Shown: positions 1 to 39,276 of the stretch, piece after piece | Position numbering within the stretch: position 1 is the first letter of the stretch | Layout of the letters: each line of letters begins with the position of its first letter | Source: Desulfonatronovibrio sp. | Lineage (GTDB): Bacteria; Desulfobacterota; Desulfovibrionia; Desulfovibrionales; Desulfonatronovibrionaceae | Length of the DNA stretch: 39,276 bases | Reading direction: 5' to 3' | Assembly: GCA_003566455.1 (NCBI GenBank) | Contig: PXDF01000121.1 | Coordinates: 1 to 39,276, forward strand | The notes under the pieces: model-generated | Told to the model about the DNA's origin: nothing | The model's database searches: none | What the model saw: only the letters and a program-made list of their open reading frames with translations | Translations under genes and position numbers: made by a program

Positions 1-507
1 AACCAGGCTGTAATCGAGTCTGTCATCAGAGAGATCCGCGATGAAAAGGGTATCACAATAATATTTTCCACGCATAAGCGTCTTGAAGCAGCAAGATTGG
101 GTGAAAACAAGGTGTTCATGTTTGAAGGCAGGCTGACCGGTCCAGGCGGAGAAAACCTCCTCTCTGGAACTGTTGTCCGCCGCCAGGAACAAAACGTCTG
201 CCTGATAGGGGACAAGGTGGAGCTGGAAATTGTTTCCGGACGAACAGGCCAGTGCAGGGTTTTTGTAAGACCTGAAAAAATAAGAATTTACAGGCTGGAC
301 AAGACCAGGGAATCTTCCTCTGGCAACTCTGTTACAGGCTCGGTCCTTCAGATGACAGCCGAGGGCGGACATATCAAGGTCCTGCTGGACGTGGGGGTAC
401 CTTTAAGGACCATCATGACCAGGCAGGAGGCGGTTGAATCCGGAATATTTGTGGGAGACGAGGTCAGGGTCGAATTTGCCCCTGACGCGGCCTACACTGA
501 ATCTTGA
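1..507 (+). CDS. ABC transporter ATP-binding protein, C-terminal part (molybdate/tungstate type), 5' truncated by window
   Basis: The frame is open from base 1, so the start lies outside the window; only about 168 residues are visible. The first 30 residues contain the end of an ABC nucleotide-binding domain, with the switch histidine in the motif IIFSTH. A C-terminal region of about 130 residues follows that looks like a MOP/TOBE-type anion-binding regulatory domain (V-rich strands, GDEVRVEF near the end). Such C-terminal domains are known in ModC/TupC/WtpC-type ATPases, which energise oxyanion uptake from the cytoplasmic face. The modA remnant starting 90 bases downstream supports a molybdate or tungstate role. 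Walker A, Walker B and the signature motif are not in the window, so substrate and intactness cannot be judged. The substrate is inferred from context only. Confidence 0.75.
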   Translation, partial: NQAVIESVIREIRDEKGITIIFSTHKRLEAARLGENKVFMFEGRLTGPGGENLLSGTVVRRQEQNVCLIGDKVELEIVSGRTGQCRVFVRPEKIRIYRLDKTRESSSGNSVTGSVLQMTAEGGHIKVLLDVGVPLRTIMTRQEAVESGIFVGDEVRVEFAPDAAYTES

Positions 508-596
508 ATCAGCTTTTTTCTATCGAAGAGGTCAACCGGCTGGGTCCGGTATTTTAATACTATAATTTTGTAAGGTGACATTTAAAAGGTGACATT

Positions 597-1007
597 ATGA
601 AAAAGTTGAAATTTTACACAGTGGTTTTCATGGCCCTTGTCCTTTTCCCGGTTGCCAGTGTGGCTGAGGAAATCACCCTTTACGCCGCGGGCAGCCTGCG
701 GTCGGCCCTGGGAGATGTGGCCAGGGCATTTGAGCAGTCAACCGGTAATGTGATCAAGACTGAATTTGCTCCTTCAGGTCTGCTTCGCCAGCGAATTGAA
801 CAGGGAGAAAAGGTACATGTGTTTGCCTCGGCCAACATGGCACACCCAAAGACCCTCGTGGATAAAGGACAGAAAGGTCCGGTTGCGCTTTTCACCAGAA
901 ACAATCTCTGCGCCCTGGCTCAGCCGGAAGTAAACGTTTCCACCTCCAATATGCTGGATGTCCTTCTGGATCCGGGAATCAGGGTCGGCACATCAACCCC
1001 TGGGTCC
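597..1007 (+). pseudogene. modA: modA fragment: molybdate-binding protein, N-terminal half, truncated by a deletion junction
   Basis: The frame opens with a signal peptide (MKKLKFYTVVF..., hydrophobic core, cleavage near VASVAEE). It continues with the classic ModA start: LYAAGSLRSAL, then an FAPSGLLRQRIEQG region and GTSTPG. ModA proteins are about 250 residues and bind molybdate in the periplasm for ModBC. Here similarity stops after about 137 residues near base 1007. The frame then runs on to a stop at 1181 through sequence that belongs, in another frame, to a membrane permease. The second lobe of the binding protein is therefore gone and the product should not work. The ribosome-binding region is duplicated: AAGGTGACATT occurs at 572-582 and again at 586-596, directly before the ATG. 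A -10-like TATAAT lies at 561-566. Confidence 0.8.
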
Positions 1008-1008
1008 A

Positions 1009-1740
1009 TTGCCCCTTGGCCTGATTATCGGTGGATTTCTGGGAATTCTGACCCTTCTTATGCTGGGCAACAAGCGAGTGCCGGCAGCGCTTATCGTGGT
1101 TGGCACGGGAGTGTTGATCGGACTGTTGCTGGGAACAAGAGAGGGAATGTCAGAACTTTTACCGGGTTTTCATATGCCTGATTTCTTCCCATACGGCTTC
1201 CCTTCAGGTCCTGACTATTCCTTTGCTCTGCTCATGCTGGTAATGCCTCAGATTCCAATGACCCTGGGCAACGCTGTTATCGCCACCAATGATCTGTATA
1301 ATCAGTATTTTCCTAATGAGAATAAAATGGTCACGCCCCGCAGCCTGACCTTGAGCATGTCTGCGGCCAATCTTATAAGCTATATTTTCGGTGGAATGCC
1401 CATGTGTCATGGAGCAGGCGGACTGGCTTCCAGATACTGTTTTGGAGCCAGAACTGGTGGTTCAAATCTAATCATCGGGGTAATTTTTATCCTTCTGGCT
1501 CTTCTGCTGGGAGGGGGCATGCTGTCGATCATTAACCTGATACCTCTGTCAGCCCTGGGTGTTCTGCTCATATTCGCCGGGATGCAGCTGGCCCTGACCA
1601 TTCTTGACATAAAGACGCGAAAGGATCTGTTCGTGCCTGTTCTAATCGTCAGCATCACCCTGGCCTCAAATCTCGCCATAGGCTTTATTGCTGGAATTAT
1701 TATCGCCTATGTGCTGAAGTCTGAAAGATTAAAGGTTTGA
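1009..1740 (+). pseudogene. MOT1-family molybdate/sulfate permease, C-terminal part only
   Basis: This frame encodes about 240 residues of hydrophobic segments with the hallmark motifs of the MOT1 molybdate transporter family: QIPMTLGNAVIAT and GMPMCHGAGGLASRY followed by FGARTGGS. Full members have about 350-400 residues in two related halves. The first roughly 120-130 residues, which should carry the first half-repeat, are missing, and the frame instead enters modA sequence at about base 1009. An ATG at 958 could in principle start translation, but it lies inside modA sequence. It would give a chimeric N-terminus before the first remaining membrane segment. Loss of function is inferred. A truncated but expressed product cannot be excluded. 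Confidence 0.8.
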
Positions 1741-1793
1741 TTCTCAAAGAATGAGGATTGACTCTTGTTGATCATCTTGGCAAAGAGGGAGAC

Positions 1794-2318
1794 ATGAATC
1801 CAAAAGACCATTTAAAGATATGTTATCAAGCCATCGGCAAGGTATATTCACCTTTTAAGGACTTGAAAGGAATGCCTATTCAGCCTCTGGGTGCCAGAGG
1901 TATTGTGGGGCGTGTGGATATCTTTCCGGAATTTGTTGCCGGTCTCAAGGATCTGGAGGGATTTTCTCATGTGATTTTACTGTATCATTGTCATAAAAAT
2001 GAAGGTTACGATCTCCAGGTCAAGCCCTTTCTTGATACGGAATTCCGAGGCGTTTTTGCTACCCGCTCTCCGAAACGTCCCAATTCAATTGGCCTGTCAG
2101 TGCTCAAACTCACCGGAGTCAATGGTTGTTCCGTTCATCTGGAGAATGTTGATATCCTGGATGGTACGCCTGTTCTGGACATTAAACCCTATGTCAGAGA
2201 TTTCGATATCTGGCCGGCGGATCGCTTTGGATGGCTGGATGAAAAACAACAAAACGCTAGAAGTCACAAAAGCGACGAACGTTTTGGAAAAGGCTCTGAC
2301 AGAATTCACCAAGATTGA
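1794..2318 (+). CDS. trmO: tRNA (N6-threonylcarbamoyladenosine(37)-N6)-methyltransferase, TrmO/TsaA family
   Basis: The protein (174 aa) belongs to the TrmO family (YaeB/VirR), SAM-dependent enzymes that methylate t6A37 in tRNAs reading ACC/ACU codons. Recognisable segments are IGKVYSPF at the start, the G-x-V-E/D strand (GRVDIFPEF), LEGFSHVILLYHCHKN, and the strongly conserved FATRSPKRPNSIGLSVLKL followed by LDGTPVLDIKPYV. Length is near that of the short single-domain members. The start was placed at ATG 1794 because AGAGGGAG lies just upstream. An in-frame TTG at 1758 has no such site. It stands alone between the broken permease gene and a minus-strand gene. Confidence 0.9.
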   Translation: MNPKDHLKICYQAIGKVYSPFKDLKGMPIQPLGARGIVGRVDIFPEFVAGLKDLEGFSHVILLYHCHKNEGYDLQVKPFLDTEFRGVFATRSPKRPNSIGLSVLKLTGVNGCSVHLENVDILDGTPVLDIKPYVRDFDIWPADRFGWLDEKQQNARSHKSDERFGKGSDRIHQD

Positions 2319-2456
2319 ACCCAGCTCAGGTATAAGCTTAATTTTTCAGGCTCTTCGATGTTAGCTGTGGATTTTCTGTTCACCATTTTTTCATAAATGT
2401 CGTCCAAATGTTAGCTCCTGAACTGTGTAAGTTTTGTATATTTTTTTTCATTCTAT

Positions 2457-2496
2457 AAAAAAATCCGGGATTTCGCCATGTTGACGTCATCCCGGA
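2457..2496 (-). terminator. Rho-independent terminator of the small gene 2552-2767
   Basis: TCCGGGAT (2464-2471) and ATCCCGGA (2489-2496) form a perfect 8-bp stem. Read on the minus strand the stem is followed by seven T residues (complement of 2457-2463). It lies 55 bases past the stop of the minus-strand gene. Confidence 0.8.
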
Positions 2497-2551
2497 CTGA
2501 AAGTGTGCAATAAGCAGTTGCTCGATGATTCAGGAAGCAAGGGGCTGATTA

Positions 2552-2767
2552 TTATGCTTCCTCTTCAGGCTTGGATTTGCCTTTTTCCGGCTTGAGCAGG
2601 ATTACCTCCGCGCCGATAATTTCCGCAATTTCATCGATTTCCTGTTTCCGAATGTGTTCCACTTCAAATTTTACATCCGCCCCGGACACAGCCACAACCC
2701 GAAAACGAGGTTTTTTTTCACCCTTTTCAATCTTTCGTCTTTCTCTGATAAAAATCTTGCCAGCCAT
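2552..2767 (-). CDS. Small conserved-looking hypothetical protein (71 aa)
   Basis: A 71-residue charged protein starting MAGKIFIRERRK and ending in an acidic, lysine-rich tail (KPEEEA). It has no signal peptide or membrane segment. The middle (FRVVAVSGADVKFEVEHIRK) predicts beta strands, followed by an amphipathic helix with QEIDEIAEIIG. It is very likely real: a perfect AGGAGG lies 6-7 bases before the ATG and a strong terminator follows. I do not recognise the family and assign no function. It is transcribed divergently from the padR-type regulator, so the 100-base spacer may serve both genes. Confidence 0.75.
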   Translation of the reverse strand: MAGKIFIRERRKIEKGEKKPRFRVVAVSGADVKFEVEHIRKQEIDEIAEIIGAEVILLKPEKGKSKPEEEA

Positions 2768-2804
2768 AAAATCCTCCTATAGATTTAAATTGTTTAATGT
2801 CCGT

Positions 2805-2833
2805 TTGACGTATAATCTTAAATTGTATATATA
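2805..2833 (+). promoter_or_regulatory. Possible sigma-70 promoter of the PadR gene and palindromic operator
   Basis: TTGACG (2805-2810), a 17-base spacer and TATATA (2828-2833) precede the regulator gene by about 35 bases. The 8-base palindrome ACATATGT (2844-2851) lies just past the expected start site and could be an autoregulatory operator. The region is very AT-rich, so chance matches are likely. Confidence 0.35.
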
Positions 2834-2867
2834 TCCTTATAACACATATGTCAATATAAAACTTATT

Positions 2868-3239
2868 ATGAAAAGAAAAAAAACAGATACTGGTCGTCAG
2901 GCAGGCCAGGGTAAGGCTGAAAGGTATATGAAGCCTTCTCTGCTGCTGGCCTTGGAGGAAGGACAGTCATGCCATGGATATGAACTGGTAAAGTCCATTC
3001 AGGACTATGGCTTTGTTCAGGGGAAAGCCCCTCCAGGCATGGTTTACAGACATTTGAGGCAATTGGAAGAGGATGGCTTTGTCACTTCCTCCTGGCAGAC
3101 AGATGAAGCTGGTCCTGCCAAGCGCGCCTATAAAATTACCTCTGAAGGCCGGGAAGCCCTCTGTGGGTGGGTTGATTTCATGGAGCAGCAGGCAATGCTT
3201 TTAAAGGATTTTGTCCTTCGTTACAAATCCTTGCGGTAA
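2868..3239 (+). CDS. PadR-family transcriptional regulator
   Basis: A 123-aa PadR-type winged-helix repressor. A basic N-terminal arm (KRKKTDTGRQAGQGKAERY) is followed by the family pattern KPSLLLALEEGQSCHGYELV. Next come GMVYRHLRQLEEDGFV (recognition helix and wing entry) and KRAYKITSEGREAL (wing). PadR proteins are usually dimers that respond to small molecules or redox stress and repress a neighbouring gene; here the natural target is itself or the divergent 71-aa gene. ATG 2868 is the first good start that keeps the basic arm, but it has no clear Shine-Dalgarno. The frame is open upstream into antisense sequence, which is unlikely to be coding. The C-terminal helix is short, as in the small PadR subfamily. 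Confidence 0.85.
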   Translation: MKRKKTDTGRQAGQGKAERYMKPSLLLALEEGQSCHGYELVKSIQDYGFVQGKAPPGMVYRHLRQLEEDGFVTSSWQTDEAGPAKRAYKITSEGREALCGWVDFMEQQAMLLKDFVLRYKSLR

Positions 3240-3265
3240 TTTCGAATTAGCAAGCTCTTTATCCC

Positions 3266-3697
3266 TTAGAAATCGACTGTGAACGGGTTGAGAACAGCCC
3301 CCCCCCTGTAAAGTTGTCCAGGGTTTAAATCCTCGGAGAGAATAATCTCGCACCTTGCCTTTTCAGCGGCGGCGATTATCAGTGAGTCCCAGAACGACAG
3401 TCTTGATAACACGCTGATATCTATGGCTTGTTCTATGAGTTCAAGATCATTGTTGACTATTTCCATATTGCGGAAATTGTGAATTATATTTTTGATGATA
3501 ATTTGATCGGCTCCCAGTTTGGCGGTGGCAACCACGTAAAATTCCTTGATGACCTGTGTTGAAATAACAGGCTGATGCGAACTCGCCGTTTTTTTCAGTA
3601 CCTTTCTCGCCTTTTGCTGCCTGGCTTCATGTCTTTTATCCAGGGTATAGACCAGGATGTTGGTATCAATGAAAATCTTAGACACGATAGAGTTCAT
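3266..3697 (-). CDS. PIN-domain toxin, VapC-like ribonuclease
   Basis: A 143-aa PIN-domain protein. The acidic metal-binding residues are visible in the expected order: FIDTNILVY (Asp11), STQVIKEF, SFWDSLIIAAA, and ILSEDLNPGQ near the end, with the terminal NPF. PIN toxins cleave tRNA or other RNA in a metal-dependent way and are neutralised by the cognate antitoxin. ATG 3697 was chosen because it overlaps the 3' end of the antitoxin gene by 20 bases, the usual arrangement. Longer starts would run deeper into that gene. Codons for the C-terminal YRGGAV segment are made by a run of nine G residues on the coding strand, a site prone to slippage. The frame is intact here. Confidence 0.88.
   Translation of the reverse strand: MNSIVSKIFIDTNILVYTLDKRHEARQQKARKVLKKTASSHQPVISTQVIKEFYVVATAKLGADQIIIKNIIHNFRNMEIVNNDLELIEQAIDISVLSRLSFWDSLIIAAAEKARCEIILSEDLNPGQLYRGGAVLNPFTVDF
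3298..3306. repeat. Nine-base homopolymer C/G tract inside the toxin gene
   Basis: Nine C on the plus strand (nine G on the toxin's coding strand) lie about 30 bases before its stop. A one-base change would replace the conserved C-terminal LNPF segment. Confidence 0.9.
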
Positions 3698-3902
3698 CCC
3701 TTGTCCATTTTGCATCGCCTGAGTATACATCAAGTCTGTCCATCAGGGAAAAAGTGTCATCCAGCCATCGATCTGATGGATAAACAACTGCCTGCTCGAT
3801 GAGTTTCCTGACCAGGGCATTAAAAGACATATTGTGCAGCCGGGCGTATTCCCGGCCGGCTTTAAGAACTTCTTCATCAATTGACAGGGTTATATTTTTC
3901 AT
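3678..3902 (-). CDS. Ribbon-helix-helix antitoxin (VapB/CopG-like)
   Basis: A 74-aa protein whose N-terminal 45 residues have ribbon-helix-helix spacing: strand KNITLSIDEEVL, helix AGREYARLHN, turn MSF, helix NALVRKLIEQ. The C-terminal part (LDDTFSLMDRLDVYSGDAKW) would wrap the toxin. It lies directly upstream of, and overlaps, the PIN toxin gene, so translation is probably coupled. RHH antitoxins bind their own promoter. The upstream AGAGGT lies 6-7 bases from the ATG and decides the start. Confidence 0.87.
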   Translation of the reverse strand: MKNITLSIDEEVLKAGREYARLHNMSFNALVRKLIEQAVVYPSDRWLDDTFSLMDRLDVYSGDAKWTRDELYRV

Positions 3903-4193
3903 AATTTACCTCTTGTTAACTTAATATGTGCGCAAATAATAAGTTGTCAAGCTGAAAACAGGTTTCAAGCAGCTAAATTGGATTTGGCCGTAAATTCAGT
4001 CTCATGCAGTTTTGCCATAGAGATTGCTTGAGCTTGTTTCGAAATAATCCGGTAATTTTTCAAGGGGTTCCGTTGGGGCCGATTAGCTCTTGAGCAATAC
4101 AAAAATTGTCTGCCTGAAAACAAATTGACATTCCATTTGAGCCGTGATTTGAAAAGAAACATCAAAAGGTTTGAGAAAACAACGGAGGATTTC

Positions 4194-4802
4194 ATGGACG
4201 TAGTTCAGGCCATAAGTAAGAGAAGAAGCATCAGAAAATTTCTTGATAAGGATGTCGCCGGAGATGAGATTGATCTGCTGCTGGAAGCGGCCAGGCTGGC
4301 TCCTTCGGGGCTCAACGCCCAGCCATGGCGTTTCAGGATCATTCAGAATAAGGACGATATTACCTGGCTGTCCAGGGAAGCGGTCAAGGGTCAGCGCTGG
4401 GTTGGAGGGGCCAATATCATCTTTGTCTGTTGCGCGGACCTGACCCGTTACCTTGAAGACGCCGGAGCCAGCGTCCGCTTTCTTCGTGACAGCGGGGTGC
4501 TGCCCCCGGAAATGCTGGCAGGAATTGAAGAATACCTGCAAAAGGCCCGGGACGCTTCGTCTGAGCTTCTGCGCGGCGCGGCCGCAGCCAATTGCTCCAT
4601 AGCCATAACCCAGATCATGCTTCAGGCGGTGGAGCTTGGTCTGGGAACCTGCTGGATAGGGATGTATGACGAGGAGGCAATTAAAGAAAAGTTCAACATT
4701 CCAGAGCAAATGGCCGTAGTGGCCCTTCTGGCGGCTGGCTACCCGGCTGAAAACCCGGGCCCAAGACCCAGGAAAAGCAGGGAAGAAATAATTTTACCAT
4801 GA
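4194..4802 (+). CDS. Nitroreductase-family FMN oxidoreductase
   Basis: A 202-aa nitroreductase-fold flavoprotein. It begins with the family pattern AISKRRSIRKF, then LAPSGLNAQPWRFRII, which binds FMN. The C-terminal part has ITQIMLQAVELGLGTCWIG (dimer interface and FMN phosphate region) and ends with the typical AAGYPAE followed by PRPRKSREEI. Family members reduce nitroaromatics, quinones or flavins with NAD(P)H; the physiological substrate here cannot be read from sequence. Start at ATG 4194 is set by GGAGG six bases upstream. The upstream in-frame extension is AT-rich and unlike the family. The stop overlaps an ATG (ATGA), but the frame that follows looks non-coding. Confidence 0.88.
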   Translation: MDVVQAISKRRSIRKFLDKDVAGDEIDLLLEAARLAPSGLNAQPWRFRIIQNKDDITWLSREAVKGQRWVGGANIIFVCCADLTRYLEDAGASVRFLRDSGVLPPEMLAGIEEYLQKARDASSELLRGAAAANCSIAITQIMLQAVELGLGTCWIGMYDEEAIKEKFNIPEQMAVVALLAAGYPAENPGPRPRKSREEIILP

Positions 4803-4876
4803 GAATCCTGAGTGTCGGTTCAGCCTTACTTACGATAGGGTATGATTTTCAGCTTTTTGAGGCAAGATTATATCAA

Positions 4877-5080
4877 CCGCCCGCTTCGCTCGACCAAGGC
4901 AGACTTAAAAGACAGACAGAAATCATTTTTCTGCTGGCGACCTGCCAGCAGAAAAGATGTCCGCACCTGCGGTGCAAAATTTAACTTCATACTTTGTTCC
5001 CTGCCCGGTTAAATAACGCAACGCGTTCCAGTTCTGCTGGATTTAACCGGGTTAACCTTCATGTCGAGCCAAGCGGGCGG
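4877..5080. repeat. Nested inverted-repeat element (possible non-autonomous mobile element or structured RNA)
   Basis: Outer arms 4877-4894 and 5063-5080 pair at 17 of 18 positions (CCGCCCGCTTCGCTCGAC against its complement), and the flanking bases pair partly too. Inside lie a perfect 12-bp hairpin (4927-4938/4944-4955), a 5-bp GCACC/GGTGC hairpin (4963-4975) and a perfect 10-bp pair (5004-5013/5042-5051, CCCGGTTAAA). The whole folds as a closed multi-branch structure. No good gene covers it. The bases on either side (4803-4876 and 5081-5180) show nothing else. Confidence 0.7.
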
Positions 5081-5180
5081 CTAAAATATTCTTATTTCTT
5101 AGACATCAGTCTATCGTTAGATTTAATAAAAATTACGCTTCAGCAGAAAAATTCATAGATCCTTAAGATGGAAACAAAAA

Positions 5181-5495
5181 TCACAAAACCTTTCTCCGCG
5201 TGTTTTCAGCTGTTTCTTCATTATATTCACCCATGTTATAAACCCTGATCTTTGTACTTCGGGGAAATTCTTTTTTAAGAATGGTTTTAAAAAGCTTTTT
5301 TATTTTTTTCATGGGCACCTTTTCAAAGCGCTCCTGAAAGTATCCGTTTTCAATAACTAAAAAGTCATCCTCGCCTTTTTTAACAAAAAATACATACCGG
5401 TTGCGCTTGTAAGTGCGCACATCCAGATAATGTTCCGTGGGCAGGGCTTGAAGACGTTCCATGACTGCCGGAATAATATTTGTCTTGTCGATCAT
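5181..5495 (-). CDS. Hypothetical protein (104 aa)
   Basis: A 104-aa basic protein starting MIDKTNIIPAVMERLQALP. The centre (YKRNRYVFFVKKGEDDFLVIENGYF) predicts a beta hairpin. A lysine-rich helix (KKIKKLFKTILKKEF) and a short strand (STKIRVYNMG) follow. There is no signal peptide or membrane span. The protein composition is plausible for a real gene and the flanking gene is close, but no strong ribosome-binding site precedes the ATG. I do not recognise the family. The positive helix and strand content would suit a nucleic-acid-associated protein, but that is a guess. Confidence 0.6.
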   Translation of the reverse strand: MIDKTNIIPAVMERLQALPTEHYLDVRTYKRNRYVFFVKKGEDDFLVIENGYFQERFEKVPMKKIKKLFKTILKKEFPRSTKIRVYNMGEYNEETAENTRRKVL

Positions 5496-5629
5496 GGGAT
5501 TATTTCAGATCATATGACCTCCATTCTGTCAATACGCGGAAGCGTTAACAGCCTGTTGCCCTGTTCAAAGGGATGATGTATCTGAGCGGCTTTGCGTGTA
5601 ACATGCTCAAGTTTAATGCCAGGTGTAAA

Positions 5630-6421
5630 ATGACCACTGATTTTCATACTCATGTGTTTCATCCCAAGATAGCTGAGAAAGTTCTTGTGCAGCTGAAAAA
5701 TCACTATGGCATTAATCCGGTGGGAACAGGACTGGTGGAGGACCTGCTGGTCTTTCTCGATAAAGCAGGAATCCAAAGGGCCGTGGTGCACACAGCGGCA
5801 ACAAGTCCGGACCAGGTTATACCGGCCAACAACTGGGCAATCTTTTTGCAGGGCACTTATTCTCGGCTCAATGCCTTTGGAACCCTTCATCCTGACTACA
5901 TCAACTGGAAGAGTGAATTGGATCGGCTGGAAAGAAAAGGAATCAAGGGTCTGAAGTTTCATCCTGATTTTCAGGGATATGATCTGGCAGATCCCCGCCT
6001 GCTTCCTTTTTTTGAAGCTATTGGCAATAGATTCGTGTTGATGTTTCACGTGGGAGACAGATTGCCGCCGGATGAGAATCCTTCTAGTCCTGGCAAGCTG
6101 GCAGCCATCAGGAAAAAATATCCTGACCTGGTTATTGTGGCCGCGCACCTGGGGGGATATCTGCATTGGGATGACTCTCTGCAATATCTGGCCGGTACTG
6201 ATGTCTTCCTTGATACTTCCAGTTCTTTACCCTTTATTGATGATGGGTTGCTGAAGAAAATTCTGAACAGACATCCTCTGGACAGGATGCTCTTTGGCAG
6301 TGATTATCCATTGTTCGACCCTGCAGTGGAAACAGGTCTTCTTAAAAGCAGGGCCGGATTCAAAGAAAAGCAGATACACAGGCTTTTGAAAAACGGCAGT
6401 GATCTGCTGGATAAGGTCTGA
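5630..6421 (+). CDS. Amidohydrolase-2 family metal-dependent hydrolase
   Basis: A 263-aa TIM-barrel protein of the amidohydrolase-2 (PF04909-like) group. Visible metal and active-site elements in order: DFHTHVFHP (HxH on strand 1), GIKGLKFHPDFQ (strand 4/5), MFHVGD, VIVAAHLGG, and the terminal FGSDYPLFD with the catalytic Asp. Relatives include decarboxylases and lactone or amide hydrolases, so the substrate stays open. ATG 5630 has AGGTG five bases upstream and begins right at the first barrel strand. The longer in-frame start at 5573 would add residues unlike the family. It converges with the Gate-domain membrane protein gene through a large hairpin. Confidence 0.82.
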   Translation: MTTDFHTHVFHPKIAEKVLVQLKNHYGINPVGTGLVEDLLVFLDKAGIQRAVVHTAATSPDQVIPANNWAIFLQGTYSRLNAFGTLHPDYINWKSELDRLERKGIKGLKFHPDFQGYDLADPRLLPFFEAIGNRFVLMFHVGDRLPPDENPSSPGKLAAIRKKYPDLVIVAAHLGGYLHWDDSLQYLAGTDVFLDTSSSLPFIDDGLLKKILNRHPLDRMLFGSDYPLFDPAVETGLLKSRAGFKEKQIHRLLKNGSDLLDKV

Positions 6422-6438
6422 CCATAACAAATTCCTTA

Positions 6439-6519
6439 TGAGATAATTAGCGTTTCCTCGACACAATGAGTGGATTTGAACAAAATCCACAGCTATCGTC
6501 GAAGAGCCTAATTAACTCA
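6439..6519. terminator. Long stem-loop between convergent genes, possible bidirectional terminator
   Basis: A perfect inner stem GTGGATTT/AAATCCAC (6470-6477/6483-6490, 5-base loop) sits inside imperfect outer arms 6439-6462 and 6498-6519 (TGAG, TAATTAG and TCGAC blocks pair). The right arm includes the stop of the minus-strand gene. There is no long T run, so this is a weak terminator at best. Confidence 0.45.
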
Positions 6520-7473
6520 GCCCCAGAGATAATAAGCCCCGCCCGTAACCATGAGGCTGGCAGCCCTCAGACTCTGATTGTAAAAAATCAGTCTCACTGC
6601 CAGGGAAGGGCTGAAGATTCCAGCATAATAGGGCAGCTGATGCCGTATGGCCCGCATGGGAGAAGACAGTATATTGCCGATTATCAATGCCAGAACCACC
6701 TCTTTTATCCCCAGCGCTCCGCTGTCCAGCAATGAGCCTGCCGCGGCCAGACCGGCTGAAAATTCAGCCGCCAATTGAAGTACTATAATGCTTATGGCCT
6801 GGGGCGGGAGAAAACTCAAGATCCCCATATGTTCTGACATGAATTTTTCAACCGCGGAGAAAAAGCCGGTATTTTGCAGCACATAAAACAGGGAATAGAT
6901 GGGGACAGTGAAAACCATAACCTTTTTAAATCTTCTCCCGAATCTGGATTTGACCTTGGCAAAGACTTTGGCCCATTCCAGCTTTTCCGAGGGCGGCAAT
7001 TCGCACTGGACACACAGATCTTCCTTGGCCGGAAGAATAAACCTGCCCATGAATATAACCACTGCTGTCCTCAGGACGGCAGAGGAAATGGTCAGGAAGA
7101 GATATGGGATTGCCGCGGCTTTTATAAGAGGGGCAATAATAAAAAAAGTTGTGGGCAGATGCAGAAAATAGGTTGGCAGGGAATTGAACAGGTTGGAAAG
7201 AACAAGCTCTTTGCGGTTCAGCTTTTTTTGTTCGTAAGCTTCGGCCAGCATGGTATTGGCAGCCACCCCGGAAAAAAAGGCCATGGAAAAGCTGGCCCCG
7301 GAAATGTCTTTAAGCCTTCCGGCCCTGACCAGAGGAGTGGCAAACAGGGCCATAAATCTTGTCCAGTTCAGGGCTTCAATCAGATTGCCAATGAACACCC
7401 CGGCGGAAATGAACACGCAGAGCTTCAAAAGGGGAAAGACAAGACCTGCCCATAGTTCAGGAACGGAAAACAT
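6517..7473 (-). CDS. Membrane protein with nucleoside-recognition (Gate) domain
   Basis: A 318-aa polytopic membrane protein with about eight hydrophobic segments. It carries two Gate-like stretches, one near the N-terminus (FPLLKLCVFISAGVFIGNLI) and one in the second half (VMVFTVPIYSLFYVLQNTG). Gate-domain proteins include nucleoside transporters, FeoB parts and SpmA/SpmB, so a transport role is likely but the cargo is unknown. A central hydrophilic loop contains CVQC. ATG 7473 leaves a 13-base gap to the preceding 81-aa gene; the next upstream start would overlap it by 71 bases. No clear ribosome-binding site is seen, consistent with translational coupling to the upstream gene. Confidence 0.8.
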   Translation of the reverse strand: MFSVPELWAGLVFPLLKLCVFISAGVFIGNLIEALNWTRFMALFATPLVRAGRLKDISGASFSMAFFSGVAANTMLAEAYEQKKLNRKELVLSNLFNSLPTYFLHLPTTFFIIAPLIKAAAIPYLFLTISSAVLRTAVVIFMGRFILPAKEDLCVQCELPPSEKLEWAKVFAKVKSRFGRRFKKVMVFTVPIYSLFYVLQNTGFFSAVEKFMSEHMGILSFLPPQAISIIVLQLAAEFSAGLAAAGSLLDSGALGIKEVVLALIIGNILSSPMRAIRHQLPYYAGIFSPSLAVRLIFYNQSLRAASLMVTGGAYYLWG

Positions 7474-7486
7474 TAGTAAAGGCTGA

Positions 7487-7732
7487 TCAGGCGTTTTTGG
7501 TCTCGGTCCAGGCTGAGACGGGATTGATTTCCAGAGCGTCGCCTCTTCTGCTGACAACCGTGTTCATTTCCAGTTCAGCCAGGGCCTTGTTCAGAAGATC
7601 CTGTGGAGCGTTCCATCTGGGCTCGATATTCTTCATCTCCAATGGGACCTTTGAAAATTCAAGATCAAATAAAATCAGATAAAGGGATATGGCTTCCACT
7701 GAAAGGCCCAGCTTGAATATTTTATCTTCCAT
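7487..7732 (-). CDS. Small hypothetical protein, possible winged-helix-like (81 aa)
   Basis: An 81-aa soluble protein, MEDKIFKLGLSVEAISLYL at the start. Its helix-helix-strand pattern (DLLNKALAELEMNTVVSRRGDALEI) resembles a small winged helix in which a recognition-type helix is followed by a wing. This reading is a guess from pattern. AAGGAAAG lies 5-6 bases before the ATG. It is the first gene of a two-gene unit with the Gate-domain membrane protein, 13 bases apart, so the two probably act together. I do not recognise a named family. Confidence 0.7.
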   Translation of the reverse strand: MEDKIFKLGLSVEAISLYLILFDLEFSKVPLEMKNIEPRWNAPQDLLNKALAELEMNTVVSRRGDALEINPVSAWTETKNA

Positions 7733-7820
7733 GACTTTCCTTTGTTTTTCATTTTAAAATATGTCTAAGTTCCATTCAATTTACCCAATTATTATTGCCT
7801 GACGTGCCCGAAACTTAATG

Positions 7821-8807
7821 TTATGGCCTGGCAATTTTTTCAAGGATGGTGTTGGCTACTTCAAGAGCCTGCATGCCCTGTTCTCCGGGCACTTCCGGCT
7901 CAAGATCAAAAATTATTGCCCGGGCAAATTCCTCCAGTTCCATTTCAAGGGAATTGACCTGAGGAGGGGTTGGTTTTTCATAGATGATGTCTCTGGCTTT
8001 ATCTCCCACTCCTATGCGGCTGACCACCATGGCCGGCGTTTCATGCTCAGAAATTTGACTTTGGTCTCTGAGCATGAAGATGTCAGACTTTTTTTCCATA
8101 AAATCCATGGCAATATACTGATTTTTCTGAAAAAGACGCATCCTGCGCATTGGGTTGAGGGAGATTCTGCTGCTGGTCAGGTTGGCAACGCAGCCGTTTT
8201 CAAATTTGAGCCTGACATTGGCGATATCTTCTGTTTCCGAAACCACTGAAACCCCGCACGCGTCGGTATGTACAACCCTGCTTTTGACCAGATAAAGGAT
8301 CATATCCAGATCATGGATCATGAGATCAAGGACCACACTCACGTCACAGCCTCTGGGATTGAACTGGCTTAAACGATGAGCCTCGATAAACATGGGAGCC
8401 AGGCTGTAGTTTTTTATAGCCAGCATGGCCGGATTAAAGCGTTCAATGTGTCCAACCTGAACCTTTTTTTTCTTTTCCCTGGCCTTGTCAACAATCTGTC
8501 TGGCCTGTTCAACCGTGGATGAGATGGGCTTTTCAATAAACAGGTGACACTCGTGCTCCAGGGCCTTCATGGCCACGTTGAAGTGTTCACTTGTTGGGAC
8601 GACAATGCTGACGGCTTCCACTTTGGACAGAAGTTCGTCCAGATCTGAAAAAGGGACAGTGCCACATTCACTGCAGACCCGGGCCGCCTGCTCATGGTCT
8701 ATGTCATAAACGCCCATAAGTTGAATACAGTCTATTCGCGCGGCAAGATGGGCATGGAATTTTCCCAGGTGGCCAACTCCGATGACGCCCAGGTTAATTT
8801 TTTTCAT
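7821..8807 (-). CDS. Gfo/Idh/MocA-family NAD(P)-dependent oxidoreductase, lipid A-locus linked
   Basis: A 328-aa protein with an N-terminal Rossmann fold (NLGVIGVGHLGKFHAHLAA) and the family's conserved lysine in LFIEKPISST. A C-terminal alpha/beta domain contains DLMIHDLDMILYL, the site of the conserved histidine. Family members oxidise or reduce sugar hydroxyls. It starts one base after the stop of lpxB and shares its strand, so it belongs to the lipid A/LPS unit. A GnnA-like role (oxidising UDP-GlcNAc at C3) is one known function for such a neighbour, but no GnnB-type aminotransferase is in the window, so the substrate is inference. ATG 8807 has AAGGGA upstream and begins at the first strand; longer forms would overlap lpxB. 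Confidence 0.85.
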   Translation of the reverse strand: MKKINLGVIGVGHLGKFHAHLAARIDCIQLMGVYDIDHEQAARVCSECGTVPFSDLDELLSKVEAVSIVVPTSEHFNVAMKALEHECHLFIEKPISSTVEQARQIVDKAREKKKKVQVGHIERFNPAMLAIKNYSLAPMFIEAHRLSQFNPRGCDVSVVLDLMIHDLDMILYLVKSRVVHTDACGVSVVSETEDIANVRLKFENGCVANLTSSRISLNPMRRMRLFQKNQYIAMDFMEKKSDIFMLRDQSQISEHETPAMVVSRIGVGDKARDIIYEKPTPPQVNSLEMELEEFARAIIFDLEPEVPGEQGMQALEVANTILEKIARP

Positions 8808-8808
8808 T

Positions 8809-9933
8809 TTATTTCCCTTTGTCCATGAGTTCAAACACCAGATCAGCGCAAGATATGGTGGCTGATTTATTTCCAAGGAGGTCTTTAATCTTTTTCAGAC
8901 GGGCTCTGACCCGGGCTGTTTCATTGGGGCTCTCCAGCCAGGCTCGGGACGAGGATACTATATTGTCCACGTTGGCCCTGGTCTGGATGAGTTCCGGAAA
9001 AACTTCCCGACCCAGAATAAGATTAGGCATGCTGATGTATTTTACATGAATGAGCATTCTTCCAACCAGGTAGCTGATCCAGGACAGTCTATAAGCCACA
9101 ATGGCCGGAACTTCAAGAATGGCGCATTCAAGAGTTACGGTTCCGGAAGCGGCCAGGGCCAGGCTGCTTTTTTTCATGAACGCGTGCCTGTTGTCAGAGG
9201 TAATGAACCTGAACCAGGGCTTCGGGGGGCAGTATTGCTTTAAAAAGTCCATTTTGATGCCAGGCGCCTGAATAACATTGAATATCATATCCGGGTAATC
9301 CCTGCGCAGCAAGTCGGCTGATCTGGAAAAAACAGGCAATAACGTAGATATCTCTTTTTTCCTGCTCCCCGGGAGAATGGCAATCTGGTTTTTCCTGGCG
9401 GCAATTTTGTCCAATTCAGGCAAACTCAAGCCTTCCATGACCGGATGTCCCACAAAATCAGCCAGGATGCTGTTTTGCTGAAAAAAATCCTGCTCAAATG
9501 GCAGAATGCAGGCTATGCGATCCACGTATTTCTGAAGGAATTTTATCCTGGATTTTCGCCAGGCCCAGACCTGAGGGGCAATATAGTAAAGAACCGGGAT
9601 TTTGAGGCTTTGGGCCATTTTAGCCAGGCGAAAGTTGAAGTCAGGAGCGTCCATCAGAATCAGTAAGGCGGGTCTGTCTTTTCGCATCCTGGCTTTAATA
9701 TCTCTCAGATAACCCATTATCCGGGGCAGAGCGGTAAAAACCTCTGTCAAACCCACCAGAGAGATGTCCTCTGATCTGGATACGGTTATAAGGCCCTGTT
9801 CCCGCATTGCCGGCCCTCCCATGCCCATGATTTCCAGCTCAGGGCGCCGTCTTTTGAGCTCTTGCATGAGCAGGGCTCCGTAATTGTCAGCGGACGGCTC
9901 GCAAACATTTATCCAGACCAGGTTTTTATTCAT
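8809..9933 (-). CDS. lpxB: Lipid-A-disaccharide synthase
   Basis: A 374-aa glycosyltransferase of the LpxB family (GT19), which joins UDP-2,3-diacylglucosamine and lipid X at the inner membrane. Visible hallmarks are LLILMDAPDFNFRLAK with the catalytic-region Asp, YYIAPQVWAWRKSRI, CILPFEQDFF, VGHPVMEG, ILPGSRKKEI, and the C-terminal ASGTVTLECAILEVPAIVAYR. The N-terminal loop, normally close to GExSGD, reads VCEPSADNYGALL, with both glycines replaced. Length is normal. The ATG has only a weak GG-rich region upstream. The other early lipid A genes are not adjacent: the upstream neighbours are a small zinc-ribbon protein and mnmE. Confidence 0.93.
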   Translation of the reverse strand: MNKNLVWINVCEPSADNYGALLMQELKRRRPELEIMGMGGPAMREQGLITVSRSEDISLVGLTEVFTALPRIMGYLRDIKARMRKDRPALLILMDAPDFNFRLAKMAQSLKIPVLYYIAPQVWAWRKSRIKFLQKYVDRIACILPFEQDFFQQNSILADFVGHPVMEGLSLPELDKIAARKNQIAILPGSRKKEISTLLPVFSRSADLLRRDYPDMIFNVIQAPGIKMDFLKQYCPPKPWFRFITSDNRHAFMKKSSLALAASGTVTLECAILEVPAIVAYRLSWISYLVGRMLIHVKYISMPNLILGREVFPELIQTRANVDNIVSSSRAWLESPNETARVRARLKKIKDLLGNKSATISCADLVFELMDKGK

Positions 9934-9951
9934 TTCCAGGCCGTCTCATTT

Positions 9952-10260
9952 TCAGTTGGACCTTTGTTTTTCTTTTAAGGAACGGGCTGAATTGCTGCCT
10001 GGACGGGCAAGGGTCAGCACAAATTCAAGCTGGTCCGGACTGCACGACGGACAGCCCATGGATAGAATAAGCCAGTCAGAACCCAGAGATTTCTCTATTC
10101 CTGAACTCTGGATGATAAAGGTAGTGGTTCCCTTTTCCCAGATAAGCGGGCGTCCGCATCGGGCGCATTCCACATAGAGCGTCTCCAGATCAAAATGATG
10201 GCTGGCATTGGTTTTTGGACCGGGCTTTTTTTTAGCGGTTACTTTGCTCATGCTGTTCAT
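9952..10260 (-). CDS. Small protein with two CxxC motifs (putative zinc ribbon)
   Basis: A 102-aa protein with a lysine-rich N-terminus (SKVTAKKKPGPK), then YVECARCGRPL, and about 35 residues later MGCPSCSPDQLEF. The two CxxC pairs should bind one zinc ion. It is basic at both ends, has no membrane segment, and could bind nucleic acid or protein. It begins one base after the mnmE stop and ends 18 bases before lpxB, so it is co-transcribed. ATG 10260 and ATG 10251 are equally possible; neither has a strong ribosome-binding site. The family is not recognised. Confidence 0.75.
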   Translation of the reverse strand: MNSMSKVTAKKKPGPKTNASHHFDLETLYVECARCGRPLIWEKGTTTFIIQSSGIEKSLGSDWLILSMGCPSCSPDQLEFVLTLARPGSNSARSLKEKQRSN

Positions 10261-10261
10261 G

Positions 10262-11635
10262 CTATTTGCCAATGCAGAAATTGTCAAAAATGGAATTGAG
10301 AACTTCATCAGGGGTTATTCTGCCGGTGACCTGATCCAGCTCGGAACAGGCATAGTCGAGACGTGTTGACAGAAGATCATAGGAAATCCCGGCTCTGGCT
10401 TCCCTTGCCAGTTCCAGAAGTTCCAGGGATGCCTTTTCAAGACATGACTTCTGTCTGAGGTTGGGAATCAAAGCGCCCTCAGGCCTGGGGCCTTTCCCGG
10501 TCAACGCGGCCTGTCTTATGCGGGCCATGAGTTTCTCCAGTCCGGTTCCCATTTTCGCGGAAATTCTGAAAATGAAAGGATGTTTTTTTTCAAGTTCCCT
10601 GGTCCACCTGGGGGCGCAAGTGATGAGATCCCATTTGTTGAGGGCTATTAAAAGCTTTTCAGGCTCCATGCTGTCTAAAATTTCCAGATCATGGGATGAA
10701 GGTTCCATGGTTGAGTCCATGACCAGGACAAGAAAGTCGGCTGAGCCTATGAGTTCTTTTCCTTTTTCCATGCCCTTTATTTCAACCTGATCAAAAGCTT
10801 CCCTAAGGCCGGCTGTATCTACCAGCCTCACCGGCAGACCCTGCAGGTTTATGGCTTCTTCCAGATAGTCGCGGGTAGTGCCGGGAATTTCAGTCACAAT
10901 TGCCCGTTCTCTTCCAATAATGGCGTTCATCAGGCTTGACTTGCCGGCATTAACCCTTCCTGTCAGGACCACAAGCACTCCGTCGGTCCAGATTCTTCCC
11001 TGCTCAAAGTCCCGGATAAGCCCCATAACCTCCCTTTGGCACTTCTGTACCCTTAAGGCAAGCTCATGGGCTGGCAGACATTCGATTTCCTCTTCAGGAA
11101 AGTCAACCGCGAGGCATAACTGTTCCTTGAGCTGCTGGAGCCTGCTCCGGAGGGTGTCAATTTTCCGGGACAGATGACCTTTTAATTTGTTCCTGGCCAG
11201 AAAAACTCCTGCCTCGGTCGGCGCGCTGATCATTTCAAGAACCGCTTCTGCCTGGGCAAGGTCAATTTTTCCGTTAAGGAAGGATCTTTTGGTGAACTCG
11301 CCTGGTTGGGCCTGCCTCGCTCCCAGGGACATGACAGCTTCCAGAACAGCCTCCATAATAGCCGGATTGCCGTGACAATTAATCTCTATTACGTCTTCTC
11401 CGGTATAAGAGCCCGGACCGGGCATGAAACTTACCAGGACTTCGTCCAGGGGTTTGTCATACTTGTTATTTATCCAGCCATGGGTCAGTTTGTATGGTTT
11501 GAGGTCCTTATGTTTCGGCTGAAACAGCTTTTTGGTTATTTCAAGGCTCTGGTTGCCGCTCAGCCTGACAATGCCTACAGCTCCCACCCCTATGGGCGTG
11601 GAGATGGCTGCTATGGTATCCTGAAAATATCTCAT
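10262..11635 (-). CDS. mnmE: tRNA modification GTPase MnmE (TrmE)
   Basis: A 457-aa protein of standard length. With MnmG it installs cmnm5/nm5 groups at U34 of certain tRNAs. The N-terminal folate-binding domain has DTIAAISTPIGVGAVGIVRL and GPGSYTGEDVIEINCHG. The G domain starts near residue 220 with P-loop GRVNAGKSS, then EIPGTTRDYLEE, VDTAGLRE and NKWD. The last residues are FCIGK, with the invariant catalytic cysteine. It lies downstream of jag past a hairpin terminator, so it is read by partial read-through or from its own promoter. The rpmH-rnpA-yidD-yidC-jag-mnmE order is widely conserved. Confidence 0.97.
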   Translation of the reverse strand: MRYFQDTIAAISTPIGVGAVGIVRLSGNQSLEITKKLFQPKHKDLKPYKLTHGWINNKYDKPLDEVLVSFMPGPGSYTGEDVIEINCHGNPAIMEAVLEAVMSLGARQAQPGEFTKRSFLNGKIDLAQAEAVLEMISAPTEAGVFLARNKLKGHLSRKIDTLRSRLQQLKEQLCLAVDFPEEEIECLPAHELALRVQKCQREVMGLIRDFEQGRIWTDGVLVVLTGRVNAGKSSLMNAIIGRERAIVTEIPGTTRDYLEEAINLQGLPVRLVDTAGLREAFDQVEIKGMEKGKELIGSADFLVLVMDSTMEPSSHDLEILDSMEPEKLLIALNKWDLITCAPRWTRELEKKHPFIFRISAKMGTGLEKLMARIRQAALTGKGPRPEGALIPNLRQKSCLEKASLELLELAREARAGISYDLLSTRLDYACSELDQVTGRITPDEVLNSIFDNFCIGK

Positions 11636-11641
11636 TGGTTC

Positions 11642-11680
11642 ATAAAAAAGAAGGGGCGGAAAATGTTTTCCCCGCCCCTT
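11642..11680 (-). terminator. Hairpin terminator/attenuator between jag and mnmE
   Basis: AAGGGGCGG (11651-11659) and CCGCCCCTT (11672-11680) form a 9-bp stem. On the minus strand it is followed by CTTTTTTAT. It sits just after the jag stop and just before the mnmE start. Confidence 0.8.
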
Positions 11681-11686
11681 GAATTA

Positions 11687-12655
11687 TTAATCCTGTGATG
11701 GCTTCTTCCGCCGCTGCTTGGGCATGATGAGCACCCTTTTCATGGGACCGTCACCTTTGCTTTTAGTACGGATTTTTTTGTCGCTTTGAAGGGCCATGTG
11801 CACTATCCTGCGATGGTATGAGCTAAGGGGCCTTGTACTCATTGTCTTGCCGATTTTCTTGGCTTTACTGGCCAGTTGAAAAGCGCTCTGCTGCAGTTCT
11901 TCATTCTGTTTTTCCAGAAAATCTTCCGTGTCAAGCTGGACCCGCGCGGCTCCAGGCCTGTTTTTGGCTATTATCCTATTGGCAATATATTGAATAGCGC
12001 TTAATGTCTGACCATCCCGTCCAATAAGTATGTCTGAGGTTGTTACATCCTTGATGGTGACGCTGATGGGTTTGGTCTGGTCATTTACAGTGATATTCGC
12101 GTTTGGAGAAAGAGGTTCTGTAAGATGGACCAATAGTCCATGAATATAATGTGTTAGTTCAGAATCATCAGTTTCGCTGTTCTGGGGCAAAACCTGGTTG
12201 TTCTCTTTTTCATGGTCAGGCTTTGCGGTTTCTTTTTTTTCTGGTTCAGGGATTGGATCCGTGTTAATGTTTGCTTTAAAATCAGGCTTTGGTTCAGGCT
12301 TTGGTTCAGGCTTTGGTTCAGGCTTTGATTCAGGCTTTGGTTCAGGCCTTGGTTCAGGCCTTGAAACAGGTCTGGGCTGAGGTTTTGCTTTGCCTGGCTT
12401 TGTCGGCAGTCTGGTCTCATGAGTATTTGTTTTGGCCGCATCCAGAGGGTCATTTTCAGGTTCAATATCTTCAATCGAGGCTCTTTTCTGAGCAAGTATC
12501 CTGGCTTTTTTTACTCCAACCAGCCCAAAAATCCCAGAAGATCCTCCACTGACAATTTCAATTTCAAGCTTTTCGCGATCAATCCCAAAATGTTTGCAGG
12601 CGTTGGCAATAGCATCATCAACATCCTTGCCTGAGAATTCAACATATTCTTGCAT
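11687..12655 (-). CDS. jag: Jag/KhpB RNA-binding protein (Jag-N, KH, R3H)
   Basis: A 322-aa protein. Jag-N domain at residues 1-60 ([31 protein letters not shown]). Residues about 65-165 are a low-complexity linker with repeated Pro-Glu-Pro-Lys units. A KH domain near 190-250 has [20 protein letters not shown]. An R3H region near 285-310 has [12 protein letters not shown]. Jag (SpoIIIJ-associated, KhpB) binds RNA, partly with KhpA, and affects envelope growth and small-RNA function. The gene follows yidC, as in most bacteria. AAGGAG lies 6-7 bases upstream of the ATG. The linker is longer than usual because of the 12-base tandem repeats. Confidence 0.93.
12291..12362. repeat. Six 12-bp tandem repeats in jag (Pro-Glu-Pro-Lys linker)
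   Basis: Six head-to-tail copies of GGTTCAGGCTTT on the plus strand (one GATTCAGGCTTT, two GGTTCAGGCCTT). Each encodes one PEPK-type unit on the minus strand. Copy-number change keeps the frame. Confidence 0.95.
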
Positions 12656-12717
12656 TGTTACTCCTTAAATGGATTGATAAAAAACCTTAAACCCTGAGCC
12701 GAGGAGCATCTTAACGG

Positions 12718-12777
12718 GCCAACAGGCCCGAATCGGGCAATGCAGGCAGCGCGATCTCAAAAGAACGCATTGTTGGC
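12718..12777. other. Possible three-way-junction structure in the yidC-jag spacer
   Basis: GCCAACA (12718-12724) pairs with TGTTGGC (12771-12777). ATGC (12740-12743) pairs with GCAT (12767-12770) as a continuation. Between the two blocks a GCCCGA/TCGGGC hairpin (12726-12738) projects. The 239-base spacer 12656-12894 holds no gene; on the minus strand it would be part of the yidC-jag mRNA. Confidence 0.4.
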
Positions 12778-12855
12778 TTCAGGCTTCTTTTGCTCATGGG
12801 TTTCAGGTCTTAATTTGTCTGAATGATCAGGATTTCAATTTCAAAGAACAACCAG

Positions 12856-12876
12856 CCGGATGCGTTTTTCATCCGG
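12856..12876 (-). terminator. Hairpin just past yidC stop (weak terminator or processing site)
   Basis: CCGGATG (12856-12862) pairs with CATCCGG (12870-12876) around a 7-base loop. On the minus strand it follows the yidC stop by 18 bases. The tail (CTGGTTGTTCTTTG) is only moderately T-rich, so partial read-through into jag is expected. Confidence 0.4.
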
Positions 12877-12894
12877 GCGTCTTAGACAGTCGAG

Positions 12895-14649
12895 TTACTT
12901 TTTCTTTTTCTTTTTTCCGGCCTTTGCAGCTGGGGATGCTTTCTGGGGTTTTTCCTTCTGTCCGGCCTTTACCTCGGTTTTTACCTCGGTTTTTTCCTCG
13001 GAATCAGCGTCACCTTTCTGTTCCACTTTAACAAGAGGCTTGTTCCCTGCATTTCTCAGCACCCACCACTGCTGGCCAATGGAAAGAACGTTATTGGTCA
13101 GCCAGTAGAGAACAAGTCCTGACGGAAAACTGATAAATATGAAGATAAAGACCACCGGCAAAAAGAGCATTATCTTGGCCTGCAGGGGATCACCAGGAGC
13201 CGGGGCCATTTTTTGCTGCAGGAACATTGTCGCTCCCATTATAATGGGAGTTATATAAAAGGGGTCTCTGGCTGAAAGGTCTGCCAGCCAGACAATGTCG
13301 GTAAAGGGCAGATAATGAATAAAGGAGGCATGCCTTAATTCCACAGAACCCATAAGTCCCTGGTAGAGGGCAATAAAAACCGGTATCTGAACCAGAATGG
13401 GCAGACAGCCTCCGGCCGGGTTGACCTTGTAGGTTTTATAAAGACGCATCATTTCCTGGTTCATTTTCTGACGGTCGTCTTTATATTTTTCCCGGATTTT
13501 TGCCATCATGGGCTGCAGCTTCTTGAGCTGGTTCATGGATTTATAACTCTTCTGGGCCAGAGGCCAGAAGATTATCTTGATTACCAGAGTCAGCAGAAGA
13601 ATGGCTATGCCGTAGTTTCCGGTATAGCGGTGAAAATAATTAAGGGAAATGATCAAGGGCTTTGATACTACATTGAACCAACCATAATGTATGGCCCTTA
13701 CCAGTTCAGCCGGCGAGTCTCTTAAGTATTCGCGATCCTTGGGTCCGATATAGTATGTGTTGATCATTGTCCTGGCATGGCCGGGATCAATATACAGGTT
13801 TTCTGAAACTGCTATCTGATAAATTTCGTTTTCAAGGTCAGCCCTGAGGGTGAGTTCACGGGAACCTTCCGGAACAAAAGCCAGAAGAAAGTAATGATTG
13901 CCTATTCCGCTCCATTTAAGTCCGTTTTGATGAACAAAACCTTCTCTGAGCTGCTTGTCTTTTTCATGACTGAGTCCCCTCTGGTCAAAGTAAGCTACCC
14001 GGGTGGGGTTGAATCTGTCCTCAGCAAAGGCAGGAGTGGCAAGGATATTGGTCAGTTGTCCCGAGATTACTGATTCGGTGGTGTTGATTACATTAATATT
14101 TTCCCTTATCTCATAAGTATCAGCCAGAAAGGTCAATTCCCTGACGATTTCAATACCGTTGACACGTCCCATGAATGTCAGGGATTTTTCTTCACCAGGG
14201 CCGATGACCAGGTCATCACCCTCAAATGCCCACTCACCCTCAAGCCATGTGGGGATCCTGTTCCATGATATCCCCATGGGGCCTTTGACCAATGACCTGG
14301 GGGTAATAAGGTCAATGCTGGGCGAATCAGGATCCAAAGTCTGTCTGAATTTTCTCAGCTCAAAATGTTCCAGCACTGCTCCGGAACTGTTTAATGTGGC
14401 CCGGTACAGAGGAGTTTCCACAATTATCCTTTGACCTTCAACAGCCCTGAATTCCTGGACTTCCCCGGGAAAAAATTCCTGGGAAGGTATTTGTGGGACC
14501 TTGTCTTCATCCATAAGGGCCCTTTGTTCCACGGCCGGATCATCAGTGGTTGTCCTTTGCGGGGGAGGTGCGGGCGGGAACAGAAGGTTCCATGCAACAA
14601 GGACAAATAAAGAAAGGACAACCGCTATAAGAACTTTATGTATTTCCAT
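12895..14649 (-). CDS. yidC: Membrane protein insertase YidC
   Basis: A 584-aa proteobacterial-type YidC/Oxa1 protein that inserts proteins into the inner membrane alone or with SecYEG. N-terminal anchor VLIAVVLSLFVLVAWNLLF; large periplasmic P1 domain to about residue 350 (AFAEDRFNPTRVAYFD, YYIGPKDREYL). Then come the conserved membrane core, with FHRYTGNYGIAILLLTLVIK, KSYKSMNQLKKLQPMMAKI, NPAGGCLPILVQIPVFIALY, and SFPSGLVLYWLTNNVLSIGQQ. The C-terminal tail is very lysine-rich (AGKKKKKK), as is common for ribosome contact. The start overlaps the yidD stop by one base (TAATG), so translation is coupled; AAGG lies upstream. Confidence 0.97.
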   Translation of the reverse strand: MEIHKVLIAVVLSLFVLVAWNLLFPPAPPPQRTTTDDPAVEQRALMDEDKVPQIPSQEFFPGEVQEFRAVEGQRIIVETPLYRATLNSSGAVLEHFELRKFRQTLDPDSPSIDLITPRSLVKGPMGISWNRIPTWLEGEWAFEGDDLVIGPGEEKSLTFMGRVNGIEIVRELTFLADTYEIRENINVINTTESVISGQLTNILATPAFAEDRFNPTRVAYFDQRGLSHEKDKQLREGFVHQNGLKWSGIGNHYFLLAFVPEGSRELTLRADLENEIYQIAVSENLYIDPGHARTMINTYYIGPKDREYLRDSPAELVRAIHYGWFNVVSKPLIISLNYFHRYTGNYGIAILLLTLVIKIIFWPLAQKSYKSMNQLKKLQPMMAKIREKYKDDRQKMNQEMMRLYKTYKVNPAGGCLPILVQIPVFIALYQGLMGSVELRHASFIHYLPFTDIVWLADLSARDPFYITPIIMGATMFLQQKMAPAPGDPLQAKIMLFLPVVFIFIFISFPSGLVLYWLTNNVLSIGQQWWVLRNAGNKPLVKVEQKGDADSEEKTEVKTEVKAGQKEKPQKASPAAKAGKKKKKK

Positions 14650-14957
14650 TACAAACCTTGGCTCCTGGTACAGGATTTATCGGACCTGAAAATGCGAACA
14701 AGACCAGAACAAGAGGATTTCCCGATAATATTCTTGAGTGAAAAGCTCTGGGGAACCGGATCCAAGCCGGATCTGAAAAGAGGATTACATCTGGCCAGGC
14801 GCGCAGTTGTCAGCAAAAGGCCCTTGATGGCCCCGTGGGTCTTGATTGCCTCTCTGGAATATTCAGAGCAAGATGGATGAAATCGGCAAGCACAGGGAAT
14901 AAGAGGCGATAGAACTATCTGATAGAAAACTATAATTTTTTGTAAAATATATCGCAT
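14649..14957 (-). CDS. yidD: Membrane protein insertion efficiency factor YidD
   Basis: A 102-aa YidD protein: YQIVLSPLIPCACRFHPSCSEYSREAI is the family signature (CRF-x-P-(T/S)CS-x-Y), broken here by the usual short lead-in. The N-terminal amphipathic helix (MRYILQKIIVFY) associates with the membrane. YidD assists YidC-dependent insertion. The core ends near residue 75; the last 25 residues (SCSGLVRIFRSDKSCTRSQGL) are not part of the usual family and may be free tail. The gene follows rnpA by 54 bases and overlaps yidC by one base. Confidence 0.92.
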   Translation of the reverse strand: MRYILQKIIVFYQIVLSPLIPCACRFHPSCSEYSREAIKTHGAIKGLLLTTARLARCNPLFRSGLDPVPQSFSLKNIIGKSSCSGLVRIFRSDKSCTRSQGL

Positions 14958-15011
14958 TTGATTGATGACATGCTTCTGCTAAGGGGTTTACCAGAGAGCC
15001 TTAAGATCTGA

Positions 15012-15377
15012 TCAGTCTTGAGCTTTGCTGCTGCCGAGCTTGCTGATGAGCCCCATGATTTCCCCATTGACCAGATCCTGTTTCAGGCTGTCCAATCCTT
15101 GAGTTTTTTTGCAGACTACTACAATATCAGCCTTGATGTGGATATGATGCTGGTTCAGCCTGAAACACTCCCTGATCAGTCTTTTTATCCTGTTTCGTTT
15201 TACTGCCGGGCCGATTTTTCTGGGAACAGCTATTCCCAGACGCCAGCAGCTGAGATTATTGGCCCGGACAAAAATGATGAAATTAGACGTAAAATAACGA
15301 CGGCCCCTGGTGTAACATTCCTGATAAAGGGGCCGTTTGGTTATTCGTAAATTCCTGCCGAAAGTTAAACGGACAAT
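15012..15377 (-). CDS. rnpA: Ribonuclease P protein component, apparent ATT start
   Basis: The frame encodes about 121 residues with a clear RnpA sequence: [19 protein letters not shown], then [15 protein letters not shown], and the RNA-binding RNR motif [17 protein letters not shown]. RnpA helps the RNase P ribozyme bind and process pre-tRNA 5' leaders. The conserved N-terminus begins at LTF (base 15368), and an in-frame TAG lies at 15386-15384. Between them the only codons are GAA, AAG, ATT, GTC, CGT and TTA. ATT at 15377-15375 is the one near-cognate start, with AGGA four bases upstream. The gene would overlap the last 13 bases of rpmH, so coupled translation is likely. A sequencing error creating the TAG or removing a start is the alternative. 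Confidence 0.88.
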
Positions 15378-15499
15378 CTTTTCCTACCCTTGGCCCTTCT
15401 TCGATTTATGATTGCGCGACCATTTTTGGTTTTCATGCGGACACGAAAACCATGGGCCCGTTTTCTCTTGATGTTGCTTGGTTGATATGTTCTTTTCAT
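15365..15499 (-). CDS. rpmH: 50S ribosomal protein L34
   Basis: A 44-aa, strongly basic protein matching L34 throughout: [20 protein letters not shown] at the start, then [21 protein letters not shown]34 is the small structural protein of the large ribosomal subunit. It is the usual first gene of the rpmH-rnpA-yidD-yidC cluster. AAGGAG lies 8 bases before the ATG. Its last four codons overlap the putative start of rnpA. Confidence 0.98.
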
Positions 15500-15809
15500 G
15501 ATATTATCTCCTTAAAAAAAGTAAATTAAAAAAATATCCCTGAGATGAATTATAGTCAAGAATTAATTAAAGCGGAAACGGTTTGTGTTTATTGTTAAAT
15601 TTTTTTCAAATCAATGAGATCATAACTTATAATGAGCATGACCGGATTTTCCAGCAACAAGCTGAAATTCTGGTTTTGTGTTTCAAGAAGCCTATTTTAA
15701 CATCCTGATTTTCTGTCATCCGTCATCTGACCTCTGTGACTGTGAAATGACTTTTTTAAGTCACATCTGACCAGTTGATCTCATTATAAAATGCCACAAA
15801 CACAGCCAG
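15500..15809. other. AT-rich intergenic region upstream of rpmH
   Basis: No gene seen. On the minus strand a TATAAT (complement of 15549-15554) lies about 50 bases before the rpmH start and is a candidate -10; its -35 (TTCCGC) is poor. TGACTT/AAGTCA with a 4-base loop (near 15748-15763) is a small hairpin past gcvPB without a T tract. No DnaA boxes were found, although rpmH often lies near the origin. Confidence 0.35.
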
Positions 15810-17249
15810 TTACATGCACAACTGCATGTTTCTGGCAGCTAAAACTTCGTCAAGCCTGGAAACAGGTGTGTTCTGTGGGGATTTCCTGATTGTCTCCGGA
15901 TCCCTGTCAACCTTCATCAGAATATCCACAAGATCGTCAACAAAAACATCCAGGGTTTCCTTGCTTTCAGTTTCAGTTGGTTCCATCATAAGACATTCCT
16001 TGACAATAAGGGGAAAATAAACAGTGGGAGCGTAGTGTCCTCTATCCAGCAAGGCTTTGGCAATATCCACCGCCCGAACCCCTTTTTTGGCCTGCTCAAC
16101 CGCGGAAGCGACGAACTCATGCATACAGATTCTGTTATAGGGTATATGCAGATGCTGCTCTAATTTTTTTCTGAGGTAGTTCGCTGATAAAACAGCGTTT
16201 TCTGAGACCCGCAGCAGCCCTTCCCGGCCAAGGCGAAGAATATAGGCATAAGCCTTGAGCATTACTCCGAAGTTGCCATAAAAAGGGGCAATATATCCAA
16301 TGGAATCAGGATAAGCATAGTTTAAAAAGAACTGGCCGTCGTCCAGGCGGACCACCCTTGATATGGGCAGAAAGGGTTCAAGCTTTTTATTGACCCCAAC
16401 CGGACCCGATCCAGGGCCTCCGCTTCCGTGAGGAGTTCCGAATGTCTTGTGGAGATTGAGGTGGACAACATCAAAACCGGCCTCACCCGGCAGCATTCTG
16501 CCCAGAATTGCGTTGAGGTTGGCTCCGTCATAATAGAGAAGGCCGTCAACCGAATGAATCAGGTCCACAATCTCTGGCAGATGGCTTTCAAAAAGGCCCA
16601 GGGTGTTGGGGCAGGTCATCATGATACCCGCAACGCTGTTGTCCAGGACCTGTTTCAGCGCGGTCGGGTCTATAATTCCGTCTCTGGATTTAATGGTTAA
16701 CACATCATAACCGGCAATGGCCGCGGAGGACGGGTTTGTGCCGTGGGCTGAATCAGGGACAATAAGGGTGGTTTTTTTATTTTTCTTTTTGTTGTGGTAT
16801 GCTGCCATGAGCATGGCCCCGGTCAGCTCACCGTGAGCCCCGGCCATTGGTTGAAGCGTATAGGCTTCCATTCCGGTAATCCGGCAGAGAAGATCTTCCA
16901 GCTCATAAATCACCTGCAGCGCGCCCTGTGTATAAAGGCCGGCTCCCTTGAGCTGAGGAAGAAGCGGATGCAGGTCAGTAAATCCATTGAGAGACGCGAT
17001 CTGCTCCATGAACTTGGGGTTGTACTTCATGGTACATGAACCAAGGGGATAAAAATTTGAGTCTACGCCAAAGTTGCGTTTTGAAAGTCCGGTAAAGTGA
17101 CGGACAACATCCAGTTCCCCTACCCGGGGCAAGTCCGGGGGAGTCTTTCGGATTAATCCGCCGGGCAGAAAGTCTCGGGGATTTGCCAGGGATTCCAGCT
17201 GGTAAGGACTTAAACGTCCATTGATTGAGCGGTCAAAAATTGTTTTCAT
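15810..17249 (-). CDS. gcvPB: Glycine dehydrogenase (decarboxylating) subunit 2
   Basis: A 479-aa PLP-dependent subunit. GcvPA and GcvPB together form the P-protein that decarboxylates glycine and loads the aminomethyl group on lipoyl-GcvH. Visible are LGSCTMKYNPK, LHPLLPQLKGAGLYTQG, DSAHGTNPSSAAIAGY, and the PLP-lysine segment NLHKTFGTPHGSGGPGSGPVG. Length is typical for the split form. ATG 17249 (MKTIFDRSINGRLSPY) has AAGG 9 bases upstream; a longer frame adds 19 residues unlike the family and enters the spacer repeats. It is the last gene of the gcvH-gcvPA-gcvPB unit, 114 bases after gcvPA. No gcvT or lpd is in the window. Confidence 0.96.
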   Translation of the reverse strand: MKTIFDRSINGRLSPYQLESLANPRDFLPGGLIRKTPPDLPRVGELDVVRHFTGLSKRNFGVDSNFYPLGSCTMKYNPKFMEQIASLNGFTDLHPLLPQLKGAGLYTQGALQVIYELEDLLCRITGMEAYTLQPMAGAHGELTGAMLMAAYHNKKKNKKTTLIVPDSAHGTNPSSAAIAGYDVLTIKSRDGIIDPTALKQVLDNSVAGIMMTCPNTLGLFESHLPEIVDLIHSVDGLLYYDGANLNAILGRMLPGEAGFDVVHLNLHKTFGTPHGSGGPGSGPVGVNKKLEPFLPISRVVRLDDGQFFLNYAYPDSIGYIAPFYGNFGVMLKAYAYILRLGREGLLRVSENAVLSANYLRKKLEQHLHIPYNRICMHEFVASAVEQAKKGVRAVDIAKALLDRGHYAPTVYFPLIVKECLMMEPTETESKETLDVFVDDLVDILMKVDRDPETIRKSPQNTPVSRLDEVLAARNMQLCM

Positions 17250-17284
17250 CTGGATAGCCTTACAATTATAAAGTTCAATGCCTG

Positions 17285-17345
17285 CCACGCGTGTGGCGTG
17301 GTTCAATCACGCGAAGCGCGTGACGAAGCGCGTGACGAAGCGCGT
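17285..17345. repeat. Hairpin plus 12-bp tandem repeats in the gcvPA-gcvPB spacer
   Basis: CCACGC/GCGTGG hairpin (17285-17290/17296-17301) followed by 2.75 copies of GAAGCGCGTGAC (17313-17345). On the minus strand it lies in the intercistronic mRNA. Confidence 0.85.
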
Positions 17346-17363
17346 TCAAGGTTCAGGGATAAA

Positions 17364-18701
17364 TTACCCTTCAATAATGCCCCGGATGAGTTCCGACAGG
17401 ATGCCGATGTCCTGTTTGCTGATTTTTTCAGTGCAGGCCATGAGCAGGCAATTATCCATGCCAGGATAGTATCTTCCGAGGGGGAAGCCAGGAACAAAGT
17501 TTTTCTGTACAAGCTCACCAATCAGGTCATAAGCGCTTACGGGCAAAGTCAGGGCGAATTCATTTCCAAAGGGTGAATTGTTCAGCAGCCTGACTCCATC
17601 AATGTCTGTCAGTTTCTTGGCCGCGTAATGGGCCAGGTCCATACTTTTCAATGCCACCCCCTGCAGTCCTGACGGACCCATAAGGCAAATATAGGCCAGG
17701 GCCTGCAAAGCGCACAGGCTTTGGTTGGAACAGATGTTGGAGGTGGCTTTTTCCCGGCGGATGTGCTGCTCTCTGGCCTGAAGGGTCAGGACAAAGCCGT
17801 CCCTTCCCTCTGAGTCTTTGGTCTTGCCCACGATCCTTCCGGGCATTTGTCTTATAAGATGTCTGGCACAGGTCATTACACCAAGATAAGGACCGCCAAA
17901 GTTCAACGGAAGGCCAAGGGACTGTCCTTCAGCAACGGCAATATCAGCACCCATTTCCCCTGGGGTTTTTAATACGCTTTGCATTACTGGATAAACAGAG
18001 GCAATGGATACTATGCCCAGCTTATGACAATGGGCAAAGATTTCAGTGTAATCAAGAATATTTCCAAAAAAGTTGGGGTTTTGAACAATCAGGGCCGCGC
18101 AATTCTCATCCAGAACATCCATCAGGTTTTCCATCATTGGAAGACCCTGTAAATGGTCGATTACCTTAAGCTCCAGACGCAGGTTTTTGGTATAGCACTT
18201 GAGCATATGCTGATAAATAGGGCTTAAGTCGCCGGAGATGATGATCTTTCTGCGTTTGATGTGTCTGACAGCCATCATCATGGCTTCATAGATGGCAGTG
18301 CCCCCGTCGTAGACAGAAGCATTGGCGTATTCCATGTCAAAAAGTCTGCACATGGCGCTCTGGTATTCAAAAAGGGCCTGCAGACTCCCCTGGGATGCCT
18401 CAGCCTGGTAGGGTGTATAGGCTGTGTAAAATTCAGATCTGGAAATCATGGCCGGGGCAGCGGCCGGGATATAATGATCGTAAAATCCGGCTCCCAGGAA
18501 GCTTTTCAACCCTGTGCTGTTGCGGGATGATAATTGTCTGAGGAAACCGGTGACTTCCATTTCACTTTTGCCCGGAGGCAGGTCAAAGCTTCTGGGTTTC
18601 AAGTGGTCTGGAATATCCTGAAAAAGATCATCCATTGACCCAAGGCCGATGATCTCGAGCATTTGTTTCTGCTGTTCCGGTGTATGAGGTATGTATGGCA
18701 T
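17364..18701 (-). CDS. gcvPA: Glycine dehydrogenase (decarboxylating) subunit 1
   Basis: A 445-aa fold-type I PLP-family protein, the non-catalytic-lysine half of the split P-protein. Hallmarks are PYIPHTPEQQKQMLE at the start, FLGAGFYDHYIPAAAP, EFYTAYTPYQAEASQG, DGGTAIYEA, NFGGPYLGVM, and LTLQAREQHIRREKATSNIC. The start at ATG 18701 fits the usual MxYIPHT beginning, although no good ribosome-binding site precedes it. It lies 180 bases after gcvH, a gap filled by a long palindrome that is unusual inside this operon. Confidence 0.96.
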   Translation of the reverse strand: MPYIPHTPEQQKQMLEIIGLGSMDDLFQDIPDHLKPRSFDLPPGKSEMEVTGFLRQLSSRNSTGLKSFLGAGFYDHYIPAAAPAMISRSEFYTAYTPYQAEASQGSLQALFEYQSAMCRLFDMEYANASVYDGGTAIYEAMMMAVRHIKRRKIIISGDLSPIYQHMLKCYTKNLRLELKVIDHLQGLPMMENLMDVLDENCAALIVQNPNFFGNILDYTEIFAHCHKLGIVSIASVYPVMQSVLKTPGEMGADIAVAEGQSLGLPLNFGGPYLGVMTCARHLIRQMPGRIVGKTKDSEGRDGFVLTLQAREQHIRREKATSNICSNQSLCALQALAYICLMGPSGLQGVALKSMDLAHYAAKKLTDIDGVRLLNNSPFGNEFALTLPVSAYDLIGELVQKNFVPGFPLGRYYPGMDNCLLMACTEKISKQDIGILSELIRGIIEG

Positions 18702-18773
18702 TTCAATTACTGGTTTTAAAAAGTTTACATATCTGAAAAAAAATTGTTTAGTAAAATTATTGACTGTCTCCAA

Positions 18774-18863
18774 TCATTGCCACGCCCGGCACCCACTTGG
18801 GTTAATACTATCTTGGCCTATGTCATTATGGACATCTCAAGTGGGTGCCGGGCGTGGCAATGA
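18774..18863. repeat. Perfect 26-bp inverted repeat (REP/MITE-like) between gcvH and gcvPA
   Basis: Arms 18774-18799 and 18838-18863 are exact reverse complements (outer end TCATTGCCACGCCCGGCACC). The 38-base loop contains a minor ATGTC/GACAT hairpin. Confidence 0.93.
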
Positions 18864-18881
18864 CATAAAAAATCGCTCAAT

Positions 18882-19253
18882 TTAGCTGTCCACCAGTTGA
18901 GAGTACTGGTCCGGACTCAGCAGGCCGGTGACGGGTTCTGTAGTTTTGATCTTCGTGATCCAGCCCTTGCCGTAAGGATCATGGTTGATAAGTTCCGGAG
19001 CCGTTTCCAGATCAAGATTTACTTCCACCACTTCGCCTGAAACCGGAGCGTAAATCTCACTGGCCGCCTTGACTGACTCAACAACTCCCATTTCTTCTCC
19101 CTGTTCCAGTATTCTGCCTACTTCGGGCAACTCCACAAAAGTGATGTCTCCCAGCTGCTCCTGCGCGAAAAAAGTTATTCCTGTCAGGACTGAATTCTCC
19201 AGGACTTTCACCCATTCGTGCGACTTGGTGTATAACAGGTCTTGAGGTATCAT
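18882..19253 (-). CDS. gcvH: Glycine cleavage system H protein
   Basis: A 123-aa lipoyl-carrier protein of normal length. The fold markers are YTKSHEWVKV, GITFFAQEQLGDITFVELP, then ESVKAASEIYAPVSG with the lipoylated lysine (Lys62), and the terminal GWITKIK. It shuttles the aminomethyl group from GcvPAB to GcvT. GGAGG lies 10 bases before the ATG. It heads the gcvH-gcvPA-gcvPB operon and is divergent from the ABC-F gene. The 168-base spacer shows no recognisable glycine riboswitch. Confidence 0.96.
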   Translation of the reverse strand: MIPQDLLYTKSHEWVKVLENSVLTGITFFAQEQLGDITFVELPEVGRILEQGEEMGVVESVKAASEIYAPVSGEVVEVNLDLETAPELINHDPYGKGWITKIKTTEPVTGLLSPDQYSQLVDS

Positions 19254-19372
19254 GCTTATTTTCCTCCGGATTTATTGCTCTTGAAATAAGTTCATCACTC
19301 TACATTGAGGCGGATAAAAAAACAATGACCAACTATGACCCAAAACTGGGACTAATTGATTTTAATGCTGAC

Positions 19373-19400
19373 TTGAACTATGTTATCCATTAACTTTATA
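19373..19400 (+). promoter_or_regulatory. Possible sigma-70 promoter of the ABC-F gene
   Basis: TTGAAC (19373-19378), a 16-base spacer and TTTATA (19395-19400) lie about 21 bases before the TTG start. Confidence 0.3.
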
Positions 19401-19421
19401 GGGATTGAAGGCTGGTGAAGA

Positions 19422-21428
19422 TTGAAAATTAACGTCAATAATATTTCCAAAAGCTATAGCGGAGAAGATCTGTTTAAGGATCTCAGCTTTGAGGTTAATC
19501 AGGGCGACCGCCTGGCAGTGACAGGGCCCAATGGCTGCGGCAAGAGCACTTTGCTTGAAATGATCGCCGGATTGACAGACCCTGACACCGGAAGCATCAA
19601 CAGTCCAAAGGGGGTCAGGACCGGCTACGTGTCCCAGAACCTGCGCCAGGAGGACCTTGATGCCGGTCTTGTTGAGTATGTGCTTGATGTATTGCCGGAT
19701 TGGGGTGATTTCTGGCGCCTATGGAGAAGGGCGGTTGCTGAGGGCGACAATCAACAGATGGTCAGATTGTCTCACAGGCAGGCCGAAATGGAGGAAAGCT
19801 ACGGATACAATCCAGGGTACATGGCCCAAAAGATCTTAACCGGCCTTGGTTTTACAAAGGTCAGTTTCAATCGTTCTCTAAGGCTGTTGTCCGGGGGATG
19901 GAGAGAAAGGGCCAGGTTGTCCAGAGTACTTCTGCAGGGAGCCGACTTGCTGATCCTGGACGAGCCCACCAATCATCTGGATATGGAGGCTGTTTTATGG
20001 CTGGAGGATTATCTGTTGAATTTTTCAGGCATCCTTATCCTGGTGGTTCATGATCGTTATTTTCTGGATAAGGTGGCCACCCATATTCTTCATCTAGGAT
20101 TTGATAAGCCCTATTATCGACATGGTAACTACAGTTCTTTCAGCAAATGGCACGAACAAAGAGAGCTTCTCAAGGAAAGGGAAAGAGACAAGGCTTATGC
20201 TCAGATAAACCACCTCAAAGGTTTTGTTGACCGTTTCAGGTATAAAGCCACCAAGGCCAGGCAAGCCCAGGCCAGACTGGTCCGCATGGAAAAGCTTGCC
20301 AACAGGGTAAGCGATTTTGCGGCGGACCAGAAAAATAAAGTTTTAAATTTTTCCTGGCCAAAGCCCAGAAAATCCAGCCGGGTGGCTATTACTTGTGCTG
20401 ACATGCATTTTGCGCATCCTGGCAGTGACGATTTGTTCAGAGGCCTGAATTTTCAGCTTTTTGACAAACAGAAGATTGCCCTCATGGGGCCCAATGGTTC
20501 GGGCAAATCCACACTTTTTAAGCTGATCATGGAAAAACTGTCACCTGAAACCGGATATTTAAAGCTCGGACAAAACACGTATCCTGCATATTTCACTCAG
20601 CATCAGACCGAAACCCTGGTATTGGAAAACACAGTCATTGCCGAACTGAGAAGGCTTTGTACAGACAACCCCACAGAAGAAGAAATCCGCTCAGTCCTGG
20701 GTCTTTTTATGCTTGATGAATCCTTTTGGGACAGAAAGGTCATCAGCCTGAGCGGAGGGGAAAAATCAAGGCTGATCCTGGCTTCCCTTTTTCTGACCAG
20801 GGCCAATCTGCTGCTTCTTGATGAGCCTACCAACCATCTGGACATGGAGAGCAGGGAAGCCCTGATTGCCGCTTTAAAGGATTTTTCAGGCGCGGTTTTT
20901 ATAATCGCGCATGATCGGTTTTTGCTGGCCGAAGTCGCTGATGAAGTCTGGTCTCTGGATAACTGCGAAATAGTTCAGCATGGGGTAAAATTTAATGAGT
21001 ATTATCAGGATTATCTAAAAAAGCCCTTTGAATACACAGAGTATGTTGATCATGGTTCTGGACAGAACAAGAAAAACGGATGCCCGCAAAAGCAAAGGCG
21101 GAGACAGGAAGCTCAGTTCAGGAATAAGATTTATCAGCTTCTCAAACCATTAAAAGATGAATTTGAGCAAAAGGAATCCAGGCTGGAGCAGTCTTTGAAA
21201 AGGCAGGAAGAGGTTGAGTCCATAATGGCCCTTCCGGAAACTTATCAATCACCTGAAGTTTTCAAACAACTTAACCTGGAGTATCAGGGACTTGTTAATG
21301 AAAACGAGGAGCTAATGATCAGACTGGAGGAATTGGAGCGCGATATTGCTGGACTTGAAGCGCGTAAATTGAGAATAGACGGCCAAGATCAGCCATCTTC
21401 CGTCAAAAGCCTGATACCTGACAATTGA
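19422..21428 (+). CDS. ABC-F family ATPase (YheS/Uup type)
   Basis: A 668-aa protein with two ABC domains and no membrane segments, the ABC-F arrangement. ABC-F proteins bind the ribosomal E site and relieve stalled translation or give antibiotic resistance. Domain 1: [31 protein letters not shown]. Inter-domain linker: [17 protein letters not shown], as in the ABC-transport extension. Domain 2: [33 protein letters not shown]-terminal charged coiled coil from about residue 555 ([31 protein letters not shown]) suits the Uup/YheS subgroup. The start codon is TTG 19422; the family's first strand ([11 protein letters not shown]) begins immediately. It is followed closely by mutT and gspE. Confidence 0.93.
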
Positions 21429-21447
21429 ATCAAGAATAACAGACAAT

Positions 21448-21840
21448 ATGAAATGGACAAAAGTGGCTGCCGGAATCGTGTTTAGAGAGGGGCTGGTCCT
21501 GGCAGTGAAAAGGCCACAGGGAAAAGTCCTGGCCGGGTTCTGGGAGTTTCCCGGGGGCAAGGCTGAACCCGGGGAATCCGTTGAAAAAGCACTGATCAGA
21601 GAGCTTGAAGAAGAACTGGGAATAATTCCTACAGATTTCCGGTTGTGGACAAGGGTCAAAAAAAGTTATGGCCACGTTAACGCGCATGTTCATTTTTATT
21701 TAATATTCAGGTTTGAGGGGATTATATCACCCTGGGAAAACCAGGAAATCGCCTGGATCCATCCGGGGAAGGCTATAAAAACGAATTTTTTGGAAGCTGA
21801 CCAGAAAATTTTAGAAAAGTTGTCATTTGCTTATGAATGA
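21448..21840 (+). CDS. NUDIX hydrolase, MutT-type (8-oxo-dGTP diphosphatase-like)
   Basis: A 130-aa MutT-like protein. The complete Nudix box is visible at residues 37-59 (Gly37, Glu43, Arg51-Glu52-Leu53, Glu55-Glu56, Gly58). Also typical is the WEFPGGK lead-in and [18 protein letters not shown] at the N-terminus. Likely job: sanitising oxidised nucleotides, as for MutT; related activities cannot be excluded. It starts 19 bases after the ABC-F stop and overlaps gspE by 8 bases (stop 21838-21840, gspE ATG 21833), so the three genes probably form one transcript. Confidence 0.9.
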
Positions 21841-23530
21841 ATTTTCTCCTGCTGGAAAGCTGGTCCAATGGGCGGGCCTCGATGATCGTCAGATCAAGAT
21901 TGTTCAAGAGGAGCAGTCCAGGCAAAAGGTCGATTTTGCCAGAGCAGCCTTATCGGTCAAAGTCATCACCCAGGAGCAGTACCGGGATTTCATGGCCCAG
22001 ACTCTCGGGTTGCCTGTGGTTGAACCAGGCGCCCTGAATATACCTGAACAGGTCATGGAAGTTCTGGAAAGGGCAAAATGGGATAAATACCAGGCAACGC
22101 CCTTTTATATTCTTGATAAAAAGCTTTTTCTGGCCTGTTTTGAGCCCGACAACATCACCGCCCTGGACGATATTCGCTTTATGACCGGACTTGAGCCGGT
22201 TGTACACCTGGCAACAAAATCCTCCATCACCAGAGCCATTGAAAAGTTCAGAGACAGAACCAGCGAAAGTTTTGAAGACCTTCTGGCTGACATGGCAACA
22301 AAGGACACGTCTGTGTCTGGAATCAGTGTTGAAAAGGATGACGCTTCAACGCTTGAGGCAGCTTCCCAGGCCCCGGTGGTCAAGATGGTCAATTTGATCA
22401 TAATGGAAGCCCTTAATAAAAAAGCTTCAGATATTCATATTGAACCTTATGAACAGGATTTCAGGGTCAGGATGCGTTTGGACGGGATGCTCAGGGAGAT
22501 GATGCGGCCCCCCATGTCCATGAAAAACTCCATTATTTCCAGGCTGAAAATTATGGCTCAGCTTAACATCGCGGAAAAGCGCGTTCCCCAGGACGGCAGG
22601 GTCAAGGTCCGCACTCCGGGAGGGAGTGATGTTGAGTTTCGTGTATCTGTCCTGCCAACTCTTTTCGGTGAAAAAGTTGTCATGAGGTTGCTGGATAAGT
22701 CTGTTCTCCAGGTGGACATGATCAGACTGGGGCTGGAGGAAAGCTCTTTTACTGCCTTTGAAACAGCCATTAGAAAGCCTTACGGCATGGTCCTGGTAAC
22801 AGGACCTACTGGATCGGGAAAAACAACCTCGCTTTACTCGGCCATAATGGAGCTGAACATGGAGGGAATTAATATATCCACGGCTGAAGATCCTGTGGAG
22901 TTCAGCCTTAAAGGGGTTAATCAGGTCCAGGTCATGGAGGAGGTGGGCCTGACCTTTGCCTCTGCCCTTCGTTCTTTTTTGCGCCAGGATCCGGACATCA
23001 TTCTGGTGGGTGAAATAAGAGACCTGGAAACAGCCGAGATAGGAGTCAAGGCATCCCTGACCGGACACCTTGTCCTGGCCACCCTCCATACCAACGACGC
23101 GGCCTCTTCCCTGACCAGGCTGGTGAACATGGGCGTTGATGGTTTTCTGGTGGCATCGGCGGTAAACGCAATCATGTCCCAGCGTCTGGTCAGAAAATTA
23201 TGTCCGGCGTGTAAAGTTCCGGATGATATAGAAGAAGCAGTGCTGCGGAAAATGGGTATGCCTGAGGAAGAGATAAGTTCCGCCGGGATATTTAAGGCCC
23301 ATGGATGTCATGAGTGCAATGAAACAGGCTATCGAGGAAGAACCGGGCTGTATGAAGTTCTCAGCGTAACCCCAAAAATTCAGGAGCAGATCCTCGAGGG
23401 TTCAAGAGAACATGTGCTGAGAAGAACAGCCATTGAAGAAGGAATGATCACCATTCGCAGGAGCGGGCTCATGAAGTTGGCCCAGGGTATTACCTCTGCA
23501 AGTGAAGTCTTGAGAACAACCAATGTCTGA
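21833..23530 (+). CDS. Type II secretion/type IV pilus assembly ATPase (GspE/PilB family)
   Basis: A 565-aa cytoplasmic hexameric ATPase. Residues 1-150 are a T2SSE-N-type domain ([20 protein letters not shown]). The N2 domain has [20 protein letters not shown], and Walker A is [17 protein letters not shown]. The Asp box and Walker B region include [17 protein letters not shown] and [20 protein letters not shown], and the His box is ATLHTNDA. A four-cysteine zinc module (CPAC ... CHEC) near residues 460-490 is typical for GspE/PilB. Its partner gspF follows after 332 bases. No pilin, secretin or GspG is in the window, so pilus and secretion roles cannot be told apart. Confidence 0.93.
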
Positions 23531-23862
23531 AAAGCGATTACTTCCTTTAAAAGCTACATTAACACATTGAATGTTTTTTCAAAAGCCTGTTCACCATATT
23601 TTTTCACATGCCCCGCTTCCGGTCCGGGGTTTTCTAACCTTTGCCAAAGGGGGATACTTGCCCCCTCCGGACTCCTGAATTCTTGGTATATGGGATCTTT
23701 TTGCTTTTATAAAATATTTTGTTTACGGATAACAAAACCTGTATCCCGGTCCGGGTTCCCCCTTTTGGTGTGAATAAGAAGACATTCAGACCTTTCGCTC
23801 TTGGCATGCGAAAAACATGGTGAACAGAAAACCACGGCTAAAGTCGAAGCCCATATTAGATC
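23531..23862. other. 332-base spacer with several GC hairpins between gspE-type and gspF-type genes
   Basis: No credible gene. CCCCG/CGGGG (23611-23629) is followed by TTTTCT and could end gspE transcription. A second hairpin, AGGGGG/CCCCCT, spans 23648-23666. The decamer CCGGTCCGGG occurs twice (23619-23628 and 23746-23755). The downstream gene may have its own promoter here. Confidence 0.5.
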
Positions 23863-25065
23863 ATGCCCATATTCATATATAAAGCCAGGAGCAGGTCAGG
23901 CAGGAGAATCAAGGGTGATCTTGACGCCTCCAGCCTGGACATGGCCGAAAAAGTCCTCAAAAGAAAAGGGCTCTCAGAAATAAGGGTCAAGCCCAGGCCC
24001 AAAGACATTCTTGAAGGCACCTTTCTTGAGGGCAGGGTCAGTCCAAGGGATATGGTGGTTTTCAGCAGGCAGTTTTCCACCATGATCAATGCCGGGGTAC
24101 CCATCCTGCAATCACTTGAGGTCATGTGTGAACAGACTGAAAACAGCATGCTCAGGCGCAAGCTTTATGAGATCAAAAACGATATTGAAGGTGGAGCATC
24201 ACTCTATGAAAGCATAAGAAAACACAGGGATATATTTGACGATCTCTATACGAATATGGTGGATGCCGGAGAGACAGGCGGGGTCCTGGACGTGGTTCTT
24301 GAGCGCCTTGCCCTTTATATTGAAAAGGCGGCCAAACTCAGAGCCAAAGTCAAAAGCGCCATGATTTATCCCGGGGTCATCATCGCGGTATCACTGGCTG
24401 TTATCTCAATTATCCTGATTTTTGTTATTCCCAGCTTTGAACAGATGTTTGCTGATCTTGGGGGCGCCCTTCCAGTTCCAACCCAGATAGTCATTGATAT
24501 GAGCCGGTTCTTTCAAGACAGCGTCCTGTATATTATTGCAGCCTTAATAGCCGCGGTTATGGCTTTCAGGCTGATTTACCGCAGGGAAAGGGTAAAAACC
24601 CTGGTTGACAACTGGGTCTTGTTTCTTCCTGTAGCAGGACCTTTGCTGCGCAAAGTGGCCGTGGCCAGGTTCAGCCGCACTTTGAGCACAATGATTTCAT
24701 CGGGTGTGCCAATCCTGAGGGCCCTGGATATTGTTTCCAGGACATCGGGCAACAAGGCTCTGGAACTGGGAGTCATTGAAGCCGGAAAAAGCATCTCCGA
24801 GGGACAGACCCTGGCCGAACCCCTGGATGAAACCGGAATATTTCCTCCCATGGTCATCCATATGATTTCCATTGGCGAAGCTACAGGCGCACTGGACACC
24901 ATGCTCGAAAAGATAGCAGACTTTTATGATGACGAAGTTGATGTGGCGGTTGAAACTTTGACCTCTCTCATTGAACCCATTATGATTGCAGTTCTTGGAG
25001 TAATTGTGGGCGGGTTGGTTGTCAGCATGTATCTCCCGGTTTTTCAGCTTGGGGATGTTATGTGA
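23863..25065 (+). CDS. Type II secretion/type IV pilus inner-membrane platform protein (GspF/PilC family)
   Basis: A 400-aa protein of normal length with the two-repeat GspF layout. The N-terminal cytoplasmic part (FIYKARSRSGRRIKGDLDA) is followed by repeat 1 (FSRQFSTMINAGVPILQSLE, NMVDAGETGGVLDVVLERLA). Membrane segment about 168-190 is IIAVSLAVISIILIFVIPSF, with a second near 220-238. Repeat 2 has FSRTLSTMISSGVPILRALD and SIGEATGALDTMLEKIADFY, and the last segment is IEPIMIAVLGVIVGGLVVSM. It docks the GspE/PilB ATPase and the pseudopilus. The ATG has only a weak ribosome-binding site. Confidence 0.93.
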   Translation: MPIFIYKARSRSGRRIKGDLDASSLDMAEKVLKRKGLSEIRVKPRPKDILEGTFLEGRVSPRDMVVFSRQFSTMINAGVPILQSLEVMCEQTENSMLRRKLYEIKNDIEGGASLYESIRKHRDIFDDLYTNMVDAGETGGVLDVVLERLALYIEKAAKLRAKVKSAMIYPGVIIAVSLAVISIILIFVIPSFEQMFADLGGALPVPTQIVIDMSRFFQDSVLYIIAALIAAVMAFRLIYRRERVKTLVDNWVLFLPVAGPLLRKVAVARFSRTLSTMISSGVPILRALDIVSRTSGNKALELGVIEAGKSISEGQTLAEPLDETGIFPPMVIHMISIGEATGALDTMLEKIADFYDDEVDVAVETLTSLIEPIMIAVLGVIVGGLVVSMYLPVFQLGDVM

Positions 25066-25116
25066 TAAACATATTTGTGTTGATACAGATGGGAGATACT
25101 TAAATGATCAAGGAGC

Positions 25117-25995
25117 ATGATATTGAAAATCAGTGAACTCTTAGCAAAAGATAATCGATTCATTTCGTTAGAGTTTTTTCCCCCAAAAGAAAAATCATCC
25201 TGGCCTGATTTTTTTGAACAGGTGGAGAAACTAAAAGAAACCAACCCTCTTTTTGTGTCAGTAACTTATGGTGCCGGGGGAAGCACCCAGGATTATACCC
25301 TGGAAATAGTGAGTAAGATGAACAATGATATGGGACTTGAACCAATGGCTCACCTAACCTGTGTTGGCGCTTCCAGGGAAAAGATCAGGGGTTTTTTAAA
25401 AGAACTGAGGAGTGCTGGAGTAATAAACGTTCTGGCCCTGCGCGGAGACCCGCCAAAAGGAGAAAAAAAATTCGTCCCGGACAGTGAGGAGTTTCAGCAC
25501 GCCTCAGACCTGGTAAGTTTTATTCGCTCTGAGTTTCCTGACTTCTGCGTGGGGGTGGCCGCTTACCCTGAAGGCCATGTGGAGGCCGCAAGCCTTGATG
25601 AGGATCTGGTTTTTTTAAAGAAAAAGCTCGATCTTGGCAGTGACTTTGCCGTAACCCAGCTTTTTTTTGACAATGAACTCTATTTCACTTTTTTGGACAG
25701 GGCCAGGACCATTGGTATTGATAAGCCCATGATTCCGGGAATCCTGCCCGTAACCAGTCTGAATATGATCAAAAAAAGCATAAGTCTCAGTGGGGCAAGC
25801 CTGCCGGGAGGCTTTATGGATTCCCTGGAAGAGGCGGAAAAAAAGTTTGGTCCTCAAGAGGTAAAAAAAATCGGCACACAACATGCCATTAAGCAGGTCA
25901 GGGGACTTTTGGAAGGTGGCGCGCCAGGAGTTCATCTGTATACCCTGAACAAGGCTGATACCTGCCTGGAGATTGTAAAAGCCCTGAAGACTTAA
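25117..25995 (+). CDS. metF: 5,10-methylenetetrahydrofolate reductase
   Basis: A 292-aa FAD-binding TIM-barrel protein. Visible: FISLEFFPPKE (catalytic Glu19 counted from the ATG), VSVTYGAGGST, AHLTCVGASREKI, NVLALRGDPPKGEK, CVGVAAYPEGHVEA, and TQLFFDNELYFTFLD. It makes 5-methyl-THF for methionine synthesis, and in anaerobes may also work in the methyl branch of C1 metabolism. The start is uncertain: ATG 25117 is only one base after AAGGAG, while an in-frame TTG at 25123 has ideal 7-base spacing and gives MKISELLAKDN. It is followed by asd 62 bases later. Confidence 0.95.
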   Translation: MILKISELLAKDNRFISLEFFPPKEKSSWPDFFEQVEKLKETNPLFVSVTYGAGGSTQDYTLEIVSKMNNDMGLEPMAHLTCVGASREKIRGFLKELRSAGVINVLALRGDPPKGEKKFVPDSEEFQHASDLVSFIRSEFPDFCVGVAAYPEGHVEAASLDEDLVFLKKKLDLGSDFAVTQLFFDNELYFTFLDRARTIGIDKPMIPGILPVTSLNMIKKSISLSGASLPGGFMDSLEEAEKKFGPQEVKKIGTQHAIKQVRGLLEGGAPGVHLYTLNKADTCLEIVKALKT

Positions 25996-26057
25996 CAGGG
26001 GAAACAGATTTCATATTCAAGTTCTGTTAACACAATCAAGCTTAGAGGAGATAAATC

Positions 26058-27083
26058 ATGTCAAATAATCCAGTTGTAGCAGTGGTGGGAGCCACAGGCG
26101 CGGTGGGAAGAGAAATGCTCAAGACCCTTGAACAGAGAAATTTTCCAGCCGAAGAAGTCATTGCCCTGGCTTCGGCCAGATCCGCGGGAAGCAGAATCCC
26201 GTATAAGGGCCAGGAGTTGAAGGTCCAGGAACTTGGCAATGATTCCTTTAAGGGCATCAACCTGGCCATTTTTTCCGCGGGGGGGTCCATTTCTGAAAAG
26301 TATGCTCCGGTTGCGGTAAAATCGGGGTGCGTGGTTGTTGACAACTCCAGCGCGTGGCGCATGGACGAAAATGTGCCTCTGATTGTGCCTGAGGCCAATC
26401 CCCATGCCCTGGAAAAGCATAAAGGCATCATTGCCAACCCAAACTGCTCAACCATTCAGATGGTTGTGGTTCTGAAACCCTTGCATGATGTGGGTAAAAT
26501 CAAAAGAGTTATTGTTTCCACTTACCAGGCAGTATCTGGTTCAGGTCAGAAAGCAGTGGAAGAACTGGAATCCCAGGTCAGACAGCTTCTTTCCATGCAG
26601 GAAGTTGAGCCCAGGGTATATCCGTATCAGATAGCTTTTAACTGTCTGCCCCATATAGATGTGTTCCTGGATAATGACTATACCAAGGAAGAAATGAAAA
26701 TGGTCAATGAGACCAGAAAGATCATGGAAGATGACAATATCAAAGTTACAGCAACCACCGTACGCGTGCCTGTTTTTTATGGTCACAGCGAATCAGTGAA
26801 TATCGAGACTGAAAAAAAGATCTCTTCAAAAGAGGCCAGGGCCATTCTGAGCCAGGCCCCGGGTATCAAAGTATTGGATAATCCTTTGGAAAAGGTATAT
26901 CCTATGCCTTTGTCTGCTGCGGGTGAAGATGAAACCTTTGTGGGTCGGATCCGAGAGGATGAGACCGTGGCAAATGGCCTGAATATGTGGATTGTGGCTG
27001 ACAATATCAGGAAAGGAGCAGCCCTGAACGCGGTTCAGATATCCGAGCTGCTGGTGGAAAAAAATCTGCTTCGCGTAACCTAA
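26058..27083 (+). CDS. asd: Aspartate-semialdehyde dehydrogenase
   Basis: A 341-aa NADP-dependent dehydrogenase that makes aspartate semialdehyde for lysine/diaminopimelate, threonine and methionine. Rossmann start VAVVGATGAVGREMLKTL; SAGGSISEKYAP; DNSSAWRMDENVPLIVPE; active-site cysteine Cys130 in ANPNCSTIQM; then RVPVFYGHSESV. Length is standard. AGAGGAG lies 8 bases upstream of the ATG. The gene is 16 bases from the class IV aminotransferase gene, so metF-asd-aminotransferase may be one amino-acid operon. Confidence 0.97.
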   Translation: MSNNPVVAVVGATGAVGREMLKTLEQRNFPAEEVIALASARSAGSRIPYKGQELKVQELGNDSFKGINLAIFSAGGSISEKYAPVAVKSGCVVVDNSSAWRMDENVPLIVPEANPHALEKHKGIIANPNCSTIQMVVVLKPLHDVGKIKRVIVSTYQAVSGSGQKAVEELESQVRQLLSMQEVEPRVYPYQIAFNCLPHIDVFLDNDYTKEEMKMVNETRKIMEDDNIKVTATTVRVPVFYGHSESVNIETEKKISSKEARAILSQAPGIKVLDNPLEKVYPMPLSAAGEDETFVGRIREDETVANGLNMWIVADNIRKGAALNAVQISELLVEKNLLRVT

Positions 27084-27099
27084 AACAGGAAAGAAATAA

Positions 27100-28041
27100 G
27101 TGCCCAAAATCGCCTCAACCCGGGAATATACTGACAGACTTCTGGATCTTCCAAGAGCTGGAGAAGAAAACATCTTTGCTTTTTATGAGCACAGGATCGG
27201 CCTGATCTGCAAGGATCCGAGAGTAATGCTTATACCCCTGGACGACCATCTTATTCATCGAGGTGACGGTGTTTTTGAGACCGTCAAATACATAGGGCGC
27301 AGAATATACCAGTTGGACGCCCATCTGGAAAGGATGGAAAAGAATTGCCAGGCCATCTTTATTGAGCCCTTGGTTACCTTTGCCGTGATCCGGGATCTTG
27401 TAATTGATGTTGCCAAAGCCGCGGACAAGGAGGACGGGTACCTGAGCCTTTTCATCGGTCGTGGTCCTGGAGGATTTTCCATTGACTTCAGGGAGTGTCC
27501 GAGGTCCAGCCTTTATATTGTGGCCAGAAAATTCAAACATCACCCGGAAAGATTCTGGGAAAAGGGTGTGACTGCCTTTAAATCAGAAAGACCAGCAAAG
27601 CAGAGTTATATGGCCAGAATCAAGTCGGTCAATTATCTGCCCAATGTGCTTATGAAAAAAGAAGCCGTGGATAAAGGCCATGACTTTGCCCTTTGTTTTG
27701 ATGAAAAAGGATATCTGGCAGAAGGGTGCATTGAAAATGTTATAATTGTGAACGACCAGGGCAAAATCCTAATTCCAGATCTCAGCAATGCCCTTTCAGG
27801 AACTACTCTTATGCGGGCCCTGGATCTGATCAAGAATGAAATTTCATTTGTCTTCCGGTCCATTCAGGAGTCGGAAATATATGAGGCAAGAGAGGTCATT
27901 CTGCTGGGAACAACCCTGGATGCTGTAAGCGTGGTCAGATATAATGGAAAGCCGATTCACGATGTTCGTCCCGGCCCGGTGAGCAAAAGACTGAGGCAGC
28001 TTCTCATGGAGGATATTGAAAGAAACGGGGTCGGGTTTTAG
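27100..28041 (+). CDS. Class IV aminotransferase (branched-chain/D-amino-acid aminotransferase-like)
   Basis: A 313-aa fold-type IV PLP enzyme. Motifs: PLDDHLIHRGDGVFETVKY, LDAHLERMEKNC, the PLP-lysine region RIKSVNYLPNVLMKKEA, and EGCIENVIIVNDQGKILIPD. The family includes IlvE, D-amino-acid aminotransferase and PabC. The asd neighbourhood favours an amino-acid aminotransferase. The metF neighbour leaves aminodeoxychorismate lyase open, although the protein is longer than most PabC. The start is GTG 27100 with AGGAAAG upstream. Confidence 0.85.
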   Translation: MPKIASTREYTDRLLDLPRAGEENIFAFYEHRIGLICKDPRVMLIPLDDHLIHRGDGVFETVKYIGRRIYQLDAHLERMEKNCQAIFIEPLVTFAVIRDLVIDVAKAADKEDGYLSLFIGRGPGGFSIDFRECPRSSLYIVARKFKHHPERFWEKGVTAFKSERPAKQSYMARIKSVNYLPNVLMKKEAVDKGHDFALCFDEKGYLAEGCIENVIIVNDQGKILIPDLSNALSGTTLMRALDLIKNEISFVFRSIQESEIYEAREVILLGTTLDAVSVVRYNGKPIHDVRPGPVSKRLRQLLMEDIERNGVGF

Positions 28042-28044
28042 TGA

Positions 28045-28260
28045 CTTACTCCTGAGATCCTGTCAGAAAAAACAAGAAAGTTTGGAACCGCCAAGACGCC
28101 AAGGACACAAAGTTTAAGACGCAAAGCAGAGATATTGTCCAAAACCGGGTATCGGTTTTGGACAAGGCTGCCTTTTCATTTGCCGTTACCCGGCAAATGA
28201 AAAAACATCCTGTCTTTCTTGGCGACCTTCGCGTCTTGAGTGACCACGCCAAAGCGTGGG
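28045..28260. repeat. Fold-back repeat element, copy A (MITE-like)
   Basis: Terminal-type arms CAAGACGCCAAGG (28092-28104) and the inverted near-copy within 28212-28238 enclose two perfect 13-bp hairpins. One is TTGTCCAAAACCG/CGGTTTTGGACAA (28135-28147/28153-28165, 5-base loop) and the other TTTTCATTTGCCG/CGGCAAATGAAAA (28173-28185/28191-28203, 5-base loop). A CCACGC/GCGTGG hairpin (28244-28259) follows. The left 120 bases are closely matched by 39153-39276. It lies between convergent genes. A further GCGGGA/TCCCGC hairpin at 28288-28302 lies between it and the glycosyltransferase stop. Confidence 0.88.
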
Positions 28261-28319
28261 AAGGGGCGGTTAATAGTTTTTTGGGTTGCGGGAATGTCCC
28301 GCGTTAGTGCATTTAATGC

Positions 28320-29381
28320 CTATGATTGTTCATTCAGCATCTGTTCGTATACCCGGGTATAGTCTCCGGTTATTTTTTCCAGGCTGTGCCGGCTGAGGAC
28401 GTAGTCATGGGCCTTTTGGACCATATCCTTAAACCGTTCCCGGGACACCAACAGTTCATTTATTTTTTTGGCCAGACATTCATGATCCTGAACACCGCAT
28501 ACCAGACCTCTGCCAGAGACCAGCTTTTCCAGTCCACCGGCCCTGGTGGAAACAACAGGAGTTTTATATCTGAAGGCTTCCAGAACGCTGCTGCCCAGGC
28601 CTTCCTCCCGTGAACTCATGACAAAAACATCAAAGACCGGGAAAAACCTTTCCACATCATCTTCAAATCCCATGAGCAGGTAATGGTCTTCAAGTCCAAG
28701 CCTTTTAACTTCTGACCTGACCATTTCTTCAAGTTCGCCCCGGCCGAAATGAATAAATATGAAAGCATCCCCGGCCAGTCTTTTAAGTTCATAAATGGTC
28801 CTGACCATGGTCAAAGGATCTTTATGGGGGACCAGGGCAGCAATTGAGGCCACAATTTTGCGGTCCGGGTATTTATTCTTCAGCTCAAGGGCATTTTCTG
28901 AAGCTGGGAGAGTGTTTCTTGAAGTATCAATACAGCTTGGGATTATTTTGATGTTCCTTCCCGGCAGAAAAGATTCAAGTATGTCCCGGATGGCCGGAGA
29001 AATGGCTACAATTTGATTTGTTAGGCGATATTTTAATCTCGAGGCCAGACCCCTGGGTCTGAAATCAACCCGCCGGGTATACAAGACCTTGCGCCGATGG
29101 AAAGGCAGGGACATGACTGCCAGGCTCTGGGCTTTGCTGGTCTGGGCGTGAAGCAGGTCAAAAGAGCGGCCATTTTTAACCAGATAAACAAGGGCCTGTT
29201 TCTGATCCCGGACCGTGACCAGTGGCATGGATTCATGATTTGCCCTGACGGCCAGAGGATGGTCTTCAAGGCATAATAGATGAGGGTGAAATCCGGCCTT
29301 AAGCAACCCCTTCATTGTCAACAGGGTTTGCCTTTCACCTCCCCGCCAGGTTTTTTCAGTATTTATCTGAAGGATTTTCAA
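28320..29381 (-). CDS. Glycosyltransferase family 4 protein
   Basis: A 353-aa GT-B enzyme. N-terminal ILQINTEKTWRGGERQTLLT matches the GT4 start (W-x-G-G-x-x-x-Q). The C-terminal donor domain has SIAALVPHKDPLTMVR, GFEDDVERFFPVFDVFVMSS, and EEGLGSSVLEAFRYKTPVV with the E-x7-E motif. Such enzymes add sugars from nucleotide donors in LPS or surface glycan synthesis; the acceptor is unknown. The only in-frame start is TTG 29381, with no evident ribosome-binding site. It is divergent from the radical SAM gene and stands alone. Confidence 0.88.
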   Translation of the reverse strand: MKILQINTEKTWRGGERQTLLTMKGLLKAGFHPHLLCLEDHPLAVRANHESMPLVTVRDQKQALVYLVKNGRSFDLLHAQTSKAQSLAVMSLPFHRRKVLYTRRVDFRPRGLASRLKYRLTNQIVAISPAIRDILESFLPGRNIKIIPSCIDTSRNTLPASENALELKNKYPDRKIVASIAALVPHKDPLTMVRTIYELKRLAGDAFIFIHFGRGELEEMVRSEVKRLGLEDHYLLMGFEDDVERFFPVFDVFVMSSREEGLGSSVLEAFRYKTPVVSTRAGGLEKLVSGRGLVCGVQDHECLAKKINELLVSRERFKDMVQKAHDYVLSRHSLEKITGDYTRVYEQMLNEQS

Positions 29382-29522
29382 TTGTTGTGTGACATTAAAC
29401 AGTTAGTTTTTAAGATTCTTGTTTTTAAAGGTCAGTCAAAAGAAACATGAACAAACTACATCATGAAAGTCTTTCTCCTGTAAGCATAAATATTTATCCT
29501 TGAAATCACAAACAAAATATTA

Positions 29523-29546
29523 GAGTATATTCAAGAGAGTATACTC
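29523..29546. promoter_or_regulatory. Inverted repeat, possible operator upstream of the radical SAM gene
   Basis: GAGTATA (29523-29529) and TATACTC (29540-29546) form a perfect 7-bp inverted repeat with centres one and a half helical turns apart, 50 bases before the radical SAM start. Confidence 0.4.
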
Positions 29547-29547
29547 A

Positions 29548-29567
29548 ACCCTGTTTGCGGCCAGGGT
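29548..29567 (+). terminator. Small hairpin in the leader of the radical SAM gene (possible attenuator)
   Basis: ACCCTG/CAGGGT with an 8-base loop, followed by CTTTTGCC, ends 28 bases before the start codon. Confidence 0.3.
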
Positions 29568-29595
29568 CTTTTGCCTTTACCAAACAAAGGGAGAC

Positions 29596-30639
29596 ATGAA
29601 AATGAGGGCCCTGACAAAGATATTCAGGAGAGCATATCCTGACCTGGATTGGATACAGGTTGGGGTGACATCAAGATGCAACGCGGCATGTACATATTGC
29701 CCGCATTGGAGCCTGAAAGAAAACTGGAAAGGCCAGGATCTGGATTTGGAAATTTTCAAGAAGCTGTCAAAAGCCTTTTCCAGAACCGATCTTGTATACC
29801 TTCAGGGATGGGGAGAACCTTTGCTGCACCCGTCTTTTTTTGAAATGTTAAAACTGGTCAAAAAACAGGGTTCCAAGGCAGGCCTCACAAGCAATGCCAG
29901 CTTGCTTGGCAAAGAAAATATCAGACGCCTGGTTGATAACGGACTGAATATTCTTTCCCTTTCAGTTGCAGGCGTGGACTCGGAAAACGACCGCATCAGA
30001 AAAGGCACCACCCTGCAAAAAGTTATGTCCGCCATTGAATCTGTTCAACGAATAAAAGCTTCAATGGGAAGTAACACCCCGCACATCCACCTGGCCTACA
30101 TGCTCCTCAGGTCTGGACTTGACAAGGTCCCTGAGATGCCTCGTTTCTTGAGCTCAATGGCTGCTGATCAAATAGTTATCAGCAGCCTGACCCTGGCCCT
30201 TGACCCTGAGATGGAGAAGGAAATGTATTTGGCTGACAGCAGGGAAGGATTCAAGGAGGTTAAAGACAGTCTTCTTGAGATGAAAAACCAGGTGGATGAG
30301 CCGGAAAGGGTTTTTTTTCATATTTTCAATCCATTCATGTCTAACCGTGAATGCTCTGAAAATATTCATAGAGCATGCTACATGAGTGTTGAAGGACATG
30401 TCAGGCCCTGTGTGTATACTGATTTTCCGGATATGGATTCAAGATGTAACAAGTTTCTCCACGGTCATAAGTATCCTCTGCTCAGCCTGGGCTTTGGAAA
30501 TATAATGGATAGCGGTCTAAATAAAATTTGGGGCAGTAACCAGTATGCTGGTTTCAGGGAAAGCTTTTCCGGCGACAAACTGATGCAAACCTGTGTGCAT
30601 TGCACAAAGAGGTTCATTGATGATTTCTCATCAGACTGA
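29596..30639 (+). CDS. Radical SAM protein with SPASM-like cysteine-rich C-terminus
   Basis: A 347-aa protein. The [4Fe-4S] site for SAM is Cys28, Cys32, Cys35 in TSRCNAACTYC; the GWGEP motif that contacts SAM follows (VYLQGWGEPLLHPSF). TIM-barrel strands continue to about residue 230. The C-terminal 110 residues contain further cysteines in SPASM-like order: NRECSENIHRACYMSVEGHV, RPCVYTD, SRCNKF and the final TCVHC. SPASM proteins often modify peptides or proteins or assemble cofactors. AAAGGGAG upstream sets the ATG. The stop overlaps the next gene by 20 bases, a strong hint that the two products work together. No short precursor-peptide gene is apparent nearby. Confidence 0.9.
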   Translation: MKMRALTKIFRRAYPDLDWIQVGVTSRCNAACTYCPHWSLKENWKGQDLDLEIFKKLSKAFSRTDLVYLQGWGEPLLHPSFFEMLKLVKKQGSKAGLTSNASLLGKENIRRLVDNGLNILSLSVAGVDSENDRIRKGTTLQKVMSAIESVQRIKASMGSNTPHIHLAYMLLRSGLDKVPEMPRFLSSMAADQIVISSLTLALDPEMEKEMYLADSREGFKEVKDSLLEMKNQVDEPERVFFHIFNPFMSNRECSENIHRACYMSVEGHVRPCVYTDFPDMDSRCNKFLHGHKYPLLSLGFGNIMDSGLNKIWGSNQYAGFRESFSGDKLMQTCVHCTKRFIDDFSSD

Positions 30640-31255
30640 GACAGCAGCAAAGGACAAACCGGAAAATGGCATCAAAAGAAAATACCAGCTGATTTTAAAT
30701 CATGAACAGGACTTTGCCTTTTCCCTGGCCGCAGAAATGATCTACGCTCCTGAAAAACCGCGCTGGATGGCCCTGTTTCCAATCGTTTACTTTCTTCATA
30801 GGTACAGAGTAAGAAACTACCAGAGAAATTTAAAAGATTTCTCCCGAAATTTCCTGAAAACCAAAATACTGGCCCTGGATATTTCTCTGGAAGAAATAAG
30901 AACAGGCGACAGTGCGGAATTGTCTGTTGAAAAATGCTTCCCACAAGTGGACTCATCCATAAAAAAAGATGTTCGTCTGTGTGAGAAGCAGCTAGCCGAA
31001 TTGATGGTTTTGAAAGATCATTACAGAAGACTTTTCAAATCAAGCGGAAATAATTATCTGGATCTTCTGAAAAAAGCCTACAGAAAAGAAGAAGCCTTGA
31101 AGCAGTTTTACTCAAGGCTTGCCAGGGCTGAAAGCGATATTAACAGGTATATTCTTAAGAATTACCAGAAAGGAAAATGGTCAGAGCCAACTGTCAGGCA
31201 AATGGAAAACATAACTGCCAGGCTCAGGGAACAGAATATTAAAGGCATTTTTTGA
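30620..31255 (+). CDS. Unrecognised family protein, paralogue 1 of 3 (211 aa)
   Basis: A 211-aa, helix-rich, basic protein starting inside the radical SAM gene (ATG 30620, AGAGG 7 bases upstream). Pattern: KYQLILNHEQDFAFSLA near the N-terminus, then a hydrophobic patch PRWMALFPIVYFLHRYRV (residues about 49-66) that could touch or dip into the membrane. Long charged helices follow (CEKQLAELMVLKDHYRRLFK, LKKAYRKEEALKQFYSRLA, AESDINRYIL). The same landmarks recur in the two following proteins. No catalytic motif is seen. I assign no function; being a partner or substrate of the radical SAM enzyme is inference from overlap. Confidence 0.8.
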   Translation: MISHQTETAAKDKPENGIKRKYQLILNHEQDFAFSLAAEMIYAPEKPRWMALFPIVYFLHRYRVRNYQRNLKDFSRNFLKTKILALDISLEEIRTGDSAELSVEKCFPQVDSSIKKDVRLCEKQLAELMVLKDHYRRLFKSSGNNYLDLLKKAYRKEEALKQFYSRLARAESDINRYILKNYQKGKWSEPTVRQMENITARLREQNIKGIF

Positions 31256-31300
31256 TAGAACACATAACAGGGTGATAACCAGATTTTAAGGAGCTGAAAC

Positions 31301-31903
31301 TTGACTTCAGATCTTAGAAAAAAACACGAAATGATCCTTCGCCATGAAGAACAATTCTCCTACACATTGGCCAAAAACGTGGTCAAGAAGCCTGAAGCTT
31401 CTGCGTGGATGATTTTAATCCCCATACTTTTTGTTCACCACATCATGAAGATCAATCAGTACAAGGCCGGTGTAAAGACTTTTGCTGAGAACATCCTGGG
31501 CACCAAGCAGAAGGCCCTGGACAAGGCGTATCTGGAAGCGGAGTCCGGTAAAAAAGTCAACTATGAGATTGAGGATTATTTTTCTCAGGTCTCTCTGGTT
31601 GCAGACGAGGAAAAAATCCTGGCTCAGAAACAGGTGCGGGCCATCAGGATCATGGAAGAGCATTACCTGGCCATGCTTAATGTGCAGGGTGACGCTCTGG
31701 AGGACCTGATAAGAGGGGTATACAGCAATCAGAAGGAGTACCGGGGATATTTAAGAAGGCTGGCTGAAGCCGAGAAAGAGGTCAACCAGTATCTTATGGA
31801 CAATTTCCACAGCTCCCAGGAATCCAGGATAGTGGTCAGAAAAATCGAAGAGGAAAACGAAGCGCTGCGGGAAGAAGAGCTGAAATTTTTTTTCCAGCAT
31901 TAG
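31301..31903 (+). CDS. Unrecognised family protein, paralogue 2 of 3 (200 aa)
   Basis: A 200-aa protein with the same layout as its upstream neighbour: KHEMILRHEEQFSYTLAKNV, then hydrophobic ASAWMILIPILFVHHIMKI. Charged helices follow, with MEEHYLAMLN, then YRGYLRRLAEAEKEVNQYLM. The start is TTG 31301 with AAGGAG at 7 bases. It lies 45 bases after paralogue 1 and converges with paralogue 3, nine bases between stops. It is acidic in the C-terminal tail (EEENEALREEELKFF). The long helices may form a coiled coil. Confidence 0.8.
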   Translation: MTSDLRKKHEMILRHEEQFSYTLAKNVVKKPEASAWMILIPILFVHHIMKINQYKAGVKTFAENILGTKQKALDKAYLEAESGKKVNYEIEDYFSQVSLVADEEKILAQKQVRAIRIMEEHYLAMLNVQGDALEDLIRGVYSNQKEYRGYLRRLAEAEKEVNQYLMDNFHSSQESRIVVRKIEEENEALREEELKFFFQH

Positions 31904-31912
31904 GTTTTGCAG

Positions 31913-32509
31913 CTAGTATATTTCGCTCAAATCCCTTTTGCGTACTTCATGGATGGCCTTCTGCTTACTCTGGATGTATGGGTCAGGCCATGTCAGGCCC
32001 GAGGCTTCTACAACAGACCTGTCAATTTTCATTTCCACCCTGGTCATCCTGTCCAGAAAGTCCTGGTAGTGGGCACGCACCGGATAAGCCTTGCGGATCA
32101 TCAATGTATAGTCTTTTTCCATGGTCTGCAGGAGCTGCAGGTAGTGTTCCAGCAGAAGGTCAAGCATTTCCTCCAAAAGTTCATACAGGTCCCTGGACTC
32201 AAACTGCTGGTCATGCATCCAGTGGTCCCTGAGCTGACTGAGCATTTCCTGCCTGCTCTTTTCAGGATCTCCGGATGCTGCTGTCCAGCAGGCTGCGGAC
32301 AGGGCCATTTCCTTGAAGAGCATATGTTTTTCTGTGAAACGGGCAATATCTTTTTTTCGGGCAAAGTATTCCAGCACAAACATGAAGGGTATGAAAAGAT
32401 TCCACCAGGGCTGGGGCTTCAAGGCCCGAATGATGTAGACAACCCTTTTGGCAAATTTTTTTTCTTCCTCGCGAATAATTTTGTATTGGTCGTCAATAAA
32501 TTTAGACAT
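31913..32509 (-). CDS. Unrecognised family protein, paralogue 3 of 3, opposite strand (198 aa)
   Basis: A 198-aa protein sharing the family landmarks: QYKIIREEEKKFAKRVVYII, then PQPWWNLFIPFMFVLEYFA as the hydrophobic patch. Helices follow with LLLEHYLQLLQTMEKD, IRKAYPVRAHYQDFLDRM and TRVEMKIDRSV. It is the most divergent of the three and has an extra Cys-containing stretch (ALSAACWTAASG). AGGA lies 9 bases before the ATG. It is encoded convergently with the other two, so it is expressed separately. Confidence 0.8.
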   Translation of the reverse strand: MSKFIDDQYKIIREEEKKFAKRVVYIIRALKPQPWWNLFIPFMFVLEYFARKKDIARFTEKHMLFKEMALSAACWTAASGDPEKSRQEMLSQLRDHWMHDQQFESRDLYELLEEMLDLLLEHYLQLLQTMEKDYTLMIRKAYPVRAHYQDFLDRMTRVEMKIDRSVVEASGLTWPDPYIQSKQKAIHEVRKRDLSEIY

Positions 32510-32553
32510 AAAACGATCCTGCCGGGGTTATTCCAGTTATTCGCCTGCCGTAC

Positions 32554-32859
32554 TCAATCCGTCTTCTGACTTCTGTCTTCTGACTTCTGGTCTTCATCTT
32601 CCCATTTGCCCAGGGCGCCGCGCATGAAGCTCATGGCTTCCGAGACTTCCTCGACGTAGTCCCAGTACCAGGCACCGACATAGATATCCCGCTCGCGCAA
32701 CACCTCGATTACTCTATTCTTTCCGGTCAGCCTTTCAATGTTGGAAAGGATTCCGATAAACCCGATGATCAAAGCGATGCCAAGTCCCAAGCGGGCCAGT
32801 CGTTTAAAAAGTGACACCGGGGACGGCTTCCCGTCCCCGGTGTGATGGTTGTTGTGCAA
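32554..32859 (-). CDS. Small membrane protein downstream of the YeiH-type transporter
   Basis: An up to 101-aa protein with one hydrophobic segment (LGLGIALIIGFIGILSNI) after a basic stretch (FKRLARL), then a soluble domain with RDIYVGAWYWDYVEEVSEAM. The frame can start at TTG 32859, with GGAG 7 bases upstream, 25 bases after the transporter stop. A strong terminator hairpin overlaps codons 6-15 of that version, so GTG 32817 (87 aa) is a possible later start. The last nine codons are built from 14-base repeats, so the natural C-terminus may be shorter. The family is not recognised; by position it may be an accessory subunit. Confidence 0.6.
   Translation of the reverse strand: MHNNHHTGDGKPSPVSLFKRLARLGLGIALIIGFIGILSNIERLTGKNRVIEVLRERDIYVGAWYWDYVEEVSEAMSFMRGALGKWEDEDQKSEDRSQKTD
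32561..32588. repeat. Two 14-bp tandem repeats at the 3' end of the small membrane protein gene
   Basis: GTCTTCTGACTTCT occurs twice in tandem (32561-32574, 32575-32588), followed by a partial copy. It encodes the SEDRSQKTD tail. Confidence 0.9.
32806..32843 (-). terminator. Strong rho-independent terminator of the transporter gene
   Basis: ACACCGGGGACGG (32814-32826) and CCGTCCCCGGTGT (32831-32843) form a perfect 13-bp stem with a tetraloop (GAAG on the minus strand). It is followed on the minus strand by CACTTTTTAAA. It lies 42 bases past the transporter stop. Confidence 0.82.
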
Positions 32860-32884
32860 AGCAAAGCTCCGTATCAGCTCTTTA

Positions 32885-34669
32885 TTACAGACCCATGGAC
32901 ATCAGACGGTCGGTAACGTCACGGAAGAGAACCATGAACATAAGCCAGGCCACAAAAGCGGTAAGCATAAGGTTGAAGCTCTGTCCGCAGACGTAGAGAA
33001 TCAAGGCCTTGCCCCCGCGCAAAGGTTCCCTGAGCTCTCGGTAGCTGATGCTAAGACCTATGCTCACAAAGGCGATGGCAAAGAACCAGCCGCGCAAGCC
33101 GTTGGCCCAGGACAGAACCCCATTGTTGATATTGGCGTAGGCCCAGTCTGCACCGGCGGATTGGGCCAGCAGGGTCATTACGATGGACGCGCCGATAAAC
33201 CCAAGGATGAACTTGGGGAAACGGTACCAGATCTCGTAAAGGGCTCCGGCAGCGGTGAATTTGATTTGAGCGGCCCCGGCAGCGCAGGCCCTTTCGGGTT
33301 CCACCCTCAGACACCAGTAAGCGGCCACTCCAAAGGCCATGACACCGATCATAACGTTCTGGACCATCTTGATGGTGGCGGCCACGTACATTGCTTCCGG
33401 ACCGATCAATTCACCAGCTGCCACAACCGACCCTGTGTTGTCAACTGTACCGCCCAGCCAGGCCCCGGCCCAGACAGGGTGCATGCCGACCCAGTTGGCG
33501 AACGCGGGCAGGGCGAAGATCATGACCACCACAAAGATCATGGACATGCCGATGGCCAGGGTCAACTCTTCTTTCTTGGCTCTGGAGGCTGCCGCCGCCG
33601 CGATGGCCGCGGACACACCGGAAACGCTCATGTCAGAGGAGACCGTGATATTAAGCTGTTTGGAAGGAACCTTGATCACGTTCTGGCCGAACCAGTAGGT
33701 TCCTATGAGCACAATGGGCGTTACCACCCAGGTGACGAAAATACCGGGCAGACCGACCATGATGATCAGGTTGACCAGGATGCTGGCGCCCAGAAGAACC
33801 AGACCGGTCTTGATAAAGTATTCGGTCTGGGCCGCACTTTTGAGAAACTTGGGTGTGCCTACAGTATTGGAGATAAGCATGCCCAGCACTATAGCCCACA
33901 AGACATAGGATAATCCGTAGGCCCGGACGGTCTCCTGATTGGCGATGACATAGGCAAGTATCGCCAGACCAAAAACAATGGGGAATCCCATAAAATACTG
34001 CTTCAGGTTATGACCCATGAACCTGCCGCCGACGGCAAAGATAAGGCCCATGACGACCATCAGCCCCAGCAGCGTGGGAATCCGGTTGAAAGGCTGGGTG
34101 TTTGCCGCACTTCTTGCGCTGGCATGGCTGCTCCGAGCCGAGCGCCATTCACCCAGAAGCGCCCTGGCCTCCTGGTTGAGCTGTGTATTCTGGAAATTGG
34201 CCTCTCTGGCCCTGTCTTCAGCTGCCTGGGCCCTGGCCCTGGCCTCATTCAAACGCTCAGTGGCCAGCTCCAGACGCTGGGCATTGGCCGCCCGGATTTC
34301 AGCTGCCGCAGCTTCGCTGCGATACAGGGCATCCAGCGGATTGTTGGTCCAGCGAGCGGGAGTGGCCAGCCAGCCGTGGAAGGTCTTCAACAGACCGTCC
34401 TCGCTTCGGGCCCTGACAGCGTTATACTTGGCCTCAGCCTCGGTGTAGGCGATAGTCCGGAAACCGGCCATCTCCTGTTCCTGCTCCATGGTCGCCCTGT
34501 ACTCGGACATGCTGGCCACGTCCGGTTTTGCAGCCATTGCGGCCAACAGAGCCACGATAAGAATCAGCCCGGCAAGCCAGATGGCCCACCAATCCTCGGT
34601 GGTGTACATCTGCTTGATCATGCTTTCCTTGGTTTCGGTGACAACATTCTGGGCTTCATTTTCTGCCAT
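32885..34669 (-). CDS. YeiH/UPF0324-type putative sulfate/sulfite exporter with N-terminal coiled-coil extension
   Basis: A 594-aa membrane protein. The C-terminal 400 residues (from about 200) match the YeiH/PF03601 family: about ten membrane segments, with AIVLGMLISNTVGTPKF, KTGLVLLGASILVNLI, SSDMSVSGVSAAIAAAAAS and WLGGTVDNTGSVVAAG. Family members are usually about 340 residues. Here a first membrane segment (WLAGLILIVALLAAMAA, residues 31-47) is followed by about 150 mostly helical residues rich in Ala, Glu and Arg (ATERLNEARARAQAAEDRAR). These would lie outside the membrane on the periplasmic side if the N-terminus is cytoplasmic. AAGGAGG before the ATG and a strong terminator suggest high expression. 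A sigma-54 promoter lies upstream. The exported anion is not known from sequence. Confidence 0.87.
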   Translation of the reverse strand: MAENEAQNVVTETKESMIKQMYTTEDWWAIWLAGLILIVALLAAMAAKPDVASMSEYRATMEQEQEMAGFRTIAYTEAEAKYNAVRARSEDGLLKTFHGWLATPARWTNNPLDALYRSEAAAAEIRAANAQRLELATERLNEARARAQAAEDRAREANFQNTQLNQEARALLGEWRSARSSHASARSAANTQPFNRIPTLLGLMVVMGLIFAVGGRFMGHNLKQYFMGFPIVFGLAILAYVIANQETVRAYGLSYVLWAIVLGMLISNTVGTPKFLKSAAQTEYFIKTGLVLLGASILVNLIIMVGLPGIFVTWVVTPIVLIGTYWFGQNVIKVPSKQLNITVSSDMSVSGVSAAIAAAAASRAKKEELTLAIGMSMIFVVVMIFALPAFANWVGMHPVWAGAWLGGTVDNTGSVVAAGELIGPEAMYVAATIKMVQNVMIGVMAFGVAAYWCLRVEPERACAAGAAQIKFTAAGALYEIWYRFPKFILGFIGASIVMTLLAQSAGADWAYANINNGVLSWANGLRGWFFAIAFVSIGLSISYRELREPLRGGKALILYVCGQSFNLMLTAFVAWLMFMVLFRDVTDRLMSMGL

Positions 34670-34779
34670 ACAAATATCCTCCTTGAAATAATTTAAAAAA
34701 ATGCTTCTACAATCCAGGGTGTTAACTTATAATCAAAAAAATGAGCTATTAATTCCCTGACTTTGACATGAAGTTTGTC

Positions 34780-34795
34780 AGCAAAAAACGAACCA
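34780..34795 (-). promoter_or_regulatory. Sigma-54 (-24/-12) promoter of the YeiH-type transporter gene
   Basis: On the minus strand TGGTTCGTTTTTTGCT fits the consensus TGGCACG-N4-TTGCW at all but two positions, with the required 10 bases between GG and GC. The expected start is near 34770, giving a leader of about 100 bases. The adjacent response regulator is a sigma-54 activator. The remaining spacer (34796-35047) is AT-rich and is a likely place for its binding sites. Confidence 0.7.
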
Positions 34796-35047
34796 ACATG
34801 GTCAACAACAAGCCTTAATATAGAAAAAAGCATATATTTCAAAATGTTAGATATTATAAGAAAAGAGGCGTTCTGGTCGTGAATCAGTAAATTTATCCTG
34901 TAGTGCAAACATAGGTTTACAAGCAGGTGCTAATCAGGGATTGCAATTTTTGCCGGATTGGGTTATTATATATTCAGGAGTGGAGCAGGCCGAAACATTT
35001 CGGCAAAGCTTGACACCTCAAAAATGCATAAAAAAGCGGGGGATACC

Positions 35048-37639
35048 ATGATGCGCTACGATAGCGGTACCAGCAGAGATGAAAGCGCCATTAAGCGTTC
35101 ATTCTATCGTAAGTCACTGGGTTTCAGGTCCAGGTTTCTCATCGGGACAGGTATGGCTTTGATGCTTGTTTGTTTTGCCGGGGCTTATTTTTTTTATGAG
35201 CGGGAAAGAAACCAGATGGAAAAACACGCTTATGAAAAAACAATGATGGTCATGGCTGCGGTGGAAGCCAGCCGAAAGTATGTACGTGATGAATTGCGTC
35301 CAAAGATGATACAGGAGTTTGGCAGCGATTATTTTAATGTCCAGGCCATGTCCACATCCTACGTTGGCCGGGCGGTTATGGAAAACTTCAACCAGGTTCT
35401 TGCTGATTACGAATACAGAAGAGTAGCCCAGAACGCCCGCAATCCCAATTCCGAGGCCAACAGTCTGGAACTGTCCATGATCCATTATTTTCAAGAAAAT
35501 CCTGAACATCAGAACTGGCAGGGGGTACTGGACGTTGGCGGGCAAAAGCAGTTCATGCGCTTCAAGCCTGTCTATTTTCAGGAATCCTGCATGACCTGTC
35601 ATGGAAATCCCCTGGACGCCCCCAGGGATCTCATCGCCTTATATGGGACTGAGAAAGGGTTTGGCAAAATAAGTGGAGATCTGGCCGGGGTCATGGCTGT
35701 CGGCATTCCGGTCCAGAAAGCATTGGCCGAGATCAAGGACCAGGCAGCATCAGTGTTTTTTTCACTTTTTCTGGGCGCGCTTATCTTTTACCTGATCCTG
35801 GCCTTTATTTTTAATCGGGCTGTAGTCAATAATCTGCGGGGAGTAATAAATATTTTCAAAGAGGAAGTTGAAGAAAAAAGTCTGCAGGATTTTCTACCAA
35901 AAGCCAGAGCCGGCGAAAACATGGATGAACTTGAGGAACTGACTGAAACTGCGGTGGTAATGTCCGAACACTTGCGTAACACCAAACTGGAACTGAAAAA
36001 ATACGCCCTGAACCTTGAACAGACAGTAGCTCAGCGAACCAAGGCCCTGCAGGAATCGGAAAATCTGCTTCAGCAGAAAGTTCTGGCCAGAAAGCAGGAA
36101 CTGCAAACCCTCAACGCCCTGGCCGAACTGACCACCCAGGCCGTGGCTCTGTCTGAAATTCTGCCGCAGGTCCAGCAGCGGACCTTGCAGGTCTTTCCTG
36201 CCAAGGGTTCAGGCATATATCTGTATGATGAAACTAAAGACGGCCTTTTTTTGCAATATCAGGAAAACGCCCCGGGCTTGCAGGAGGCTATACCAATGAA
36301 TACCCAAAATGATCCTGATGAGGACATCCAGCCTGCCAGCATGTGGGATTCAATTGCCAGAGCCGCATTCGGACATCCCAGCTTTTATGATTGCCGGAAG
36401 AACTCCGGCTGTCTGAATATCCCCCTTTACTGCCGGGGAAAGGTCCTTGGCGTAATGAGTTTTGTTGGGGTTGACTATGTTCAGATCACCTCTGAACAAA
36501 AGGAACTTCTTCTTTCCATTGGCCGCCAGATAGGCATTGCTGTTGAAAGCATCCAAAACATGGGGAAATTGCTCCAGAGCAAAGAACTTCTGCAGTCAGT
36601 CTTTGACGGGATCACTGACCAGGTTGTCTTGATGGACAAGGATTTCCGGATCAAAATGGTCAATAAGGCCTATACGGACCGCTATAATGTTGAAATGGAG
36701 GAAGTTATCGGCTTGAGGTGTTATGAAATTCACGGCAGCGGAGAGAGTCCTTGTTCTGATTGTGGATTGCAAGAGGTAATGAAGACCGGAAAGCCTATTG
36801 TTCAGGAAAGCACCTGTCCTGAACCTCATGGGGTCTTTCAGGTGCATTGCTATCCCAACCTGGATGAAGAAGGCAGGGTGGAAAGTATAATTCGATTTGT
36901 AAAGGAGATCACAGTCCAAAAACAAATGGAACAGAAAATCCAGCAGACTGAGAAAATGGTAGCCATGGGTCAGTTGGCAGCAGGGGTAGCCCACGAGATC
37001 AACAACCCTCTGGGTGTTATTTTGTGCTACACTGAATTGCTGAAGCGACAATTGACGGATTCAGCCCTGGGTCAGAAAGACCTGACCGTTATTGAAAAAC
37101 AGGCCCGCAACTGCAAACGCATCGTCAGCGATCTGCTGAATTTTGCCCGAAGCAGGGAAACAACAAAACAGCCGACTTCGGTCAACCAGACTTTGGTTGA
37201 AGTTCTGGGCATTGTTACAGAACAGTTTAAAAAGCAGGGAGTTAAAGTGGATCTGGAATTAGATCCAAACGTGCCCTTGCTTAATATGGACGTGAACAAG
37301 ATGAAGCAGGTCTTCCTCAATTTGCTTATGAATGCCCGTCAGGCCATGGATGCCCGTGAAGGCAGGCTGCTCATCACAACCAGTCATCTGCCCGAGGAAA
37401 AATCCATCAGAATAACCTTCTGGGACAATGGACAGGGTATCCCGGAATATATCCAGGACAAGATTTTTGACCCCTTTTTCAGTACCAAGCTTACAGGTGA
37501 AGGCACTGGTCTGGGTTTATCGGTCAGCTACGGAATAGTCCAGAACCATGGGGGCGAGATAATTGTCAGGAGCGAGCCGGGCAAATGGACTGAGTTCCAG
37601 ATTCACCTGCCTTTATCTGAAACTTGTGACAAAGTTTGA
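35048..37639 (+). CDS. Membrane sensor histidine kinase with haem-c-type periplasmic domain, GAF and PAS
   Basis: An 863-aa kinase. TM1 about residues 32-50 ([20 protein letters not shown]). The periplasmic DUF3365/Tll0287-like domain has the c-haem motif CMTCH (Cys181, Cys184, His185). TM2 is about 236-257, then come a HAMP-like region, a coiled coil, and a GAF-like domain to about 500. A PAS domain about 512-620 has cysteines in GLRCYEIHG and SPCSDCG. HisKA has phospho-His649 in AHEINNPLG. HATPase has [24 protein letters not shown] and GEGTGLGLS. It probably senses redox state or a small ligand at the haem. ATG 35048 was chosen because GGGGGA precedes it; longer in-frame starts exist to 34958. 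The cognate regulator follows 95 bases downstream. Confidence 0.9.
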
Positions 37640-37734
37640 CATTACTTGTTATTATTTAAAAGAAAAGCAAATAGCCAAGAAATAAGATTGAAAACAATTA
37701 TCCGAAAATTAATAAAGTAAAGGATTTTATCCAG

Positions 37735-39141
37735 ATGAAAGAATTATCATTGTTGATTATTGATGATGAAAAGGACATGCTGGACGGTTTGAAGCGGATA
37801 CTCCCATATGAACTGGAAAACACCAGAATCAGGGTGTCTTCAAGTCCGCTCCAGGCTCTGGAGCTGGTGTCCCGGAGTTCGTTTGATCTCATACTCATGG
37901 ATGTTCGAATGCCTGAAATGGACGGGATAGATCTTTTGGAACAGGTCAAAAAAATCGATCCTGGCATAACCATCATCATGATGACCGCTTACGGGAGCAT
38001 AGAAACTGCGGTTCAGGCCATTAAGATGGGGGCCTATGACTTTATCACCAAGCCTTTTGACATACCTGACCTGGTTAGAAATATCAAAAAAGGCCTTGAG
38101 AGAAGCAGCTTGCTCCGGGAAAACCTGAGTTTAAAACAGCGGATATCTGAAAAATCGGTTTTTGAAGATATGGTCGGCCAGAGTCCGCCAATGAAGAGAC
38201 TTTATGAAACAATCCAATCTCTGGCAGGCACGGACTATCCAGTCCTGATCAGGGGTAAATCCGGAACCGGCAAGGAGCTGGTGGCCAGGGCGATCCACTC
38301 CTTGAGCAACAGAAGTTCCAGGCCGCTGATAACCGTCAACTGCCCGGCTATTCCCGAACATCTTCTGGAAAGTGAGCTTTTCGGCCATAAAAGAGGTTCC
38401 TTTACCGGAGCCCACAAGGATCACAAGGGGCTTTTTTTGGAGGCAGGCGGTTCCAGCCTGCTTCTGGATGAAATCGCGGATATCTCTGTTTCGGTCCAGA
38501 CCAAGCTTTTAAGGGCTCTGCAGGAACAGGAAATAAGACCCCTTGGAAGCAACAAAAACATCAGGGTGGACGCGCGCATTCTGTCCACCACCAATCAGGA
38601 CCTTGAGGAAAAGATCAAAAACAAGAGCTTCAGAGAGGACCTGTTTTACAGGCTCAACGTGGTCAGCGTGTCGACTCCCTCCTTAAGAGAGATGCCTGAG
38701 GACATTCCTTTGCTCGTTCATCATTTCAACCGCAAGGTGGCTTTGGAACTGGGCTCGACCCCCAAGAAGATCTGCTCTTCTGTTCTGGAAGCCCTTATCA
38801 GGCGGGAATGGCCGGGGAATATCAGGGAGTTACAGAATTTCATCCGCAAAATGATTGTGTTTACTCCTGGGGACGAGGTGGACATGACCACGTTGAACGC
38901 TGTTGAAAATCAGGGCAACTCAAGTTCAACGGCAGGACTTACAGGCAGTTTCAGCCATACAGAGCCTTATTCCCAGGCCAAGTCCAGGGTGATCAATGAA
39001 TTTACTGAAGGTTATGTCCAGGAAATTCTTTCCAGAACCAACGGAAACATTTCCCAGGCCGCGAAGCTGGCTGGGATGAGCAGGGTTGCACTGCAGAAAA
39101 TAACCAGGAGACTGGAAATTGATACGGATAATTTTCGGTAG
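37735..39141 (+). CDS. Sigma-54-dependent response regulator (NtrC family)
   Basis: A 468-aa protein. Receiver domain: IIDDEKDM, phospho-acceptor Asp56 in LILMDVRMPEMDG, and KPFDIPDL. The AAA+ domain from about residue 140 has Walker A RGKSGTGKELVARAIH and ELFGHKRGSFTGAHKDHKG; the latter is the sigma-54 contact loop, GSFTGA instead of GAFTGA. It continues with LLLDEIADIS and LFYRLNVV. The Fis-type HTH at the C-terminus is NISQAAKLAGMSRVALQKIT. It activates sigma-54 RNA polymerase; the likely target is the promoter at 34780-34795, divergent from its kinase partner. Confidence 0.95.
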   Translation: MKELSLLIIDDEKDMLDGLKRILPYELENTRIRVSSSPLQALELVSRSSFDLILMDVRMPEMDGIDLLEQVKKIDPGITIIMMTAYGSIETAVQAIKMGAYDFITKPFDIPDLVRNIKKGLERSSLLRENLSLKQRISEKSVFEDMVGQSPPMKRLYETIQSLAGTDYPVLIRGKSGTGKELVARAIHSLSNRSSRPLITVNCPAIPEHLLESELFGHKRGSFTGAHKDHKGLFLEAGGSSLLLDEIADISVSVQTKLLRALQEQEIRPLGSNKNIRVDARILSTTNQDLEEKIKNKSFREDLFYRLNVVSVSTPSLREMPEDIPLLVHHFNRKVALELGSTPKKICSSVLEALIRREWPGNIRELQNFIRKMIVFTPGDEVDMTTLNAVENQGNSSSTAGLTGSFSHTEPYSQAKSRVINEFTEGYVQEILSRTNGNISQAAKLAGMSRVALQKITRRLEIDTDNFR

Positions 39142-39152
39142 CCTGTTGCCTC

Positions 39153-39276
39153 AGTAGCTTACTCCTGAAATGCTGTCATAAAAAACAAGAAAAGTTTTGA
39201 ACCGCAAAGTCGCTAAGTACGAAAAAGTTAAAGACGTTAAGCAGAGGTTTTGTCCAAAACCGGGACACGGTTTTGA
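39153..39276. repeat. Fold-back repeat element, copy B, cut by the window edge
   Basis: Aligns over its full visible length with 28041-28160: shared CTTACTCCTGA, AAAAAACAAGAAA, GAACCGC, TTAAGAC/TTAAAGAC and TTGTCCAAAACCGGG blocks. The first half of the TTGTCCAAAACCG hairpin and most of its partner arm are present. Confidence 0.87.

What the first reader, a model, noticed from the sequence alone, without database searches (positions are those of the whole stretch)
29523..32509. Radical SAM/SPASM-like protein with three divergent paralogues of an unrecognised ~200-aa family
Seen directly: the radical SAM gene overlaps paralogue 1 by 20 bases, paralogue 2 follows in 45 bases, and paralogue 3 is convergent 9 bases beyond. 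All three share a layout. It starts with an E-x-x-F-(A/S) segment, then a W-x-x-(L/I)-(F/I)-P-I-x-(F/Y) hydrophobic patch, charged helices with an HY motif, and a Y-x-x-(F/Y)-(L/S)-R-(L/M) segment. Family knowledge: SPASM enzymes often act on a protein or peptide encoded next to them. Inference: the paralogues are substrates, scaffolds or membrane anchors of a modification system. There is no small precursor peptide, so this is not a standard ribosomal-peptide locus. The divergent palindrome upstream suggests regulation.
Basis: partly seen in the sequence, partly recalled or inferred. Interest (0 to 1): 0.72.

Follow-up and report, generated by a model that had tools for sequence, protein, structure and literature searches.

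The report
Helper genes around a sulfur-anion transporter
A radical SAM enzyme gene and three related helical-protein genes turn out to belong to a conserved gene cluster around a putative sulfate/sulfite-type anion transporter and its sensor in sulfate-reducing bacteria, which gives a first context for two protein groups of unknown function, although nobody yet knows what the enzyme modifies.

Summary
The genes are real and placed as described. The three paralogues are not unrecognised: all are full-length members of NCBIfam NF038143 ('HYxxLL', function unknown). They come from three old lineages, not a local triplication. Their steadiest partner is not the radical SAM gene but a long PF03601 ('putative sulfate exporter', PSE) transporter. 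NF038143 lies within ~5 kb of one in 24 of 25 carrier genomes outside one family. The window holds the whole cluster: rSAM-P1-P2 facing P3-TM protein-PSE, then a Tll0287-like kinase and a sigma-54 regulator, the layout of D. vulgaris DVU0539-0545, which has molybdate phenotypes (PMC10102598). The rSAM is below cut-off for every named subfamily. It sits beside NF038143 in only 13 of 40 carrier genomes, yet in two separate rSAM lineages, and beside PSE transporters in genomes without NF038143. So rSAM and NF038143 are accessories of one transporter module. The mechanism (rSAM acts on a shared component, probably the transporter side; NF038143 as helical transporter partner) is inference. Interest 0.5; new variant of a known kind.

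The parts
29596..30639 (+). Radical SAM protein with a C-terminal Fe-S (SPASM/twitch-like) region, 347 aa; first gene of the rSAM-P1-P2 operon
   Evidence: PF04055 64 bits and PF13186 32 bits, both over cut-off; CxxxCxxC at C28/C32/C35; C253-x13-G-x4-C272 and C333-x2-C336; AF2 model with radical SAM fold hits, E 1e-12
30620..31255 (+). P1, NF038143 family; same lineage as the rSAM-linked copies of Desulfonatronovibrio relatives
   Evidence: NF038143 158 bits; tree
31301..31903 (+). P2, NF038143 family; lineage found next to rSAM or P3/PSE in families f1, f98, f100, f101 and in Desulfobacteraceae
   Evidence: NF038143 189 bits; tree
31913..32509 (-). P3, NF038143 family; deep separate lineage, third gene of the PSE operon, convergent with P2
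   Evidence: NF038143 142 bits; tree; same strand and 44-nt gap after P101
32554..32859 (-). P101, small protein with one predicted transmembrane helix; counterpart of the 133-aa TM protein DVU0544
   Evidence: No Pfam or NCBIfam match; KD 2.16 over residues 21-39; follows PSE in related loci; PMC10102598 for DVU0544
32814..32843 (-). 13-bp perfect hairpin with T-run between PSE and P101, probably an intercistronic terminator/attenuator
   Evidence: a strong hairpin of unrelated sequence follows PSE in nearly all of 17 loci
32885..34669 (-). Long PF03601 transporter (PSE / YeiH-like), 594 aa, with an extra N-terminal TM plus coiled region
   Evidence: PF03601 152 bits over cut-off; TIGR00698 76 bits, below cut-off 232.6
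34780..34795 (-). sigma-54-like promoter TGGTTCGTTTTTTGCT about 126 nt upstream of PSE
   Evidence: similar site 90-156 nt upstream of PSE in L073, L128, L079, L075, L074, L036
34958..37639 (+). Sensor histidine kinase with Tll0287-like periplasmic domain carrying CxxCH (residue 211), GAF and PAS
   Evidence: PF11845, PF00512, PF02518; CMTCH
37735..39141 (+). sigma-54-dependent response regulator
   Evidence: PF00072, PF00158, PF02954

Best explanation
The window carries an enlarged version of the anion-transporter module known in Desulfovibrio as DVU0539-0545. A kinase with a Tll0287-like (putatively haem c) periplasmic sensor and a sigma-54 regulator control an operon of a PSE-family transporter, a one-helix membrane protein and, here, P3. 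P1, P2 and P3 are accessory proteins of this transporter: compact, all-helical, without signal peptide, with one short hydrophobic patch (W30-V39) and a conserved polar set (E10, K/R63, H115, Y116, Y135, E152, R184). I take them to sit on the inner face of the membrane and to gate, stabilise or load the transporter. The rSAM enzyme is a second accessory. It most likely modifies a component present in all its settings, the transporter side, and not the NF038143 proteins as such. Shown: genes, families, genomic linkage, co-gain and co-loss, two rSAM lineages, a sigma-54-like site before PSE. Inferred: physical partnership, anion handled (sulfate, sulfite or molybdate), rSAM target, membrane position.
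For: NF038143 within ~5 kb of PF03601 in 24 of 25 carrier genomes outside f99, each genome having 1-2 PF03601 genes (about 0.4 expected). HK/RR and TM protein in the same loci. L128 has P2><P3-TM-PSE|HK-RR without rSAM. rSAM beside PSE without NF038143 in L164, L169, L170, L173, L176, L177, L178. rSAM and NF038143 share further neighbours: TerC, P-type cation ATPase, USP. NF038143, rSAM and window-type PSE are all absent in G335, G301 and G316. NF-linked rSAMs are not one clade, p-AU 1e-12. sigma-54-like site before PSE. AF2 model of NF038143 pLDDT 93, all helical. DVU0539-0545 phenotypes and YeiH sulfite resistance (PMC12880088).
Against: Ten f99 genomes have NF038143 with no PSE or rSAM nearby, and the own-genome copy on C8 is also alone. 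In family f1 the rSAM lies next to a tungsten-type AOR operon, which offers it another partner. The rSAM-P1-P2 operon has no sigma-54-like site. No interaction, structure or chemistry was tested. Gene linkage does not tell the rSAM's target.
Confidence: 0.55

Rival explanations
1. One reading: the NF038143 paralogues are the substrates, scaffolds or anchors of the rSAM enzyme.
For: rSAM overlaps P1 and is co-directional with P1/P2-type genes in window, L073, L125, L081, L082. Strong co-occurrence in the order outside f99. rSAM-neighbour copies share Tyr15 (12/14 against 10%) and K104-Q105, a possible site.
Against: 27 of 40 carrier genomes lack a neighbouring rSAM; f99 genomes carry the family and no cassette-type rSAM. 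The rSAM lies beside PSE in genomes without NF038143. Tyr15 is Phe in P1 of the window itself, and the shared residues may only reflect common descent.
Confidence: 0.17
2. The rSAM is a maturase of a tungsten AOR-type oxidoreductase and lies beside NF038143 for historical reasons.
For: Best named relatives are TIGR04317 (tungsten oxidoreductase maturase, 159 bits) and TIGR04311. In L073, L125, L080, L114, L115 it lies by or near an AOR-ThiS-ThiF-HAM1-glmS operon.
Against: Scores are far below the cut-offs (380, 400). G335 and G340 keep the AOR operon (AOR 86-92% identical) without rSAM and without NF038143. Outside family f1 no AOR was found near the rSAM in any of 20 phylum loci. In G000 the AOR operon is on another contig without rSAM.
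Confidence: 0.12
3. NF038143 proteins are enzymes or binding proteins for an oxyanion or metal (sulfate, sulfite, molybdate, tungstate) delivered by PSE, with the conserved E/H/Y/K/R set as the site.
For: Invariant polar residues spread over several helices; module tied to molybdate fitness.
Against: No coordinates could be measured, so clustering of the residues is not shown; no fold relative with known function.
Confidence: 0.12
4. The neighbourhood is a chance or selfish assembly without a shared function.
For: Copies also occur alone (L043, f99); one degraded rSAM remnant beside another copy.
Against: Linkage recurs in many families, with different rSAM lineages and different orders of genes, far above chance.
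Confidence: 0.04

Closest known systems
Desulfovibrio vulgaris DVU0539-0545 (HK-RR | USP-PSE-TM protein-USP), PMC10102598, PMC3333781
   Same: PSE transporter followed by a small one-helix protein, with a kinase and a sigma-54 regulator beside it; a USP-PSE|HK form, with the TM protein in G325, is seen in G325 and G340 of the same family
   Different: As described in the paper it has neither NF038143 nor an rSAM gene; the window has three NF038143 genes and an rSAM and no USP. Homology was judged by architecture, as the D. vulgaris genome itself could not be fetched by name.
NCBIfam NF038143 (HYxxLL)
   Same: P1, P2, P3 are full-length members over cut-off
   Different: No function or context is recorded in the papers searched
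YeiH of Salmonella (sulfite stress resistance, PMC12880088)
   Same: YeiH-type transporter; TIGR00698 (YeiH family) aligns to the window protein below cut-off
   Different: The window protein is longer (594 aa, extra N-terminal region), below the TIGR00698 cut-off, and beside a kinase/sigma-54 pair in place of YeiE
TIGR04317 / TIGR04311 rSAM maturases
   Same: Best-scoring named rSAM subfamilies, alignment over almost the whole protein for TIGR04317
   Different: 159 of 380 and 131 of 400 bits: outside both; neighbours differ

Membership tests
NF038143 (HYxxLL) | Score over curated cut-off of 50 bits, full-length | tested here: met
   158, 189, 142 bits over nearly the whole 197-position profile
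NF038143 (HYxxLL) | HYxx(L/M)(L/F) motif | tested here: met
   P1 HYRRLF, P2 HYLAML, P3 HYLQLL; H115 invariant in 62 members
Radical SAM superfamily | PF04055 over cut-off and CxxxCxxC | tested here: met
   64 bits, cut-off 29.5; C28-x3-C32-x2-C35
SPASM domain | PF13186 over cut-off | tested here: met
   31.8 bits, cut-off 21.5
SPASM domain | Seven-cysteine pattern CX9-15GX4C-gap-CX2CX5CX3C-gap-C for two auxiliary clusters (pattern from general knowledge) | tested here: not met
   Only C253-x13-G-x4-C272 and C333-x2-C336 are conserved: four cysteines, twitch-like, one auxiliary cluster likely
TIGR04317 tungsten oxidoreductase rSAM maturase | Score over equivalog cut-off 380 | tested here: not met
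   159 bits
TIGR04317 tungsten oxidoreductase rSAM maturase | AOR gene adjacent | tested here: not met
   In the window none; own AOR operon on contig C79 without rSAM
TIGR04311 putative metalloenzyme maturase | Score over cut-off 400 | tested here: not met
   131 bits
RiPP locus with rSAM maturase | Small precursor peptide and RRE domain | tested here: not met
   No notable small ORF upstream; no RRE/PqqD-like match in any of the proteins; NF038143 is all helical
PSE/YeiH transporter family (PF03601) | Score over PF03601 cut-off | tested here: met
   152 bits, cut-off 24.5
YeiH subfamily TIGR00698 | Score over cut-off 232.6 | tested here: not met
   76 bits
DVU0539-0545-type module | PSE + small TM protein + adjacent HK and sigma-54 RR | tested here: met
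   architecture from PMC10102598
DVU0539-0545-type module | Response to molybdate | not testable with these tools
   needs strains

The most novel reading that the evidence does not exclude
A radical SAM enzyme post-translationally modifies a component of a PSE-family anion transporter complex in sulfate reducers, with NF038143 proteins as dedicated transporter partners: a transport module that needs a radical SAM modification.
Probability: 0.2. Interest if true: 0.75.

Novelty: new variant of a known kind. Interest (0 to 1): 0.5.

Why it matters
NF038143 and this rSAM subfamily have no assigned function or, in the papers searched, any described context. Tying both to a transporter module with measured molybdate phenotypes in D. 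vulgaris, and to a transporter family with a sulfite-resistance member, gives a concrete, testable setting in organisms where sulfate, sulfite and molybdate traffic is central. If the rSAM does modify the transporter side, it would be an unusual target for a radical SAM enzyme.

Tried and rejected
Single-protein scan of genome contigs with P3 found nothing, and two alignments (A1, A3) had no stretch conserved enough to scan with; A4 gave five named loci. PDB sequence search of NF038143: nothing significant. Fold search: best Foldseek E 1.2, best VIA Z 5.8, within noise for helical bundles; absence of a match does not show a new fold. HEPN, NDUFB6 and similar weak Pfam hits to P3 rejected as far below cut-off. 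AOR-maturase reading tested and demoted. Palindrome 29523-29546: no counterpart in related loci. Exact sigma-54 pattern scan of the window found nothing convincing; the weighted comparative scan did. Plasmid records: no relative of P2. Literature: nothing for NF038143, HYxxLL, TIGR04317 or TIGR04311. The GNAT/TraB neighbours were first misread as possible AOR genes; Pfam corrected this.
Full report
OBSERVATION. rSAM is at 29596-30639, P1 starts at an ATG at 30620 (20-nt overlap), P2 follows after 45 nt, and P3 is convergent, ending 9 nt beyond P2. P1/P2 are 30% identical and both are 23% identical to P3. All three match NCBIfam NF038143 over nearly the full 197-position profile, well above its cut-off, so the family is catalogued, without function. 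The genome has five copies: three here, one on contig C141, one on C8. The rSAM protein passes PF04055 and PF13186. It has CxxxCxxC plus four further conserved cysteines, a twitch-like rather than a full SPASM set.

THE REAL UNIT IS LARGER. Next to P3, on the same strand, lie P101 (one TM helix) and a 594-aa PF03601 transporter; transcription order is PSE-P101-P3, with gaps of 25 and 44 nt. Divergent from PSE are a Tll0287-like histidine kinase with CxxCH and a sigma-54 response regulator. A sigma-54-like site TGGTTCGTTTTTTGCT lies about 126 nt upstream of PSE. The same site is found in L073 and close variants at -90 to -156 in L128, L079, L075, L074 and L036 (mononucleotide shuffles, 22 regions scanned, so the shared position and sequence carry the weight). 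The rSAM operon has no such site. So P3 belongs to the PSE operon and P1/P2 to the rSAM operon.

NF038143 ACROSS GENOMES. It is rare in the phylum (12 of 296 genomes) and common in the order (25 of 61). Outside family f99, 24 of 25 carrier genomes have a copy within about 5 kb of a PF03601 gene, of which each genome has only one or two; about 0.4 would be expected by chance. The exception is G308, where the NF038143 contig ends soon after the gene. In f99 none of ten does. Named carriers include Desulfonatronovibrio, Desulfobotulus alkaliphilus and unclassified Desulfobacterales. A tree of 62 copies puts P1, P2 and P3 into three old, well-supported lineages. The P2><P3 pair with P101 and PSE recurs in f100, f98, G309 and in L128, which has P2><P3-P101-PSE|HK-RR in the window's order but no rSAM beside it and only a remote rSAM relative (209 bits) elsewhere in its genome.

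THE RADICAL SAM GENE. With a profile of NF-linked rSAMs, the order shows a gap between scores above 370 bits and those at 303 or less; the threshold was chosen after seeing it. Of 17 genomes above it, 15 carry NF038143. Ten genomes have NF038143 without it, all in f99 (Fisher p 4e-6, not corrected for descent). Adjacency of rSAM and NF038143 occurs in 13 of 40 carrier genomes and in families f1, f73, f98, f100 and f101. In the tree the NF-linked rSAMs fall into two clades: the window's with L073, L125, L081, L082, and one with f100, G188 and G309, the last a congener of the window's organism. A single clade is rejected (p-AU 1e-12; 0.03 if the f1 AOR-linked rows are added). The association was therefore formed or exchanged more than once. 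In genomes without NF038143 the same subfamily lies next to, or one or two genes from, PF03601 transporters in L164, L169, L170, L173, L176, L177 and L178, of 20 loci drawn. TerC, a P-type cation ATPase and USP genes appear both in these loci and in NF038143 loci. Both accessory families thus share one partner set.

THE AOR QUESTION. In family f1 the rSAM often lies divergent from an operon AOR-ThiS-ThiF-HAM1-glmS, and its best named relatives are tungsten-oxidoreductase maturases. I tested whether that explains it. G335 and G340, congeners, keep the AOR operon without rSAM and without NF038143; AOR is nearly universal in the order (55 of 61) while the rSAM is not; and no AOR is near the rSAM in 20 loci outside the order. 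An incomplete assembly could hide genes in G335 and G340 (89% and 86% complete), but the AOR locus itself is intact there. I keep this as a rival.

STRUCTURE. NF038143 is predicted with high confidence (pLDDT 93) as an all-helical protein with one 42-residue helix, starting at the short hydrophobic patch. No solved fold is convincingly related. Invariant or nearly invariant polar residues E10, K/R63, H115, Y116, Y135, E152 and R184 lie on different helices; whether they meet in space could not be measured. P2 has no cysteine, so a cysteine-based modification is excluded for it. The rSAM model (pLDDT 81) matches BlsE, MoaA, SkfB, SuiB and viperin about equally, which says nothing about the substrate.

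WHAT IS KNOWN. D. vulgaris DVU0539-0545 has a kinase and a regulator divergent from USP-PSE-TM protein-USP. In molybdate, mutants of most genes in the cluster gained fitness while kinase and DVU0542 mutants lost it, and the role was left open (PMC10102598). The regulator activates the DVU0542 promoter, also binds the lactate operon promoter, and orthologues occur in other sulfate reducers including D. retbaense (PMC3333781). YeiH confers sulfite resistance in Salmonella (PMC12880088). The window fits this module by architecture, with NF038143 and rSAM added.

CONCLUSION. Ordinary parts, a new combination. The link rSAM-NF038143-PSE is well supported; the mechanism is inference.

Noticed in passing
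window 32814-32843: Strong hairpin with T-run between PSE and P101, unique in the genome. A strong hairpin of unrelated sequence follows the PSE stop in nearly all of 17 related loci (L036 weaker): a conserved intercistronic terminator/attenuator that would hold down P101 and P3.
   Followed up: partly
L042 (own contig C141) 1007-1186: Remnant of an rSAM C-terminus (60 aa, 36% identity) just upstream of another NF038143 copy; in L125 the intact rSAM lies at this place. Suggests loss of a second rSAM copy.
   Followed up: partly
L121, L123, L124, L182: A GNAT-TraB/GumN fusion plus a second GNAT-like protein directly beside a related rSAM in families f2 and f87; the same pair lies near NF038143 in f100 loci, often with TGT.
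   Followed up: partly
L073 10156-17460; L133: Conserved AOR-ThiS-ThiF-HAM1-glmS-amidase operon in family f1, odd in joining a tungsten-type enzyme with sugar and cell-wall genes.
   Followed up: partly
P1/P2-type NF038143 (window 30620-31903 and relatives): rSAM-neighbour copies share Tyr15 (12 of 14 against 10% of others) and K104-Q105; could be a modification or docking site, or only descent.
   Followed up: no
window 958-1737: MFS_MOT1 molybdate transporter domain (PF16983) in the same window, about 30 kb from the module.
   Followed up: no
L063-L065, L086-L088: Family f99 keeps one or two NF038143 genes between hydrogenase-like and FMN-dehydrogenase genes, away from PSE; their role there is unexplained.
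   Followed up: no
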